DNA of 64,000 bases from Dioscorea cayenensis subsp. rotundata (lineage: Eukaryota > Streptophyta > Magnoliopsida > Dioscoreales > Dioscoreaceae), in contig NC_052478.1 of NCBI RefSeq assembly GCF_009730915.1, positions 10,649,552 through 10,713,551 of the forward strand, written 5' to 3'. Each line of letters opens with the position of its first letter. Within the stretch, counting starts at the first letter, position 1. Made by a program: the position numbers and the translations under genes. Under the pieces are notes generated by a model. The model did no database searches. It was not told where the DNA came from and was given only the letters and a program-made list of their open reading frames with translations. Shown one piece after another: positions 1 to 64,000 of the stretch.

Positions 1-2287
1 AAACAACAAAATCATTGAGAGGATGAGCTTCTTTGGGTTCATCACCAACAATAAATAAATAAATGCAAGTTCACTTCTTGTGCTTTTCAAAACTTCTTAA
101 TTAGTTGTCAATTAGTGTTTCTTTTACATGCATACCCTTGTGAATTTATATAATAAAAATATAAATCAATATCACTATGAAACTGTTATTATTATTATTA
201 ATATTTTGCAAATGTGATAAATGCATATACACTCAAAGATGTGCATATAGTTGGAAATTGAATATCCATGCACCCTCGCACCCTTACCCAACGACATGAG
301 ATGTGGGTTGCAAATCCACACCCATAACTAAATACCCATTACCACTACTATGTCCAGAAAATTTTGAATTTGGGCAATGAAATTCTCTCACTAATACTTT
401 TCACAGTAAACTTAAAGCCGTTTGACCAAAAGCCCGTTGGCTATTATTATATTTTTGAGTTTTAATTTTTATGTAACATTTTTATGGTTTTATTATAAAC
501 TTAATATAAAATTGAAAATTGAACCGACTAAATTGATTTTATTAACCTATCATATAATAAATAAATCTCATCTCATCTAAAAAAAATTTCTATTTGTTTA
601 TTTTATTTTTATATAATATTTAAAGAAACAAAATTTTTTTAATGAATCCTAGATCAAAAAAATTAATGATTAATGAAGTAAAAAAAATTATTTTTTTTAT
701 TGAAAAAAATAAATTATAATAATTTTGTAAAGATGAGAAGCATAGTTATCATCTTTGACCTACATTGAATTTCTCGTTTGTTCTTGCATTAATGTCTCTA
801 GTTATGAGACCTTCCTTTTTTTGCTTCATTCTTTAGATAAGAATCTCAATTTAATGACTTTTTCATGTCCTAATTGTGGCACATTAATGAAGTGATAGAT
901 TCATATATATCCCTTTTGGCTAGCTCATCTGATATTAAAATTTATTTTATAGGTTTTTATATTCCCCTATTATATATTCTTGGTGAAAATCCAATCCATA
1001 AAGTGTAAATGTTAATTTTATAGTTTCTCGAACCATCTTTTGTCGTTATTGATATCATAATGTCTCAATTTATTATTTTAATTAAGCCATCAGAAATTAT
1101 TTCAATGACAAAAATAAGCCATTGAATATAATTTAAATTCAAGTTAAACTTTCACAAAAATCATTATTTAATTTAAAATAAACATTCTATTATACATTTG
1201 TTCCTCTTTTCACTCTTGAGATTTAATTAAAAATGTTTTATCTAAACTAAAGATAGATATATATATATATATATTAAATTGTATACATACTAATGATTAT
1301 CATATGTAGAAAATGACTTGTTGTGATACCAAACTGAACTAAAATTCTTCTTCATCGTAGTTAATCATATCCAGTTGTCCTTGATGTTTGACATCAATAT
1401 ATAGTTTTCCGATGAAATCAATAATAGTGCTTTTCATTTTCAAACATTAAACTTTAATAGTTTCAAAGTCTAAACCAGCTCAGCTCAACTTACTTACAAC
1501 CCTATTAATAGTTTCAATGTGATTTAGATTAGATTAAGCAATTATGCGGCTGCAAGGCTATGTCAATACATGATAATTAAGATATTAACAAAGTTTAATT
1601 AAGAGTGTTTGTGAAGCACAATGAATGAATGAGTAAAGAATAGATCAAGTATTTAAAAGAGATGAGCATGCAACAACAAGGGGATGCCACCATGCATGAA
1701 GAGTTGGAGTTTTGAAGAGGTTTTCTATTGCATGTCCCTTTGAGATTTCAAAGGGCAAGTCCCTCGTTGCATGGCGTCTCAATCTTTAATATTAAGTTAT
1801 TAACCCCTCCCTCTCTCTATTTATAAATCTAGATATAATATTATAATATTGGTTTGTTTTTTATAAAATGGATAAATTATGTATTTATTAAAAGGAAAAA
1901 AAAAATTGAATACAGGAAGAAAAGAAAAATAAAATAACAAAGTGCACTAGGTGTGGAGATTGACCAACGAAACAAACAAGTAAAATAAAAATATAAAAAC
2001 ATTAAAAAAATATGCCCATGGGATAAAAGAGACAAATAAAGTCATGAATACCTAAAATCATAATAAGTTTTTTACTTTTACTAGAAAATCATGACTGGTC
2101 TACGTATCGACAGTGAAGCCTGGGATATGGGAATCAAGGTCACGTATCTCCTCGGGTAAAAAAACCCTAAAAACTGTATGCTCCTCTTCACTGCATCAAT
2201 GGTTTTTTATTTTAAAATAATCTAATATTAGCTTTTAATGATATTAGTTTAGATTTGTATAGGCTTTTTCTTTTCTAATATTATCTT

Positions 2288-2291
<4 letters not shown>

Positions 2292-2332
<41 letters not shown>
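2292..2332. repeat. (AT)n microsatellite
   Basis: About 40 bases of alternating A and T. Likely polymorphic. Confidence 0.9.
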
Positions 2333-2336
<4 letters not shown>

Positions 2337-2549
2337 TTCACTTTTTAATAATTAGGGATATTTAATAATAATTATTAGATCATGATCTGATGGTTATTAT
2401 TTGTAGTAGTGATGTACAAAATTTACTATTCTTTGGTATCATTTAATATTGTGCATTAATAGATAGTGTCCTTAAATACAAATCTAACCGCTAATGTGGA
2501 GTGTTTTTAATTTTGAAATTTAGGACTTTCTTCCCTAAAAAACACATCC

Positions 2550-2551
<2 letters not shown>

Positions 2552-2614
<63 letters not shown>
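2552..2614. repeat. (TA)n microsatellite
   Basis: About 60 bases of uninterrupted alternating T and A, the longest such run in the window. Confidence 0.9.
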
Positions 2615-2616
<2 letters not shown>

Positions 2617-4389
2617 GCATACTCCTTCCATTTTATTATAAATGTACACAACCGTTTGACAAAGCGTTAGAACAAAATTGAAATCAAAAGTTTAATGAAC
2701 ATTTTTTTCAATTCATTTTGCTCACTTTGCTCATTTCTTTCTCCATTCATTAAAATTGTGTGTTTAAGGTGACAGTGATAGAGAACAATGCATTTAAATA
2801 AATTAATAAAAATAAATTTAAAAGTTTATCATTAAATTAAGTATATGAACAAATAATTTAGGACTAAGAAAGCATCTAGGTGGACACTTATAATTGAGAC
2901 TGTGGAGTAATCAATATGTTTTTTTATAGTATTTTTTTTTAATTTGCTTTTATCATTATGATGGTATGGTTATTTCTTAACATGATCTAAACTATGATAA
3001 TTTTTAAAATAGTTTTTTAAATAAATTTTGCAAGATGTTGAAAGACATGGTAACACACATGTGGCTTCATTGCCAATTATTGAATATTAGCATCTTACAA
3101 AATTTCCTTCCCAAAATGAGAATAATAAAAATAAATATTTTCATGCCATGTTGGTGGTAACATGCCAATATAAGCCGCATGAGCATTTTATGTAATAAAA
3201 AAAAAAAATTATATATAAACATCTTGAAAAGAGAAGATCACTAAAAATATATTATGTTTGAGATCATACGCCAAGTGATAACCACAACATTCTACTCACC
3301 GCAATACAAATTAATCAAAAATAAAAATAAACTAAAAAATATTATATTAAATATTTTTAAAATTCAATAATAAAATTAAATATTCAAATTGAAAATAAAG
3401 ATGAAAATAGTAATATGTCCCGGTAATACATAAAATTAAGTTTGTTTTAATCAAGTGATATGTCTAATTCTTAAAAAAAACTCTAGTTAAATTTTTTAAT
3501 AAAAAAATATGATACGAATTCGACATAATCTTAGTTAACTAAGCTTTGTTAGTCTAAAGTTAATGAAGAGGTCAACTTAAGGGAACCATTGTCCATCAAT
3601 GTCTATAATAATCCACCAAAATTGAATGTAATAAGTGTATTTCATTATCCAAGAAATTCTCCCTGCTTTATGGAAGAGTATTTCCATGAGAATTTGGTAT
3701 AGAACTATTCCACTTTTTATTCTCATAACATTATAATATTTTTTTTATTAATATTATGTATAACTAAGAATTTTTTTTTTGTTGTCCCTGTTTGATTTTT
3801 GTTATTTTATCTGTTTGTTGTTTGTTTATTTGTTATTTATTTGTTGTTCATTGTTCTGGTTTTTCTAATAAATTCGTGATTTATTCACTTCGTTCAAAAA
3901 GAGAAAAAAAAAAATTATTCTTTTTATTAGTTTGTCTTGCTGCATTTGGTTCAACTCATTCAAATTGGAATTTTTCTAAGTGACTAAAGAAAGTGTGGAA
4001 AAAACAAATGCTTATTTTAAGTGATTGAATTTGATTCTTGAAAACAAGTTTATGGGAGAAGGAATGTTCCTATCTTATCTTGAATGAAAAAAAGCTTTAT
4101 TCATAACATGAACTTTTGAAAAGAATAATGTGGACCTTATGAAATCCCATTAATAAAACATTCTCAATTCCTTCATCACATTTCAATGTGATTTTTCTAA
4201 TGAGCTTCCTCAAATAATGTAGTCAAATATTATTCACAATAATTGATGAACTAATATGTTTGATTTCACACCAAACAATAATAAGAGAAAATAATTATTT
4301 GAGTTTTATTTATTTATTTATTTATTTTCTATTTTTTAAAATTTGTAGATCTATGAATTCTTGAATAATTATAAGTGAAATCTTTTTAA

Positions 4390-4500
4390 AAAAATTTAGA
4401 AGTATAATCTGACGGTAAAAACATAGGAGTTCACGTGGGTCCACGTGATCCAATGTTCAAATCCCAACTCATATGAATAATGTGAATAATATTACTATTC
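4390..4500 (+). repeat. possible tRNA-derived SINE head
   Basis: A degenerate A-box-like stretch (around CTGACGGTAAAA, 4409) is followed about 45 bases later by a B-box-like TGTTCAAATCCC (4453), the layout of an internal pol III promoter. Between them is a near-palindrome with two CACGTG cores. No clear tail or target duplication was found, so this may be a fragment or coincidence. Confidence 0.35.
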
Positions 4501-4526
4501 CCTAAACAAAATATATTAAAGCTCAC

Positions 4527-4529
<3 letters not shown>

Positions 4530-4570
<41 letters not shown>
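4530..4570. repeat. (AT)n microsatellite
   Basis: About 40 bases of alternating A and T just downstream of the SINE-like head. Confidence 0.9.
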
Positions 4571-4573
<3 letters not shown>

Positions 4574-4980
4574 TTATTAGTAAGTATACTATTTTTTGGG
4601 ACATCGCTAGATAAAAATCTCTCTCCTACGTTTTTGAAATTTACAAACACTTACGCACATGCGCAAATAATTTATTTTATTGACGTAATTGATTTGAGGT
4701 TCTTGTTAATTTTAGATTTAAATTTATATAAGAATATATATATATACTTTATTAGAGTTTTTTTAGTGGTGGTTGTGTGTTGATTTATGAAGGTGTTTTG
4801 ATAGTTAAGTTGAGAGAAATCAATTATACTTAGTCGTGGTTGTGTGTTGATTTATATTTATTTATAAATGTGACAAGCAATCAGTCCTATTGCTGCGTTG
4901 TGCATTACTTTCAAAATTAAACCTTAAAATTTGTTTATAAATGTTAATTACTTTTTCTTATAAGATATTAGTATATTACT

Positions 4981-5090
4981 AATAATATTCTCATACTGTA
5001 CATACATTGTACATCCGGGTTTCAGTACTGTTTGGTATTGTTTATATTCATATAAAAAGGGCGCTTGTCGCCTATCATTCAAAAAAAAAA
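4981..5090 (+). mobile_element. short retroposon (SINE or 5'-truncated LINE) with 13-bp target duplication
   Basis: The 110-bp segment ends in a pure A tail (5081-5090) and is flanked on both sides by the same 13 bases, TTAGTATATTACT (4968-4980 and 5091-5103). That is the signature of target-primed retroposition. Just before the tail is GGCGCTTGTCGCC (5060-5072). The same 13 bases occur in reverse complement at 36455-36467, next to a T run, in a tRNA-like element, so both copies appear to share a 3' end. No pol III boxes are evident here, so this copy may be 5'-truncated. Confidence 0.7.
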
Positions 5091-6237
5091 TTAGTATATT
5101 ACTTATTAAACAATGATTTTTATTTAGGATGAGTACTCATTATTTTTATTGGGCTTTGTAGAAGAAAAGGAATCAGCTAACAATGTCCGGTGTTTTCAAT
5201 TATGTTGATGTATTTACAAAGTATAAAAATAAAAAATAAAAATATCTTGCTTTTAATTATTATAAAAAAAATTATTATTTTTCTAAGTTTAAATTTTTTA
5301 AATCTATTAAATTATTGTTAGATAATTTTTTAAAAAAATCCATAGTTCAAAGTTTATTATATGATAAAATTTAAAATAAAAGATACAAATACAAACTTCA
5401 CCGTCATAGTTCTTCACTCATTAATTTTAAATTTAGAAAAAAAAAAATTAGAATATTATTTTTTTATTTAACAAAATTACTTTATTTTGTCATTTTCCAT
5501 TCTTCCCATATGACAATCCAGAATATTTTCTAGTCCCTCTATTTTTTAAAGAGATTATTTTTAATCCTCCTCCTTAGATATGTTATCTTTTGTGAATTCC
5601 AAGAAACATCCTTTCTAAACCCACCTTTTTAATAATAATAATAATAATTGTTAGGGAAAATAAATTATAAAGGCATGTTTGGTTCGTTTAAGTGGGGACT
5701 GAAGTGGCTAAAGTGGGGTTGAAATAAGGACTGAGGTGGAAATTAGACTTACAAATCTCTCCCCACTTTACCCATTTCACTTCAGCCATTTTAAAGCCGA
5801 GGTTGCACTTCGGTGAAATTCAATACACCCACTTTAACCTAACTTCCACCACATGATATCACGTGGGTAGCATCCGATCACCACTTCCCCCATCCCCCTT
5901 CCTCTCCTCCCGATGCACTAGGGTTTCCTTACTTCTATCGCCCCCTTTGGACTTTCGACACTCTCTTCAGCAAGATCTTGGTCTTGCTAGTGGTATCCTT
6001 GTTGAAACACCTTCTCCCTGTCGTTCATCATCTCTTTTTCCCGTTGTGGTTGAGCCGAAGTGCATCTCTGTAAGAATTTGGTCTTTTTCTCCGTCGACTC
6101 GTTGCCATGGTGTGCGATGTGGGTGCTATTTCTTCAATGATCGGTGTGCGATGTGCATGCTATTTCTACAAGATTTCCCCTTGATCTGATGAGATTTTCA
6201 CACCAAATTTGTTGTTTTCTTCTTGGTGTCAACGGGT

Positions 6238-6752
6238 TTCTTGAAATTTTTTTCATAGTATTCTTAATTTGGTTTTCCTACTAGTTCTTGTAGTGATTTT
6301 ATAATTTTCATATGTATTGTTCATCATGGGTTTAGATCTTCATTCTTACTTGTCAACCTTCTTCATCACTTTCAGTTTGATTTGTTTAGTTTTATTATTA
6401 TTTTTTTTTTCATCAAATTTTTCGCATATGTTTCATGGTCTGCAGAGTTTCTTGAAGATTTTTTTCAATGTATTCTTAATTTCGTTTTCCTCCTAGATTT
6501 TGTAGTGATTTCTTAATTTTCATATATGTTGTTTATAGTGGGTTCATATCTTCATTCTTACTTGTCAACCTTCTTCATTACTTTGAGTATGATTTGTTTA
6601 GTTTTATTTCCTTTGTTATTTACCTCTTCTTGCATGATTTTTCTCGGCAGGTTTCTTCAGGTTTTTTCAAGGTTATTTTTAATTTGGTTTTTCTCCTACC
6701 TTGTGTTATGATCTAGCAATTTTAATATATGTTGTTTGTAGTGTGTTCAGAT
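6238..6752. repeat. three diverged tandem copies inside the Harbinger element
   Basis: Copy 1 (about 6238-6400), copy 2 (about 6449-6612) and a partial copy 3 (about 6650-6752) share the order: TTTCTTGAAG-like start, 'attcttaattt.gttttcctcct', 'gtagtgatt', 'tcatatatgttgtt'. The period is about 205-210 bases. Lies in non-coding T-rich DNA upstream of the transposase remnant. Confidence 0.65.
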
Positions 6753-6856
6753 GTTAGTATACTTTCAATTTTCATGTTACATCTATGATGTTGTTTTATC
6801 ACTATTCTAGTTCATGTTCTTCTAATGGTTTTGATTCATGTTGTTGGTACTACATC

Positions 6857-7188
6857 TGTTGTATGCTTTATGTATTTTACCATTGCTTAGGTTATCATGT
6901 TATTATGGACATGTTATGCTTCTATTATGCACACTCACTTTTTTATTAGGTCTTTAAAGTATTCAGTTGTTTATATGATGATATAGAGCTCATGTTATTT
7001 TATTGTGATTCTAATTGATGTCCTTCAACTGATTTTGATCTATGTTGTTGGTACCGCATCTGTTGTATGCTTTATGTATTTTACCAATGCTTAGGTTATC
7101 ATGTTATTATGGACATGTTATGTTTCTATTACGCACACTTACTTTGTGATTAGATTTTTAAAGCATTCAGTTGTCTATGTAATGATAG
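6857..7188. repeat. tandem duplication of about 185 bp inside the Harbinger element
   Basis: A block starting 'ttgttggtac' and running through 'catctgttgtatgctttatg', 'ttaggttatcatg' and 'ttattatggacatgttatg' occurs at about 6860-7000 and again at about 7044-7188 with few differences. No coding potential seen. Confidence 0.75.
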
Positions 7189-8100
7189 AGGGTTGAGTTC
7201 TTGATGTCGTTTACTTTAATACTTCTTTAACTGCTTATGATCTAAAAATGGTTATAGCATTGTTATATTCTACCTTTTCCTTTCCTTATTTTTTGGTTTG
7301 TTTTAACCATGTCTTTATGCATTACCTTTGGTGGATTTTCATTCTATTTATAAATGCATGATGTGCAAATACTCTCCTATTGTCTATTTGCTAATGTTGT
7401 TGACTAATTGTTGTGTGATCATAGAATACTTATTTTCTACCATTGTTTGAGTTATCATTTCCTTATGTAAAGATTATGTGATAATTATGTACACTTATTT
7501 GTGATTATGTTTTTACGGCATCCATTGGTTTTATCTGGTGATAGGATTGTCAAGTTCATTCTTGCTTTTGGTTTTGTTTTAACCATGTCAAACAGTGCAG
7601 TTCTTATGGTGGTGTTAGCATTGTGTAGCTACTCTCTTTTATTTTTTTCTTTTCTAATGTTGATGATTAAAAAATTGTTGTACTTTATGGATTCCACCAT
7701 TGTTTAGGTTATCTTATTATTATAGAAATGTTATGTTCCTACTATGTCTACTTATTTTATGTTTATATTTATGTTACTAAATGTTTACTTAAATTCCTTA
7801 TTTCTTGCTTAGGATCACCATTCCTTTGTCTACTTATCTTACTTTATGGTAGAATCCTATAAGTCATACTATGTCTACTTATCTTACTATGTGTACTTAT
7901 TTTATGTTTATATTTATGTTACTTCATGTTACTTCATGTCATTAACTGATGTGTGCTTATAGGATGCCACCATGTGTGATTGTCATGTTATTATAAAAAT
8001 GTTATGTTCTTACTATGTCTAGTTATTGGTTTGAATTGCATACTATAATACAGTGAATTATTACATGTTCACCCATGTGTAGATTGATAGTTGGGCATTA

Positions 8101-9090
8101 GGTGAGCGTACGAGACCCCTCGTTGTGGCATTCACCACAGTCGCTATCATTATTGCTTTCATTATTGAAGAATTGCATACAACTAGGTCTTCAAGATGTG
8201 TTGAGGCATCAATGGTTTGGGATTTAACTAGGAGACAACATATGAGCCGCATACTAAGGAATGGCCAAGATTACTGTGTGAGTTACCTTAGAATCGATGT
8301 AGGACTTTTCATGTACTTGACGCAATTAATGTGTGATACACACCTGCTCGTGGATTCAAGACATGTGTCCATAGAGGAGCAACTTGCAATTTTTCTACAC
8401 ATTGTTGGCCATAACACGAAAAACAAAACAGTAAGGTTGGAATTTCTTCGATCGGGTGAAACTAGCAGTAGATATTTTAACAATGTCATTCACGCTATTT
8501 GTGAGATACGTGATGCTTTGTCATACCCCCTAATAGCAGTTGTGACCCAGACATAGAGAATAGCCCTAGCTGGTACCCATTTTTCAAATTAAGCAAAACT
8601 AAAATTAACTTAAGTATAAATATTTCAATTTTACATATTCAAATTTGAAGAATTCAATATTCGCTTCCAATGTAAGAATGCATTGGGTTGTTAGATGACA
8701 CGCATATTGATGCTTCTATTCCTCTCCACGAAGTGCCCCTATTTCGTGGCCGGAAAGGGCCTACACAGAATGTGTTGGCCGTTGTGAACCCCGATCTCAA
8801 GTTCACCTACATCTTAGCTGGATGGGAGGGATCTGTTAATAATTTCACCGTTTTAAGGGGTGCAATATCTTAGCTGGATGGGAGGGATCTGCAAATGATT
8901 ATTAATATTTTTTCATACCGGTATCTTGTAGGGAAATACTATCTAATTGATGCAAGGTACACCATTATGAATGGTTTCATAGCCCCGTATCATGGTGTTA
9001 GATACCATCTAAAGGAACATAGTGGGCTGACCACCACGTATAGATGTTGCATCCATGAGGTGCTTCAATTCCCATGTTCCCTATATTAAC
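8101..9090 (+). pseudogene. HARBI1-like (DDE_Tnp_4) transposase, degraded
   Basis: Three stretches of one transposase lie in order on the + strand. The first (8125-8556) resembles the N-terminal helical part of plant HARBI1-like nucleases. After a frame change it continues as DPDIENSPSWYPFFKL (about 8545-8597). The second (8670-8870) has LLDDTHIDASIP, FRGRKGPTQNVLA and YILAGWEGSVNN; the third (8925-9030) has GKYYLIDARYTIMNGFIAPY. Decay is visible: frameshifts, a stop after about 8870, and a 25-bp duplication (8811-8835 repeated at 8867-8891). The second catalytic Asp, usually in a G.xxHDS-type motif, reads Asn here (GSVNNFTVL). It is unlikely to be active. Confidence 0.8.
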
Positions 9091-10835
9091 TGGTTATCAT
9101 CACTATTGGATTGATCACCTTTTGTATATTTTTTAATTTTTCCCTGAATTCTTTTCATGCATGTGTTTCTTTCTTTTCTGTTGCAGATGTAGTTAACATG
9201 GCTATGATGAGTGACAAGAAACACTACACAAAGGCCATTCCCTTTTCTCTTACAATGTTGTGTTTTATTGGTTTTGCATTGAAATTTGTTTTGCTGAATT
9301 TGGTCCATTTTGTTTTCCAAGGTTTGAATTCTGCAAAATTGCTTGTCTTTGGCTGTTTTTTATTCATTTTTCTTTTCTATTTTTGTTAGATTTGCAAATT
9401 TTTATATGAATGTCTAATCATGTTTACGTGTGTTACTACTGATAATGCTATTAAGATTAATGCATTTTCCTTTGCAATAATTGTTATTCAATGCATTATG
9501 TTCATCCAATTATTTTTAACAATCTGTGAATTCAATTTTGTATTTCATTTCATGAGGGAGGTCTTGTTTTTGTTGTGGTTTTCTTGCACTTAACTTGTTT
9601 TGTATGTGCATTTTTAAAATTTTAACTACATTGTGTTGGAATGACTTGTACAGTGAGCCAACTTGGAGGCATACAATGGAACCGTTGCAACCTACATGCT
9701 TCATTGCCTTTTCCCGTTACAATCAATTGTGTGTTCTGTTTTTTTTTTATGCAAAGGGACATGTTGAGGCCAATGAGGTGTTCCATGTGTTTATTTCATA
9801 CCTAAGCCATTGCCAAGCAACAACAGTATAGCTGGAGATATATATGGAGTGCAACATAGAAGGATGAATTTCTTATTTTGGGACTCTTTTTTTATGTGTG
9901 TGCCAAATGAGATGTATTGTTGTTACTTCCAATTTGTACAAAAAAAAATGTTGTAATGTAGGTTATGATGTAATTAAGAACAACTACTGTAATTTTTACT
10001 CTGTTATTATGTATATGAAAAGGTTTGTCAAATCATTAATGTGTTTGCAGTTAATTTTTTTTTATTTGCATTTGGTCATATTCGACAAGTTCAATGTGTT
10101 TGTGGGTTGAGAAGCTTCAATTGCACCTTGCAAACGTGCAGGTATACCCCTACACAACAAAGCATAATATAATAGTGTGAATGGAAAAAACACAAGTTTC
10201 GAATCATAATAAAATGGAAAGGCACAAAATATGGATCAACTTCTATGAAACTTCATTAAATCAAATTATTTTTTTTAAATACATTATACTCTGGTACATT
10301 AAGGTATGCCACCATATTTGGTAAATCACAATTTAATTTTAGATTTTGGTGTACAATTTCCTTAAAAAAGGTAATAACATAGAACCGTTAGATTAGTTTA
10401 AGAAAATGACATAAATAATAATAACATAAACTCTAAAACTAATTTTGTTATATGGTTTTTGTGTTAAAATAAGTAATCACATTTTTATTGTAATTAATTT
10501 TACTAGAATATTACTACAATACTTATACAACTAACATGTAATTAATTTTAATACAATCCAATACTGATGCAACTGGGGTAACCTTACCCTATGCATGAAG
10601 TGGTGAGAGAAACCCCACTTCCATCTTTCGAAACACCCTAAAGTGTGGAAGTCATCTCATCCTCATCTCCATTTCCACCAACCAAACAAAGGAAGTGGCC
10701 CCTAATTTGACACTTCCGCTTTCAACCAAACAAATGGAAGTGGAGACTTCCAACATAACTTTTTACTTCACCTGAAGTAGCCCTTTCAGACTTCAGAGAC
10801 TTCAGTGGTCACTTCCCCAGCCAAACATGCCCTAA

Positions 10836-11590
10836 GTCCCTAAAAATTTCAAAACATCCCAAATAGACTTTTTTGACATTTGAATTTGACATAGAGTTCC
10901 ATCCTTTTCTGACAGCTTACTTTTAAGTTAATGCAGCTCACTCCGTCAGTTTATTCAATCTTACAACATGTACTTCCTGCTTAAAATATATAGTTTTCAT
11001 TTAATATTTGCGTGTTTTTATGTAACCACATAAGTTTTCACTTAATATATAGTACCTTTTCGTTTAATATTTGATCTTTCCATTTAATATATGACATTTT
11101 CGTTTAATATTATGTATTTCCGCTTAAAAAACTGAAAGAAATTTCCGTCAACGTCAATTGCCTTTATGACCAAAAGACAGAAAAGTACACTGTCAGAAAA
11201 AGGAATAACTTCTTGTGAATACCTAAATTTGGCGGGACAATCTATGAATAAATAAAACCTGGATGAATTTTTAGGGCATTTCCAGTGATTGTTATTATAA
11301 TAATTATTATTATTATTTTAAAAAAATCATGTCCTTCCATAGCCACTGTGAAAGCATGCTACCACAGCTTTTGTAAATATGGCCTAAGCCACATAAACAA
11401 AGAAGCCTAGCTTCGCCACTATCTCCGGGATCTTGCCTCACCTCCTAAGTGATGCCATAAGTAGCTATTCCTTCTCCTCTCTGTTGAATTCTTATGGGAA
11501 GGCACTATTATCAAGGCCCATGATGAGTGTTTGACTATACAAATTTTTTCATTGCAAATTGATGCATTTAGCTTGTATTTTTTAATAAAT
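10836..11590. other. intergenic, short degenerate tandem repeat only
   Basis: No gene seen. From about 10980 to 11125 a unit of roughly 20-26 bases, containing 'ttttc.tttaatat', recurs five or six times with variation. The remainder is AT-rich spacer. Confidence 0.6.
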
Positions 11591-13021
11591 TAAGATTTTT
11601 TTTATTTAACTCATTTATTATTTGTGTTCAGGTCATAAATTATGTGCTTGTAGCAAAAAAAAATGAATTTGAAATAATTTTGAGTCAAATTGATCAAGTA
11701 TTGAGGCTCCAAGAGATAACATGGCATCAACATGGGCGTGCACTTTAGGAGGATATGAGACTGTAGAAAAATATGGTATTGTAGCATAACATCCAGAGGA
11801 TAACACGCCATGGCACACAACCCCAACATAGGGCCGTGTAACTTTACTCTCCCCTACGTAATTAAGGGTCAACCCCATGTTCTCCTCGAGAATTTTCTAG
11901 ATTTTGGTTCAAATTGGATTACACCGCCTGGTACATCCCCTGTGTAAGGCCGTATATGGACCTGATTCTTGGACTATAATAAGGTCGACACAAGGGTTTT
12001 TGAGCATCTTTTGGGGGGCAAGGGTTTTGGAAACAACTTAATGGTGTTTTCTAGGGATTTTTAGGAGAAAATTTGGCCTAATCTTCTTGGGGATTGAAAG
12101 CACCACCTAGAGGAGAGATCCTTGGTGGCTCTTCAAAGAATATACCCGCAACATTGTGTGAAGAAGATATAAAGCACAAGGGTGTTTTCTTAATCATGTC
12201 TTTGACAATTTGTATTTTCTTTTGATTGTATTCAGCACATTCTTTACATGAGGAACTAAACCTCCTAGTGGCTGTTTGGTTGGGGTAATATCACATTACC
12301 CCCGGAACGTGGACGGGATAATCTTATATTACCTCATATGGTTATATAGAGTGGGGATATTATATTCCTGAAATGTGATAACTTGCCAATATTAGTAGGA
12401 ATATAATTACCAACTCAATAGGTGGTTATCTGACATTCAAGGTGGAATGTGAATTTTTGTTCCTAATATACCCTTCAAATTCAATAAAATCTCAAAAATA
12501 TTAACTTTTTAAAAAATCCAAAAAATAAAATAAAATTGCCTTCTAAACCCTAGCCTTTAAACTTATCTTCCTTCTCTTAGAGCAAGTTTTGTTTAGATAA
12601 AGATAAAAATAATTTGAGATTAATTTTTTTCTCAAATATAAAGTTAAAGGAAAATTTATGCATATCTAAAATAAGTTTAACTTAATTAATATTAATAAAA
12701 TTAATTATATTAAGATTAAAATTTTAATTTTAATAATAATAAATATTTATTATTAAACAATTTTGATATTTACTTCATAATATTATGAACTTTGATGTAT
12801 ATAACATTTATTAGATAAGGGTATTTTAATAAAAAAAATAATTTGTAATAAAAAATTCCCCGAAAAATTCCCCGCTAACCAAACACGGTAATGTTACATT
12901 CCAACCACATTACTGTCTTTCCAATCAAACAAAAGTTGCACATATTCCCGTCAATATTACTTGGGAATCATATTCCCAGTAATCCTATTTCCAGTGGTAA
13001 TATACGATTCCATAACGAAAC

Positions 13022-15069
13022 TGTTAGTGCAACCGCACTATTTAAATTGGCATGATTTGACACCAAGGCAGATGACGTGGCAACCATGGTAACAAGGCAT
13101 AATTGATGACATGGAAAGTTTGGTGACATGGTAAGTAGACTTGGAGTGCAAGGCAAACATCTTGAAGATCTTGGTGGAGCCATTTTTAGTAAGTCTATAA
13201 CATGGAGGCAAATATCTTGAAGATCTTGGTGGTATTATTCTTGGTAACTTGTTCAACTTGAAGACAAGATCATATCAAGACCATACTTAGAGAGATGTGA
13301 TTGAAGACTAAATATGGTGGAGCTTATTTGAAGAATTATCTATTCATGGTATGAATGAAGGAGATATGATTTGAAGAATCCTTGATGAAGATTGATTGAA
13401 GTCTATTGAAGGCAAGATTTGAGGACCAAACTTGGGTGAATTGAAGATCAAGTTTGGAGAATCTTTGAAGACCAAATTTAGGTGGATTGAAGACCAAGTT
13501 TGGCAAGTTTCGTGAAGACGCACAATGACGTGCGCCCCTTGCGAGGGGACTGCGTGATGAGGAACCCGAGGAGGTAGGCTAGTTCTGGCGATCGGGATCG
13601 GGAGATTTGGGTCGCATCGACTCGGACTCAAGCATGACCGGGAGGTTGATGGGTCTTGAGGTCGTCCTGCAACGTAACCGTAACTCGCTCAAGTCGCGAT
13701 CGGGTGCCATGTTGCAATTCATGTTACAACAGGAGTTGCAACAGCTAATTTCGGCAGGTTTTTAAATTAGTAGCCGCGGAGATTCTAAAAGAGGTATGTG
13801 CTATATTTGGGACGTTGAGGCGTCTGTATAAGCTACCTTGCTCATAGATTGTAAGTGTGACTCTTGGGTGACTCTTGGAGGAGAGTGTGTGAGCACCAGA
13901 CAATCTAGAGAGGGTAATGAATTTTATTGTTGAGAGTGTGAGTGACAAGTGTTTGTACTCATCTATTTTTCAATGTTGTCAGACCCGGACCGGCCCGGCC
14001 GGTTCAACCGGAAAAATCGGGAACCGGCCATGTGGCCGGCCCGGGTATACCCCATTGACCCGGGTATTAAAAAACCCGGTGTTAACCCGGTGACCCGGGC
14101 GGTTCAACCGGGAACCGGTTGACCCGGCCGGGTCAATCGGATCACAATGTTTAATTTTTTTTTTACAATATTTAATCATTTATTATTATTTTCTCATTAA
14201 AAACCACAAAATCGTGTATATTTATTAATATTAATTTATAATTTATAATCAATAAATAGAATTACAATATATATATATATATATACCAACAAAAATTAAC
14301 ATTTAAAAAAATAAAAATATATTAATGTATTATGTAAATACTTTTCTAAAAAAATTTAATTTATTGAGAAAAATAAAACAATAAATGAGTGTAATTTTTA
14401 TTATAAAAAAATATAAAAATTAAAGTATTCTAATTAAATAAAAAAATATATGAAAAATTTAAAAACAAAAATAAAAAAACTCAATTGAGATATAAAAAAA
14501 GTAGTGAATTAAATTTCTTATTTATTTTTAACAAAATCAACCAATAAACAAATAAATAAATAAATAACACCGAGAGAAATTTGATAATTATATATTAATA
14601 TATTAAATTTGTAAATATTTAAAAAAATGTAAAAAAATAAATGACAAAAATTAGAAAACTCCCATCGTATATAAGGTCATTTATCAATTTAAATATCAAA
14701 TTTGAGTAGGTTTTTATAATATAATTATGGATTTAATATTATATTTGCTTATTATTAATTATTATAATATTTTTTTATATTTAATTATTGACCCGGTTCA
14801 ACCCCGGTTCGACCCGATTGAACCCATTGACCCCTGACCCCTGGGCTTAGCCGGGTCTAACAACCATGCTATTTTTACCTCTTTTAGTGGATTATTTATC
14901 TCCAAGCTTGGCCTCCCAGACGTAGGCGAGGTGACGCTGAACTGGGTTACCAACGTTGTGTGTCTCATTGTGTTTGTTTGTGTGTCTCCTTCTTTGTTGG
15001 TTTGTGTGAGACTTCTATGAGTACTTGAGTATTACATAATACCCACAAACCACACCTGAGAAACTAACA
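13022..15069 (+). mobile_element. solo LTR (Ty1/copia-like), split by a hAT element
   Basis: Begins TGTTAG and ends CTAACA (perfect 6-bp inverted termini with TG...CA) and is flanked by GAAAC on both sides (13017-13021 and 15070-15074), a 5-bp retroviral-type target duplication. There is a TATA-like motif near 13824. The 3' part (about 14880-14990) has the 'gtggattatttatctcc ... agacgtaggcgaggtg ... gaactgggttacc' layout common in plant copia LTR R-U5 regions. No internal gag/pol or second LTR follows, so it is a solo LTR left by recombination. Without the nested hAT element it is about 1.14 kb. A truncated inverted relative lies at about 19760-20989. Confidence 0.8.
13971..14868. mobile_element. 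hAT-type non-autonomous element (innermost layer)
   Basis: An 8-bp target duplication, CTATTTTT (13963-13970 and 14869-14876), flanks inverted termini CAATGTTGTCAGACCCGG and, from the right end, CATGGTTGTTAGACCCGG. Subterminal DNA is packed with CCGGTTCAACCGG and GACCCGG variants on the left (13980-14140) and right (14790-14860), while the centre is AT-rich and non-coding. 898 bp, no transposase. It sits within the solo LTR and is therefore younger than it. Same family as 21685-22470. Confidence 0.85.
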
Positions 15070-15545
15070 GAAACAATCCCCTAAGGTATTCGGATATTGA
15101 TGAACCCTGAGATGTAATTTTGTATTGGACATTGGATATTGGTTTATATTTGTGATTATTTTGGTTGTGACTCAATTGTGCTTTTTTATTGCAATGATTT
15201 CCATATAAGGAGAGTTTGATTTCATGCTTGATTCTTGTGTATGGGATTGAGAAATCATGATGCATATATATTTCACAATTCAAGGGAATTAAGCATATAT
15301 CTAGAAATAGAGGGGTTGTTCATTAACTTAAGAAAGGGATGAATATGACTTAGAAGCACCCATGGTCCAATCAACTCAAAAATAGCTTGATATCCTAGTT
15401 TAGAGCTGAACTAAACATCCTTGGGGGATACCGTGTCCGGATACCTTCCTTTTATGTTTGATAGAGTCTTTGTTAATTTAGCTTGTTTATTTTAGCTTTT
15501 GACTTATTTTTAATTTGTTTATCAATGTCACAATTAGTTATTACT

Positions 15546-15754
15546 AGTACTTCCTATCCCCCACCGTCGCCGGCCGACAACCCCTCTCTCACTTTTACTT
15601 CTCTCTCTTCTCTCTGCCCCCTGCCCCAGCCGACCCCCTCTCTCTCACCCTTTTACTATTCTATATATATATATATCTTTATTGGTTTTTTATTTTTAAT
15701 TTTTTAATTTTTTTAATGGCCGACCCTCTCCTGCCCTTTTACTTCTCTCTCTCT

Positions 15755-15812
<58 letters not shown>

Positions 15813-16766
15813 TATAGCTTTTTTAGTTTTATTTTTTAAATATCCCTTTTTTAGGGTTTTTATTTAATCTAAAAAACAAATCATTTTTACAAATTAATAC
15901 CTATAATCTAAAATATAATAATTTTTAAAAATATTTACAAAAATTATTATTTGATCTATTGATATGTTTATAAATAATTTTATATTTTTATGTAGTATAT
16001 TTTTTAAAATCTATATTTTATTTTTTACAAATGTTCTTTGTCAGAAAGGCGGGCGCGCAAGATTGGTTTTGGTTTTTTATAAATTAATTTATTTAATATA
16101 TAAAATTATATAATTAGTAAAATTTTTAAAAATTATTGTTTGAAACTTAACTTTTTAAACTAAACTATATATAACATAGGAATAAATTTAAAATTTATAA
16201 AAATTTTATTAATTGAATTTTATCTTTTATAATTCACCCCCTATCTTATAATTTCTGGCTTCGCCATTGCTTATAATCAACAATCTTGCATTCATACACA
16301 CTATTATTACTTAATATGACTTGTACACTTGCAGAAAATCACAAATCAGCTCAACAACATTTAAGCATGGTCTTCCTCTCCCCATCGCCAATCCACCAGA
16401 AAGTTCGACTGAGCACAATTTGCTTTTTCTCCAAGTCGTTGGGATTACTTTCAGATCATCACCCTCAAAATGCTTACTCACCTTATTTAGCAACACTAAC
16501 TAGGGTTTTTGAAATTTTTAATTATTATTTTATATAATTTTTTAAAAATGGGGATTATTTGCGTAAATCATGCAAATAATCAATATTCTTATTTTTAACA
16601 AAATTGTCAAGTTAATTATTAACCACGAATTTATTAGAACAATTACCAATTTAACAATAGCATTAATGTTTCGTTGGGCAAGCTTATTAAAAACATGTTA
16701 CATAATAATAATTAAAAAATTTCAGATTTAGTTCTTAAAATATTAAATTGTGAAATTGGTTCAACC
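15546..16766. other. intergenic, pyrimidine-rich and AT-rich repeats
   Basis: No gene seen. Contains CT-rich low-complexity DNA (about 15590-15795), AT-rich spacer, and a 'tttctggcttcgccattg' stretch (about 16252) that resembles the terminus of a plant hAT element without a partner. The small open frames at 15483-15707 and 16286-16537 are not supported. Confidence 0.6.
15741..15808. repeat. (CT)n followed by (TA)n microsatellite
   Basis: A compound simple repeat: CT units with a few CCT interruptions, then alternating TA. Confidence 0.9.
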
Positions 16767-17643
16767 GAGGCCCGGCCCTAGGCATAGTCTACCAAGGGCT
16801 ATGCCTAGGGCCCCACAATTTTGCAGAGCCCCATATATTTTATTTTATTTTTAATTATATTTAATATTTTTATATATTATTTTATCTGCATAATTATAAT
16901 TTTAAAAATTCTAATTCTTTTCTGAACTATAAAACATAATTTATGATATATCAATATCCAATAAATTTGGTGTTATAATAAGACCCAAATTTTTTTTAAA
17001 GTACCATAATTCATTTTTAATGTTATATTTAAAATTTTCAATTACTATTATCTTATAATATAATTATAATCTTGAACATTTTAAGTGTTTACGAAACTAT
17101 AAAACTTAATTTATAATAATATCACTATGCAATAAATTTGGTCTTAGCCCCGTAATTTTCTAGGACCCCATAATTCAAATTTTTTTTCAAAAGAATTAAA
17201 AGAATTATATTTAAAATTTTCAATTACTATTATCTTATACACATAATTATAATCTTAAAATTTTAAATATTTTTTAAAACACAATACTTAATTTATGATA
17301 ATTTCAATATGAAATAAATTTGATCTTATAATGGCCCCATAATTTTTAGGCCTTACAATTCATTTTTTTAAATTATATTTTAGATTTTTATTTACTATTA
17401 TATATTATTATCATATATGGATGATATTATGTTATTGTTATCACTCGGTCTTTTGATGCATTGTAAGTAATATATAAATGATTAAAAAAATCCCATATCT
17501 ACTTTTTTTATCAATATTTTATTTTATTGTAATTATTAATAATGATGTATATTTTTATTTTTATAATGTATTTATTATTTAATAAAAACATTTAAAAAAA
17601 AATTATCATGCTTAGAGTCTCGTTATCACTAAGACCGGCTCCC
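16767..17643. mobile_element. hAT-like non-autonomous element with internal tandem repeats
   Basis: Flanked by GTTCAACC (16759-16766) and GTTCCACC (17644-17651), an 8-bp duplication with one difference. Termini are GAGGCCCGGCCCTAG and, from the right end, GGGAGCCGGTCTTAG (10 of 15 match). The interior has about three diverged units of roughly 180 bp; for example 'caattactattatcttata' recurs near 17038 and 17219. No coding sequence. The terminal match is imperfect, so this is an old copy. Confidence 0.6.
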
Positions 17644-17982
17644 GTTCCACCTATTGTGTTTTAAACACCTTTTAAGAAAATCCCAATCTATTAAAATATA
17701 ATTAAAGCGTGTTTATTATTTTTGTTATATAGTCTTTTCAAATAAAATTTGAAATTCAAAATTCCAGCAAAGGATATGAAGGTCTTTTTCCCATAAGAAA
17801 TAACACTGTTAGTAAAGAGTTGGAACAAAAAATAAAATAAAAAACGTGGGTCATACAGTGCCCTCAACTAAACCCTGATAATTTTTAATAAAAAATTTAA
17901 AAGGAGAAAAAATTATATTGGTGATCCACTTGTCTCACTTAGGCAAGAAAGAGGTAGGCAAATCTACATTTGCATTCAATTG

Positions 17983-17988
<6 letters not shown>

Positions 17989-18013
<25 letters not shown>
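17989..18013. repeat. (GA)n microsatellite
   Basis: Twelve GA units directly upstream of the tandem-repeat array at 18040. Confidence 0.9.
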
Positions 18014-18039
18014 TGTGTACAAGATGATGTTGAGGAAAA

Positions 18040-19060
18040 GGAGCAATCTAAATTTGCATTCACTTGGCGTTGACAATGTGCAAGAAATGGAGCCAAGTAC
18101 AAGTTTTAATGATGATCACCAAATTTGCATTCACTTGGCATTGACAATGTGCAAGAAATGGAGCCAAGTACAAGTTTTAATGATGATCAGGAAAAGGAGC
18201 AATCTAAATTTGCATTCACTTGCCATTGACATGTGCAGGAAATGGAGTCAACTAATGTCGTTATCTAAGTGTGTGTACACGTTTGGATGATGTAGACGAA
18301 AAGGAGCACTCTAAATTTGCATTCACTTGCCATTGACCATGTGTAAGAAAATGAGTCAATTAGACCATGGGCAGAGTCAAACCAAGTTAGCTGAATTTAT
18401 AATTAATAAAATTTAAGCTTACCCAAAACTCAGTCTAACTCGATAATATAGGGTTAATTTTTGTCAGAATACGTCCGTATTTTATGACCTTCAACCAAGG
18501 TCGCCCAAACCTGCCCAAATAAGTTTTTTTATCAAATAATAAATAAGTTATAAAAAAAATTAACAATAATATTAATCTGTGAACTCCACAGAATATTATT
18601 CTATAAAACACATTAAAATTAGAATACCAAATATACTATTCAGTCACAACATCTAAAATTCAAACCATTATGGCTAATGACAATCAACAATAATCAATAA
18701 TCAGGCCAAGTAGACCAACTATTCATATTTAATCAATTCAAAATAGTAGCCAATGCCTTAAATTTACACATACAATATATTAATATTTGAATTATATATA
18801 TATAAGTATATATATATAACTAATTAATAAATATATTATATAATTTGGACCGGTCCTAGGCCCGGCCCCGGGCTTTAATAATAACATCCAAACCCGACCT
18901 GTTTTTAAAATAGGTTCTATATTTTATTCAAGGCCTAGTCATCGGGCTTTGTATATTTGTCCAAACCCTCCCAATTTTCAGGCCGCCCTTCGGATTTAAG
19001 CGAGTAGCCCAACCCTTGAACTGGTCTAGAGTCAATTAATGTCTCTTTATCTAAGTTTTT
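18040..19060. repeat. tandem-repeat array of four diverged units, last unit split by a hAT element
   Basis: Units start with 'aatttgcattcacttg.c.ttgac.atgtg' and begin near 18050, 18122, 18208 and 18312. Units 1 and 2 continue through 'aagaaatggagccaagtac'; units 3 and 4 continue with 'gagtcaa.taatgtc...tatctaag'. Unit 4 is interrupted after GAGTCAAT by the element at 18361-19028 and resumes at 19037 with 'taatgtctctttatctaag'. A 91-codon open frame (18015-18290) simply follows the repeat and is not convincing as a gene. Confidence 0.8.
18361..19028. mobile_element. hAT-type non-autonomous element inside the tandem array
   Basis: Perfect 8-bp target duplication GAGTCAAT (18353-18360 and 19029-19036). 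Inverted termini are TAGACCATGGGCAG on the left and TAGACCAGTTCAAGGG from the right end. 668 bp, non-coding, with a GC-rich right part (18840-19020) full of 'ggcccgg' and 'gggcttt' words. The TAG... start and 8-bp duplication fit the Ac/Ds-like hAT class. The family differs from the CCGGTTCAACCGG type at 13971 and 21685. Confidence 0.85.
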
Positions 19061-19760
19061 TTTTCTTCTCTTCTTAATAATAAAATTACTACCTTAATTT
19101 TCATTCAACTCACTATAGACTCACATTAATTTTATAAATCATTACTTCTGTTTGCATTTTATTTCAATAAATCAATAAAAAAGTATAAACTATTTTTTTT
19201 TTTTACAAATTTATGACAAACACTCTTTATTTAAAAGAAATTAAAGATGTGCACAAATGTGAAATAAATATCTCAACATATATGTGCATTCACCTTAATC
19301 TTGAGTCCTCCTTGTAACAAACATTTTATGCAAAAAGACACAGTGCTAGTGCACTAAGTGTGCGTTTGGATGGGGGTTTTGATTACCCAGGAATGAGAAT
19401 GAGCACATATCTCAAGAGAAGCATATGTTTGGGGAAGGTAAGGAATGGGAATGGATACCCTGGTCAAAGCAATAGATGGTTAATCTTCAATACCCCATAA
19501 TATTTAATTGCAACATATTCAATATATATATATATATAATTTTTAAAATAAACAATAATAATAATAATACGAGCTATTTAACGTATATATTTAATTATAA
19601 TTATTAAAATGGATAATAATATCTAAATATTTATAATAGTTATTTGTAGTAGGTAATTTACTCATAATAAAAATAAATTATTTAGTTAATATAAGATAAT
19701 AATAAAAATATATAATATTCAAAATATTTCACTAATAAAAAATTTAACAAAGAGTACAAC
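19040..19760. other. intergenic, with one apparent MITE end
   Basis: No gene seen. At about 19360-19470 the words 'gtgtgcgtttggatggggg' and 'atatgtttggggaagg' resemble the end of a plant TIR-type MITE, but no matching inverted end was found, so it may be truncated. The remainder is AT-rich. Confidence 0.45.
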
Positions 19761-20989
19761 TCCCCCTTTCTCACTCAAGACAAAGAATACCCTTTTAAGA
19801 TTGCCCGATGCACACTCTCCTCAACCCTCACTAAAGGGTCTCTCACTTGTGGCTCATCCTACATCTTCAAGCAGGATATCTTATATAGACGGACCTATGT
19901 CCATTTGATCTTTCCTCTTTTAGAATTCTCCGCGGCTTCCTAACTTGGATACCTTCCAAAGTTAAATATTGCAACATCCAGTTGCAACATTGCCCACTTT
20001 ACTGAACATGACTGAGTTCTAGCTAGTTGTACCCAAATCTGAGACCTTCAACCTTACTGGTTCCTTTAGTCCGCCTTGTAGCAGTTGACTCGACCCGAGC
20101 TCCTCCTGTCTGCAGCTGCTTCTTTCCTCGCGTTATTTCAGCAAGTCTCCTCTCCCGAGGAACGCGCCTGCCAAGGCACACGCAATCATCTCACCAAAGA
20201 TGGTCACCGAAGATCTCTCGATCTTCTTTCCAAACTTGGTCCAAGTTTGGTCTTCCCGAATGATCTTCGTTTGACTCATGGAAATATTGTTACTAAACTT
20301 GATCTCGTCTCATCCAAGTTTAGCTTTCAATATCTTCAAGCATGATCTCCAATCATCCATACTTGAATCTTCAAATCTTCAATCAAATCTCAAGTAATCT
20401 TCAATTAATCTTCAATATGCGATTTGTCGCCTTGAATAGTTCCGCCCATAATTAGCTCTTAGATCTCCCTTAAGATTGTGTTGCTAAATATGGTCTTGAT
20501 AATCACATTGGTTTGTCCTTGCCTATCTTAGTTTGTGTCTTCAAATAGCTTTACACCAAACTAAGTTCCATGCAATCTTCATGATGATCTTTTATTCTTG
20601 CTAACAATAGAACATTCATCTCACTCTCTTTAAGATAGATCTTTTCTAAAAGGAGTTTTACCAAAGATATAATTTATCATCACGGATCTTACCAAGGATA
20701 GCTAAACATTCCTAAAATAAAACTTGCCCTTCTTGAAGAGATCCTTTTAACTTGATGCTCTTTCTAAAATTAATTAATCATCACATGAACCATTGAGAGG
20801 AATTTCACATAGTCTTCAAACATGATCTTCTAGTCTCATATCTTCAAATATCATGTCACAGAGCTTTAGCTACATCATTATCTTAGTCACTCTTTCTTTT
20901 TGCCAAGTCATCATTGCTACATCATCTTCCTTTGCCATATCACGTCTTGGTTTGTCACATAATGCCAATCCACATCATCAGACCTAACA
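19760..20989 (-). mobile_element. truncated copia-like LTR, relative of the solo LTR at 13 kb
   Basis: Read on the minus strand this starts TGTTAGGTCTGATGATGTGG (right edge at 20989) and shares words and order with the solo LTR at 13022-15069: 'tgacatgg' and 'gaagatc' clusters, then 'agccgcggag.attctaaaagagg' (19926-19950 here, 13773-13795 there), a TATA-like 'tatataagat', and 'gagtgtg'. Its U5 end is missing: the sequence left of about 19760 is unrelated, so no target duplication can be shown. The small open frames at 20027-20345 fall inside it and are not genes. Confidence 0.6.
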
Positions 20990-20994
20990 AAAAC

Positions 20995-21520
20995 CTTACA
21001 TAAAGACCGTGTGAATGGACTAAGCTACTAGCGTATATTTTGGTAAATTTATGATAAAAATATAAATTATGATAATTAAATTAACAATTAATATAGATTA
21101 TGATAGAGTTTGTGACCCAAATTCTATTCCACTTAATCTAAAAAAACTTGCTACGTAAATTATATGATATTTTAAGCTGTAACTCAAATTTTTAGAACTT
21201 ATTCAAAAAAAAATTTAGGTTGTTAAACCACATTTAAGATGAGTAGGTCAAGATACCATATTGAAGTCAAGTCAACTCAATATGTAAATTAAGGTAAATT
21301 TATTTATTTTTAGTTTAAATTGATCAAAGTTAATTAATTCACCCATCCTATACTTAATTTTCAACATAATAAAATCATTGTTTTTTTTTTCCGTGGTTTT
21401 CTAATTATAGGATTTTCATATTAATCTTTGTATTATTATTATTTTTCTTTAATTTATTTTTATTTTTTTAAACTACATAAATAGATTTATATAATAAAAA
21501 AAATATTGAAGTAGTGAATT
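20995..21520. other. AT-rich intergenic spacer
   Basis: I see nothing coding or repeated here. Confidence 0.6.
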
Positions 21521-21524
21521 TTAA

Positions 21525-21655
21525 ACTCAACCTAAATTCCCGGGTGAGCAGTGTATGAACAATACGGGGGAATAGTACTATCAAAGGAGAGATTTGAACC
21601 CATAACCTCCCCCTTGGTGTCATACCATTAGGCTATCCAATGATTGACTTCATTT
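21525..21655 (-). mobile_element. tRNA-derived SINE (or SINE head)
   Basis: On the minus strand an A-box-like TAGCCTAATGGT (21635-21624) is followed by a B-box GGGTTCAAATCTC (21601-21589), spaced as in tRNA-derived pol III promoters, then a body running left. The tRNA-like region does not fold as a complete tRNA by eye and has no clear anticodon stem, so it is a SINE rather than a tRNA gene. Tail and target duplication are unclear. Confidence 0.6.
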
Positions 21656-21684
21656 AAATTTTCATTCCACTCCAGTATCAAAAC

Positions 21685-22470
21685 CAATAATTTAAAAACT
21701 GGACCAGACAGGCCGGTTCAACCGATTTAACCGGGAACCGGTCGTTAAACCGGTCCGATTAGTCACATAAAGTACTAAAAAACAGGATCAGCCGGTTCAA
21801 TCAGTTCAACCGATGAACCGGTGAATCTATTGGACCGGACCGACTAATCTATTAATTTAAATTATTTAATTGATTTATTTATTTTATAATTAAAAACTTA
21901 AATAAAGTTAATAAACTTATTAACTCAATCCAAATTTCAAAAAGGCAAAAAAAAAAGTAAAAAGGCAAGTTGTGTAAAGATATTAATATATTATAATTTA
22001 TTATCATTAATTTATTATAATTAACTTATAATTTTATACTAATTAATAATTAAATCATTAAAGTTAAAGTGTTAAAGCGTTAAACTAAACATTTGAACGG
22101 TTTAAGTTTTATTTTTTAATCATTATTGTTGTTGTATACTTGTATACTTATATTTTATTTATTTATTTATTTTTTTAATATTTATTGTATAGTTGTATCA
22201 TTGTATATTTGTATTTAAAAAATTTTAATTTTATGTAAAGTTGAGACTTTGTGACCTTATAAATGTAATTTAATTTTGTATCTTTATTATTATTATTTTC
22301 TTATTATTTTCTTATTTTTTTACTTATTTTTTAATGTTTTTAATTTTTAAATATTTATTTATTTGAAAAAATTAAATCCTGTTGAACCGGCCAGTCCAAC
22401 CTGTTCAATTGGTTGGACCTAAACCGTTTGCCTAACCGGGTCGTCAATCAGTCTAGTTATTAAAACATTG
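21685..22470. mobile_element. hAT-type non-autonomous element, second CCGGTTCAACCGG-family copy
   Basis: Flanked by ATCAAAAC (21677-21684) and ATGAAAAC (22471-22478), an 8-bp duplication with one difference. Left end CAATAATTTAAAAACTGGAC; right end, reverse complemented, CAATGTTTTAATAACTAGAC. Both ends carry CCGGTTCAACCG-type subterminal words (21700-21850, 22380-22445) with an AT-rich centre, as in 13971-14868. 786 bp, non-coding. The mismatches indicate an older insertion than the 13971 copy. Confidence 0.75.
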
Positions 22471-22848
22471 ATGAAAACCAAATTCAAATATCATCTAATT
22501 AAGTTTTAATTATTAATAAAATCAAAAACCATTGTCTGTTTGCTGTTCGCTGTTTGGGGCAAAACACTTATCAAATGAAGTCTAATGGCAAATCAAAGAT
22601 TAAAAACCAACATTGAGGGTAAATTCGTAAAGTTTTATTCCAGACCGCAAAAAGGAAAGAAGCTCGAAGTTCAAAGCATCCAACCGCCCAAAAGTCTTTC
22701 CTTTTTGGAGGTCGAGAGAGACAGCTCGCGCGCTCGAAAGGCGGAGGTTCGTGCTCTCGATCTCCCGTTGATTCTTCTCAATAAGAAGCCATTCATCGCT
22801 TAGCGTTGCGGTGTTCATCGTTGTCTACATCTCATTTGCTTGAATTCT

Positions 22849-25800
22849 ATGGCTTCCATCGCTTTATCTTCTTCTATCGGCGCTTCCAAGCTTCGGATTG
22901 GATTCCCAACCCTAGGGCGTGCGGCGGCTCGTTTTGAATCTGTTGTAAGTGTTCTTTGTTGTTTTCTTTGTGTTGGATTATAGGTTTTGGTTGCATTGGG
23001 ATGGTCGGATGGGTGGATTTGGTGAAGAGGTTTAGAGGTGGGATGGGGAATTTTAGAAGTGGGAATTTTGGGGTAAGGATGAACCGGGGATTGGCGTTGG
23101 TGAATTTTTCATGTGCAATTTTTGGAACAGGTGACTAAAGTTTGATCGATGTTCACATAGGTGCTCGCGCGGTTGGAAATTTTGAGCCTGAGAGGGAAAA
23201 AGAGGTTCTCTTTACAGTTGCAAAATTCAGTTTTTTATTCCGGTATAGGAAAGAGTGACTAAATTTTGATCGATTTTCAAACCTTTGATCATGAGAAAAA
23301 AAAGTGAAGGGAAAAAGGGATTTTTTTCATTTTTTTTAGTTGCAAAATTCTTTTTTCCCCCTCTCATTGATGCAATAGTTTCAAATATTTTTTGTATTTC
23401 TGTATCTACGAATGGCCTTGTTGAATGTAGTTATCCTTTTGCTAAGTAAATTAAATATTATAACTTTCTATGAAATCGTTCATGGAGCCTCAATGCACAT
23501 ACACGATTTTATCTTTTATTGCTTTTTTGTTGTCCTCAATGTTGTTTTGTGTAGAACACGACAGCCCTTTCCGGCATACGTGTCGTTTATTTTGATGTTT
23601 AGATTTTAGACTGACACTTAAGAGCTGTGAATAGCGCTCTCTTTTATTGGTTACTTTTTAGCAACATGGTACTGGACCAGTTTGCTGATGGCTCTCTTTT
23701 ATTGGTTACTGTTTAGAAACATGGTATTGGACCAGTTTGCTGATGGGGGTGTGCTTGTCTCTATATGCATTGTTGCAAAATGTTTTCTTACAATAACTAA
23801 TCCAAGCATGCTTCTTTCTGATGTTAACTGTTTCTTATTATTTTTCTGGCATGTGCATCAGAGGTGTGAGGTGTCAAAGGCATTCCAAGCTACTAATGGG
23901 AGAATATGCACACCATTATCAAGGGACCTAGGAATACCTATGCTCCTAGATATGCACAAGGAACAGGGACTCCCTCAAAAGTCTGATACGAAGTTGCGGG
24001 TCTTCTCCGGCACAGCAAATCTTGCTTTGGCACAGGTTCTAACTTCTGCCATTTTGGACATATATATTGAATGGTGTTTTCAAAGTATCTAGAGATGGAG
24101 ATTTTCACCTGTTGGATGGAGACATATTTATCTATTCCATCTCACCTAGAAGCTAGATACTAAACAAATATGGTTCGGTGGGATACTTGTGAATTTTCAT
24201 GATGTACACTGCAAAAATATTGTCCTGGTAATTAAGGGGCCTTGGGAAGGTCGGAGAACATAGGAATAAAACTGTAGGCAATTATAGCAAATTCACCATG
24301 CTAGTGTTCCTAGTAGATGCCTGCATTGATTCAGCATACAGAATGGTTTCAGTTATAACTGGTGATTGATATTGTAACAAGGTGATCTTGATCCACACCA
24401 TAAAAAAGGAAAAGGATAGAGAGGAAAGAGAGACCACACAATCAATAATGTGAAGTTCTATGTGGCCATTTAATATCCTGTGTCCTGTGTCCTAGGTGAA
24501 AATGATCAAATGAGTCTTTTAGAACTATCTAACATCCGGTGTTTTACGCCCAACCCCCACCTTTGGCTTGGGTTCCAGATTTGCACTAACCTGTCTTTCT
24601 TGCATGATACCTTCCAACTGCACATGTGGAAGAGAACATTCATTCTTTACCTTGTATGCTCTGTGCCAACCATTTGAAAATAAAAACCCATTTCATGAAT
24701 GCCAAATTCTCAGAAGCTATTGATTTGTTGCAAAACAATATATTGCTTTTCAGTGGTAATATACCTTTATCTTTGGGTTCTCTGATCATTTTTACTACTA
24801 TTTTTCTGTTATGTTTGTAGGAGATCGCCTGTTGCTTGGGCTTGGAACTTGGAAAGATCAATATTAAACGCTTTGCTGATGGGGAAGTTTATGTACAACT
24901 GCAAGAAAGTGTACGGGGGTGTGATGTGTTCCTTATTCAGCCAACTTGTCCCCCAGTAAATGAAAATCTTTGTGAGCTCCTCATAATGATAGATGCTTGT
25001 AGGAGAGCATCTGCACGGACTATTACAGCCGTCATTCCTTATTTTGGATATGCTAGAGCAGATCGAAAGGTGTGTTTTTTCAATTTTGAAATCCAAAATG
25101 CTACTGTCAATAATAGATTCTGAAGTTTTAATCCTTTTATCTAAGTAAGGTTTGTGCCTATCAGCTCCTTAACAAACAATGTCTCTTATGTGCAAGTTGT
25201 TGACTGGCTTCAAGAATATTATAAAGTTATGGAATTAGAACAAACATCATTCTGAATTTCAACATTTCCTTCATATTCGTAGCATACCAGGGACTGAAAT
25301 CTGTTTTGGTGGCAATCTTCTCTGTGAAGTACATGACTTACCTACTTTTGCAGACTCAAGGTCGTGAATCGATTGCTGCGAAACTTACTGCGAACTTAAT
25401 AACGAAAGCAGGTGCTGATCGTGTCCTTGCATGTGATCTTCATTCTGGACAGTCAATGGGGTATTTTGACATTTTTGTGGATCATGTATATGGACAGGTA
25501 TTCAGCGAAATTTTCTGCAAACTTGAATTACAAGCTATTTCTGTATTGGAATTCTCTGATGCTTTGTGTGTGGGTTATGCATATATATATTCTTAGTAAA
25601 TGACTAGAAAAGAACATTTTCAACTTCTTGTTAATAGCTTGCCGTTTAACCTATGCAGCCTGTGATTCTGGATTACCTGGCCAGTAAGAAAATACCTGCT
25701 GAAGACCTTGTAGTTGTTTCTCCTGACGTGGGAGGAGTTGCTCGAGCACGTGGTTTCGCCAAGAAGTTATCTGATGCACCCTTAGCCATTGTTGATAAAA

Positions 25801-26872
25801 GGCGCCAAGGACATAATGTATCTGAGGTAAATATTATGTTTTCCAAGATAATGTCTACCCTTATTATTTTTTATTATGACCATTGGATGAACTTTATTAT
25901 GAAGAATAGAAGGGTATCACCATCCATCATTGGCCAAGATGGAATGAAAATATAAGTGTTGTTTAGGTTTCTAACTTCATTTTGTATCATAATATATTTT
26001 CTTTATTGTATTGATTAGTATCCTCATTAACATCAGTAAACCATAATTTTCAGGTCATGAACTTGATTGGTGATGTGAAAGGAAAGGTTGCTGTTATGGT
26101 AGACGATATGATTGATACGGCAGGTGAGCATTCTTTTCTTTTCAATGGTGTGGAGTTAGCCAATGAAATACTCGGCAACGTTACATGTCATTCCATTCCT
26201 GCGTTTCATGCTATTCAACATTTGTAAAATTCAGGAACCATCACCAGTGCAGCTGCTTTATTGCAAGAAGAGGGAGCGAAAGCAGTTTACGCTTGCTGTA
26301 CACATGCAGTTTTCAGGCAATTACAAATTCATCCCATTTCATCTCTTTATGTTAGCTTTCTCAAATGTTTTTTTGCACTTTAAACCATGCAATTTAGCCT
26401 AGAATTGTTTGTTAAAGTTGTCATGTTCACAGAATCTTAAATTAATTGAGCATTATATACCCTTATTTAATGCTCGTAAGAGGTCGTAATCTTTTTCTTC
26501 AGGTACTACTTTTGCATATGTTGCCAAACAACCTCAATCAATCATTAGGCTTATGAAAAAAGTATAAAAGGCTTAGATAATGCATACTCAGTTGATTATT
26601 TGTATGTCTTTTTTCCCTTTCAATGGCAAAAGAGGTCATGTTGTCAATAATTTGTTTATCATTCATCTGTTTCTGTTTGTCATTTCGGCAGCCCTCCTGC
26701 AATTGAAAGGCTATCTGGAGGTTTATTTCAGGAAGTGATAATCACAAACACAATTCCAGTAGCAGAACATAACTATTTTCCTCAACTGACTGTGCTTTCA
26801 GTAGCTAACCTTCTTGCTGAGACTATCTGGCGTGTTCACGGCGATGGATCCGTGAGTAGCATTTTCCAGTAA
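22849..26872 (+). CDS. PRS: ribose-phosphate pyrophosphokinase (PRPP synthetase), plastid type
   Basis: Transfers pyrophosphate from ATP to ribose 5-phosphate, giving PRPP for purine, pyrimidine, His and Trp synthesis. Coding exons: 22849-22944, 23862-24035, 24821-25069, 25354-25497, 25659-25826, 26054-26123, 26235-26316, 26692-26872; all phases close, giving about 387 residues. Visible motifs: [10 protein letters not shown] (80-89), DLHSGQ (201-206), flexible-loop KRRQGHNV (268-275), and the PRPP-binding [10 protein letters not shown] (293-302). The N-terminal exon ([14 protein letters not shown]...) is Ser/Ala/Arg-rich and without acids at first, like a chloroplast transit peptide. The C-terminus ends VSSIFQ. 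Intron 7 starts with GC rather than GT. The residue before VDHVYGQ is Phe (DIF) where I would expect Pro. Strong family match; which PRS number is not decidable here. Which paralogue and true targeting are inferences. Confidence 0.93.
23636..23745. repeat. 55-bp tandem duplication in PRS intron 1
   Basis: 'gctctcttttattggttact' begins at 23636 and again at 23691, and both copies run to 'accagtttgctgatgg' with three base differences. It lies in the first intron and does not affect coding. Confidence 0.85.
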
Positions 26873-27349
26873 TGCCATGCCTGGTAACCAAAATCCAACT
26901 CCCTTTTTCCCTTAAATTTGTATAATGGTACAACATCACATTCCCGTCGTAATCCTTAAAACATCGCGTGGCATATGCACACTATTATTGCTTCTCATCT
27001 TTTGTTCATTTGTGCAGGACTATTTGTTGTATCTCACCAGTTTGCTTCCGGAGCTTTTTTTCATCTGGACAGAATTTTCAGATCCTTGACTTTTATATTC
27101 CGGCATTATATATATATTTATGACAATTGAAGTTCGGTGATTGAGTGACAACGGCATATTTATGAAAGAAAAAAAAAAAGATGAATAATTTTATATTGAA
27201 TTATGCAATATGATGGCAGGATGTTGTTTTCCTTTTGAGTTAGGACTGTGATTTGCTTGGTTTTTCTTAACAAGCACTTGAAGGCAACTTGCTACTGAGA
27301 AGCAGCTTCAAATATGGTTCATTTTCTTGATAGAAACTCATCAACTGTT

Positions 27350-29290
27350 GAGAGAATGTTTCATCAATTAATTTAATGAATAAATTTTTAAATTTAAATT
27401 TGGAATTTCCATAATTGTTTTGTTGTCAGGTAATTTCACGTTTTTTTTTTTCCCTCTTGAGGGGGAATAAGCATAAAAACATGCGTTTCTGGCCTTTGGA
27501 ATTTGTACTCTTTTATTGATTTTTCAAGGCTGTAGCCTATAGAAAACGACAAAAACAACCAAACCTTTGGGCTTTAATCTCGAGATGATATGAACGGTGG
27601 ATGGTTTACGGTAAGATTAACCAATTGATATCTGCCACGTTTCACCAGACTGTCACTATTATAAGATATGGGCCATCATTTGTGGGTATTATAGGCCCAT
27701 AAAAAGGTCACGCTTTTCGCACGTGAGTATGATCTCGGACTTTTCTATGAAGATTCATACGAAGTTTTTTTTTAAATTATTTTCATGGATTTCTTTCTTA
27801 TTGTTCAAAAATGTCGGCAATGTGATTGGTATGTCAACAAAAGCATATGGAAAATATATATATAATATAATATTTATTATTTTTTTATAAATAAACGATG
27901 AGTACCTCTCATTTAAAAGAGGAGTTTGAGCCGTGCACAGATGCAACTATACTCTCATTTTGAATGGATTTTGAGATTTGATTTTGACTATTATAAAAAA
28001 AATTATAGATATTTTTTACTTTTAAATAAAAATCATGTGATGTTTATAAATATATAATTATTTTATCATGCAATATTTTAGAATAACTTTTAATAATGAT
28101 TTAACGGTTGGCCCACTCTGAGCAAGTGAGACCCGGTTGAGTAAAAAATAATTTAGTTAATCATGGGATTGAAGTTTTATTAGTTTATTATTAGGTTTTT
28201 TAATTATATGTTGGTACTTCTTATATGCTTGTATATCTTTCAAATTTAAATCTTATTAGTTTAATTATGTTAACTCATAAATATTATATTTTCTTTCAAT
28301 GAAGTTGTCATTCCACCCTTCAAAAACCTTATATTAATTACATAATTCATCCTCTACATTTTTTGGACTTTTTAAAAAATAACATAATAATTTTTTGAGT
28401 GACCCAAGTCCAAAGTTGAGTCAATTTTTCAAAGTTGACTAGATTAGCCCTGAGTAGGCCAATTTGGAGCCAAACAAAATACCTTTTGAAATCAGGTAAA
28501 CAAATATGTCTGTAAATTTTTTTTTTTTTTAAGTCCAATATTTGCTTTTTTTTTAACAGATGTTTTTTTTTTAAAAAAAAAGCAATTGTGCCACAACAAC
28601 AATAATCCAGCGGTTAAAACACTTAACTCCTATATAAGAGATCGATATGAACTTTTTTTTATAATGCAAACAAACCACTGCACACATACATTTTTCAAAT
28701 TCTCGATCATATTTTGAAAAAAATTAAATATTGATTTTTTGTAATGGAATTAAATCACAATACCATTCACAATGATACATACACACGGAATATAAAATTT
28801 TTATCTGTCACTTCTACATGGAAAAAAAATTCAAAATTCCATGAAATCTTTAAATTTTCAATGTGATTGCCCACCTCTAAATTTTATTTTGCTTCTCTCT
28901 TTTTTACCTATTGTTTTTAATAACATTATATATAAAAATATGATAATATCTTCTATTCTTATTAAAAGAAATTATAATTATATATATTATTTTAAATAAA
29001 GAATCTCATACTTACTAAAATTATATGTTTTAAGTATTAGCATAATATTAAAAAAAAAAGGATTGAATTGATGAGTTTAATCATTATTAAAAACACCAAA
29101 AGTAGTTAAAAATAGGAAATACTAACATGTACGAAAGTGAGACATGACAAGTAATTTCGCTATTTGTCAGGGGGTGGCATGTAAAACAACCTAGTGAAAT
29201 ATTTTCAAGGGTGTAATTGCAAACAAAAAGGGTTTTTCAACATAAAGCCAAAACGAAAATCGAGGAAACCGTTTCCCTTAAAATCGTTTC
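27350..29290. other. intergenic between PRS and the kinase gene
   Basis: No gene seen; AT-rich with A and T runs. A short tRNA-like stretch with A-box-like 'ccagcggttaaaacac' and B-box-like 'gagatcgatatgaac' (about 28605-28652) may be a SINE fragment. The kinase promoter should lie in the right-hand part. Confidence 0.55.
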
Positions 29291-29349
29291 CGACCACCAA
29301 AAATGATTAAAAAAGAGATCTATAAATACTTCGCCCTTTCATTTGCTTT

Positions 29350-30198
29350 GCAGAGCTCTTCTCATTTCTCTCCGGGCACGAATCTCAAAGCGGAGAAGCT
29401 CGAGTTCGGCCGCCCTCCAATCGCCGCGAAAGGGTTCCGATCTCCGAGCTCCGGCGAGGGATCCAGCGTTCCGATCTCTTTGATCGGTCTGCTGAGCTCT
29501 CGGATCTTGCAGGTGCTCTAGATCCCTTCCCGATTGCTTCTTTTCTAGTGATTTCAATGTTTTTTTCCTTTGATTTTTAGCTTTTCTTTGAAGATTGATG
29601 TGATTTTAATAGCTGAGTCGTAGATCGATTGGTTTGTATGGATGGGCAGTTTGTTTTGAGTTCTTTGTGGAACGAATTCCGATTTATGGTATGGATTTTG
29701 ATGGTTTGTTGTTCATGAGCTCCAGATCTAGCTCATATGGTGAATTCTAATGGGTTTCCTTGGTAAATTGGCTGGATCCTATCTTAGTTATGGAGCTTGA
29801 ATGTTTTAATGAGGAAATTGATACTAATCTAGTGATTGGGAGCTGCTATGAATCTCATGTTTTTTGATGTCATATTTGTTCATAAGATCTGAATTATTAG
29901 ATATAATGGGGTGTTGATCGTCATGGCTAATCCGGCTCAAGAATGGAACTGATCTCACGAGCAGCATGTCTTTGCAGAACAAGAGGAGACACTGTAGCGT
30001 TTATAAAAACCTTATATTTGGTGCAAACCTTATAAGCAACTCTAATGATCTACCGCTGCTGCTGAAAATCTTATATACTCCATGTTTTGATTGAAAGCAG
30101 ATACCTTTTACTTTTTAGAATTATTTGCACCTGAAATTTTAGTTAAATTTCTAAAAAATTCCTGTCTTTTTTTTTGTTCTTCTTCTTTTTTGGTTCAG
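29350..30198 (+). promoter_or_regulatory. 5' leader exon and leader intron of the kinase gene
   Basis: A GC-rich stretch (about 29350-29512) in AT-rich surroundings ends with 'cttgcag' and GTGCTC, a plausible donor at 29513. The next convincing acceptor before the start codon is 'tttttggttcag' ending at 30198. This suggests a 5'-UTR exon and an intron of about 690 bases, common in plant genes. The 72-codon open frame inside the leader (29303-29521) is probably not translated as such. Confidence 0.5.
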
Positions 30199-30313
30199 AT
30201 CATCCAGTGTGTTGCATCAGGAAAGAAGAACTAGTATTTAAGGAGAATTACCTTTAACAGAGGTTTAATAGATACCTAGGATTTGTCGTCTTGTTGTCGT
30301 TGATATTCAAATC

Positions 30314-33300
30314 ATGTGGAGGCTCAAACAGTTCATGCCAAAAGAACCGGCTGGCCTAGAAGGCCGTGTTTTTGATGTCGGCAATGTGAAAATCCAGGTT
30401 CGCAATGCTATTGCTGAAGGGGGGTTCTCTTGTGTGTATCTCGCCCGAGATGCTGTAAACCCATCAAAGCAATATGCACTCAAGCACATGATTTGTAATG
30501 ATTCTGAGTCTTTGGACCTTGTGATGAAGGAGATCTCGGTGATGAGATTGCTTAAAGGACATCCAAATGTCGTTACACTTGTCGCACATGCCATATTGGA
30601 CATGGGCCGGGTGAAGGAGGCGCTGCTTGTGATGGAGTTTTGTGAGAGGTCATTGGTTGGTGTGCTTGAGAACAGAGGAGCAGGATACTTTGATGAGAAG
30701 CAAGTCTTATTGATTTTCCGAGATGTTTGCAATGCAGTGTTCGCCATGCATAGCCAGTCACCTCCCATTGCTCATAGGTATGTTGGCCTTCCATTGTTTT
30801 AGGTGATTCATATATGGCGAATAGAACCAAAATTGTTATGTACTTTTATTCCTAAAATTTGTTGAAGTTCGAATTGGAAGTAGTGTAAATAAGAAATTAC
30901 TCCGAGGGGAAGGACTGACTAAATATTACACTTGTATTTGGATTATGGAATGCTGTAGAGACCTGAAGGCGGAAAATGTTCTTCTTGGGTCTGATGGTGC
31001 TTGGAAATTGTGTGACTTCGGTAGTACTTCAACCAATCACAAGTGCTTTGACAGGCCTGAGGAGATGGGCATTGAGGAAGACAATATCAGAAAGCATACT
31101 ACGCCTGCATATAGAGCCCCTGAGGTATGACAAGATGGATCCTTTGATTAGTTTTAGATTAACCATTTATTGATCATTTCTCTTATCCATGCTGAGGAAA
31201 CTAATTTCTTTCGACTGCTTCATCATAGATGTGGGATCTCTTCAGAAGGGAAGTTATCAGTGAGAAAGTAGACATATGGGTGAGTATGTGGATCTAGAGC
31301 TAATAGTAATTTTCCTGATTAATGTTTGATGAATGCTTACAGTCTCCTCGCTTTATATTATGCTTGGCCATACAAGTCTATATCTTACGCATCAGTTCTG
31401 ATTTCCTTGACATAATTGGAAAGAGCTAACCTAGGAAATCACCAATTTCCTTCTTCCGACTTTGTATTGGCATAGATAATGACAGATTGTTCTTCTTTCA
31501 GGCTCTTGGATGCCTTCTTTATAGAATCTGCTATCTCAAATCTGCATTTGATGGTGAATCAAAGCTTCAAATACTCAATGGGAACTACCGGATTCCAGAC
31601 CTACCGAATTTCAGCACTTCCATAACAAGCCTGATTAAAGACATGCTTGAAGGCTCACCGGACGCCAGACCCGACATCACGCAGGCAAGAGCTTTGCTTG
31701 ATTGGACATTCATCTCCATGAACCTAGGTTAGTTTTAGATTGCTGCATGCTGTAGCACCTCGTAGATGATAAGAACCTTACTTATGTCTGCCCGCTTGCT
31801 TCTTATTGACATCAAACTCCTTCAATGGCAGGTCTGGTTTCGTGTTAACCAACAACTTCCCATGGAGCTGCAGAAGCATTTACCGGATGGTTCAACCTCA
31901 GCTGCTGACATGCGCCATCCCACTTCAGATGCAAATAGTGAAGGTAACCTATACCAAAGTCAGCTTCTGGTGACATTTCTTTTCAATTACTTGTATATGC
32001 ATGTTGTGGAAGCAGTTCTGATGAACCAATCCTCAGGGTGGTAGACCTTGTACTTTTGGTCCAATTGCATAATCCACACTATTAAGTTTACGCAGTTAAC
32101 ACTGACTGTGCATGAATCTGGAAAGCATGACTCCAAAGTTGATAGGGTGGTTTAGCCTACTGTTTTATGCCAGCGTTTAGAATCTCCTGTCATTATGAGG
32201 GACATGACATCTGCCCTGAATTCTTTGTACCATGTTCTGGCTATACCATTTTTCTCTTTGATGTCAACCATTGCCATAATCCAATGCTTTGTAAGATAGT
32301 ATAGTTATCATATTAATCAATACACACAGAGTTAGCATCTTGAATTCAAGGATTACCACGTTGCCTAGACAGATGCAAGTTTCCGCTTCCTCAATGTTTT
32401 GATTATATCATTTTATGATGAATAAAGCCCAAATTTTGATAATCTTTTGTTTCCACTAGTTCTTTGTTATTTTGTTTTACCAAGCCCTTGGTTTTTTGAG
32501 CAATTTTGATGCATTAATAATGATTTAGGAGCCAAGCGGAGCCCTTTGATGCCCAGAAGGAGCCCCCCTCCACCGCCTACTTCCAGAGAACAAGTTCGGA
32601 ATATTTCCCCTCAACCTGAGAAAGATATGCACCACTCAAAGTCTTCCCAAGGCACTTCAAAATCAGTTGGGGGCAGTATAGGTGGTCCAATGGGTTCGTT
32701 TTGGGCCAGTCAGTTTGCACAAGATGCTCAAATAGTGGAAGAGAAAGGCCCTGTGTTTGATGAACCCTCTACCGATGCTATATCTAAACACAACCGAAAT
32801 AACCTTGATAGCAGAGTTAGCCCTTCAAGAGAACAGCATACCCGCCCTAGGCAATCCACCAGGAGTGCAGAGGGAAACCCGCGTAAGAGTGTTGATGCCA
32901 AGCCATCTGAAGACTTTGAAATAAGTTTTTTCCCTGAGAACCCAGGCCATGGTTCAGAAAAGACAAAACCATCTCAAACTGAGATCAAATCAAACTTCCA
33001 AAATGAGGCATTTAACTCATTTGTGGCTGATTTTGATACAAGTAAGATCAGTTCCGGGAGTAATACTTATCATGTAAAGAATAATGATTCTGGGAAGGAA
33101 GATCTAGAGGCAGAAGTGAACAGGCTGAAGGAGCAACTGAAGCAAACCAATTTAGAAAAATCTGAGATAACATCAAAATATGAGAAGCTCTCTGCCATTT
33201 GCCGATCACAGAGGCAGGAAATTCAGGACTTGAAACGGGCCATTGGAGCAGCATCTTTGGTAGCCACAAACAAAGACAGCACCAAAAGCCATCCATCTCC

Positions 33301-34107
33301 CGCCAGTGTGCAATCAAGCACTCCGGTAAAGAATTCTTCATCATTTTTTCCTTGTTCATTAATTGTCCTTTAAGCCAGATGTTTCTGTGATAACTGCTTG
33401 AGTTTCAATCATCCAAACTAGAGTAGTCAACATAGAAATTTAAGGAAAATCCCATATAAAGCAAATGGTTTGTGTGCCACGTACCAATGGAATTCTCAGG
33501 GTCAATAACTCATGAAATACTAAATTCTCCATGATCTTATTTCATGTTTTTCCTTCTAAAATTTTAAATTTGGGTGATCATTTCTCTTTATTGTGTTTGC
33601 ACGGGTTGTAGAATAGGGAACCTTAGCATTGTTTTGCTAGTTAGGTTTATGATTTTTTCAGTGAGTTGCGAATTTTCCCCGTTAATCAATTTGACCATTT
33701 TCTAAAAAATAATTCAGCTTGTTGTCTCACAGCCAAGAGAGAAAATTGAAGGAACAGTGTGGGAACTCCAGCAAGCCATGTTCACAGGCAGCTCAGCATC
33801 ACCCAGCCCAGATCCAAAGCCATGGCAGGCATTCGCAGATGAGCCAAAAACACAGCCTACAACTAACCTCAGCCAACCCAAATCTGTCCGTACCACAAAC
33901 GGCCGCCAAAATCCCACCAAACAACCTGCCTCCGCTCCGGCTAACAATGCCTGGGGTTTTGATCAGGATAGTTTTACTGCAGTCCCTGCTGCCGGTTCTC
34001 AGATCTCCAGCAGCTCAATCCAAGGAAGCATTTCCCAAAGATTCGCTGCCGGAGAGACAAAGAAGGTAACTGCAACCAGCCAACCCGCCGGGTGGTCTGG
34101 TTTCTAA
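30314..34107 (+). CDS. AAK1/NAK-family serine/threonine protein kinase
   Basis: Coding exons: 30314-30777, 30959-31124, 31229-31279, 31502-31684, 31832-31943, 32529-33325, 33718-34107; phases close, giving about 720 residues. The kinase domain spans roughly residues 26-290: glycine loop AEGGFSCVYLA (34-44), Lys57 in YALKHM, Glu73, HRDLKAEN (154-161), DFG (174-176), and TPAYRAPE (203-210). The long charged insert before APE and the overall pattern match Ark/Prk/AAK1/GAK kinases, which in animals and yeast phosphorylate clathrin adaptors; the plant role is inferred. The tail is Pro/Ser-rich and disordered, with a coiled coil at about 515-568 and several W-x-x-F-like motifs (FWASQF, KPWQAF, AWGFDQDSF, final GWSGF). 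Intron 4 uses a GC donor (CAG then GCAAGA): reading through to the nearby GT would break the frame. Confidence 0.88.
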
Positions 34108-35647
34108 AATGCTTCTCAAAACCATCCAAAATTTTTACTGCTGTATCTTTTTTGTCCTTTGATATGCAATCTTGTAGCTGTTTCTCTGTGGAAGGAGTGC
34201 AAAACCTGTTGTTCTTCACTTGTTGATGTTGTTTGTATTAATTCTCATTCTTGTTGCTTGTCTTTATATATTTCTCCTTTTCTTCTTATCAATAAACAGC
34301 TCTTTGATGAACCTTTGTTCAAATATATTCCCAGTTCTGTTTTTGCATGCAATGCATGTTTCTTGAAAAACATGAACTTTTGGAATAAGTGTTTTTGTTG
34401 CCAGGCCAAAAAAGCTGAGCATGTGGCAGTGCAGTCAACCACACCATGCCATACAATTAGACACGTGAACAACATCAAGTGATTTTGATTGATTGGTTTG
34501 ATGATTATTTGTTGTCTTTGTTATCTCATTGATTGCTTTAATTGCTTGGACCATTTGGTTTTGTTTATTATTGTGTGTGGTTGGGGCCATAACAATTGGT
34601 GGTGTTTTTCACGGAATGTGGAATATGATGATGTGCATCCAAATCACTTGTTTGTATGTGATGTTGAGGTGGGTTATTTAGTATTTTATTTATGCATCTA
34701 TATTTTTCTTGTAATTAATCCCTCTGTTTTTTTTAATCTGTCGTAGGCCTATGTTTTTTTTTATTTGTAATTTTTAAATATCAAAAACCATTTATTATTT
34801 ATTTATTTTTTAAATTATCTTAATATTCTATTCAAATTTTTTTTTGAGATTTAATATTAGAGAAAAATGTGAAGATATAAATTAGAAGTAATTTTAAAAA
34901 AAAATTAATTTTTTATTAAATTATGTGAAATAATCAATTTTTTTTAGTATGTGAGATTCGGTTATTCACAAAAAGGACAAAGTGAGTATTAACAAAGGCC
35001 AGCAGCGCCTTGAACTGAAAGGAATATGTTCTTTAGATTAATAAAAAATAATATTATGTATCAAAATTTGTTTTTAATGATCCCAATTCAAGTTTAAAAG
35101 TTTTTTAAAAAATTATTTAATGATGCCAAAGCCATTTGGTGGTGTATAAACGCATGCACGCAATAGATTTGGTTTTTTATTAAAACAAATAATTGTATGT
35201 ATTATAAAAGAGATTTTAAGATCAGTTAAAATGCTTATTTTAATCCATCCAAATTAGAATATTAAAACTTATCCTCCAAAGAGAGAAAATAAAATAAAAA
35301 ATTTAAAATAAATTAGAAGAATGAATAATAAATAGCATTTGAAAATTCAAGTAATAGCATTTTTAATAAAAAAATCTATTATTACTCTTTAAAATAAATG
35401 AGAAATCATCTTTGTCTAAGGAGAATAGTAACTCATTTATTTTATAAGTGAGAGATTGAGAGTTCAACTCTCTTTCCTAAAAAATTGTTTGGAGTTGTCA
35501 TTTGTCCACATTTATGAAAACAATTATGTTTTAACTTAGAGTAAATTAATTTTGTCCCTTTATTTATATAGTTTTTTAATACATACATATAAAATATGAG
35601 AAAATTTTCTATTATAATTGAAATTATTCGTTGTTTGTTAAAATCAA

Positions 35648-35680
<33 letters not shown>

Positions 35681-36391
35681 TTAATTAAAATCATAACTTA
35701 TTTTTTTAAAATTAATTATACATTTAATATTTAATAAAATAATTTGTTACTAAATATGAGATAATTTTCTATTTTAATTGAAATTATTCGTTGTTTGTTA
35801 AAATCAATTATACATTTTTTAATTTTTTTTGATAAAAACAATAACTTATTTTTTTTAAAATGAATTATACATCTAATATTTAATAATATAATTTTTTATA
35901 TCAATAAACATGTTAAAACTTTATTTTAACCTGAATTATAATATGAAAAGTTGTTATAAGTAAAATAAAATTTAAAAAAAAAAAGATCCAAGTGATCTTT
36001 CAAAGTTCAAGGAGTGGTAATAATTCGGGGTTTTTTTTTCTTAAGGAGTTTAAAATAAAAAGAACCTATAAATACCTAGAAAACTTGCACACTACCTTCT
36101 TGGGCTTCAAAAATATAAAAATAATAATAAAAAAATCATCAAAACCCTACATGTCAATGATAATTCGATTTTCTTTCAGATTTTTTTTAATAAAATTAAA
36201 TTACTATTTTTTATTTAATTCTATTTTATTCTTTCTTTTACTGGTCAAGCTTACCTCAAACCACGGAGTCTTGTGGTTTGAGTGTGCTAACCCAAGCATT
36301 AATCCTCAGATGTTTTTAAGAATTTTTTGACATAATGACAGATATGTACTTATGTTATCCTACTTATCAACTACTCATCAAAGATTTTTAA

Positions 36392-36400
<9 letters not shown>
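34108..36400. other. kinase 3' UTR then AT-rich intergenic DNA
   Basis: The first few hundred bases are probably the kinase 3' UTR. The rest is AT-rich with (TA)n near 35649 and 36400. A tRNA-like stretch near 35430-35475 (B-box-like 'gagagttcaactctc') may be a SINE fragment. No gene supported; open frames at 34159-34746 and 35992-36330 have biased composition and no recognisable domain. Confidence 0.55.

Positions 36401-36427
<27 letters not shown>
36397..36427. repeat. (AT)n microsatellite
   Basis: About 30 bases of alternating A and T immediately beside the SINE at 36428. Confidence 0.85.
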
Positions 36428-36430
<3 letters not shown>

Positions 36431-36618
36431 TTTATTTTATTTTTTTTTGAGGAAGGCGACAAGCGCCGAAACCCATGGACGAACACGTGGGGGAGCCACG
36501 CTCACCACTGAATTGTGCCCTCATCTTGCGCAAAATAGGGATAAAACTCAGGGAGCCACACTCGATATTCGAGACGAATACCCTACACAAGAGACCCGAT
36601 GCCAATAGACCAAATAGT
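36428..36618 (-). mobile_element. tRNA-derived SINE, same 3' end as the 5.0-kb retroposon
   Basis: Read on the minus strand: A-box-like TGGTCTATTGG (36612-36602), a degenerate B-box region around 36580-36561, a body of about 100 bases, then GGCGCTTGTCGCC (36467-36455) and an A-rich tail (T run on +, 36441-36448). The 13-base tail motif is identical to that at 5060-5072. The AT-rich flanks prevent a confident target duplication. Confidence 0.65.
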
Positions 36619-36639
36619 CGTTTGCTATATATATTTTTT

Positions 36640-37272
36640 CTATACATATTAACAAACTCACTAGCGTATAAAATAAAATAAAGATTAACCATATTATTGG
36701 GTGTTTAGAAAGTAGTGGCCTAGAGGTCTTTCTGAAACTTGTTAGGGACTTCTACGTCTTTTCATCGGCTCACTTTGACAACTCGGATCTGCGGTTCGGG
36801 TCTTAAATTTTAGATCCGTTAAGGAAGAATCCGATCATGTTTCGGGTTTCGGATCGGGTTTTAGTCTAGAATCTAGATCCCATCAAAATTTCCTTTTTTT
36901 TTATTTTAATAATAATTATAATTATATATTTATTAATTTATTATTATTATTATTATTTAATTTTTTATTATCATCCAGCCCTTCGACGGCGCTCATATTT
37001 CCCAGCCTCCCGCTCCCCGTCTGCCTCCAACGAAGCACCGCCCAAATCCCTCGTCGCGCATCGAATTCTCGCTTGAATTCGCGTTCCGGAGCTCGAATTC
37101 GGCATCTACTCTAAGTTCTTTTTGCTGCGCTGCGAAAGAGGAGTTGATGTCTAGCTTTCGATCGGTTTTCTCCGGCGAAGGAGCTTGATCCCTGGTATCT
37201 TTGATCTTTGAGTAGTTTCTTTGGTTTTGGGGGTGCTTCGCTGGAGGAATACCTTTGTGGGAGAGTTTTTCC
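36640..37272 (+). promoter_or_regulatory. upstream region and 5' leader of the EMSY-like gene
   Basis: AT-rich DNA with a GC-richer word cluster ('gatccgtt...ggatcgggtt', 36780-36880, possibly a transposon scrap) gives way at about 36970 to a GC-rich leader running into the ATG at 37273. No clear TATA box was identified. Confidence 0.4.
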
Positions 37273-40200
37273 ATGGAGTTCGATCCTTCGGATAGCAGTG
37301 GTGAGTCAAATTTGTTGGTTTTGCTGCAAATTTTTGTTTTTTGATGCGTTTTTAGGGTTTTTAAGGGGTGGGATTTGGGGGTTCTCTGGCATTTAGGTTG
37401 TGAATGGATTTGGGAAGGGGAATCGGAGAGGACGGGCATGGGAAGCAGGGGAGGGGAACGAGATGATGAAATCAGGGTTTAGAGCCTTATTTGAGATTAG
37501 GGTTTTTGGGTTTCTTCAATGAAAAAACTTCTCTTTATGGTTTTGATGCAACCTGAGTCTTTTTCTAAGTTGAGACTGTGGCAGCTTCGCGCCTGCGTAG
37601 ATCTATCTAGGATTAAGTGGTCAGTGAGGAAGTTTTTATTGCTTTCTTCTTTGGATGCTTGCTAGCTGATAATAGGATGACTTTTCACTTTACATGGTAT
37701 TGGCACAAGCAAGTATATCTTGTACAATTTGGTGTGCAATTAGAAGAGAGAATGTACTTTGATTAGTGATTTAGTGTTCCTGGAAGTTCATTGGTTAATT
37801 GGAAAGGCTTAGACCAGTTTCAGTTGGTCGAGGACGTGGATTGAAGAAGATAATCATCCTGCTATGTTTGCTTACTGGTTTTGTGATCTAGTTGAGAAAT
37901 TAAGGGGTCTGTTTCATTATGAGTTTTCATGTGCAATGCCGCAATTGATTGTCAGTTACTTGTTTGTTAATGGAAAACATGATGCTTGAGTGACGACAGT
38001 GTTTTGTGACAGAGATTCTAAATTCCTTGTGTGACCTATGCATGAATCTATAGGATATCACTGGTTGGCATGTGGCATTTCTAATTAAAGGTGTTGGTTT
38101 CAAATTTTGTTGCACCTTCCCAAAATTATTTTTTTGAATGATTGTCAGTTGTGGCTTTCATCTTTTTGTCGGCATTCCCTACATGTGCGTTATTTTGAGT
38201 GTTTTTGTTGCACCTTACCAATTGCTCAGTTAAATCCTTTAATATGTTTAATGATTTCTTTTCTTATTCAAAGGAGAAAGGAGTGCTTTTTATGAACAGG
38301 TATAATGGTTCTATTTTTTTCCCAATTTATTTTTGAACTTCACTAATTCTTATCCTTTGACAATTATTTATCAATTTGGTTTAAAGTTGTTTTCTGTCGT
38401 TGGTATTCAATCTGGGATAGTGAGGATGTATGTGATGTGATCATTGTTTGTCAATGTTTGAATGTGCTATATTGTCAACTGACTAATTTGGCAACATCTT
38501 ATGTGTCGTTTGTGTAAGTATTTAAGTTAGCTCAAGTGAGCTGATCTGGTGGCATGCTTCAGTGTTGCCATCATCTATCTTAATTTTTACTGTCATATAG
38601 TTTTCTCGGCTGATAACCAATCATTAAGTAATAACTCTATTTCGTTTTGTGTGTATCTTCAGGTACGGATGATGATCTCCCACCATCCCATCAGAACAGA
38701 GGCATACGAGGAGGACGTGTTGCTGTGAATGGAAGAGCTGTTGGGTCATTTCCTAGGGCTCAAAATGATATGGAGGCTCAAATACATCGCCTTGAGCAAG
38801 AGGCATACAGTTCAGTCCTTCGTGCATTTAAGGCTCAATCTGATGCCATTACTTGGGTAACCTATTTAGATTATCAACATCGTATTGTTTGGCCCTGACT
38901 ATACTTGTTCTTTCATTTCTGTCTGACAATATAATTTTAATTGGCTCAAAGTTTCATTTTTATAGGAGAAGGAAAGCCTTATTACTGAACTTAGGAAAGA
39001 GTTGAGAGTATCCGATGAGGAACACAGAGAACTACTAAGTAGGGTTAATGCAGATGACATCATCCGTAGAATAAGGTTTGGTGATCAATTGAATAGCATC
39101 CGTTTCTCATTTAAGTCCAACAAATAGTATTATGTGATATGCAATAAAGCCAGTTAGCTTTGTAATTTTTTTATGTTAATAGTGGGTAAAATTGTGTGAC
39201 AAATTACATTAGGGAATGGAGGCAAGCTGGGGGTGCATTCCAATCTGGCTTGCTGAATAATGCTCAACCTATGCATGATGCAGTTCCTAGTCCAACTGTA
39301 TCTGCTTCTCGCAAGAGGCAAAAGACATCTCAGGCGTTGCCTTCTTCATCATTGGGTGCACCATCATCTGCATTGAATTCACAGCAAGTTGCTGCTTCCA
39401 TGCAGCCATCTGCTGCTAAGCGGACACCTGCAGCAGGATCCAAGAGCAAGAATCCTAAATCAGTATGTTTAGAAGTATTTATATTAATCCATATATATAT
39501 ATATATATATATTTTACTTTGCTTAAGAATTTCTCTTGCTGTATCAACTATCTTCCTATTTCAGGGTCAGACATTGCCCAGTGCACCATCAGCAAAGCCC
39601 ATGCAGTACCCTTCTACTGGTCCAAATGGAAGAGGGCAACCTTCTGAAGCCTCAACTTTTGATCCGCTGATTGGGCGGAAAGTTTTGACAAGGTGGCCTG
39701 AGGACAATAACTTCTATGAAGCTGTAATAACTGACTACAATCCCCGTGAGGTTGGTCGCGTGCTGAATATGTGTGGATCATCCTTATTAGGCTGTATTGA
39801 CCTTACCTTTTCCCTATTATTGTCAGGGATTGCATGCTCTGGTTTATGATATAAATACGAAGAACGAAACATGGGAATGGGTCAATCTAAGTGAGGTGAA
39901 CTTTTCTTCTCCCTTGGCATCTGCCCATTTCTATAATAACATATATGTTTATTTTCCTTCCAATCTTTGATTTTGTACTGTATATCATGCTTTCAATGAG
40001 GTAGTATCCAGGTTAAACAATACTTATTATGAATGTGCCAATAATTAGCATTTTGCATCTCATTAGTTTCTCCAAGCGTGCTACTTGCTTGATGATGAAG
40101 CATTCGATATCTTTTTGACCATAGTTTCTTCAGCTAAACTTTGTAAGATCTTGTTATCCACTCCTTACGACAGTGTTTCCTTAATGATGCCATACCCACC

Positions 40201-41631
40201 TCACACATAGTAGTGAGTATGAAATTATTAACCAGAAATAAAATTTAAAAAACTCATGATATTTGTGAGGCAGCACAGTAACCTTTCAGGTTGTTTTTCT
40301 TTTCTGGAATATGAAATTTGATTTTTGTTTTAAATTGAGTGTTTGTTATGAAAACATGTGTCTTACACCTGGAACCTAACATGTCTGCAGTTTTAAATGA
40401 TGCCATTGTACTTAATAACTTAAAATCACAGATTTCCCCAGAAGATATTCAGTGGGAAGGGGAAGATCCAGGAATCTTGCATCGGGCTGGTCATGGTGGA
40501 TCTGGCCGTGGAAATAAGAAGTCTACCGGTCCTAGTGGAACCATTCCTGCTGCAGGCAGGGGAAGAGGGGCCTTGAAGAACAATACCAAGAACAATTTCC
40601 CCCCATCACAAAATGGGATTGGGAAAAAAGGGTCCGACGATATGGAGATATATCACACGGACTCTGTCATCAAGGAGGTATGTGTTTTTATTCCTTCTGA
40701 GTTTCATTTTTAGTAAGAAGGGAACTAAAATCAGTATTTGTTCTCGTTATGTTCTTGTCCGCGTTTGTATTGCAATGCAAAATAGGTGGAGAAGATATTT
40801 AGCGCTATCCATCCTGATCCTCTAGAGATGGAAAAGGCGAAAAAGTTGCTTAAAGTAAGAGCACATCATAAAGTTGCATTTTCTAATGTGCTTTGCCTAT
40901 CATTATATTCATCAATTGTCCTTACAGGATCATGAGCAATCACTGATTGATGTACTCTCAAGGCTAGCTGATGCATCCGACGGTGAAAGCGGTAAATACA
41001 TATAGGCCTTTGTTTAATTCCATTCCCTTATGTGATGTTATCTCCGAATGGGGATGATCTTTTATGTCTGTAAGATTAATCTCTACCAATTCCCCTCAAA
41101 AATAAAGACAATTCTTCAGAGAACAAGGTTCCTTTCACTTGTGCTCTTTTATTTTTTATTTTTAATTTTTATAATTTCAGTAGGTGATGGGTAGATGACA
41201 TGAGTGTAGAATCTAACTTATTGATTAACACATGCTAACTTGATCCTAACCTCTTGATTGGATAGTCAACATCATTGTACAGTCATATATGTATATACAT
41301 TAATTATATGTGTATCATTATTTTGATATATTGGATCATAAGCATTCATTGTCATGCTTTCCCATCAAAGTGCAACATTCTGTTTTACAACATGTTACAG
41401 TTTTAACATGGTTGATTGTTTGACATTACAATTGACATTCAAGCAGAAGAGGGAGAACAGTTCTCCCATGGTCAGTTGATGGACCAAGATCAGCAATGGA
41501 AGAACCGGCAATATGGCAGCGCGAATCAGCATGGCACAAACTATGTTGATGGTGTGATTGGGCGAGGCCGGGAAGAAGGGTCGGACGGTGATCCGATGGA
41601 CTATCGCCAAACTCAAGAATTTGATATTTAA
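37273..41631 (+). CDS. EML: EMSY-LIKE protein (ENT plus Tudor/Agenet domains)
   Basis: Nuclear chromatin-associated protein; Arabidopsis EMSY-LIKE proteins bind methylated histone H3 through the Tudor domain and act in immunity and seed development (family knowledge). Coding exons: 37273-37300, 38663-38856, 38966-39075, 39213-39462, 39565-39750, 39827-39895, 40432-40677, 40786-40854, 40928-40991, 41444-41631; phases close, about 467 residues. ENT domain about 46-115 ([19 protein letters not shown] ... IRRIREWR). Tudor/Agenet about 226-292, with [19 protein letters not shown] and [16 protein letters not shown]; the aromatic residues expected of a methyl-lysine cage are present. Gly/Arg/Lys-rich linker follows, then a C-terminal helix (about 362-405, EVEKIFSAI...[14 protein letters not shown]) and an acidic tail ending FDI. 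The ATG lies in a GC-rich 5' exon, and intron 1 is long (about 1.36 kb). Confidence 0.92.
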
Positions 41632-41639
41632 TCTCATTC

Positions 41640-43600
41640 TGGCTCCTCCAGTAACAATAAGCTCGCTGTGGCTTTGTAATTCTTGCTAATATAACTTTCT
41701 TTTTCTTTTTTCGGTCTTCAGCCAATAGTTCTCTGTACTCATATATAACTGATTCAAACTGACTTCTTGATATTTCTGTTCAGACTTAGTTGTTGCTTTC
41801 TTGTAGTGTGTATTTCCTTCCTACTCTTTTTATCATTTTATCAAGCAAAACAATAAGAGTAGTGACATTTTTTTTTGAGGTGAAATCTAGATATAAAGTT
41901 AACTGCACAAACATATCCATTGCTATTTTACAGCGGCTGCACATATGACTGTTTTTGTGTCGTTCATGCTGATAACTTACAAGGATTGAAAATTGATCTT
42001 TGAGCATGTGTTTCAATTGGTGCCCCTTTTCAATGAAATCAAAACCAGCAGTGCTTTATAAAGAACCAAAAAACATAAAAAATAAAATAAAAAGCAGCAG
42101 GAAACAATAGAAAAGCTTTCTTAGCTTGTCTCATGAACTTGATGTTGATGCTCATGAACCAAAGCAATTTTTATGTGTCTTTGGATGGAAGCTGAGACAA
42201 ACTATGCAGACAAGAAGTGATTTAACAAGATTTATATCAACTAGATTTCAGCTCTAACAAAGAAACCATTGGTAAGCCTGCAAAATCTATACATCAGGCA
42301 CATCATCTGAATAATTTCATCTGTCTTCATTACAGAAGCTTTTAGATGATAGTGTCTCCTAAATTTAAAAAATGTATTAACACTCTTCACAAGCGGCTAA
42401 ATGATAGCGAAGACTAGAATTCACTAATATATTAGTAGTTAAATGCTTGTGTTTCAAAGAATTAAAGAATGCAACAAAGATTTCTACATCTCAGAATGAA
42501 TGTCTCTAAATTGATAAACTAGGCATCTTATATCACAAGCACAAAGAAGAAAGCGTATCTTCACAAAAACAAGTAAAAACCTCACAGCCGATACAAATCA
42601 AACCATTGTTATTTGTGAGAACAATAATTCACATAACAAGGAAATTCACAGCATCATAAGCAGCTTATAAAGAAACTTGAAAAGACCTCAATCTGCAGAA
42701 ATGTCAAAATATTTCCAAATTTAAGCAAAAAGAGATTTAGTGAACAGATCCATCCAAAATATTCCCCACTTCCTCACAAGTTCATGCAGCAACAGATGAA
42801 TGAAACCTTCATAAATTTTGTGGACTTGGATATGACTTCAAGTAGCTAAAACTACATTCAATCAAAATATTCTAAAGTGAAACAGATAGCTTAAAGACAT
42901 CCCCATGCTCCAAAACAACTCATTTACATTTATATAACAATTAATTTTTGCACATAAAGTATTACCTACTTTCTCACAAGTCCATGACACACACATCTAC
43001 CTATTCAGCAAAGTTTTCACAATTTCCTGGACTTGGATACTAGTCAATGGTTTAAGTAGCCAGTTACTGATGAACATGCACACCCTATTCAATCAAAAGA
43101 TTCAATTTTGCAAAATATAATTTAAAAGAGAACTCCATACCCATAATTTAGACATCAATTTACTGAAATTAACACAAAGAGGCATAGGAAACAAAAAAAA
43201 TTAAAAGAACTATGTGATGGTAATTAGAAAATACTTAATCCATCCAATCCATTTCATCATTTTAGTTAGATAGATCCTGAACATCTCTACAGCATACATC
43301 AAAGAGGGATCTGAAGAACAAGACAGACAAAGACCCTCAAAACTCAATCTTTTGCATAAACTGGAAGCATAGTGGAATTCCCATAAAAAAAAAAAAAAAT
43401 TTCTTTCCAAATTATATCTTTCAAATCCACAAACAAACATCCTAAAGATTACAAATTTTCAAAAGATTATCCATAATTCATCATAAACACTGTTGAAAAT
43501 TAAATAAAATCAAATCAAACCATTAGAAACAAATCCAAACCCACAAAACCATCCCAAAATCTAAAAAGGAAAAGAGGAGTAAACAAATGACATGAATCAA
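41640..43600. other. 3' flank of the EMSY-like gene, possible minus-strand transcript
   Basis: No clear protein on either strand. The stretch at 42760-42900 is partly repeated at 42960-43120 ('cctcacaagt.catg' ... 'tggacttggata' ... 'attcaatcaaaa'), about 200 bases apart. This whole stretch may be introns or body of a minus-strand transcript starting near 43.7 kb. Confidence 0.4.
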
Positions 43601-43635
43601 GAACCAAAAAATTGAATACTCACAGAAGAATCGGA

Positions 43636-43750
43636 CTTACAAAGGTCTCATGAACTCCATCCTGGATCTTCAGCAAGACTCAGCTTCGATTTCGATCGAT
43701 CTTGAGGAACTAAATTGGGATGCAGACCAGAGAGAGAAGCGCAGGAAAAA
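43636..43750 (-). other. candidate first exon of an unidentified minus-strand transcript
   Basis: Reading minus, a CT-rich GC-richer leader ('ctgcgcttctctctctgg' around 43740) runs into ATGGAGTTCATGAGACCTTT (43668-43649) and a textbook donor GTAAGTCC. Upstream on the same strand is a long (CT)n tract, common in plant promoters. I could not link it to a downstream coding exon: the longest minus frames between 41.8 and 43.4 kb look like chance. It could be a small gene with short exons or a non-coding RNA. Confidence 0.35.
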
Positions 43751-43824
43751 GGCACCAAAATAATTCCAATAAAACAAAATTTCATAATTTCAATAAATAA
43801 ATATTTTTTTTAAAAAAAAAGATA

Positions 43825-43829
<5 letters not shown>

Positions 43830-43869
<40 letters not shown>
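43830..43869. repeat. (GA)n microsatellite
   Basis: About 40 bases of AG units; on the minus strand (CT)n just upstream of the candidate transcript start at 43.75 kb. Confidence 0.9.
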
Positions 43870-43872
<3 letters not shown>

Positions 43873-45385
43873 CCGAAATGGGCTCAAGAGTGTTGTCAAT
43901 GGGCCGCGGACTCGAGTTATATCTCAAAATTCTCCAATAAAAAAAAATAAAATTTTCAAAGAATTTACCTATTAAATGAAGTTAACTATATAAATTATAT
44001 TAAATAGAATAAATATCCAAATAAACCCTACTAAATAAATGGTACTTTCAGTTAAAAAATAACAAACATTTTTATAATAATACTAATAATACACATTTTA
44101 AATTATATATCTAGAGAAAAAAAAATTTAGGGAAAATTATTTTTAAGTCCCTGAAACTTTTTAAACTTCCTCCAAGGTCCTTCTGATAAAACTAAAGTCC
44201 CCGTCCGTCCTTCCTTTATAGTTTTTGTACTCGTTCGTCCCTTCCGTCACCCCAAGCTGTGATATTTTTGTTTAATCCCAAAAGTACCCTTGAAAAAGTT
44301 TGGAGGGAATAATGGTGCCAAGTCAAATCACAACATGGCTATTGTACTGCAAACTTGCTTTGGAAGTTGCATTCTTCTTCTACTCGTATCTTGATGAAGA
44401 AGCTGGTGTTCTGGTCCATATTGTTTCCATTCTTGAGCCTCTTCATGTAAAGAACCAATTCTATCTTAGATTCGTCGTCTCCGTCTCCCCGATCAGGAGA
44501 AGCTATCCGAGTCTAGACGTTACAGCAGTGCAAGGATCTCATCTTGAGCATCACCGTATGTTAACGATATCATCTACCTAGAGATTTTTGTTCATATTAT
44601 TATCTTATTTTTTTATCAACCACCATGTTCGGGAAGGTGGCGAGTTTATGACCAAAGGTTTTTTTGTTTTATTCTTTGTAGTGGCTTAATGGACATGTTT
44701 TTACTTTTATTGTAGAAATATAAAGGGAGAGGGTTGTGTGTTAGATTTAACCATCTTGAGTGGGTGGGGAATTATTATTGGAAGAAATATATACGTATTG
44801 GCACCTTCAAGCTTCATCGATCAAAGTTAAGTATATAATTTCGGATGAGCGAGAAGGCGAGTGGCTTCCATTAGTTCGAAGATGACTTCAAACAATGTGC
44901 AACATTCACGGGTTATTCAAAAATAAAGCGTGGTTGATATGTTGGTAGAGGCGTGGATATTAACACGAGAAGACAACTCCGGGTCATCGAGACCATCGTA
45001 AATATCATATATCTTTTTATTCTTTCATTTTTTTGTAAATCTACGCTTCGCGATAGATGTTGTCCTTCTATTCGATTTTAATGGTATACACATGTGATAC
45101 GATGATTGTTATCTTTGGTTTTTTTGCGCATTAAAAACATTTTCATATTTATTCACTTTAGATTGTAGTTAGTTTTTCGGTTTTTGTAGTTTAGATTTTT
45201 TTCTTTTCTGTTAAGATTTTGGTAGTAAGAATTCAATTTCTACGGGTGTTTCGTTTATTTATTGAACTAACAACTTACTTTTTTTCTAACATACTAGGGA
45301 AACATTGTCAATGCTACCGCCAGTTTTACATTGAGGACCTTTAACAATAAGTAATCCGATAAGAGATTCAGAAGCTGAGTTTACT

Positions 45386-47426
45386 ATGATTGGTCATCGT
45401 TTTGAAAATGCGAAAGACTTTAAGGATGCATTGTGTGACTTAGCCGTCAAACGCAATTTCAACTTTCGGTTCATAAAGAACGATAAAGATAGAGTGACTG
45501 TGACGTGTGCTGATGAAGATTGTCAATGGCATGTTCATGCCTCAAGAGACGGAAACCTTCCTACATTTAGGATTAAAACATCACAACATGAACACACATG
45601 CGGTGGGGGCATCAACACACCATTTCACCCGAGAGCATCAAAGAAATGGGTTAGTAGGAAGGTAGTAATGAAATTACGTGATCGGCCTCTGTACCGAGCA
45701 GTGGATATACAACGAGATATATTACGTGACCATGGTGTTCGTCTGCCGTATAAACAAGCCTGGATGGGTAAAGGGTTAGCAAAGGGAATTCTTCATGGCA
45801 GTGATATAGCAAGCTATGATCTGTTGGTATGGTATGCAGCAAAAGTTTCTAAAACGAACCCAGGTAGCGTCGTTATTATTGACACTGATGGAGAACGATT
45901 CAAGCGTGGGTTTTTCTGTTTTCATGCTTCTCTTGATGGTTTCAAGCGGGGTTGTAGGCCTATGCTTTTTCTAGATGGAACTCACTTGTTGGGCAAATAT
46001 GGCGGTATCCTTCTTGGTGCAACAGCCAAAGATGGAAATGAAGGATTTTTTTATTTGGCGTTTGCTATCGTGGATAATGAAACTGATGATAACTGGACAT
46101 GGTTTACATCAACTTTGGGTGATGCAATATACGGTGATGACGACTACACCAACATAATCACATTCATCTCGGATCGGTCTAAAGGACTTGTAAATGCCAT
46201 TGCGAAGGTTTTTCCTTTATCCCCGCATGCTTATTGCTTGCGACATCTACATGCAAATTTTCTTAAATCAAATGGGCAGCTAGGAAAGTCATTAAAAGAT
46301 GAGTGCTGGAGTTTGATTATGAAGATTGCATATGCATGTACGTCTTTCGAATATGATGAAGCTGTACGCTCCCTATTGGCCACATCAGGACAAGCACACC
46401 ATTGGATGTTCCAGAAATCGGACATGTCACATTGGTGTAATTACTTGTTTAGAGGCCAGCGGTGGGGTGTGAAATGTACTCCAATGTCGCGGAATCTTTT
46501 AATGCATGGATAAGAGAAGCATGACACCTTCCGGTGTGTAAGATGGTAGATGCAATAAGGTGGTACCCATAATAGAATGCAAAGTTGTTACATGTTTTCC
46601 CGTATTCATGTTTTTTTCAACCATTTGCTTTTAATATTGTTCTTTACTGTTCTGATTTCGCTTAATCTATTTACTATTAGAGGTTTGAGTTATGTATTTT
46701 ATATTTCCCTTTCGTTTATCACGTTACTGTTTAGTATTAGTAGTTGGTGTTTACAAATTATGCAATGTGTTTTACAGTTTGTACTTGCATTATTATCCTT
46801 AAATCCTGTTATATTTTACATTTACTATCGTAATGGTATGCTCCATGGTGCAATTGATACAACCTATGTTCATGTTGTTAGGTTTAAGATGATGAACATG
46901 ATGTACAACCGACATAATTGTTACTTGAAATGGGAATCTTATCTTTACCCTGTGATACACAAGAAGATTGAAGTGATAGTCGAAGAAAGTAGGTGCTACG
47001 GATAGGGTTGTTCGAGACGAAGAATAGTTCGAGGTTGTTGACCACCGGAGTAATCTACGTTAATTTGTGTGCTCGAACATGCTCTTATCGCTTGCTGGCG
47101 AGTTTTACGGAATACCATATAAGCATGCTTGCGAGCGATTATACTAGCCGATACAAATGTCCATCAGCTCGTTTGAACCATACTACATCGTCGAGATCCT
47201 ACAAGTTGACATACAAAGAATCGATATTCCACATGCGGATCATGATAAACCGTTGGATGACTCTCGCCAACTCCGTATTCGACCACCTATCTCAAAGAAA
47301 AGGCCTGGTCGTCCGAGGCGCAAGCGGATTGAGTCACAAGCATGGCATGTGCGTGAAATACATTGTTGTCGTTGCCACTCAATCGGACATAATAGGGCAA
47401 CATGTAATGATGTAATCGCAGACTAA
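45386..47426 (+). pseudogene. MURA-type MULE transposase, frameshifted
   Basis: A 375-codon open frame has an N-terminal C/H zinc-binding region (CADEDCQWHVHAS ... HEHTC), then the MULE catalytic core: FLDGTHLLGKYGG with the first Asp, TFISDRSKGL with the second, and CLRHLHANF. Near 46465 a one-base shift breaks the frame: the next frame continues GEMYSNVAESFNAWIREA (about 46470-46512), which holds the expected catalytic Glu, then meets a stop. Further on, 46993-47426 holds a SWIM-like remnant (ARTCSYRLLASF; a conserved Cys reads Tyr) and a C-terminal CCHC knuckle (CCRCHSIGHNRATC) next to an AT-hook-like RPGRPRRKR. It can no longer make a full transposase. Confidence 0.85.
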
Positions 47427-48021
47427 ACACTAGGTGGTGTGCATGTTTTTGTTAAACAATGAAATAGGGTAACATGTTTTGAAAATCGTCCATCCAACTA
47501 TATATGTTAATTTGTAATACTGGCTGTGGATGGCGAATTTTGAAGTGTAAATAGCGTTTTCGCTTAGCAGTTAATGAAAATGAACTACTATCTGTGTAAG
47601 TAAACAACAAACCACACATATAAACGTAGTCATATATTAATGAGCGGCATATTCAATTTATAAACAACAAACACAATAGTTGGATACGAGTAAGCTTTTA
47701 TTGAGTCGACAAGCATTGAATGTGATGTATAAAGCGAGTAAGTCATTTAGACTAGCATATATGATCGATAATAGACAAAAAAATGACTTTTCTTTGTTAA
47801 TTTGTATAGCATAAGTTAGTAAGACGAGTACAATAATGGTATTCTTACTAAAGTAAATATTCAAACACGAGTATGATTTGTTCTTAGGGAAGTAAGGCAG
47901 ATGCGATGAAGTGAGGACATTCATTTCATGTTAGGCATTTGACTTTTTCGGCACAATCATTAGGCGGTACGTGCGTCGCGTTAATCTCCGGGATGGGTGG
48001 GCGTGGTTATTGGGCTAGCGA

Positions 48022-49861
48022 TCATTTTTCTTGGTGGCTTTGTGGTGGCGCATCATCCATTTTTTCCCCATCCTCTGTACTTGCCTCTGACGCTTGCGTA
48101 GGCGATGCTAATTGGGGTGTGTTTAGGTGTAATGCCATCGGCAAGATGCGTGCGGCATACTCTTGTCGCGAGATGGGCAACATCCCGAATGGGCTACTGC
48201 TGAGTTCCTCGCCATGCAAAAGCTGTTCCATGAAGTCCATCAAGTATGCTTTGGACAATCGACAGCATCCTCCCTCTGCGTGGGCGATCACGAACATGGG
48301 TAAGGGTATACGATGCCGCCTCATTGACATTGAATTTTATCCGCAAAGCGATCTTCAAAGCGAGGGAGCGGCTGCAAAACACGAAAAGCGAGTTACAAAA
48401 AAGTACGGAAACTCAAAATGGGTATCAATATTACCATGGCATTTCTTTGCGTGATCATAAAAGCTGGACTACGAGACGGATGAATAATGAAAAATATGCC
48501 TTCTCGTCTTTGTCGAGTACAATAAGATGGTAATGTTTGTTCTAAAGCAACCCGGCGTGAGAACAAGTTTCACTCTGCCATAATCTTCTAAAGCTGGGGA
48601 CATCATTTTATCAAGACCATCAATCTGAATGCTTGCATTTGTGATGAGCAAGCGCCATGGGTCTACAAATTGTGGCGGTCTACTCGAACTCGTGGGGGAT
48701 TTCTTGAAAGAATCGAGTAACATAAGGGACGAACACATCGATCGCCTACTATCGTGACCTTTACATGCAGGGAGGGCTCCCCCTTCATTTCCCCATCTAA
48801 TTTCCTTCGCCTTGTCCTCACATACTTAGGTGCTTTTCATAGCATCGGATGTCTCTAAAACCATCAATGAGTTATTCCGTTGAACCTTTCCATATCCGAT
48901 CAGTTCAATTTCAGATTCTCTGTCGGCCATGAGTGGAACAAACTAGCAGAAGATAACAAACATCAACGAAAACATGTACATTAGAAATTAATACATAAAA
49001 TATCTTTGCATAAAATAAACATCTTATATAACATACTGAACTTTTATATAAATAAGTAAACAAGTTTGCCAAATTGTAAACAGATTGGTGTGAAACAACA
49101 TTACAATTGTAAATATTAATTTCATACCGATACTTATGAGTACTATATTGTAATATTAAAACCGAAATTAGAATATTCACGAGTACATGCTAAACTATGC
49201 ATACCTTCTTGCCCTCTAGTGAATCAATCAAGGCACTAACAGCAGCTTGTTTCTTGTAACTACCAACACCATAACAGAGAATGCGTGGTGTCCTTCCAAA
49301 GTGAATCTTCTTCCCGTTACCTGTGACTTCATAAAACCAAAAGATTAATGCCATAGTACAACCCCTTACATATCCTATCCTTGATTGCTTCCCGGCACAT
49401 TTCTCTTTCACACGAGCTGTTGCGAGAGGTACATCATCCATCATCCATTTATGTATAGCTTGTGCCCATGCGTACTGTCCTATTGTTGATAGATTGTCCA
49501 CATAGTAGGGTAACCATGCCGGTGACGAACATGAAGTTGTGGGGAAAAGGAAAAATCCTAGAATGTACACTAATGAAAGCTTCACAAAACTTTCTTCTTT
49601 CTTGCTTTCTCTTCTTACCACCATGTTCATTAATGACCTCACTAGGCAGTCCCTGTTTCGGTCTACTCCTTTACTGAAGTATTCCTTTTTCAAATCTGAG
49701 AATGTTCCTTTTTTTCCTTTTTGAAGTCGATAGCGAGTGCCATCACATTGTAATCCTAATATTAATGAAACATCTTGACCTTGAATTGCGAGAAAACTAT
49801 CCCCCAGAATGGAATGTGTTGCTCCTTTCATCAAACATCGCATTAATGCATCCAAAAACAT
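48022..49861 (-). pseudogene. Ulp1-like (C48 peptidase-type) transposon gene, degraded
   Basis: Minus-strand pieces in order: 49861-49190 (223 codons) carries the N-terminal domain that plant transposons place before Ulp1 (ILGLQCDG, YAWAQAIHKWMMDDVP, GYVRGCTMALIFWFYE); 48738-48469 has DPWRLLITN and TRRHIFHYSS, matching the strand around the Ulp1 His; 48330-48022 has MFVIAHAEGG and FMEQLLHGEE, matching the region after the catalytic Cys. The catalytic His-Trp pair reads differently (RTNITILLY) and the Asp-Cys-Gly before FVIA is absent, so no protease activity is expected. Ulp1 proteases remove SUMO from proteins; transposon-borne versions have unknown roles. Confidence 0.65.
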
Positions 49862-50639
49862 TGCGCTCTTGGACTATGGGCTCAATGTCCATGAGGGTGG
49901 TGAATGGTGTCCTTGAAGTATATCTCGATGCCTTCGTGTCATCATCTTCTTTAAGCGGTTGATGGTATCAACAAGCTGGTGCTAAATAACAACATCCATT
50001 CACGAGATTTCACGAATTGTCACCCATAATCTTCCTAATCACACAAACAAAACAAAAGCGGTCGGGGCGACATATACTTATTGAATAACGAAAGTCATAA
50101 CCCACTATATCTTTCCCCAAAACAATATAAATTGCCCATAATATCAACAACAACTCGCGGTCTGCAAGCAATTGTACATACAGTAATTGAGCAGAACAAC
50201 GAAATGTAAACAATAACTACGATAGTAATCCTATTCATAATAAAAAAATGCATGAATCCTAAATGTTAATGATCCATTCACATCTTCTTTGGTTCTAAAT
50301 GTTAATCATCCATTCATAATGCAACTAAAGAGATACAATCTTATCGGTAACATGATTGTTAGCGATTGAACATCAAATACATTTTGTAAATCACGGCCCT
50401 AAAATAAATTCCACATGTTGATATCAGCGTTATTAGAGATTCTGCGCACATAAGACATTTGTTTTCATGCATTCGTGCGGATTTGTTCATTATAACTGAA
50501 ATTAGGGCACAAACCTATTGTACAAACTAACTACATATTCAAATTTCATGTCTTCGTCAAGAGATTTCCAGGAATTTCATGGCTTATGAACAATGATAAT
50601 CCAATTTAACAAACGATAAACTATAAATGTAAGATAAGA

Positions 50640-50860
50640 CTAGCAGAAGGGTGTTGGGCTTCCATAGCAAGTCGACCTTGAGCACTTTTTCCTTTCGATG
50701 TCCAAAGCGGAAGGCGAGGATGTTCTCGAGTTTTCTCCTTCTCTCGGTGGCGTGACCGAGCAGCCGTGGGGTGAGGATATGAGTGGATTCGATGGAGGAA
50801 GGCGAAGAGGCTTTTTTTCTCGGGAGAAGAAGAAATGAGTATGGGGATGTGATGGTTCTT
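50640..50860 (-). promoter_or_regulatory. GC-richer leader of the MULE-borne minus gene
   Basis: A GC-rich, CT-rich (minus) stretch between two AT-rich ones, 5' of the Ulp1-like remnant. It resembles a 5' UTR/promoter by composition only. Confidence 0.3.
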
Positions 50861-51234
50861 TAAGCTATTTTACGTTTTCAAAATTTTATAATCAGCGAGG
50901 GCAATCCCGTCGTTTTACTCTGTTTTTAACGTAGTTAGTGGGTTGATTGAACTTGAAAGTATTTACATAGAAAAAGAGGGACTTATAAAGGATATGAAAA
51001 AATCAAAGGATTTTTTACTCTATTGACAAAATGGGAGGGATGCTCCATGCAATTCCTCAAAAATTTATAACTAAGAAAAAAAGAGTTGACACTTTCAAAG
51101 TTAGTAAATTTTTTTAATAGGAAAAAACAAAACAAAGGATAAATCCACAGTTAACCCCCAGCCCCCCCAGTTAGCAAAAAAACCAACGCAAAACAAAGGC
51201 CCAACTATTTCACATAATTTACAAAACATGCCAG

Positions 51235-54032
51235 TCACCTCCTCCTCCGCTTCTTCGCCGCCGGTGAGGGTTTCGCAGCCTCAACCTCCTCTCTCACCCG
51301 CTTCGCCGGACCTGGCACCTTCACTGCCTTTTTACCCGTCTTCTGGTTACTCCTCCTCGGCTCCGGCGCTCGCCGGCCATCGCCCTTTCCTGTTTTCTTC
51401 TTTCCGGCCGTCTTATCGCCGGAAACAGTGGAGGATGGAGGCGATACATTCTCGTTCTCTTCCGGCGTCCGCTTAATCCGTTTCAAGAGGGTTGCCGCAC
51501 CCCTCTTCTTGGCCAGCGCCGCCGCGGCGGCGCCGCCCGTGTTCTTTTTCTCCGGCTTTGCCTCTACCTCCGCTTCCTCTGCTTTGGGATTCGTGGTCGT
51601 GGACGGATTAGATCGACGGCTTTGATTGAGGAACCGGCTCTTGCTCGTCCTAAACCCACGTGAAGGTGCGGGTGGCGGTGGTGGTGGTGGCGGCGGCGGC
51701 GGCGGCGATGGATCAGGCCGCTCCTTAGTCTTCTTCTTTGGTTTCGGTTTCGGATCCGGATCAGAATCTGGTTCCGGATCCGGATCCGGATCCGCCTTCC
51801 TCTTGACCTTCGGATCCGGATTCGTCTTCTTACTGGTTATGGAGCTCCGTTTCCGGCAAGCAATCAGTGGGATAGTGGATTCGGACTTTTCAAGCAACGA
51901 ACCGAGATGCGGATCCGCTTTGATGGTCTTCACAGCCGGCGGTGGTGGTGCTTGCGGTTGCGGCGACGGGGACGGTTGATGGGTCGAGGCCATCTCCTTC
52001 GAGATCTGGTCACGAAGATGAACGGCTGCGATTGATTCCTTCGAGTTCAAGGGATAGAACACGATAGCGTTAATGCAGAGCAGCAAGAGATCCCGGAAAA
52101 ACTCTGTCCTTGTGTACGCCGCTCCTAACCGTTCGATCTTCTCGCTGATCATCTCCAGGTCCACGTGGCACCTGATCATTCCACGATATTCTGCCGTATT
52201 CTGGAAAAAACAAAATTAATTAATTAAAAATAACTCAGTTTAAATTTTAAAATTGTTTTGTATTCATTATTTATTTGTTTTTACTTATTACCCCTCTGTA
52301 AAGATTGAAATCAATTGAGGTAAAAAGTGAAATCCTAGTACTAGAATGGTTAAATTGAGACTTTTCAAAAGTGGCGAGGCGAGGGGGTAATAAGTAAAAA
52401 GTCACAGAGTCCCACGTCAGCAAGGCGGCTTTCAAACTTTCATAATACGGTACGGGGTTTCCAGCTGTCGATAGTTCAGTTGTACCGCAAGCCCATTTTA
52501 ACACTAATCCAAATAGTAACAACAACTTATTCACCAAGTTTTTATCCGCCACGTGGCCAATAATATTTCCCAGATTATTCTCACAAACAACAACCAAATA
52601 TAAATAAAAATCATTTCCCAAAAAATTAAATTAAAAAAAAAAAATCTAAACTAAATACATATATATATATGAGTATAAAGCATGAATCTTGTTTCCCATC
52701 TTGCATCAGTGACACGTCATTCTTCAAAATTTGTGGAATTAGATTCAACGGCTCGATGCCAAGCGAAAGGGGGTTCATATCCAAAAACCGTAAATTATCT
52801 GAATTTTGCAACCCCAAAGAGATTCAATATTAAAATATCGCACGCAAAAATCTCACGAGAAAATACACGATAAAACGAGAATACCTGGCTCTCGAGTCGG
52901 CGCTCGAAAACGGATCCTGACGCGCTCCCGCGGATCATCTCGAGGATCTTAACGAACGGCTGCGATGTTGTCCCGCCGCGCAACGAGACTGCGTCCGCCT
53001 CCGGCTCGCCGCCACCACCGCCACCGCCGCTGCTACTGGCCAACGGTGCCTTCCGCCGTCTTCGCCGGGGTTGCCGCGCATGGCTTGCCGACGTCCGCCC
53101 CTCGCTGGTCTCATCCGCATCGCTGGGCTTCAACTCGGCCGCTGACTCACCCGATTCCCGTGACTCAGCGAGGCGATGATCACCCCCCGCCGTGGCCGGC
53201 TCCGTTTCCCGTTTCCCAACCCCGGCCGTACACTCTCCGGCTTCATCATCGAGTTTCCCGTCGTTTCCCTTCGGATCGGTGGAGTTGGACTCCTTCGAGG
53301 ACTCTCTGGAAACCCGATCCCGTGCGAGCTCTTCTTCTTCTTCTTCGGTGGATCCCGGCGATTCGGGTTTCGGATTCTGGTCCGTTTCCGGATCCAATCC
53401 GCCAGAGAGACGTCGTTCCCCTTCTCCTTCTTTTAGATTTTTCAACTTTAATTTCAGAGACCTTTAAAAAATAATAATTCAAAAAAAAATTAAAAAAAAA
53501 TAACCGTTTAATATTAAGCCACGACCTCACAGACTACTAAGTCTCTAACCGTCTGATCAACATCAAACGGTCATTAAAAAACAAAAAAAAAAGTACGAAA
53601 TTAGAAAATTAAAATTAAAAAATTAAAAAAAAAAATTAAAGAAAAAAAAGAGGGGTATTAATTAATATACACGATCGAGTGGTCGGATCGCTCGACCTCG
53701 CGGCGGAGTTCAGCGACGCGGAGCTTGCGAAGCTCTTCAATCAACGGGGCCTCGCCGGGGGATCCGCCACCGGCGCCGCCGCTATCGGTGGCGACGGCGG
53801 CGGAGAAGCGGAGCTGAAGAAGATCAAACCGCTGGCGGCAGCGAGAGGGAGTAAATAAGGGAGCAGAGGAGGGAGCGATGCGGGACTGGACCTCGGTGGC
53901 GATGGAATCCCAGCGACGGGTGCCGTGACGGGCAACGGCGCAGGCGAGGAGGAGTTCCTCCCACGTCCCCCAGATCCCCTCCTTCCCTTCATCCAGATCC
54001 CTCGATCTCGCCATCAACGCCGCGCCGCTCAT
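51235..54032 (-). CDS. SANT/Myb-like plus bromodomain nuclear protein
   Basis: Exons (minus): 54032-53671, 53461-52885, 52200-51235; phases close, about 634 residues, the usual size for the plant 'DNA-binding bromodomain-containing' family. A SANT/Myb-like segment sits at about 21-76 (WGTWEELLLACAVARHGTRRW ... PSRCRQRF), a short coiled coil at about 96-135, then an acidic/Ser/Gly-rich linker. The bromodomain spans about 283-378 (QPFVKILEMI ... CHVDLEMISEKI ... INAIVFYPLNSKES), split by intron 2. The C-terminal third has Asp-Pro repeats, a poly-Pro run and Lys/Arg clusters ending KKRRRR, likely nuclear localisation. Start chosen at MSGAAL rather than an in-frame Met 36 codons upstream, because the SANT segment begins soon after and the upstream part is Lys/Arg-rich UTR-like. 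Where the acetyl-lysine-binding Asn is normal, Pro stands (FYP). Confidence 0.88.
51656..51712 (-). repeat. poly-proline-coding trinucleotide tract
   Basis: GGC/GGT units on + (Pro codons on -) encode a run of about 12 Pro within bromodomain-gene exon 3. In frame; length may vary between alleles. Confidence 0.8.
51746..51822 (-). repeat. GGATCC hexanucleotide repeat coding Asp-Pro
   Basis: CGGATC/GGATCC units recur within exon 3 and encode alternating Asp-Pro (DPDPDPEPDSDPDP). In frame with the protein. Confidence 0.85.
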
Positions 54033-54182
54033 CGTCTCCCCGCCATCGAGAGCCTCTCTAGGGTTTCGTTTGCTTCGGTTCTTCGTTTCTAGGGGTTTCG
54101 CTCTCTTTTTCTCTCTTAATATTCCCCCTTTTTTTCGCAAATTAATTTTAATTTCTTTTCGCGTATCTCTTCTTCTTCTCTG

Positions 54183-54200
54183 GATTTATATATGTCCTTC
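54183..54200 (-). promoter_or_regulatory. candidate TATA box for the bromodomain gene
   Basis: On the minus strand 'catatataaatcc' lies about 155 bases upstream of the chosen ATG, between a CT-rich leader and GC-richer upstream DNA. Position and sequence fit a TATA box; not otherwise supported. Confidence 0.4.
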
Positions 54201-56642
54201 GACGAGAGAGCAAGGGTGGGGGGGTTGCGGTCTGGTGAGCCGCAGAATAGGATAATCAACCCTGGTCCTCTTGCGTGTTGAATTCGATTTTGAACCTCGA
54301 CAAATGGAATTGCGCCACGTGTACTTATCGTAGGATGTTAAAGTGCGCGTTGGAGGAGAGGAACACAGCCATTTGGTGATCGCTGGAGCGTTTTGCATGT
54401 GAAATGACGAGAGTGCCCTTGACTTAATTATTTGGTTTCTGTTAGACAGTTTTTATCTGAAAATATATATTGCTATCAAATGTAACACCGATTTTTTGAA
54501 AAATAAATCAGTTGTTTTCTTGAGGGTTTTAATTGGTGACATAATTATTAGTTTGCTTTTTTTTAATATATAAATTTAATTAAATATATGGATTGTTTTT
54601 TATTTAATAGTGAATAATATGTTTATTATAAACTGATTACATAATATAAAATATCTTGGAGACAAGATATGGACAAAATCCTCATGCCACAAGTAATCAA
54701 ATGATAAATATTTATAGATATAATTGATCATCAATTTTCACCCAATTAAATCATAATTTATGACAACTAGTTTTGTTTTTTTTTTTCAACGAAGCCAATG
54801 TGTTTTTTTTTTCCGGTAAAATAGAGAAAAGACTATAAACTGACATTTACAATAAAAAGACATTTTGGTACGTTGGATCTAAACCTGGTGAGATGATTAT
54901 TTTTATATAAACACAAAATAGTGGGAGGGTTTGATAATCCAATAAAATATTATATATAAATAAGGGGAGTTTATCTAAGTTTTAACTATTAATTTGGGTT
55001 TTAATTTTCATTAACAATATCAATAATAATAATAATAATAATGACAATTTTCATAATAAAAATTAGTATTTAAGAGCTCAAAAAATAGAATCACGGCCCC
55101 TTATCCACATTAAAAGAAGCACTTTTAGAAAAATTATTATTTATTTGCTTAAAAACAAATTCTATCATATATGAGATAGATGTTTAATGGTAACTCTTTG
55201 GATTATTTAGTTAGATTAAAATAAAATTTAAATATTTCATTCAACTTTTTAGTTTTTAGTTAGAGATATACTTTTTATTCATCCACTTTTGCAATATTTG
55301 TCTCAAATAAAATAAAATTTTAATTGATTTTAAAAAATAAAATTGTGATAACTTTTAAACTTAACTATTTGTGTTGGTGTATACACAAATTAATATTTCT
55401 TGTAAGGGTGTATAAGTAATTTTACTGTTTTAAATTTATTCACTTCACCTAATATTATTAGTTTGAAAGGTCAATCAATTCCTATCCAAATTCATAAATT
55501 ATGTTCAATTTAAATTATTAAAGTAATATATTTACTTCTTAATACTAAAAATAATAATAATTAATAAATATGAATACTTTATTAAAAGTGAAATTACACT
55601 AATAGACCCTAAATAAGGAAAAAAAAATTGGTCCCTAAATCTAAAAAGAATGCACTTTGATGATAATTCTATTAATAAATATAAAAGTAATTTTTTTTTT
55701 ATAAAGTTTTTATATTTTCCAACTGATATGGGATTGATGTTAATTATATAATAGGGAAGGGGAGTCACCGAGGGATGTATTTCTTGGGCCCTATCTTGAT
55801 TTGGCAAACTCATCCCTACCTATCCCTGAACCCAGATTTAAGAAAAAAAAGAATTACCCGGGTTCGAGAATTATCAATCTCTGATTTTTGCATCCATTAA
55901 ATACATCAAATATATTATCTTTTTAATAACATACATTTTTATTTAATATAAATAATATTCTTATATATATATATATATATATAACATTAAAATTATATAT
56001 TCAAGACAGGGATTTACATCCCCGCCCGGCGCCAACTCCGTTTTCCAAATTTTAACTCCAATTCTAGTCATATTAGAAAAAGGAATAGAATTTCCTTTCA
56101 GGTTTTGGGTAAATTGATAATCCTAAATATCAATGACACGTCACCAATAAAGTGACATCAAATGAAAATGTTTTTATATTTTTTTAAGATTTGTGTTCCT
56201 AAATTAATTTAATTTAACTGGTTAATGGATATTAAAATTAATTCATAGCCGATCAAAAACCAAATAATAAAAAAAAAATAATACATAAAATTCTAATTCT
56301 TCAAATTGGGAAACAAAAAATAAACAAAATACTGAAATTGAAAAAATTAAAAAATCCTGTAGTCATTTGCTAGCATGCCCCGAAAAAATGTATAATTATA
56401 TATATGGCCATGTAAAAACTTTATTTTTTTTTAAATACCCTATATTTTTTTTTATTTTCTTATTTAAAAAATCAGTATTAAAACTGGAAAACAAAATAAA
56501 ATTTTCTTAAAAAACCCTTGGAAATTTTTTATTTTTTATTTTTGCTTGCATACTAGGCAAAAATGTGTAATTAAAACTATACCCCTATAAAAGCTATATT
56601 TCTTTTATATATATGTATATATATATAACCATTCAAATAATT

Positions 56643-56868
56643 CACAAATTCATTAAAAAGAAAACTCAAACTTCCATTCAAAATGAAAAACAATAATAAT
56701 AATAATAATAATACATTTAAAAAAATTTTTGTTAAATTTCGGGTTTTTTTTTTTTTGAAAAGTGGATAAACCACAAATTCATTAAAAAGAAAACTCAAAC
56801 TTCCATTCAAAATGAAAAACAATAATAATAATAATACATTTAAAAAAAAATTGTTAAATTTCGGGTTT
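56643..56868. repeat. tandem duplication, period 129 bp
   Basis: The block 'cacaaattcattaaaaag' through 'aacaataata', 'acatttaaaaaaa' and 'gttaaatttcgggttt' occurs at 56643 and again at 56772, differing mainly in the number of AAT units. Confidence 0.85.
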
Positions 56869-57192
56869 TATTCTTTGCAACAAAATGTTAAATTGCACAT
56901 ATACCCAAGAAAAACTAAATTTGCTTTAATACCTTTCATATTTTCTTATATGCCATTGCAACATGAGATAATTGAGCTTAAAAAAAATATAATTTTTATA
57001 TACTTCTTCCAGAAGTGTACTCGCTGCTAATGGACATCTAACCAAAAAAGCAACTCAAATTTAAATACCTTTGTCCTCTTACTTTCTTCTTATACATTAG
57101 GGAAGAAAAGTACAACATCAAATATATATGGTTTTTAGTTGGAGTTTTAAATTGAATCTTATTAGTAAGGTAAATAAAGAAATAAAAATATT

Positions 57193-57197
<5 letters not shown>

Positions 57198-57240
<43 letters not shown>
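57198..57240. repeat. (TA)n microsatellite
   Basis: About 42 bases of alternating T and A. Confidence 0.9.
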
Positions 57241-57241
<1 letters not shown>

Positions 57242-57291
57242 GTCAATTGCACATCCACATTTGAGCACAATAGTGATTAGGATGGTACTAG

Positions 57292-57712
57292 AGGTGGGCA
57301 CGGGCCGGTTAACCCGGAGCCCAGCCGGGTCGAGTTCACGGAGGCCGGGACCGGAACCCGGCCCGTGCTACGGGGGAGACCCAGCAGGACCGGGTTGACG
57401 GCGAGCCAGCCGGGTCGGTCCGATTCAGTGAATGAGCCGGGACCCGGGCCCGGCTATCCTGAGAACCCACAGGGTCGGGGCGGGAGCCCGTTTGACCCGG
57501 CGGGTTCATGGGCAAGTAACATTAACCAATTGACCTACAAATTTTTCTTGTTTTAGTTTAAAACATAAATAGATATGAAGAAGTTACAAAATATTTTTTA
57601 AATTTAATCCCAAACAACAAAAAATTTAAAATAATTTATAATAACTTAAAAAATTTTAAGACATCAAAATAATTTTTAAAAAGGATAAAAAGCTACATTT
57701 TTAATTTATTTA
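57292..57712 (+). mobile_element. left end of a hAT-like element, right end not seen
   Basis: Starts TAGAGGTGGGCACGGGCCGG, a typical left terminus of plant hAT elements, followed by about 220 bases of CCGG/GGGCCGG/GACCCGG-rich subterminal DNA. No inverse 'tgcccacctcta' occurs up to 57712, where the second MULE starts, so the right end may lie beyond that insertion or be lost. Confidence 0.5.
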
Positions 57713-58067
57713 GGGAAAAGTCTGCATTTCAGCCCTCGTAATTTTCAAAAACTTCAAAAAACCCCTCCTACTTTTTGCACTTTGCAGGACCGTGCCTGGT
57801 TGAGTGTATAACTTTTCCTTTTTACCCATCTTGTTCAGTCGAATGGGTCCGTGTTGTGAAATCCCATTTTTGGCCACGAAAATGGTGGGAAAAGGAAAGC
57901 CGTAGAATCACGTCAGTATTCGACCTTTTGAAGGGCTTTACGCTGGTTTTAACGTTTAAATATTTTACTAATATGTTTAATAATTGTCATATCAGGGTGT
58001 AATAATTCCATCTCCGTTTTAGCGTTATCTTTACATGTATAACTATTCGTATTAGCGTGTAAAATTC

Positions 58068-58643
58068 TCAAAGTCTCGCGTAAAGCGGTGATCTTTTCGT
58101 TGATCTGAATTCTTTGGCGGGTGGCGCGTGGCGGTGGCGAGGATTATGGTATCCCGGGTGCGTAAAATTAATGGCGGCGTTAAAATTTATGCAGCGGTAA
58201 CATAATTTCTCGAACACCCGTTCGTTCTCATCGATCGATATCGGCCACTGTGGGTTTAACTTTTTTCTCGGATATGAAGAGTCAGCCTGTATTGTGGAAT
58301 TCACACCATAAATAACCAGAAATAACCATAACTTTTTTCTCGGATATGAAGAGTCAGCCTGTATTGTGGAATTCACACCATAATTCATCATCCTCCTCCT
58401 CCTCCTCGTCCTCCTCTTCCCATGGACAACCACTCTATCTGAAAGGATGTTTCGTGAACCTTCTTCCTTATCTTGAGAATCAGTTTTAGCCCTGATCACG
58501 CAACAAGTTAAACTATCTTTTTCACCCTTTGAAGTCGAAATGCTCTCATAATTGCACGAATCACGGAGGATTCTTGTTGATTGGATGGCGAGGCGAGCAA
58601 TTAAGCGAGCATTTCGACTTGGGTAAGAAAAGAAATTTTTCAC
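58068..58643 (-). CDS. 191-codon open frame of unknown function in the second MULE
   Basis: I do not recognise this. The frame stays open for 191 codons, is Arg/Lys/Ser-rich with a GKRRTRRRRR cluster, and includes a 72-bp direct duplication (see separate entry), which repeats YGVNSTIQADSSYPRKKL in frame. No domain or catalytic motif seen. It lies on the minus strand at the left end of the MULE, so it might be captured host sequence or chance. Start taken as the first Met; no splice evidence. Confidence 0.3.
   Translation of the reverse strand: MKNFFSYPSRNARLIARLAIQSTRILRDSCNYESISTSKGEKDSLTCCVIRAKTDSQDKEEGSRNILSDRVVVHGKRRTRRRRRMMNYGVNSTIQADSSYPRKKLWLFLVIYGVNSTIQADSSYPRKKLNPQWPISIDENERVFEKLCYRCINFNAAINFTHPGYHNPRHRHAPPAKEFRSTKRSPLYARL
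58258..58383. repeat. direct duplication, 54 bp repeated at a 72-bp period
   Basis: 'aacttttttctcggatatga' and the following bases through 'ttcacaccataa' are identical at 58258-58311 and 58330-58383. The 72-bp period keeps the minus-strand frame. Confidence 0.95.
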
Positions 58644-59754
58644 GTATTTCGTGATTGCGGAGGATCTAGAGGAGGAGATCGAAAGACTTTATCCTTTAAG
58701 GCAGAGGTTGATATTTATCACTTGAGACTTTTACTGTTACCATTTAAGAACATTACGTCGAGTGTACAACTATTACGTTACGTGTTTAACTATCGGGGAT
58801 CTTCGTTTAAGTCCGACCATGACACATTGATTAATAGTCGTTTTTCATGAATGTGTGTTGTTTAACCTTTTTTTAATGTTGATGCGTTGTGCGAGGTTCA
58901 GAGTTGATCGCATGTTATGCGGCCGTGTGAGCGTTGAATGTCTGAGACACTTGTTTCGATTATCTGAGTCAGTCGTGAGTGTCAAAGTCAGGCGGGACGT
59001 TGTAAATGTTGTAAATCTTTTATAAATAAAAGCGAAACAAGCTTATTTGTTGTGAACTTACGAAAATTTAAACATAGACCTAGTAAAAAACAAACGATGT
59101 GGGAAACAAAAAGAGCGTCGTTGTAAAGCAATAGAAAATACGTAAATATGTTTTAAGCAGTGACAACGGTGTTTAAGAAAAAAGTTACTCTTTAAACAGA
59201 TGACAATGGTGTAAACAATAGAAAAAAAGTTAAACAATACTCTAGTTACTCTTTAAACAATGACAGCGGTGTTTTAAAAAAATAAAGTAAATATGTTTTA
59301 AGCGGTGACCGAGGAGGTACCCATCTTCACGCGATGTCGGTGAAAGCATTCGATTTAAACGATAACATATTATTTACATGATATAGACTTTAGTTAAAGC
59401 AGGTTAACCATTATTTTAAACACTATATGTATACTGTTTAAACATAAAAAAAGCTTAGCGTTTACACGAGAGACTCATGTTGAGTTGAGAACATTCATTC
59501 GAGCGATGACGATATATGTCTTCCTACGCGACGAGTGACATATATTTCCCTTTTTGCCCTTGGGATGGAGGGAAAAAATACGCGTAAAATCACATCACGT
59601 CTAGTCTAACCTCTGTCGTACTAGCTGTGCACTTTTTTTGTTTGTCTTTCATTGCTTTGTTTGTTCTTTACATCTTCTACTTCTTCTTCTTAGTCTTCTT
59701 TTGTTCTTCAGCTTCATTTGGTTTTATCTGATTTGGTTTTCGACCGATATATTA

Positions 59755-61560
59755 TGGAGAGTTTTTGTGGTATTGCTAGATTGAGCGGGGAGGGAAGGGT
59801 GCTAATGTTGTTTGCTTTCGAGACTTCTTGGGAGTTGGTGTTAGGCTGAGACATGTGGCGATGGGGTCTCGAAGTTTCTCTTGTCGGGGGTTAAGTTCAT
59901 CACGCACGAGATGGATATAAAAGCGGTTTGCCCGATGAAAGCGATGTTGACTTCCGGTCGGATGTGTCCGCGTCCACTCCGTCTTCAAATGTCTTGTAGT
60001 TGATCTTGTCGTCGAGGGCGGAAAATGTGCCGATTGCGAATCCTAATGAAAAGCGAGGTTTTACTCGTTGTAAGTTCCTTTTTCTTTTAATTATTCAGGG
60101 TTATGCAGGGGTCGTTATTGTGTAAATATGTCAAAAGTCGTTGTTTAACATATTGTACTAGATCGTTTCGTTATTAGTTAAATGCTTAAGTATTTAATTT
60201 AACGTTTAAATATTATCATTATCACTTAAACATTATATTCTCAGCTTAACATATTGATCTTTTTATTTGGTGAAGTGTTGGCGGGGAATTGATTCTGCGA
60301 GTGCTCAGTTCATCCCCATGGTGACCACGGCGGTGTGGGATGTCTTCTTTCTTCGTCGGATCATTTTGAAAGTCTTTGTCGTTGGATATTGGACAGACGT
60401 TTTTGGCGGTGTCGAATATTTCGAGGGATGTGCTTCGAAAATCATGCGATCAAAAAGGAATTTTGACTTCAATTTCATAAAGAGCGAAAAAAACATCGGG
60501 TGTTGTGGAATGTCTTTGCCGATGGTTGTCGTTAGCGCCTTCATGCATCAAAGAGTATAACAAAAAAATACTTTTCGGAATCAAGACAATCAACCCGTTA
60601 CACACTTGCGGTGGTGGCATAGGGTTGGCGTCACATCCGGCGTCCAAAAATGGGTTAGCGCTACGAGGTGATTCGAAGCTCGAGGATGCGTCCCTTATGC
60701 GAGACCATCGACATTCGAGAAGGAAATGTTGCGGGAACATGGTGTCCACATACCATCTAGCGAGGCTTGGTTGGGGAAAAAGAGCATGCGGGTGGTCCTC
60801 GGCCGGCGGTGACATCTCCCGGCTCTATTGTTTGCTTTAATATGTGGATAAGGTGGCTGAGACAAATTCCGGCAGCGTTGCGATCGTGGAAAGAGATGGT
60901 GATCGTTTTAAACGTGCATTCTTTTCTTTTAGCGCGTGTATTATGGGATTCAAGAGGGCTTGCAGGCCGCTGCTATTTCTCGATGGTACCCACCTCCTTG
61001 GAAAATATCGGGGTACACTCTTTGGGTGCCCGCAGGGAAAGATGGAAACAATGGTTTTTCCACATCGCCTTCGGTATAGTCGACAGCGAGACCGATGCCA
61101 ATTGGACTTAGTTCGTATCTAAGTTAGGCGATGCCTTATCACGAGGATGGAGATTATCATGAGATAATTACCTTCGTGTCGAGACGAGTCGAGGGCCTTG
61201 TGGCGCATGTGCGAGAGTCTTCCCTTCTTCGCCACATGCATCTTGTCTTCGACGTTTGGAGGCGATTTTATGAAAGCGATGTCGGACTTGGGAAGGCGTT
61301 GAGGGAGGAGTCTTTGGTCTATATGCTTCCGCATTGCGTGGGCATCTGGCTAAAAGATTTCGATAATCTGAGTGAATGAGCTGCGAGCCACATCACTCGA
61401 AGCTCATCGTTTGGTTGATTAATAAATCGGATATGGCACATTGGTGGATGTCTATTCGGAGGTGATCGTTGGGGTGAGATGTATTCAAGCGTCGTGGAGT
61501 GGTTCGATGCTTGGATCAAGGAAGCTCGTCATTTCTGGGTGGCGAAAATGGTGCGACTCC
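59755..61560 (+). pseudogene. MURA-type transposase, heavily degraded
   Basis: Pieces in several frames line up with the MURA at 45386: a possible N-terminus near 59755 (MESFCGIARLSGEG), SKRNFDFNFIKSEKN (about 60445-60490; compare RNFNFRFIKNDKD), HTCGGGI (about 60600), SGSVAIVERDGDRFKRAF and CRPLLFLDGTHLLGKYRG (60865-61015, first catalytic Asp), IVDSETDANWT (about 61077-61110), and GDRWGEMYSSVVEWFDAWIKEARHF (about 61460-61540, with the Glu position in 'VVEWF'). Multiple frameshifts; no long frame remains. Confidence 0.75.
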
Positions 61561-61735
61561 ATAAGATGCGAATGTTGGTTTACACTTAACATTTAGTGTT
61601 ACCCTTTAAACATTCTCGATCTTTGTTTAATTACACTTATGCGCCATGGATCAGGTCGCGATCGGCGATCTTTGCAGTGAAAGCGTGGCCGACTAGGTAT
61701 TGTTAATAAGCCCGGGCGATGGCGGAAACATTATG

Positions 61736-62143
61736 TATTGATGGAGTTGTTTCCATATTTAAACTCTTACTCTTTCTGCGAATTGAATGTATTTAAGCAG
61801 AGACGTTGTTATTTTAAGCGGATACTGTTGTAATTTGAAATATTTCAGCTGATGTTTAAGCGATATATGGTATATTTAAACAATGAAGCGGAAATGTACA
61901 CAACTACTGATGTAAATTAAACAATGAAATGAAATTGAATGAAATTTAACACCTTACAATTGAAAACAAACAAACTTTAGATTGAGATATACAAGTTATT
62001 GATGGAGCGACTTCCATATTTATTTAAACAATGAATGCATTTAGTTAAGCGAGAGCAGTGTTATTTTAAGCGGAGTGCACCGTATTTTAAAAATATTTAA
62101 AAGCGATGTTTTAAAGCGATATATAGTATATTTAAACAATTGA
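61736..62143. repeat. duplicated block of about 150 bp in the second MULE
   Basis: 61736-61885 and 61997-62143 share 'tattgatggag', 'ttccatattt', 'gttattttaagcgga', 'gatgtt', 'aagcgatatat.gtatattt' and 'aaacaat' in the same order. Non-coding. Rich in 'tttaa(a)c' and 'aagcg' words. Confidence 0.7.
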
Positions 62144-62244
62144 ATTTGTCGGTTACATTCAAAAATAAAAATTGACATTCGGATATACGAGGACATGTTC
62201 TTGAAAAAAACAAAAATTTAACTCACATGTGCTGACCCCCTTTA

Positions 62245-62945
62245 TGCATGGGACTGGTACTGCCCTCCCTCCTTAAGTATCACGGGTAACATACAGTGTC
62301 CCGAGGGAGTGAGGGCGATGCATCTGCGGTGGCCGTAACTTCTCACCCCAAAGTAATTGCTCGATAAAAGCGCATGGCGTGAGGCAGGCGCAATCGGCGC
62401 TTCCTTGTTTTTAGCGTGGGGTTTCTATGTCGTCTGGCAGTGGGTACTTTGCCGTCGCTGACTCGCCGAACTCCATATCGACACAATTGTCGAATAGATT
62501 CCGCTGTCGAGATTAGAATAGCGATTTAAATACCAAACAGATATTAATAGGACATAATTAAAGAACTTACCATGTCAGTAGCGTCCTTATCGTACCGGAC
62601 ATGAAAGAATAATGCATGTATTCTTGTTTATCATTGTGCAGGGCTGACGACGTGGAAGTGGCCATTCATGATTATCGGGAGGATGACAATTTGAACTTCA
62701 TGAAGTTTTGCGCACGACATCCCGATCATGCCATCATGGTGATGTCGTATGCGTCGTCACGCTTGGGCGTAAAGCAGTATGAGCGATGCGGTGATGGGCG
62801 CTTCTTGTAAGGATATGGCTCTTTGCTCGGCGACTTTTTGTATTATGCATCTGGCGTCCATCACATCATCGATGACCATCTCCTTCCCCTCGGCGTGATG
62901 TATAATTTGTCGGCGTGTGGTGCTCTGGCGTCGTTCTTCCAGCAG
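62245..62945 (-). pseudogene. Ulp1-like (C48 peptidase-type) domain in the second MULE
   Basis: Minus strand, in order: DVMDARCIIQKVAEQ (about 62875-62830); IIMNGHFHVV (about 62675-62646) and DKQEYMHYS, matching the strand around the Ulp1 catalytic His; then YPLPDDIETP (about 62440) and, after a stop codon, KQGSADCACLT (ADCA at 62398-62387), matching the Asp/Gln-Cys catalytic site, with FIEQLLWGEKL just after in another frame. The Cys and His positions survive, but stops and frame changes (about 62405, 62635) break the frame unless introns remove them. Recognised by motif order only. Confidence 0.6.
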
Positions 62946-62949
62946 CGGC

Positions 62950-64000
62950 GGTCTTTGAGGTTAAGCGATAACGAGATATAATTAGACCATATTAAAAAAA
63001 TATTTAAATGATATTATCAATTGTTACATGATATTATATATAATTAAATGTTTAGTAGACAAATTAAATGATAACATAAAAGGTATTAAACACTATTAGG
63101 GTAATTGTTAAACACTATAATAAAACCTTTAAACAATATCATAAAAAAACTTTACACTTACCCGATCCGTAGAGCGGTTGAGGAAGATCCTCATCAACTC
63201 ACTGCTTCGTATTTATTAAAACGACTCGAGCCAACCCATTTCTTCTTCTTGAATAAAAAGCTTTCGAGAAGATGCGGTCGATTTTTGATTGGCCTTGATC
63301 ACTCTCTCGTTGCTCGGTCGGGGTCTTCGGCATCTTCCTCCGTCTGCGGGGCGATGGTGGCGACATCAGCTGCGAGACACGTCCTTACATGGTTGTTCTT
63401 GTTGTGGGATTGTGTACGCGCCCGATCGCGGGGGACGGCAGCGCGTCCGCGGCCGCGGCAGCGGATTCGGCGATCTTCTCGGCAGTGGCCGTGACAGCGG
63501 CATCATTGGGAGACCACGCATAACTTGTTCTTGATCTTCGTTGATTGTGTCCATCTTTGATGCCGCGATCTCGGCGATCGGTTCCAGGGTCGAGGATTTC
63601 ATCGAGAAAGAGTCAGCGGCCTTCTCAGCGGTAGCCAGCGACCAGCGTCATCTAGGATGTCCTTCTCAGACAGCGACATCGTCCGCCCGATGAGTGTTGC
63701 TATTGTTCATCGTCGGTACGGCGGTGGAGGCGAGGCGATATTATTCTCCTCTTTTTCGCAAGTCTCTTGAATGTGGCGCCTTGGAATAACCTTCCAGATG
63801 ATGTCCTCGTCGTCAAATTCCGGCGCCTCGTTCGTCCGGGTGCTTGATTCTTTCGAGGGATGGCGCGGTAGGTTGTGAAACGTCCTTCCGGCGCCTCGAC
63901 ACGGCGACAGTGAGAAACTTCGATCGTCAATATACGGCGTGACTGCGTAAGAGTTCGCGGTGACATCTTAGCCTAATGTCAGCGGTGAGGTGCACCCGCG
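62950..64000 (-). other. GC-rich tail of the window, probably 5' part of the Ulp1-like gene
   Basis: From about 63280 the DNA is GC-rich with many CG words. Minus-strand frames contain hydrophilic text such as EPIAEIAASKMDTINEDQEQV (63590-63525) and, in another frame, PEFDDEDIIWKVIPRR (63822-63770), typical of the low-complexity N-terminal part of transposon Ulp1-like proteins. Frames are broken, and I cannot define a gene. Confidence 0.35.

Follow-up and report, generated by a model that had tools for sequence, protein, structure and literature searches.

Introduction

When the two LTRs of a full element recombine, a solo LTR is left; transposition itself leaves target duplications. In the PIF/Harbinger superfamily, which includes Tourist-like MITEs, the duplication is usually TTA or TAA. 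Elements of these kinds frequently end up inside one another, nested insertions being routine in plants. For wheat chromosome 3B, 30,199 reconstructed nested insertions are reported, with up to 8 layers (PMC4290129).

The yam locus described here is a clean but ordinary example of such a nest, and of no new kind. Set beside the wheat nests (PMC4290129), it is alike in having elements inserted within one another that can be reconstructed as nested clusters; it differs in being built of small elements and solo LTRs, in four layers with one side insertion. A literature search on yam transposons, judged by title and abstract start, returned nothing on the subject. The nest lies in a window of 64,000 nucleotides, C8:10649552-10713551, by which we mean the whole stretch of DNA that was analysed and to which all positions refer. 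Copies of its elements were sought in the genome, which comprises 584 Mb in 2249 contigs.

Results

Layout of the nest

The locus is almost certainly the product of independent transpositions: a containment stack in which an outer LTR holds a MITE, the MITE holds an inner LTR and the inner LTR holds a hAT-like element, plus a separate fifth insertion. Because each layer is contained in the one before it, the insertion order is outer LTR, MITE, inner LTR, hAT element, and the presence and absence of the four layers in paralogous copies elsewhere in this genome bear the order out. A preliminary description, made from the letters of the window, had already proposed four nested elements with a readable order, and that much stands: the MITE is absent from 17 of 17 outer-LTR copies, and the hAT element from 7 of 7 inner-LTR copies. 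The duplications that it named, CTA, GAAAC and CTATTTTT, and the termini TGTTAG/CTAACA are all present in the sequence as written. Its list of four elements was incomplete, the fifth insertion, at about 15560-16269, having been overlooked. The features are as follows, with the strand where one applies and the basis of each call in parentheses.

11516-11520: GCCCA, putative target duplication to the left of the outer LTR (sequence; ends placed with the help of sisters)
11521-16348, plus strand: outer element, most plausibly an old solo LTR, TGATGAGTG...CACAAATCA (ends from sisters; dispersed family)
11521-12267, 15084-15559 and about 16270-16348, plus strand: pieces of the outer LTR (about 1.3 kb minus insertions)
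12265-12267: left CTA duplication of the MITE (sequence)
12268-15080, plus strand: Tourist-like MITE, split into 12268-13021 and 15075-15080, together 760 bp (family copies)
13017-13021: left GAAAC duplication of the inner LTR, within the MITE terminal repeat (sequence)
13022-15069, plus strand: inner solo LTR, split into 13022-13970 and 14877-15069, together 1142 bp (7 near-complete relatives)
13963-13970: left CTATTTTT duplication of the hAT-like element (sequence)
13971-14868, plus strand: non-autonomous hAT-like element, 898 bp, CAATGTTGTCAGACCCGG...CCGGGTCTAACAACCATG (sister copies)
14869-14876: right CTATTTTT duplication of the hAT-like element (sequence)
15070-15074: right GAAAC duplication of the inner LTR (sequence)
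15081-15083: right CTA duplication of the MITE (sequence)
15560-16269: fifth insertion in the outer LTR, a dispersed repeat ending CTGGCTTCGCCATTG (breaks up the outer LTR when compared with sisters; own family)
16349-16353: GCTCA, putative target duplication to the right of the outer LTR (sequence; ends placed with the help of sisters)

Dispersed copies of each element, insertion-free paralogous sites, duplications and the containment order of layers 1 to 4 were all seen directly. The insertion-free sites are sites in paralogues, and part of each family was scored; for the hAT element, the MITE and the fifth insertion, alignment scores were compared with the maximum of a reversed-sequence null. 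When element-free layers are aligned to other genome copies, a comparison that the preliminary description had proposed, all the fetched copies cross the hAT and MITE sites without an insert, and 18 of 20 MITE copies align past the inner-LTR site under permissive scoring. The same description had named two outcomes contrary to nesting, LTR copies with the GACCCGG-rich segment as a native part and MITE copies without the claimed ends, and neither was seen in the examined copies. Other copies in the genome independently define where the hAT element and the inner LTR begin and end; for the MITE they do so more loosely. How often would matching flanks occur by chance? Over 2,000,000 random draws of position pairs in the window, identical 3-mers were met in 2.2%, identical 5-mers in 0.20% and identical 8-mers in 0.010%. 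Duplications of 5 and 8 bp are thus far above chance, and the 3-bp duplication is weak when taken alone.

The outermost layer

The outermost layer had been given the limits 11620 and 15545, which fall short by about 100 bp at the left end and by about 800 bp at the right. We dropped these limits because several sisters span the region from 11520/11521 to about 16348, continuing beyond 15545; homology to the sisters starts at 11520/11521 with TGATGAGTG (often TGATAAGTG in the sisters) and stops near 16348 with CACAAATCA. The search with 11300-12267 gave 41 candidates, of which 40 were scored; the 39 outside the window show 66-82% identity across the matched parts. Seventeen of these 39 were fetched for the empty-site comparison, and every one crosses the MITE site uninterrupted, with 0 or 1 extra base and a score above the null maximum.

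The most plausible reading of this layer is a decayed solo LTR, of greater length than first supposed. Both family ends are present, and the flanking 5-mers, GCCCA and GCTCA, agree at 4 of 5 positions, a level that random window pairs reach in 2.4% of cases. The earlier claim that each layer has its own duplication is exact for CTA, GAAAC and CTATTTTT; the outer pair, at 4/5, would be a decayed one. Five outer sisters, with ends read by eye, give duplication matches of 5/5 (L064, TCAAA, and L073, TGTCT), 4/5 (L079 and L068) and 2/5 (L072).

Might the layer instead belong to something larger, either as a piece of a longer element or as one of the two LTRs of a full-length element that has degraded? 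We consider this unlikely, though it is the most serious of the alternatives. The imperfect duplication would fit such a reading, as would the weak alignments of one sister, L064 (64% and 60%), which extend past both outer ends, to 11315 and 16477. Both ends nevertheless agree with the family ends, and the solo form occurs with exact duplications in L064 itself and in L073; it was by L064's own exact duplication, despite its weak alignment running further, that the outer ends were placed. The flanks also argue against a larger element: the left flank, 11300-11519, had no other match among the 40 of 41 candidates scored, and the right flank, 16349-16760, had one weak 76-base match only. The latter result comes from a rerun on 16349-16760 alone, the first search of the right flank (40 of 186 candidates scored) having been swamped by a neighbouring repeat. 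The decayed solo LTR is the reading that we carry forward.

The MITE

For the MITE family, 40 of 435 first-look candidates were scored, and the 39 outside the window show 69-84% identity. Twenty copies were fetched, picked for matches reaching near both ends, and in 17 of them both ends, with GTTTGGTT-type terminal inverted repeats, were found; the right ends recognised in three of the 17 (L036, L045 and L048) are probably at the wrong internal place. The window MITE's own ends agree with each other at 10 of 14 positions. The GGGGTTGTTTGGTTGGGG-type ends, seen in the sisters, and the 3-bp duplication are like those of Tourist-like MITEs of the PIF/Harbinger superfamily and suggest that name, whereas the window copy is flanked by CTA rather than by TTA/TAA. 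Among the 20 sisters, five have a TTA, TAA, CTA or TAG 3-mer common to both ends when it is sought in a loose window.

Only 6 bp of the MITE lie beyond the site of the inner LTR, and for this reason a permissive alignment was the main test of that site. Under permissive scoring, with no null, the joined 3' end of the window MITE aligns past the site in 18 of 20 copies, and at least 3 of the 6 bases beyond it are aligned in 16 of 20. The first 12 bases of the inner LTR, sought in the same 20 loci, were found in none. Many sisters end in AACCAAACRACCCC, which corresponds to AACGAAACAATCCC in the window; the inner LTR therefore landed inside the MITE terminal repeat. At another locus, L021, 1501-2541, a MITE piece is followed about 150 bp further on by a 69% relative of the inner LTR, on the other strand.

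The inner solo LTR

The termini TGTTAG and CTAACA are common to dispersed copies of the inner LTR, and in the window GAAAC stands directly beside both of them, with no internal region. The element is like other solo LTRs of plant LTR retrotransposons, which have a TG...CA-type LTR without an internal region and a 5-bp duplication; the difference is that here there are two different solo LTRs, one within the other via a MITE. All seven near-complete relatives found among the 40 scored of 3982 candidates for the full 3.9 kb query were fetched, and their K2P distances to the window copy are 0.076-0.104 (n=7). All seven cross the hAT site without any extra base and with scores above the null maximum; the exact CTATTTTT stands at the empty site in five, and L013 and L015 have variants of it.

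Six of these relatives have two ends, L015 lacking the 3' part, and five of the six have the solo form with an exact 5-bp duplication (AGTCT, GTATA, AGGTG, CAAAG and CCTAC). The sixth, L012, has a polypurine-like tract before the LTR and no duplication, and therefore has the look of a 3' LTR belonging to a longer element. Such a tract also precedes the relative at L016, and a putative plant transposon protein domain, PF20167, adjoins L012 (47.2 bits; cut-off, 45).

The hAT-like element

Among the 40 scored of the 3982 candidates, 32 are copies of the innermost element, at 90-96% identity. We examined ten sisters, seven of them the best-scoring (L002-L008) and three lying near LTR or MITE relatives (L016-L018); their K2P distances to the window copy are 0.022-0.067 (n=10). 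The 8-bp duplication, CTATTTTT in the window, is exact in eight of the ten sisters and matches at 7 of 8 letters in the other two. The short terminal inverted repeats start with CA (CAATGTTGTCAGACCCGG versus CATGGTTGTTAGACCCGG). Likeness to non-autonomous hAT elements, in these CA-starting terminal repeats and in the 8-bp duplications, points to the hAT superfamily. The window copy differs in a deletion of roughly 17 bp near the right end, beside a GCCGGGTC repeat; the missing bases are present in nine of the ten sisters, L017 alone sharing the deletion.

Other members of the family also occur close to transposons. At L016, 1381-2281, a hAT copy lies inside another inner-LTR relative, in the opposite orientation and at a different place, with its own duplication GATTTGAC. 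At L017, 844-2240, the copy that shares the 17-bp deletion lies 50 bp from a MITE relative and has the duplication GTATTTAT, and at L018 a hAT copy is found near LTR relatives. One might think that the family prefers other transposons or their chromatin. We regard such a preference as quite improbable: L016-L018 were chosen for matching two layers, which makes their co-occurrence a selected sample, and the recurring proximity of hAT, LTR and MITE copies may equally reflect their abundance in repeat-rich regions.

The fifth insertion

Sister outer LTRs pass 15559 straight into the sequence that the window resumes at about 16270. The junction is crossed without the intervening block, with scores above the null, in nine of the 17 outer copies, and the other eight are not above it; this 9/17 comes from stricter scoring with the reversed-sequence null, an earlier permissive figure of 17/17 having included wrong-strand alignments. 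The block belongs to a separate dispersed family; 40 of its 722 first-look candidates were scored.

What kind of element is it? The right end, CTGGCTTCGCCATTG, resembles the right end of several relatives and, we presume, hAT ends. No duplication or left terminus was found at the left border of the window copy, and 8-bp pairs with one mismatch were found only in the AT-rich interior or in the outer LTR. Two relatives do have 8-bp pairs: in L081 the pair matches at 7 of 8 positions, and in L090 it is exact (AATGATAC, followed by CAGGGGC). Given the lack of a left-border 8-bp duplication and of a matching left terminus, we withheld the hAT label from this block.

That the block is native to a longer form of the outer-LTR family, and no insertion at all, seems very improbable to us. 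The left end and the duplication that could not be fixed, and the eight uninformative outer copies, leave some room for this view; the nine copies that cross the place uninterrupted, above the null, and the separate dispersed family count against it. As an insertion, the block would postdate the outer LTR, and it may have arrived before or after the MITE, the inner LTR and the hAT element.

Discussion

Do the segments travel together? The proposal that they are native parts of one composite repeat, mobile as a unit and with only apparent nesting, has next to no chance of being correct: pieces of two layers do lie near each other at four scored places (C8:15.98M, C2:0.88M, C3:17.28M and C1069), and L021 has its inner-LTR relative near a MITE piece, but the 40 scored of 3982 candidates for the full query consist of the window itself, 32 hAT copies and seven inner LTRs, so that 39 of 39 non-self candidates match a single layer; each match ends within a few bases of its layer's limits, and the L016 hAT copy, with its different LTR position, opposite orientation and own duplication, sits apart from any such unit.

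With independent insertions as the preferred reading, what steps would account for the nest? In the path that we propose, an LTR retrotransposon entered low-copy DNA and presumably recombined down to the solo LTR at 11521-16348. A Tourist-like MITE then entered this LTR at CTA, and a second LTR retrotransposon entered the MITE, 6 bp from its end, at GAAAC, to be reduced, presumably by recombination, to a solo LTR in its turn. A non-autonomous hAT element entered the second LTR at CTATTTTT. Separately, another DNA-transposon-like repeat entered the outer LTR at about 15560-16269. Recombination between LTRs is the presumed origin of both solo LTRs.

The distances to sister copies agree in part with the containment order, being smallest for the hAT element, bigger for the inner LTR and biggest for the MITE and the outer LTR. 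Divergence from sisters is a rough guide to age only, and because the identity ranges of the MITE (69-84%) and the outer LTR (66-82%) overlap, it gives no order for these two.

At least five insertions are readable here in less than 5 kb, which makes the locus a teaching case and a useful control for automatic repeat annotation, in which such stacks tend to be broken up. Each level is also a potential presence/absence marker for related accessions. The nest leaves our understanding of transposons unchanged.

Other features of the window

Neither the Rfam scan nor the tRNA scan of the window gave a hit. Several open frames lie outside the nest. The frame at 8083-8556 has no Pfam match and looks to us like part of a Harbinger transposase, which is an assumption on our part. 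A second, at 49190-49873, matches DUF1985 and a plant mobile domain, both below the curated cut-offs, and a third, at 45335-46513, contains MuDR and MULE transposase domains.

Other repeats are also found. Near-tandem duplications of about 195-199 nt occur at 6220-6626 and 6788-7190, with 81% and 86% identity, respectively. From 16761-17000 onward starts a repeat of roughly 150-200 bp that has many dispersed copies, often several in tandem. At 18050-18383 a 71-nt unit is repeated, two adjacent copies being 96% identical and a third 69%.
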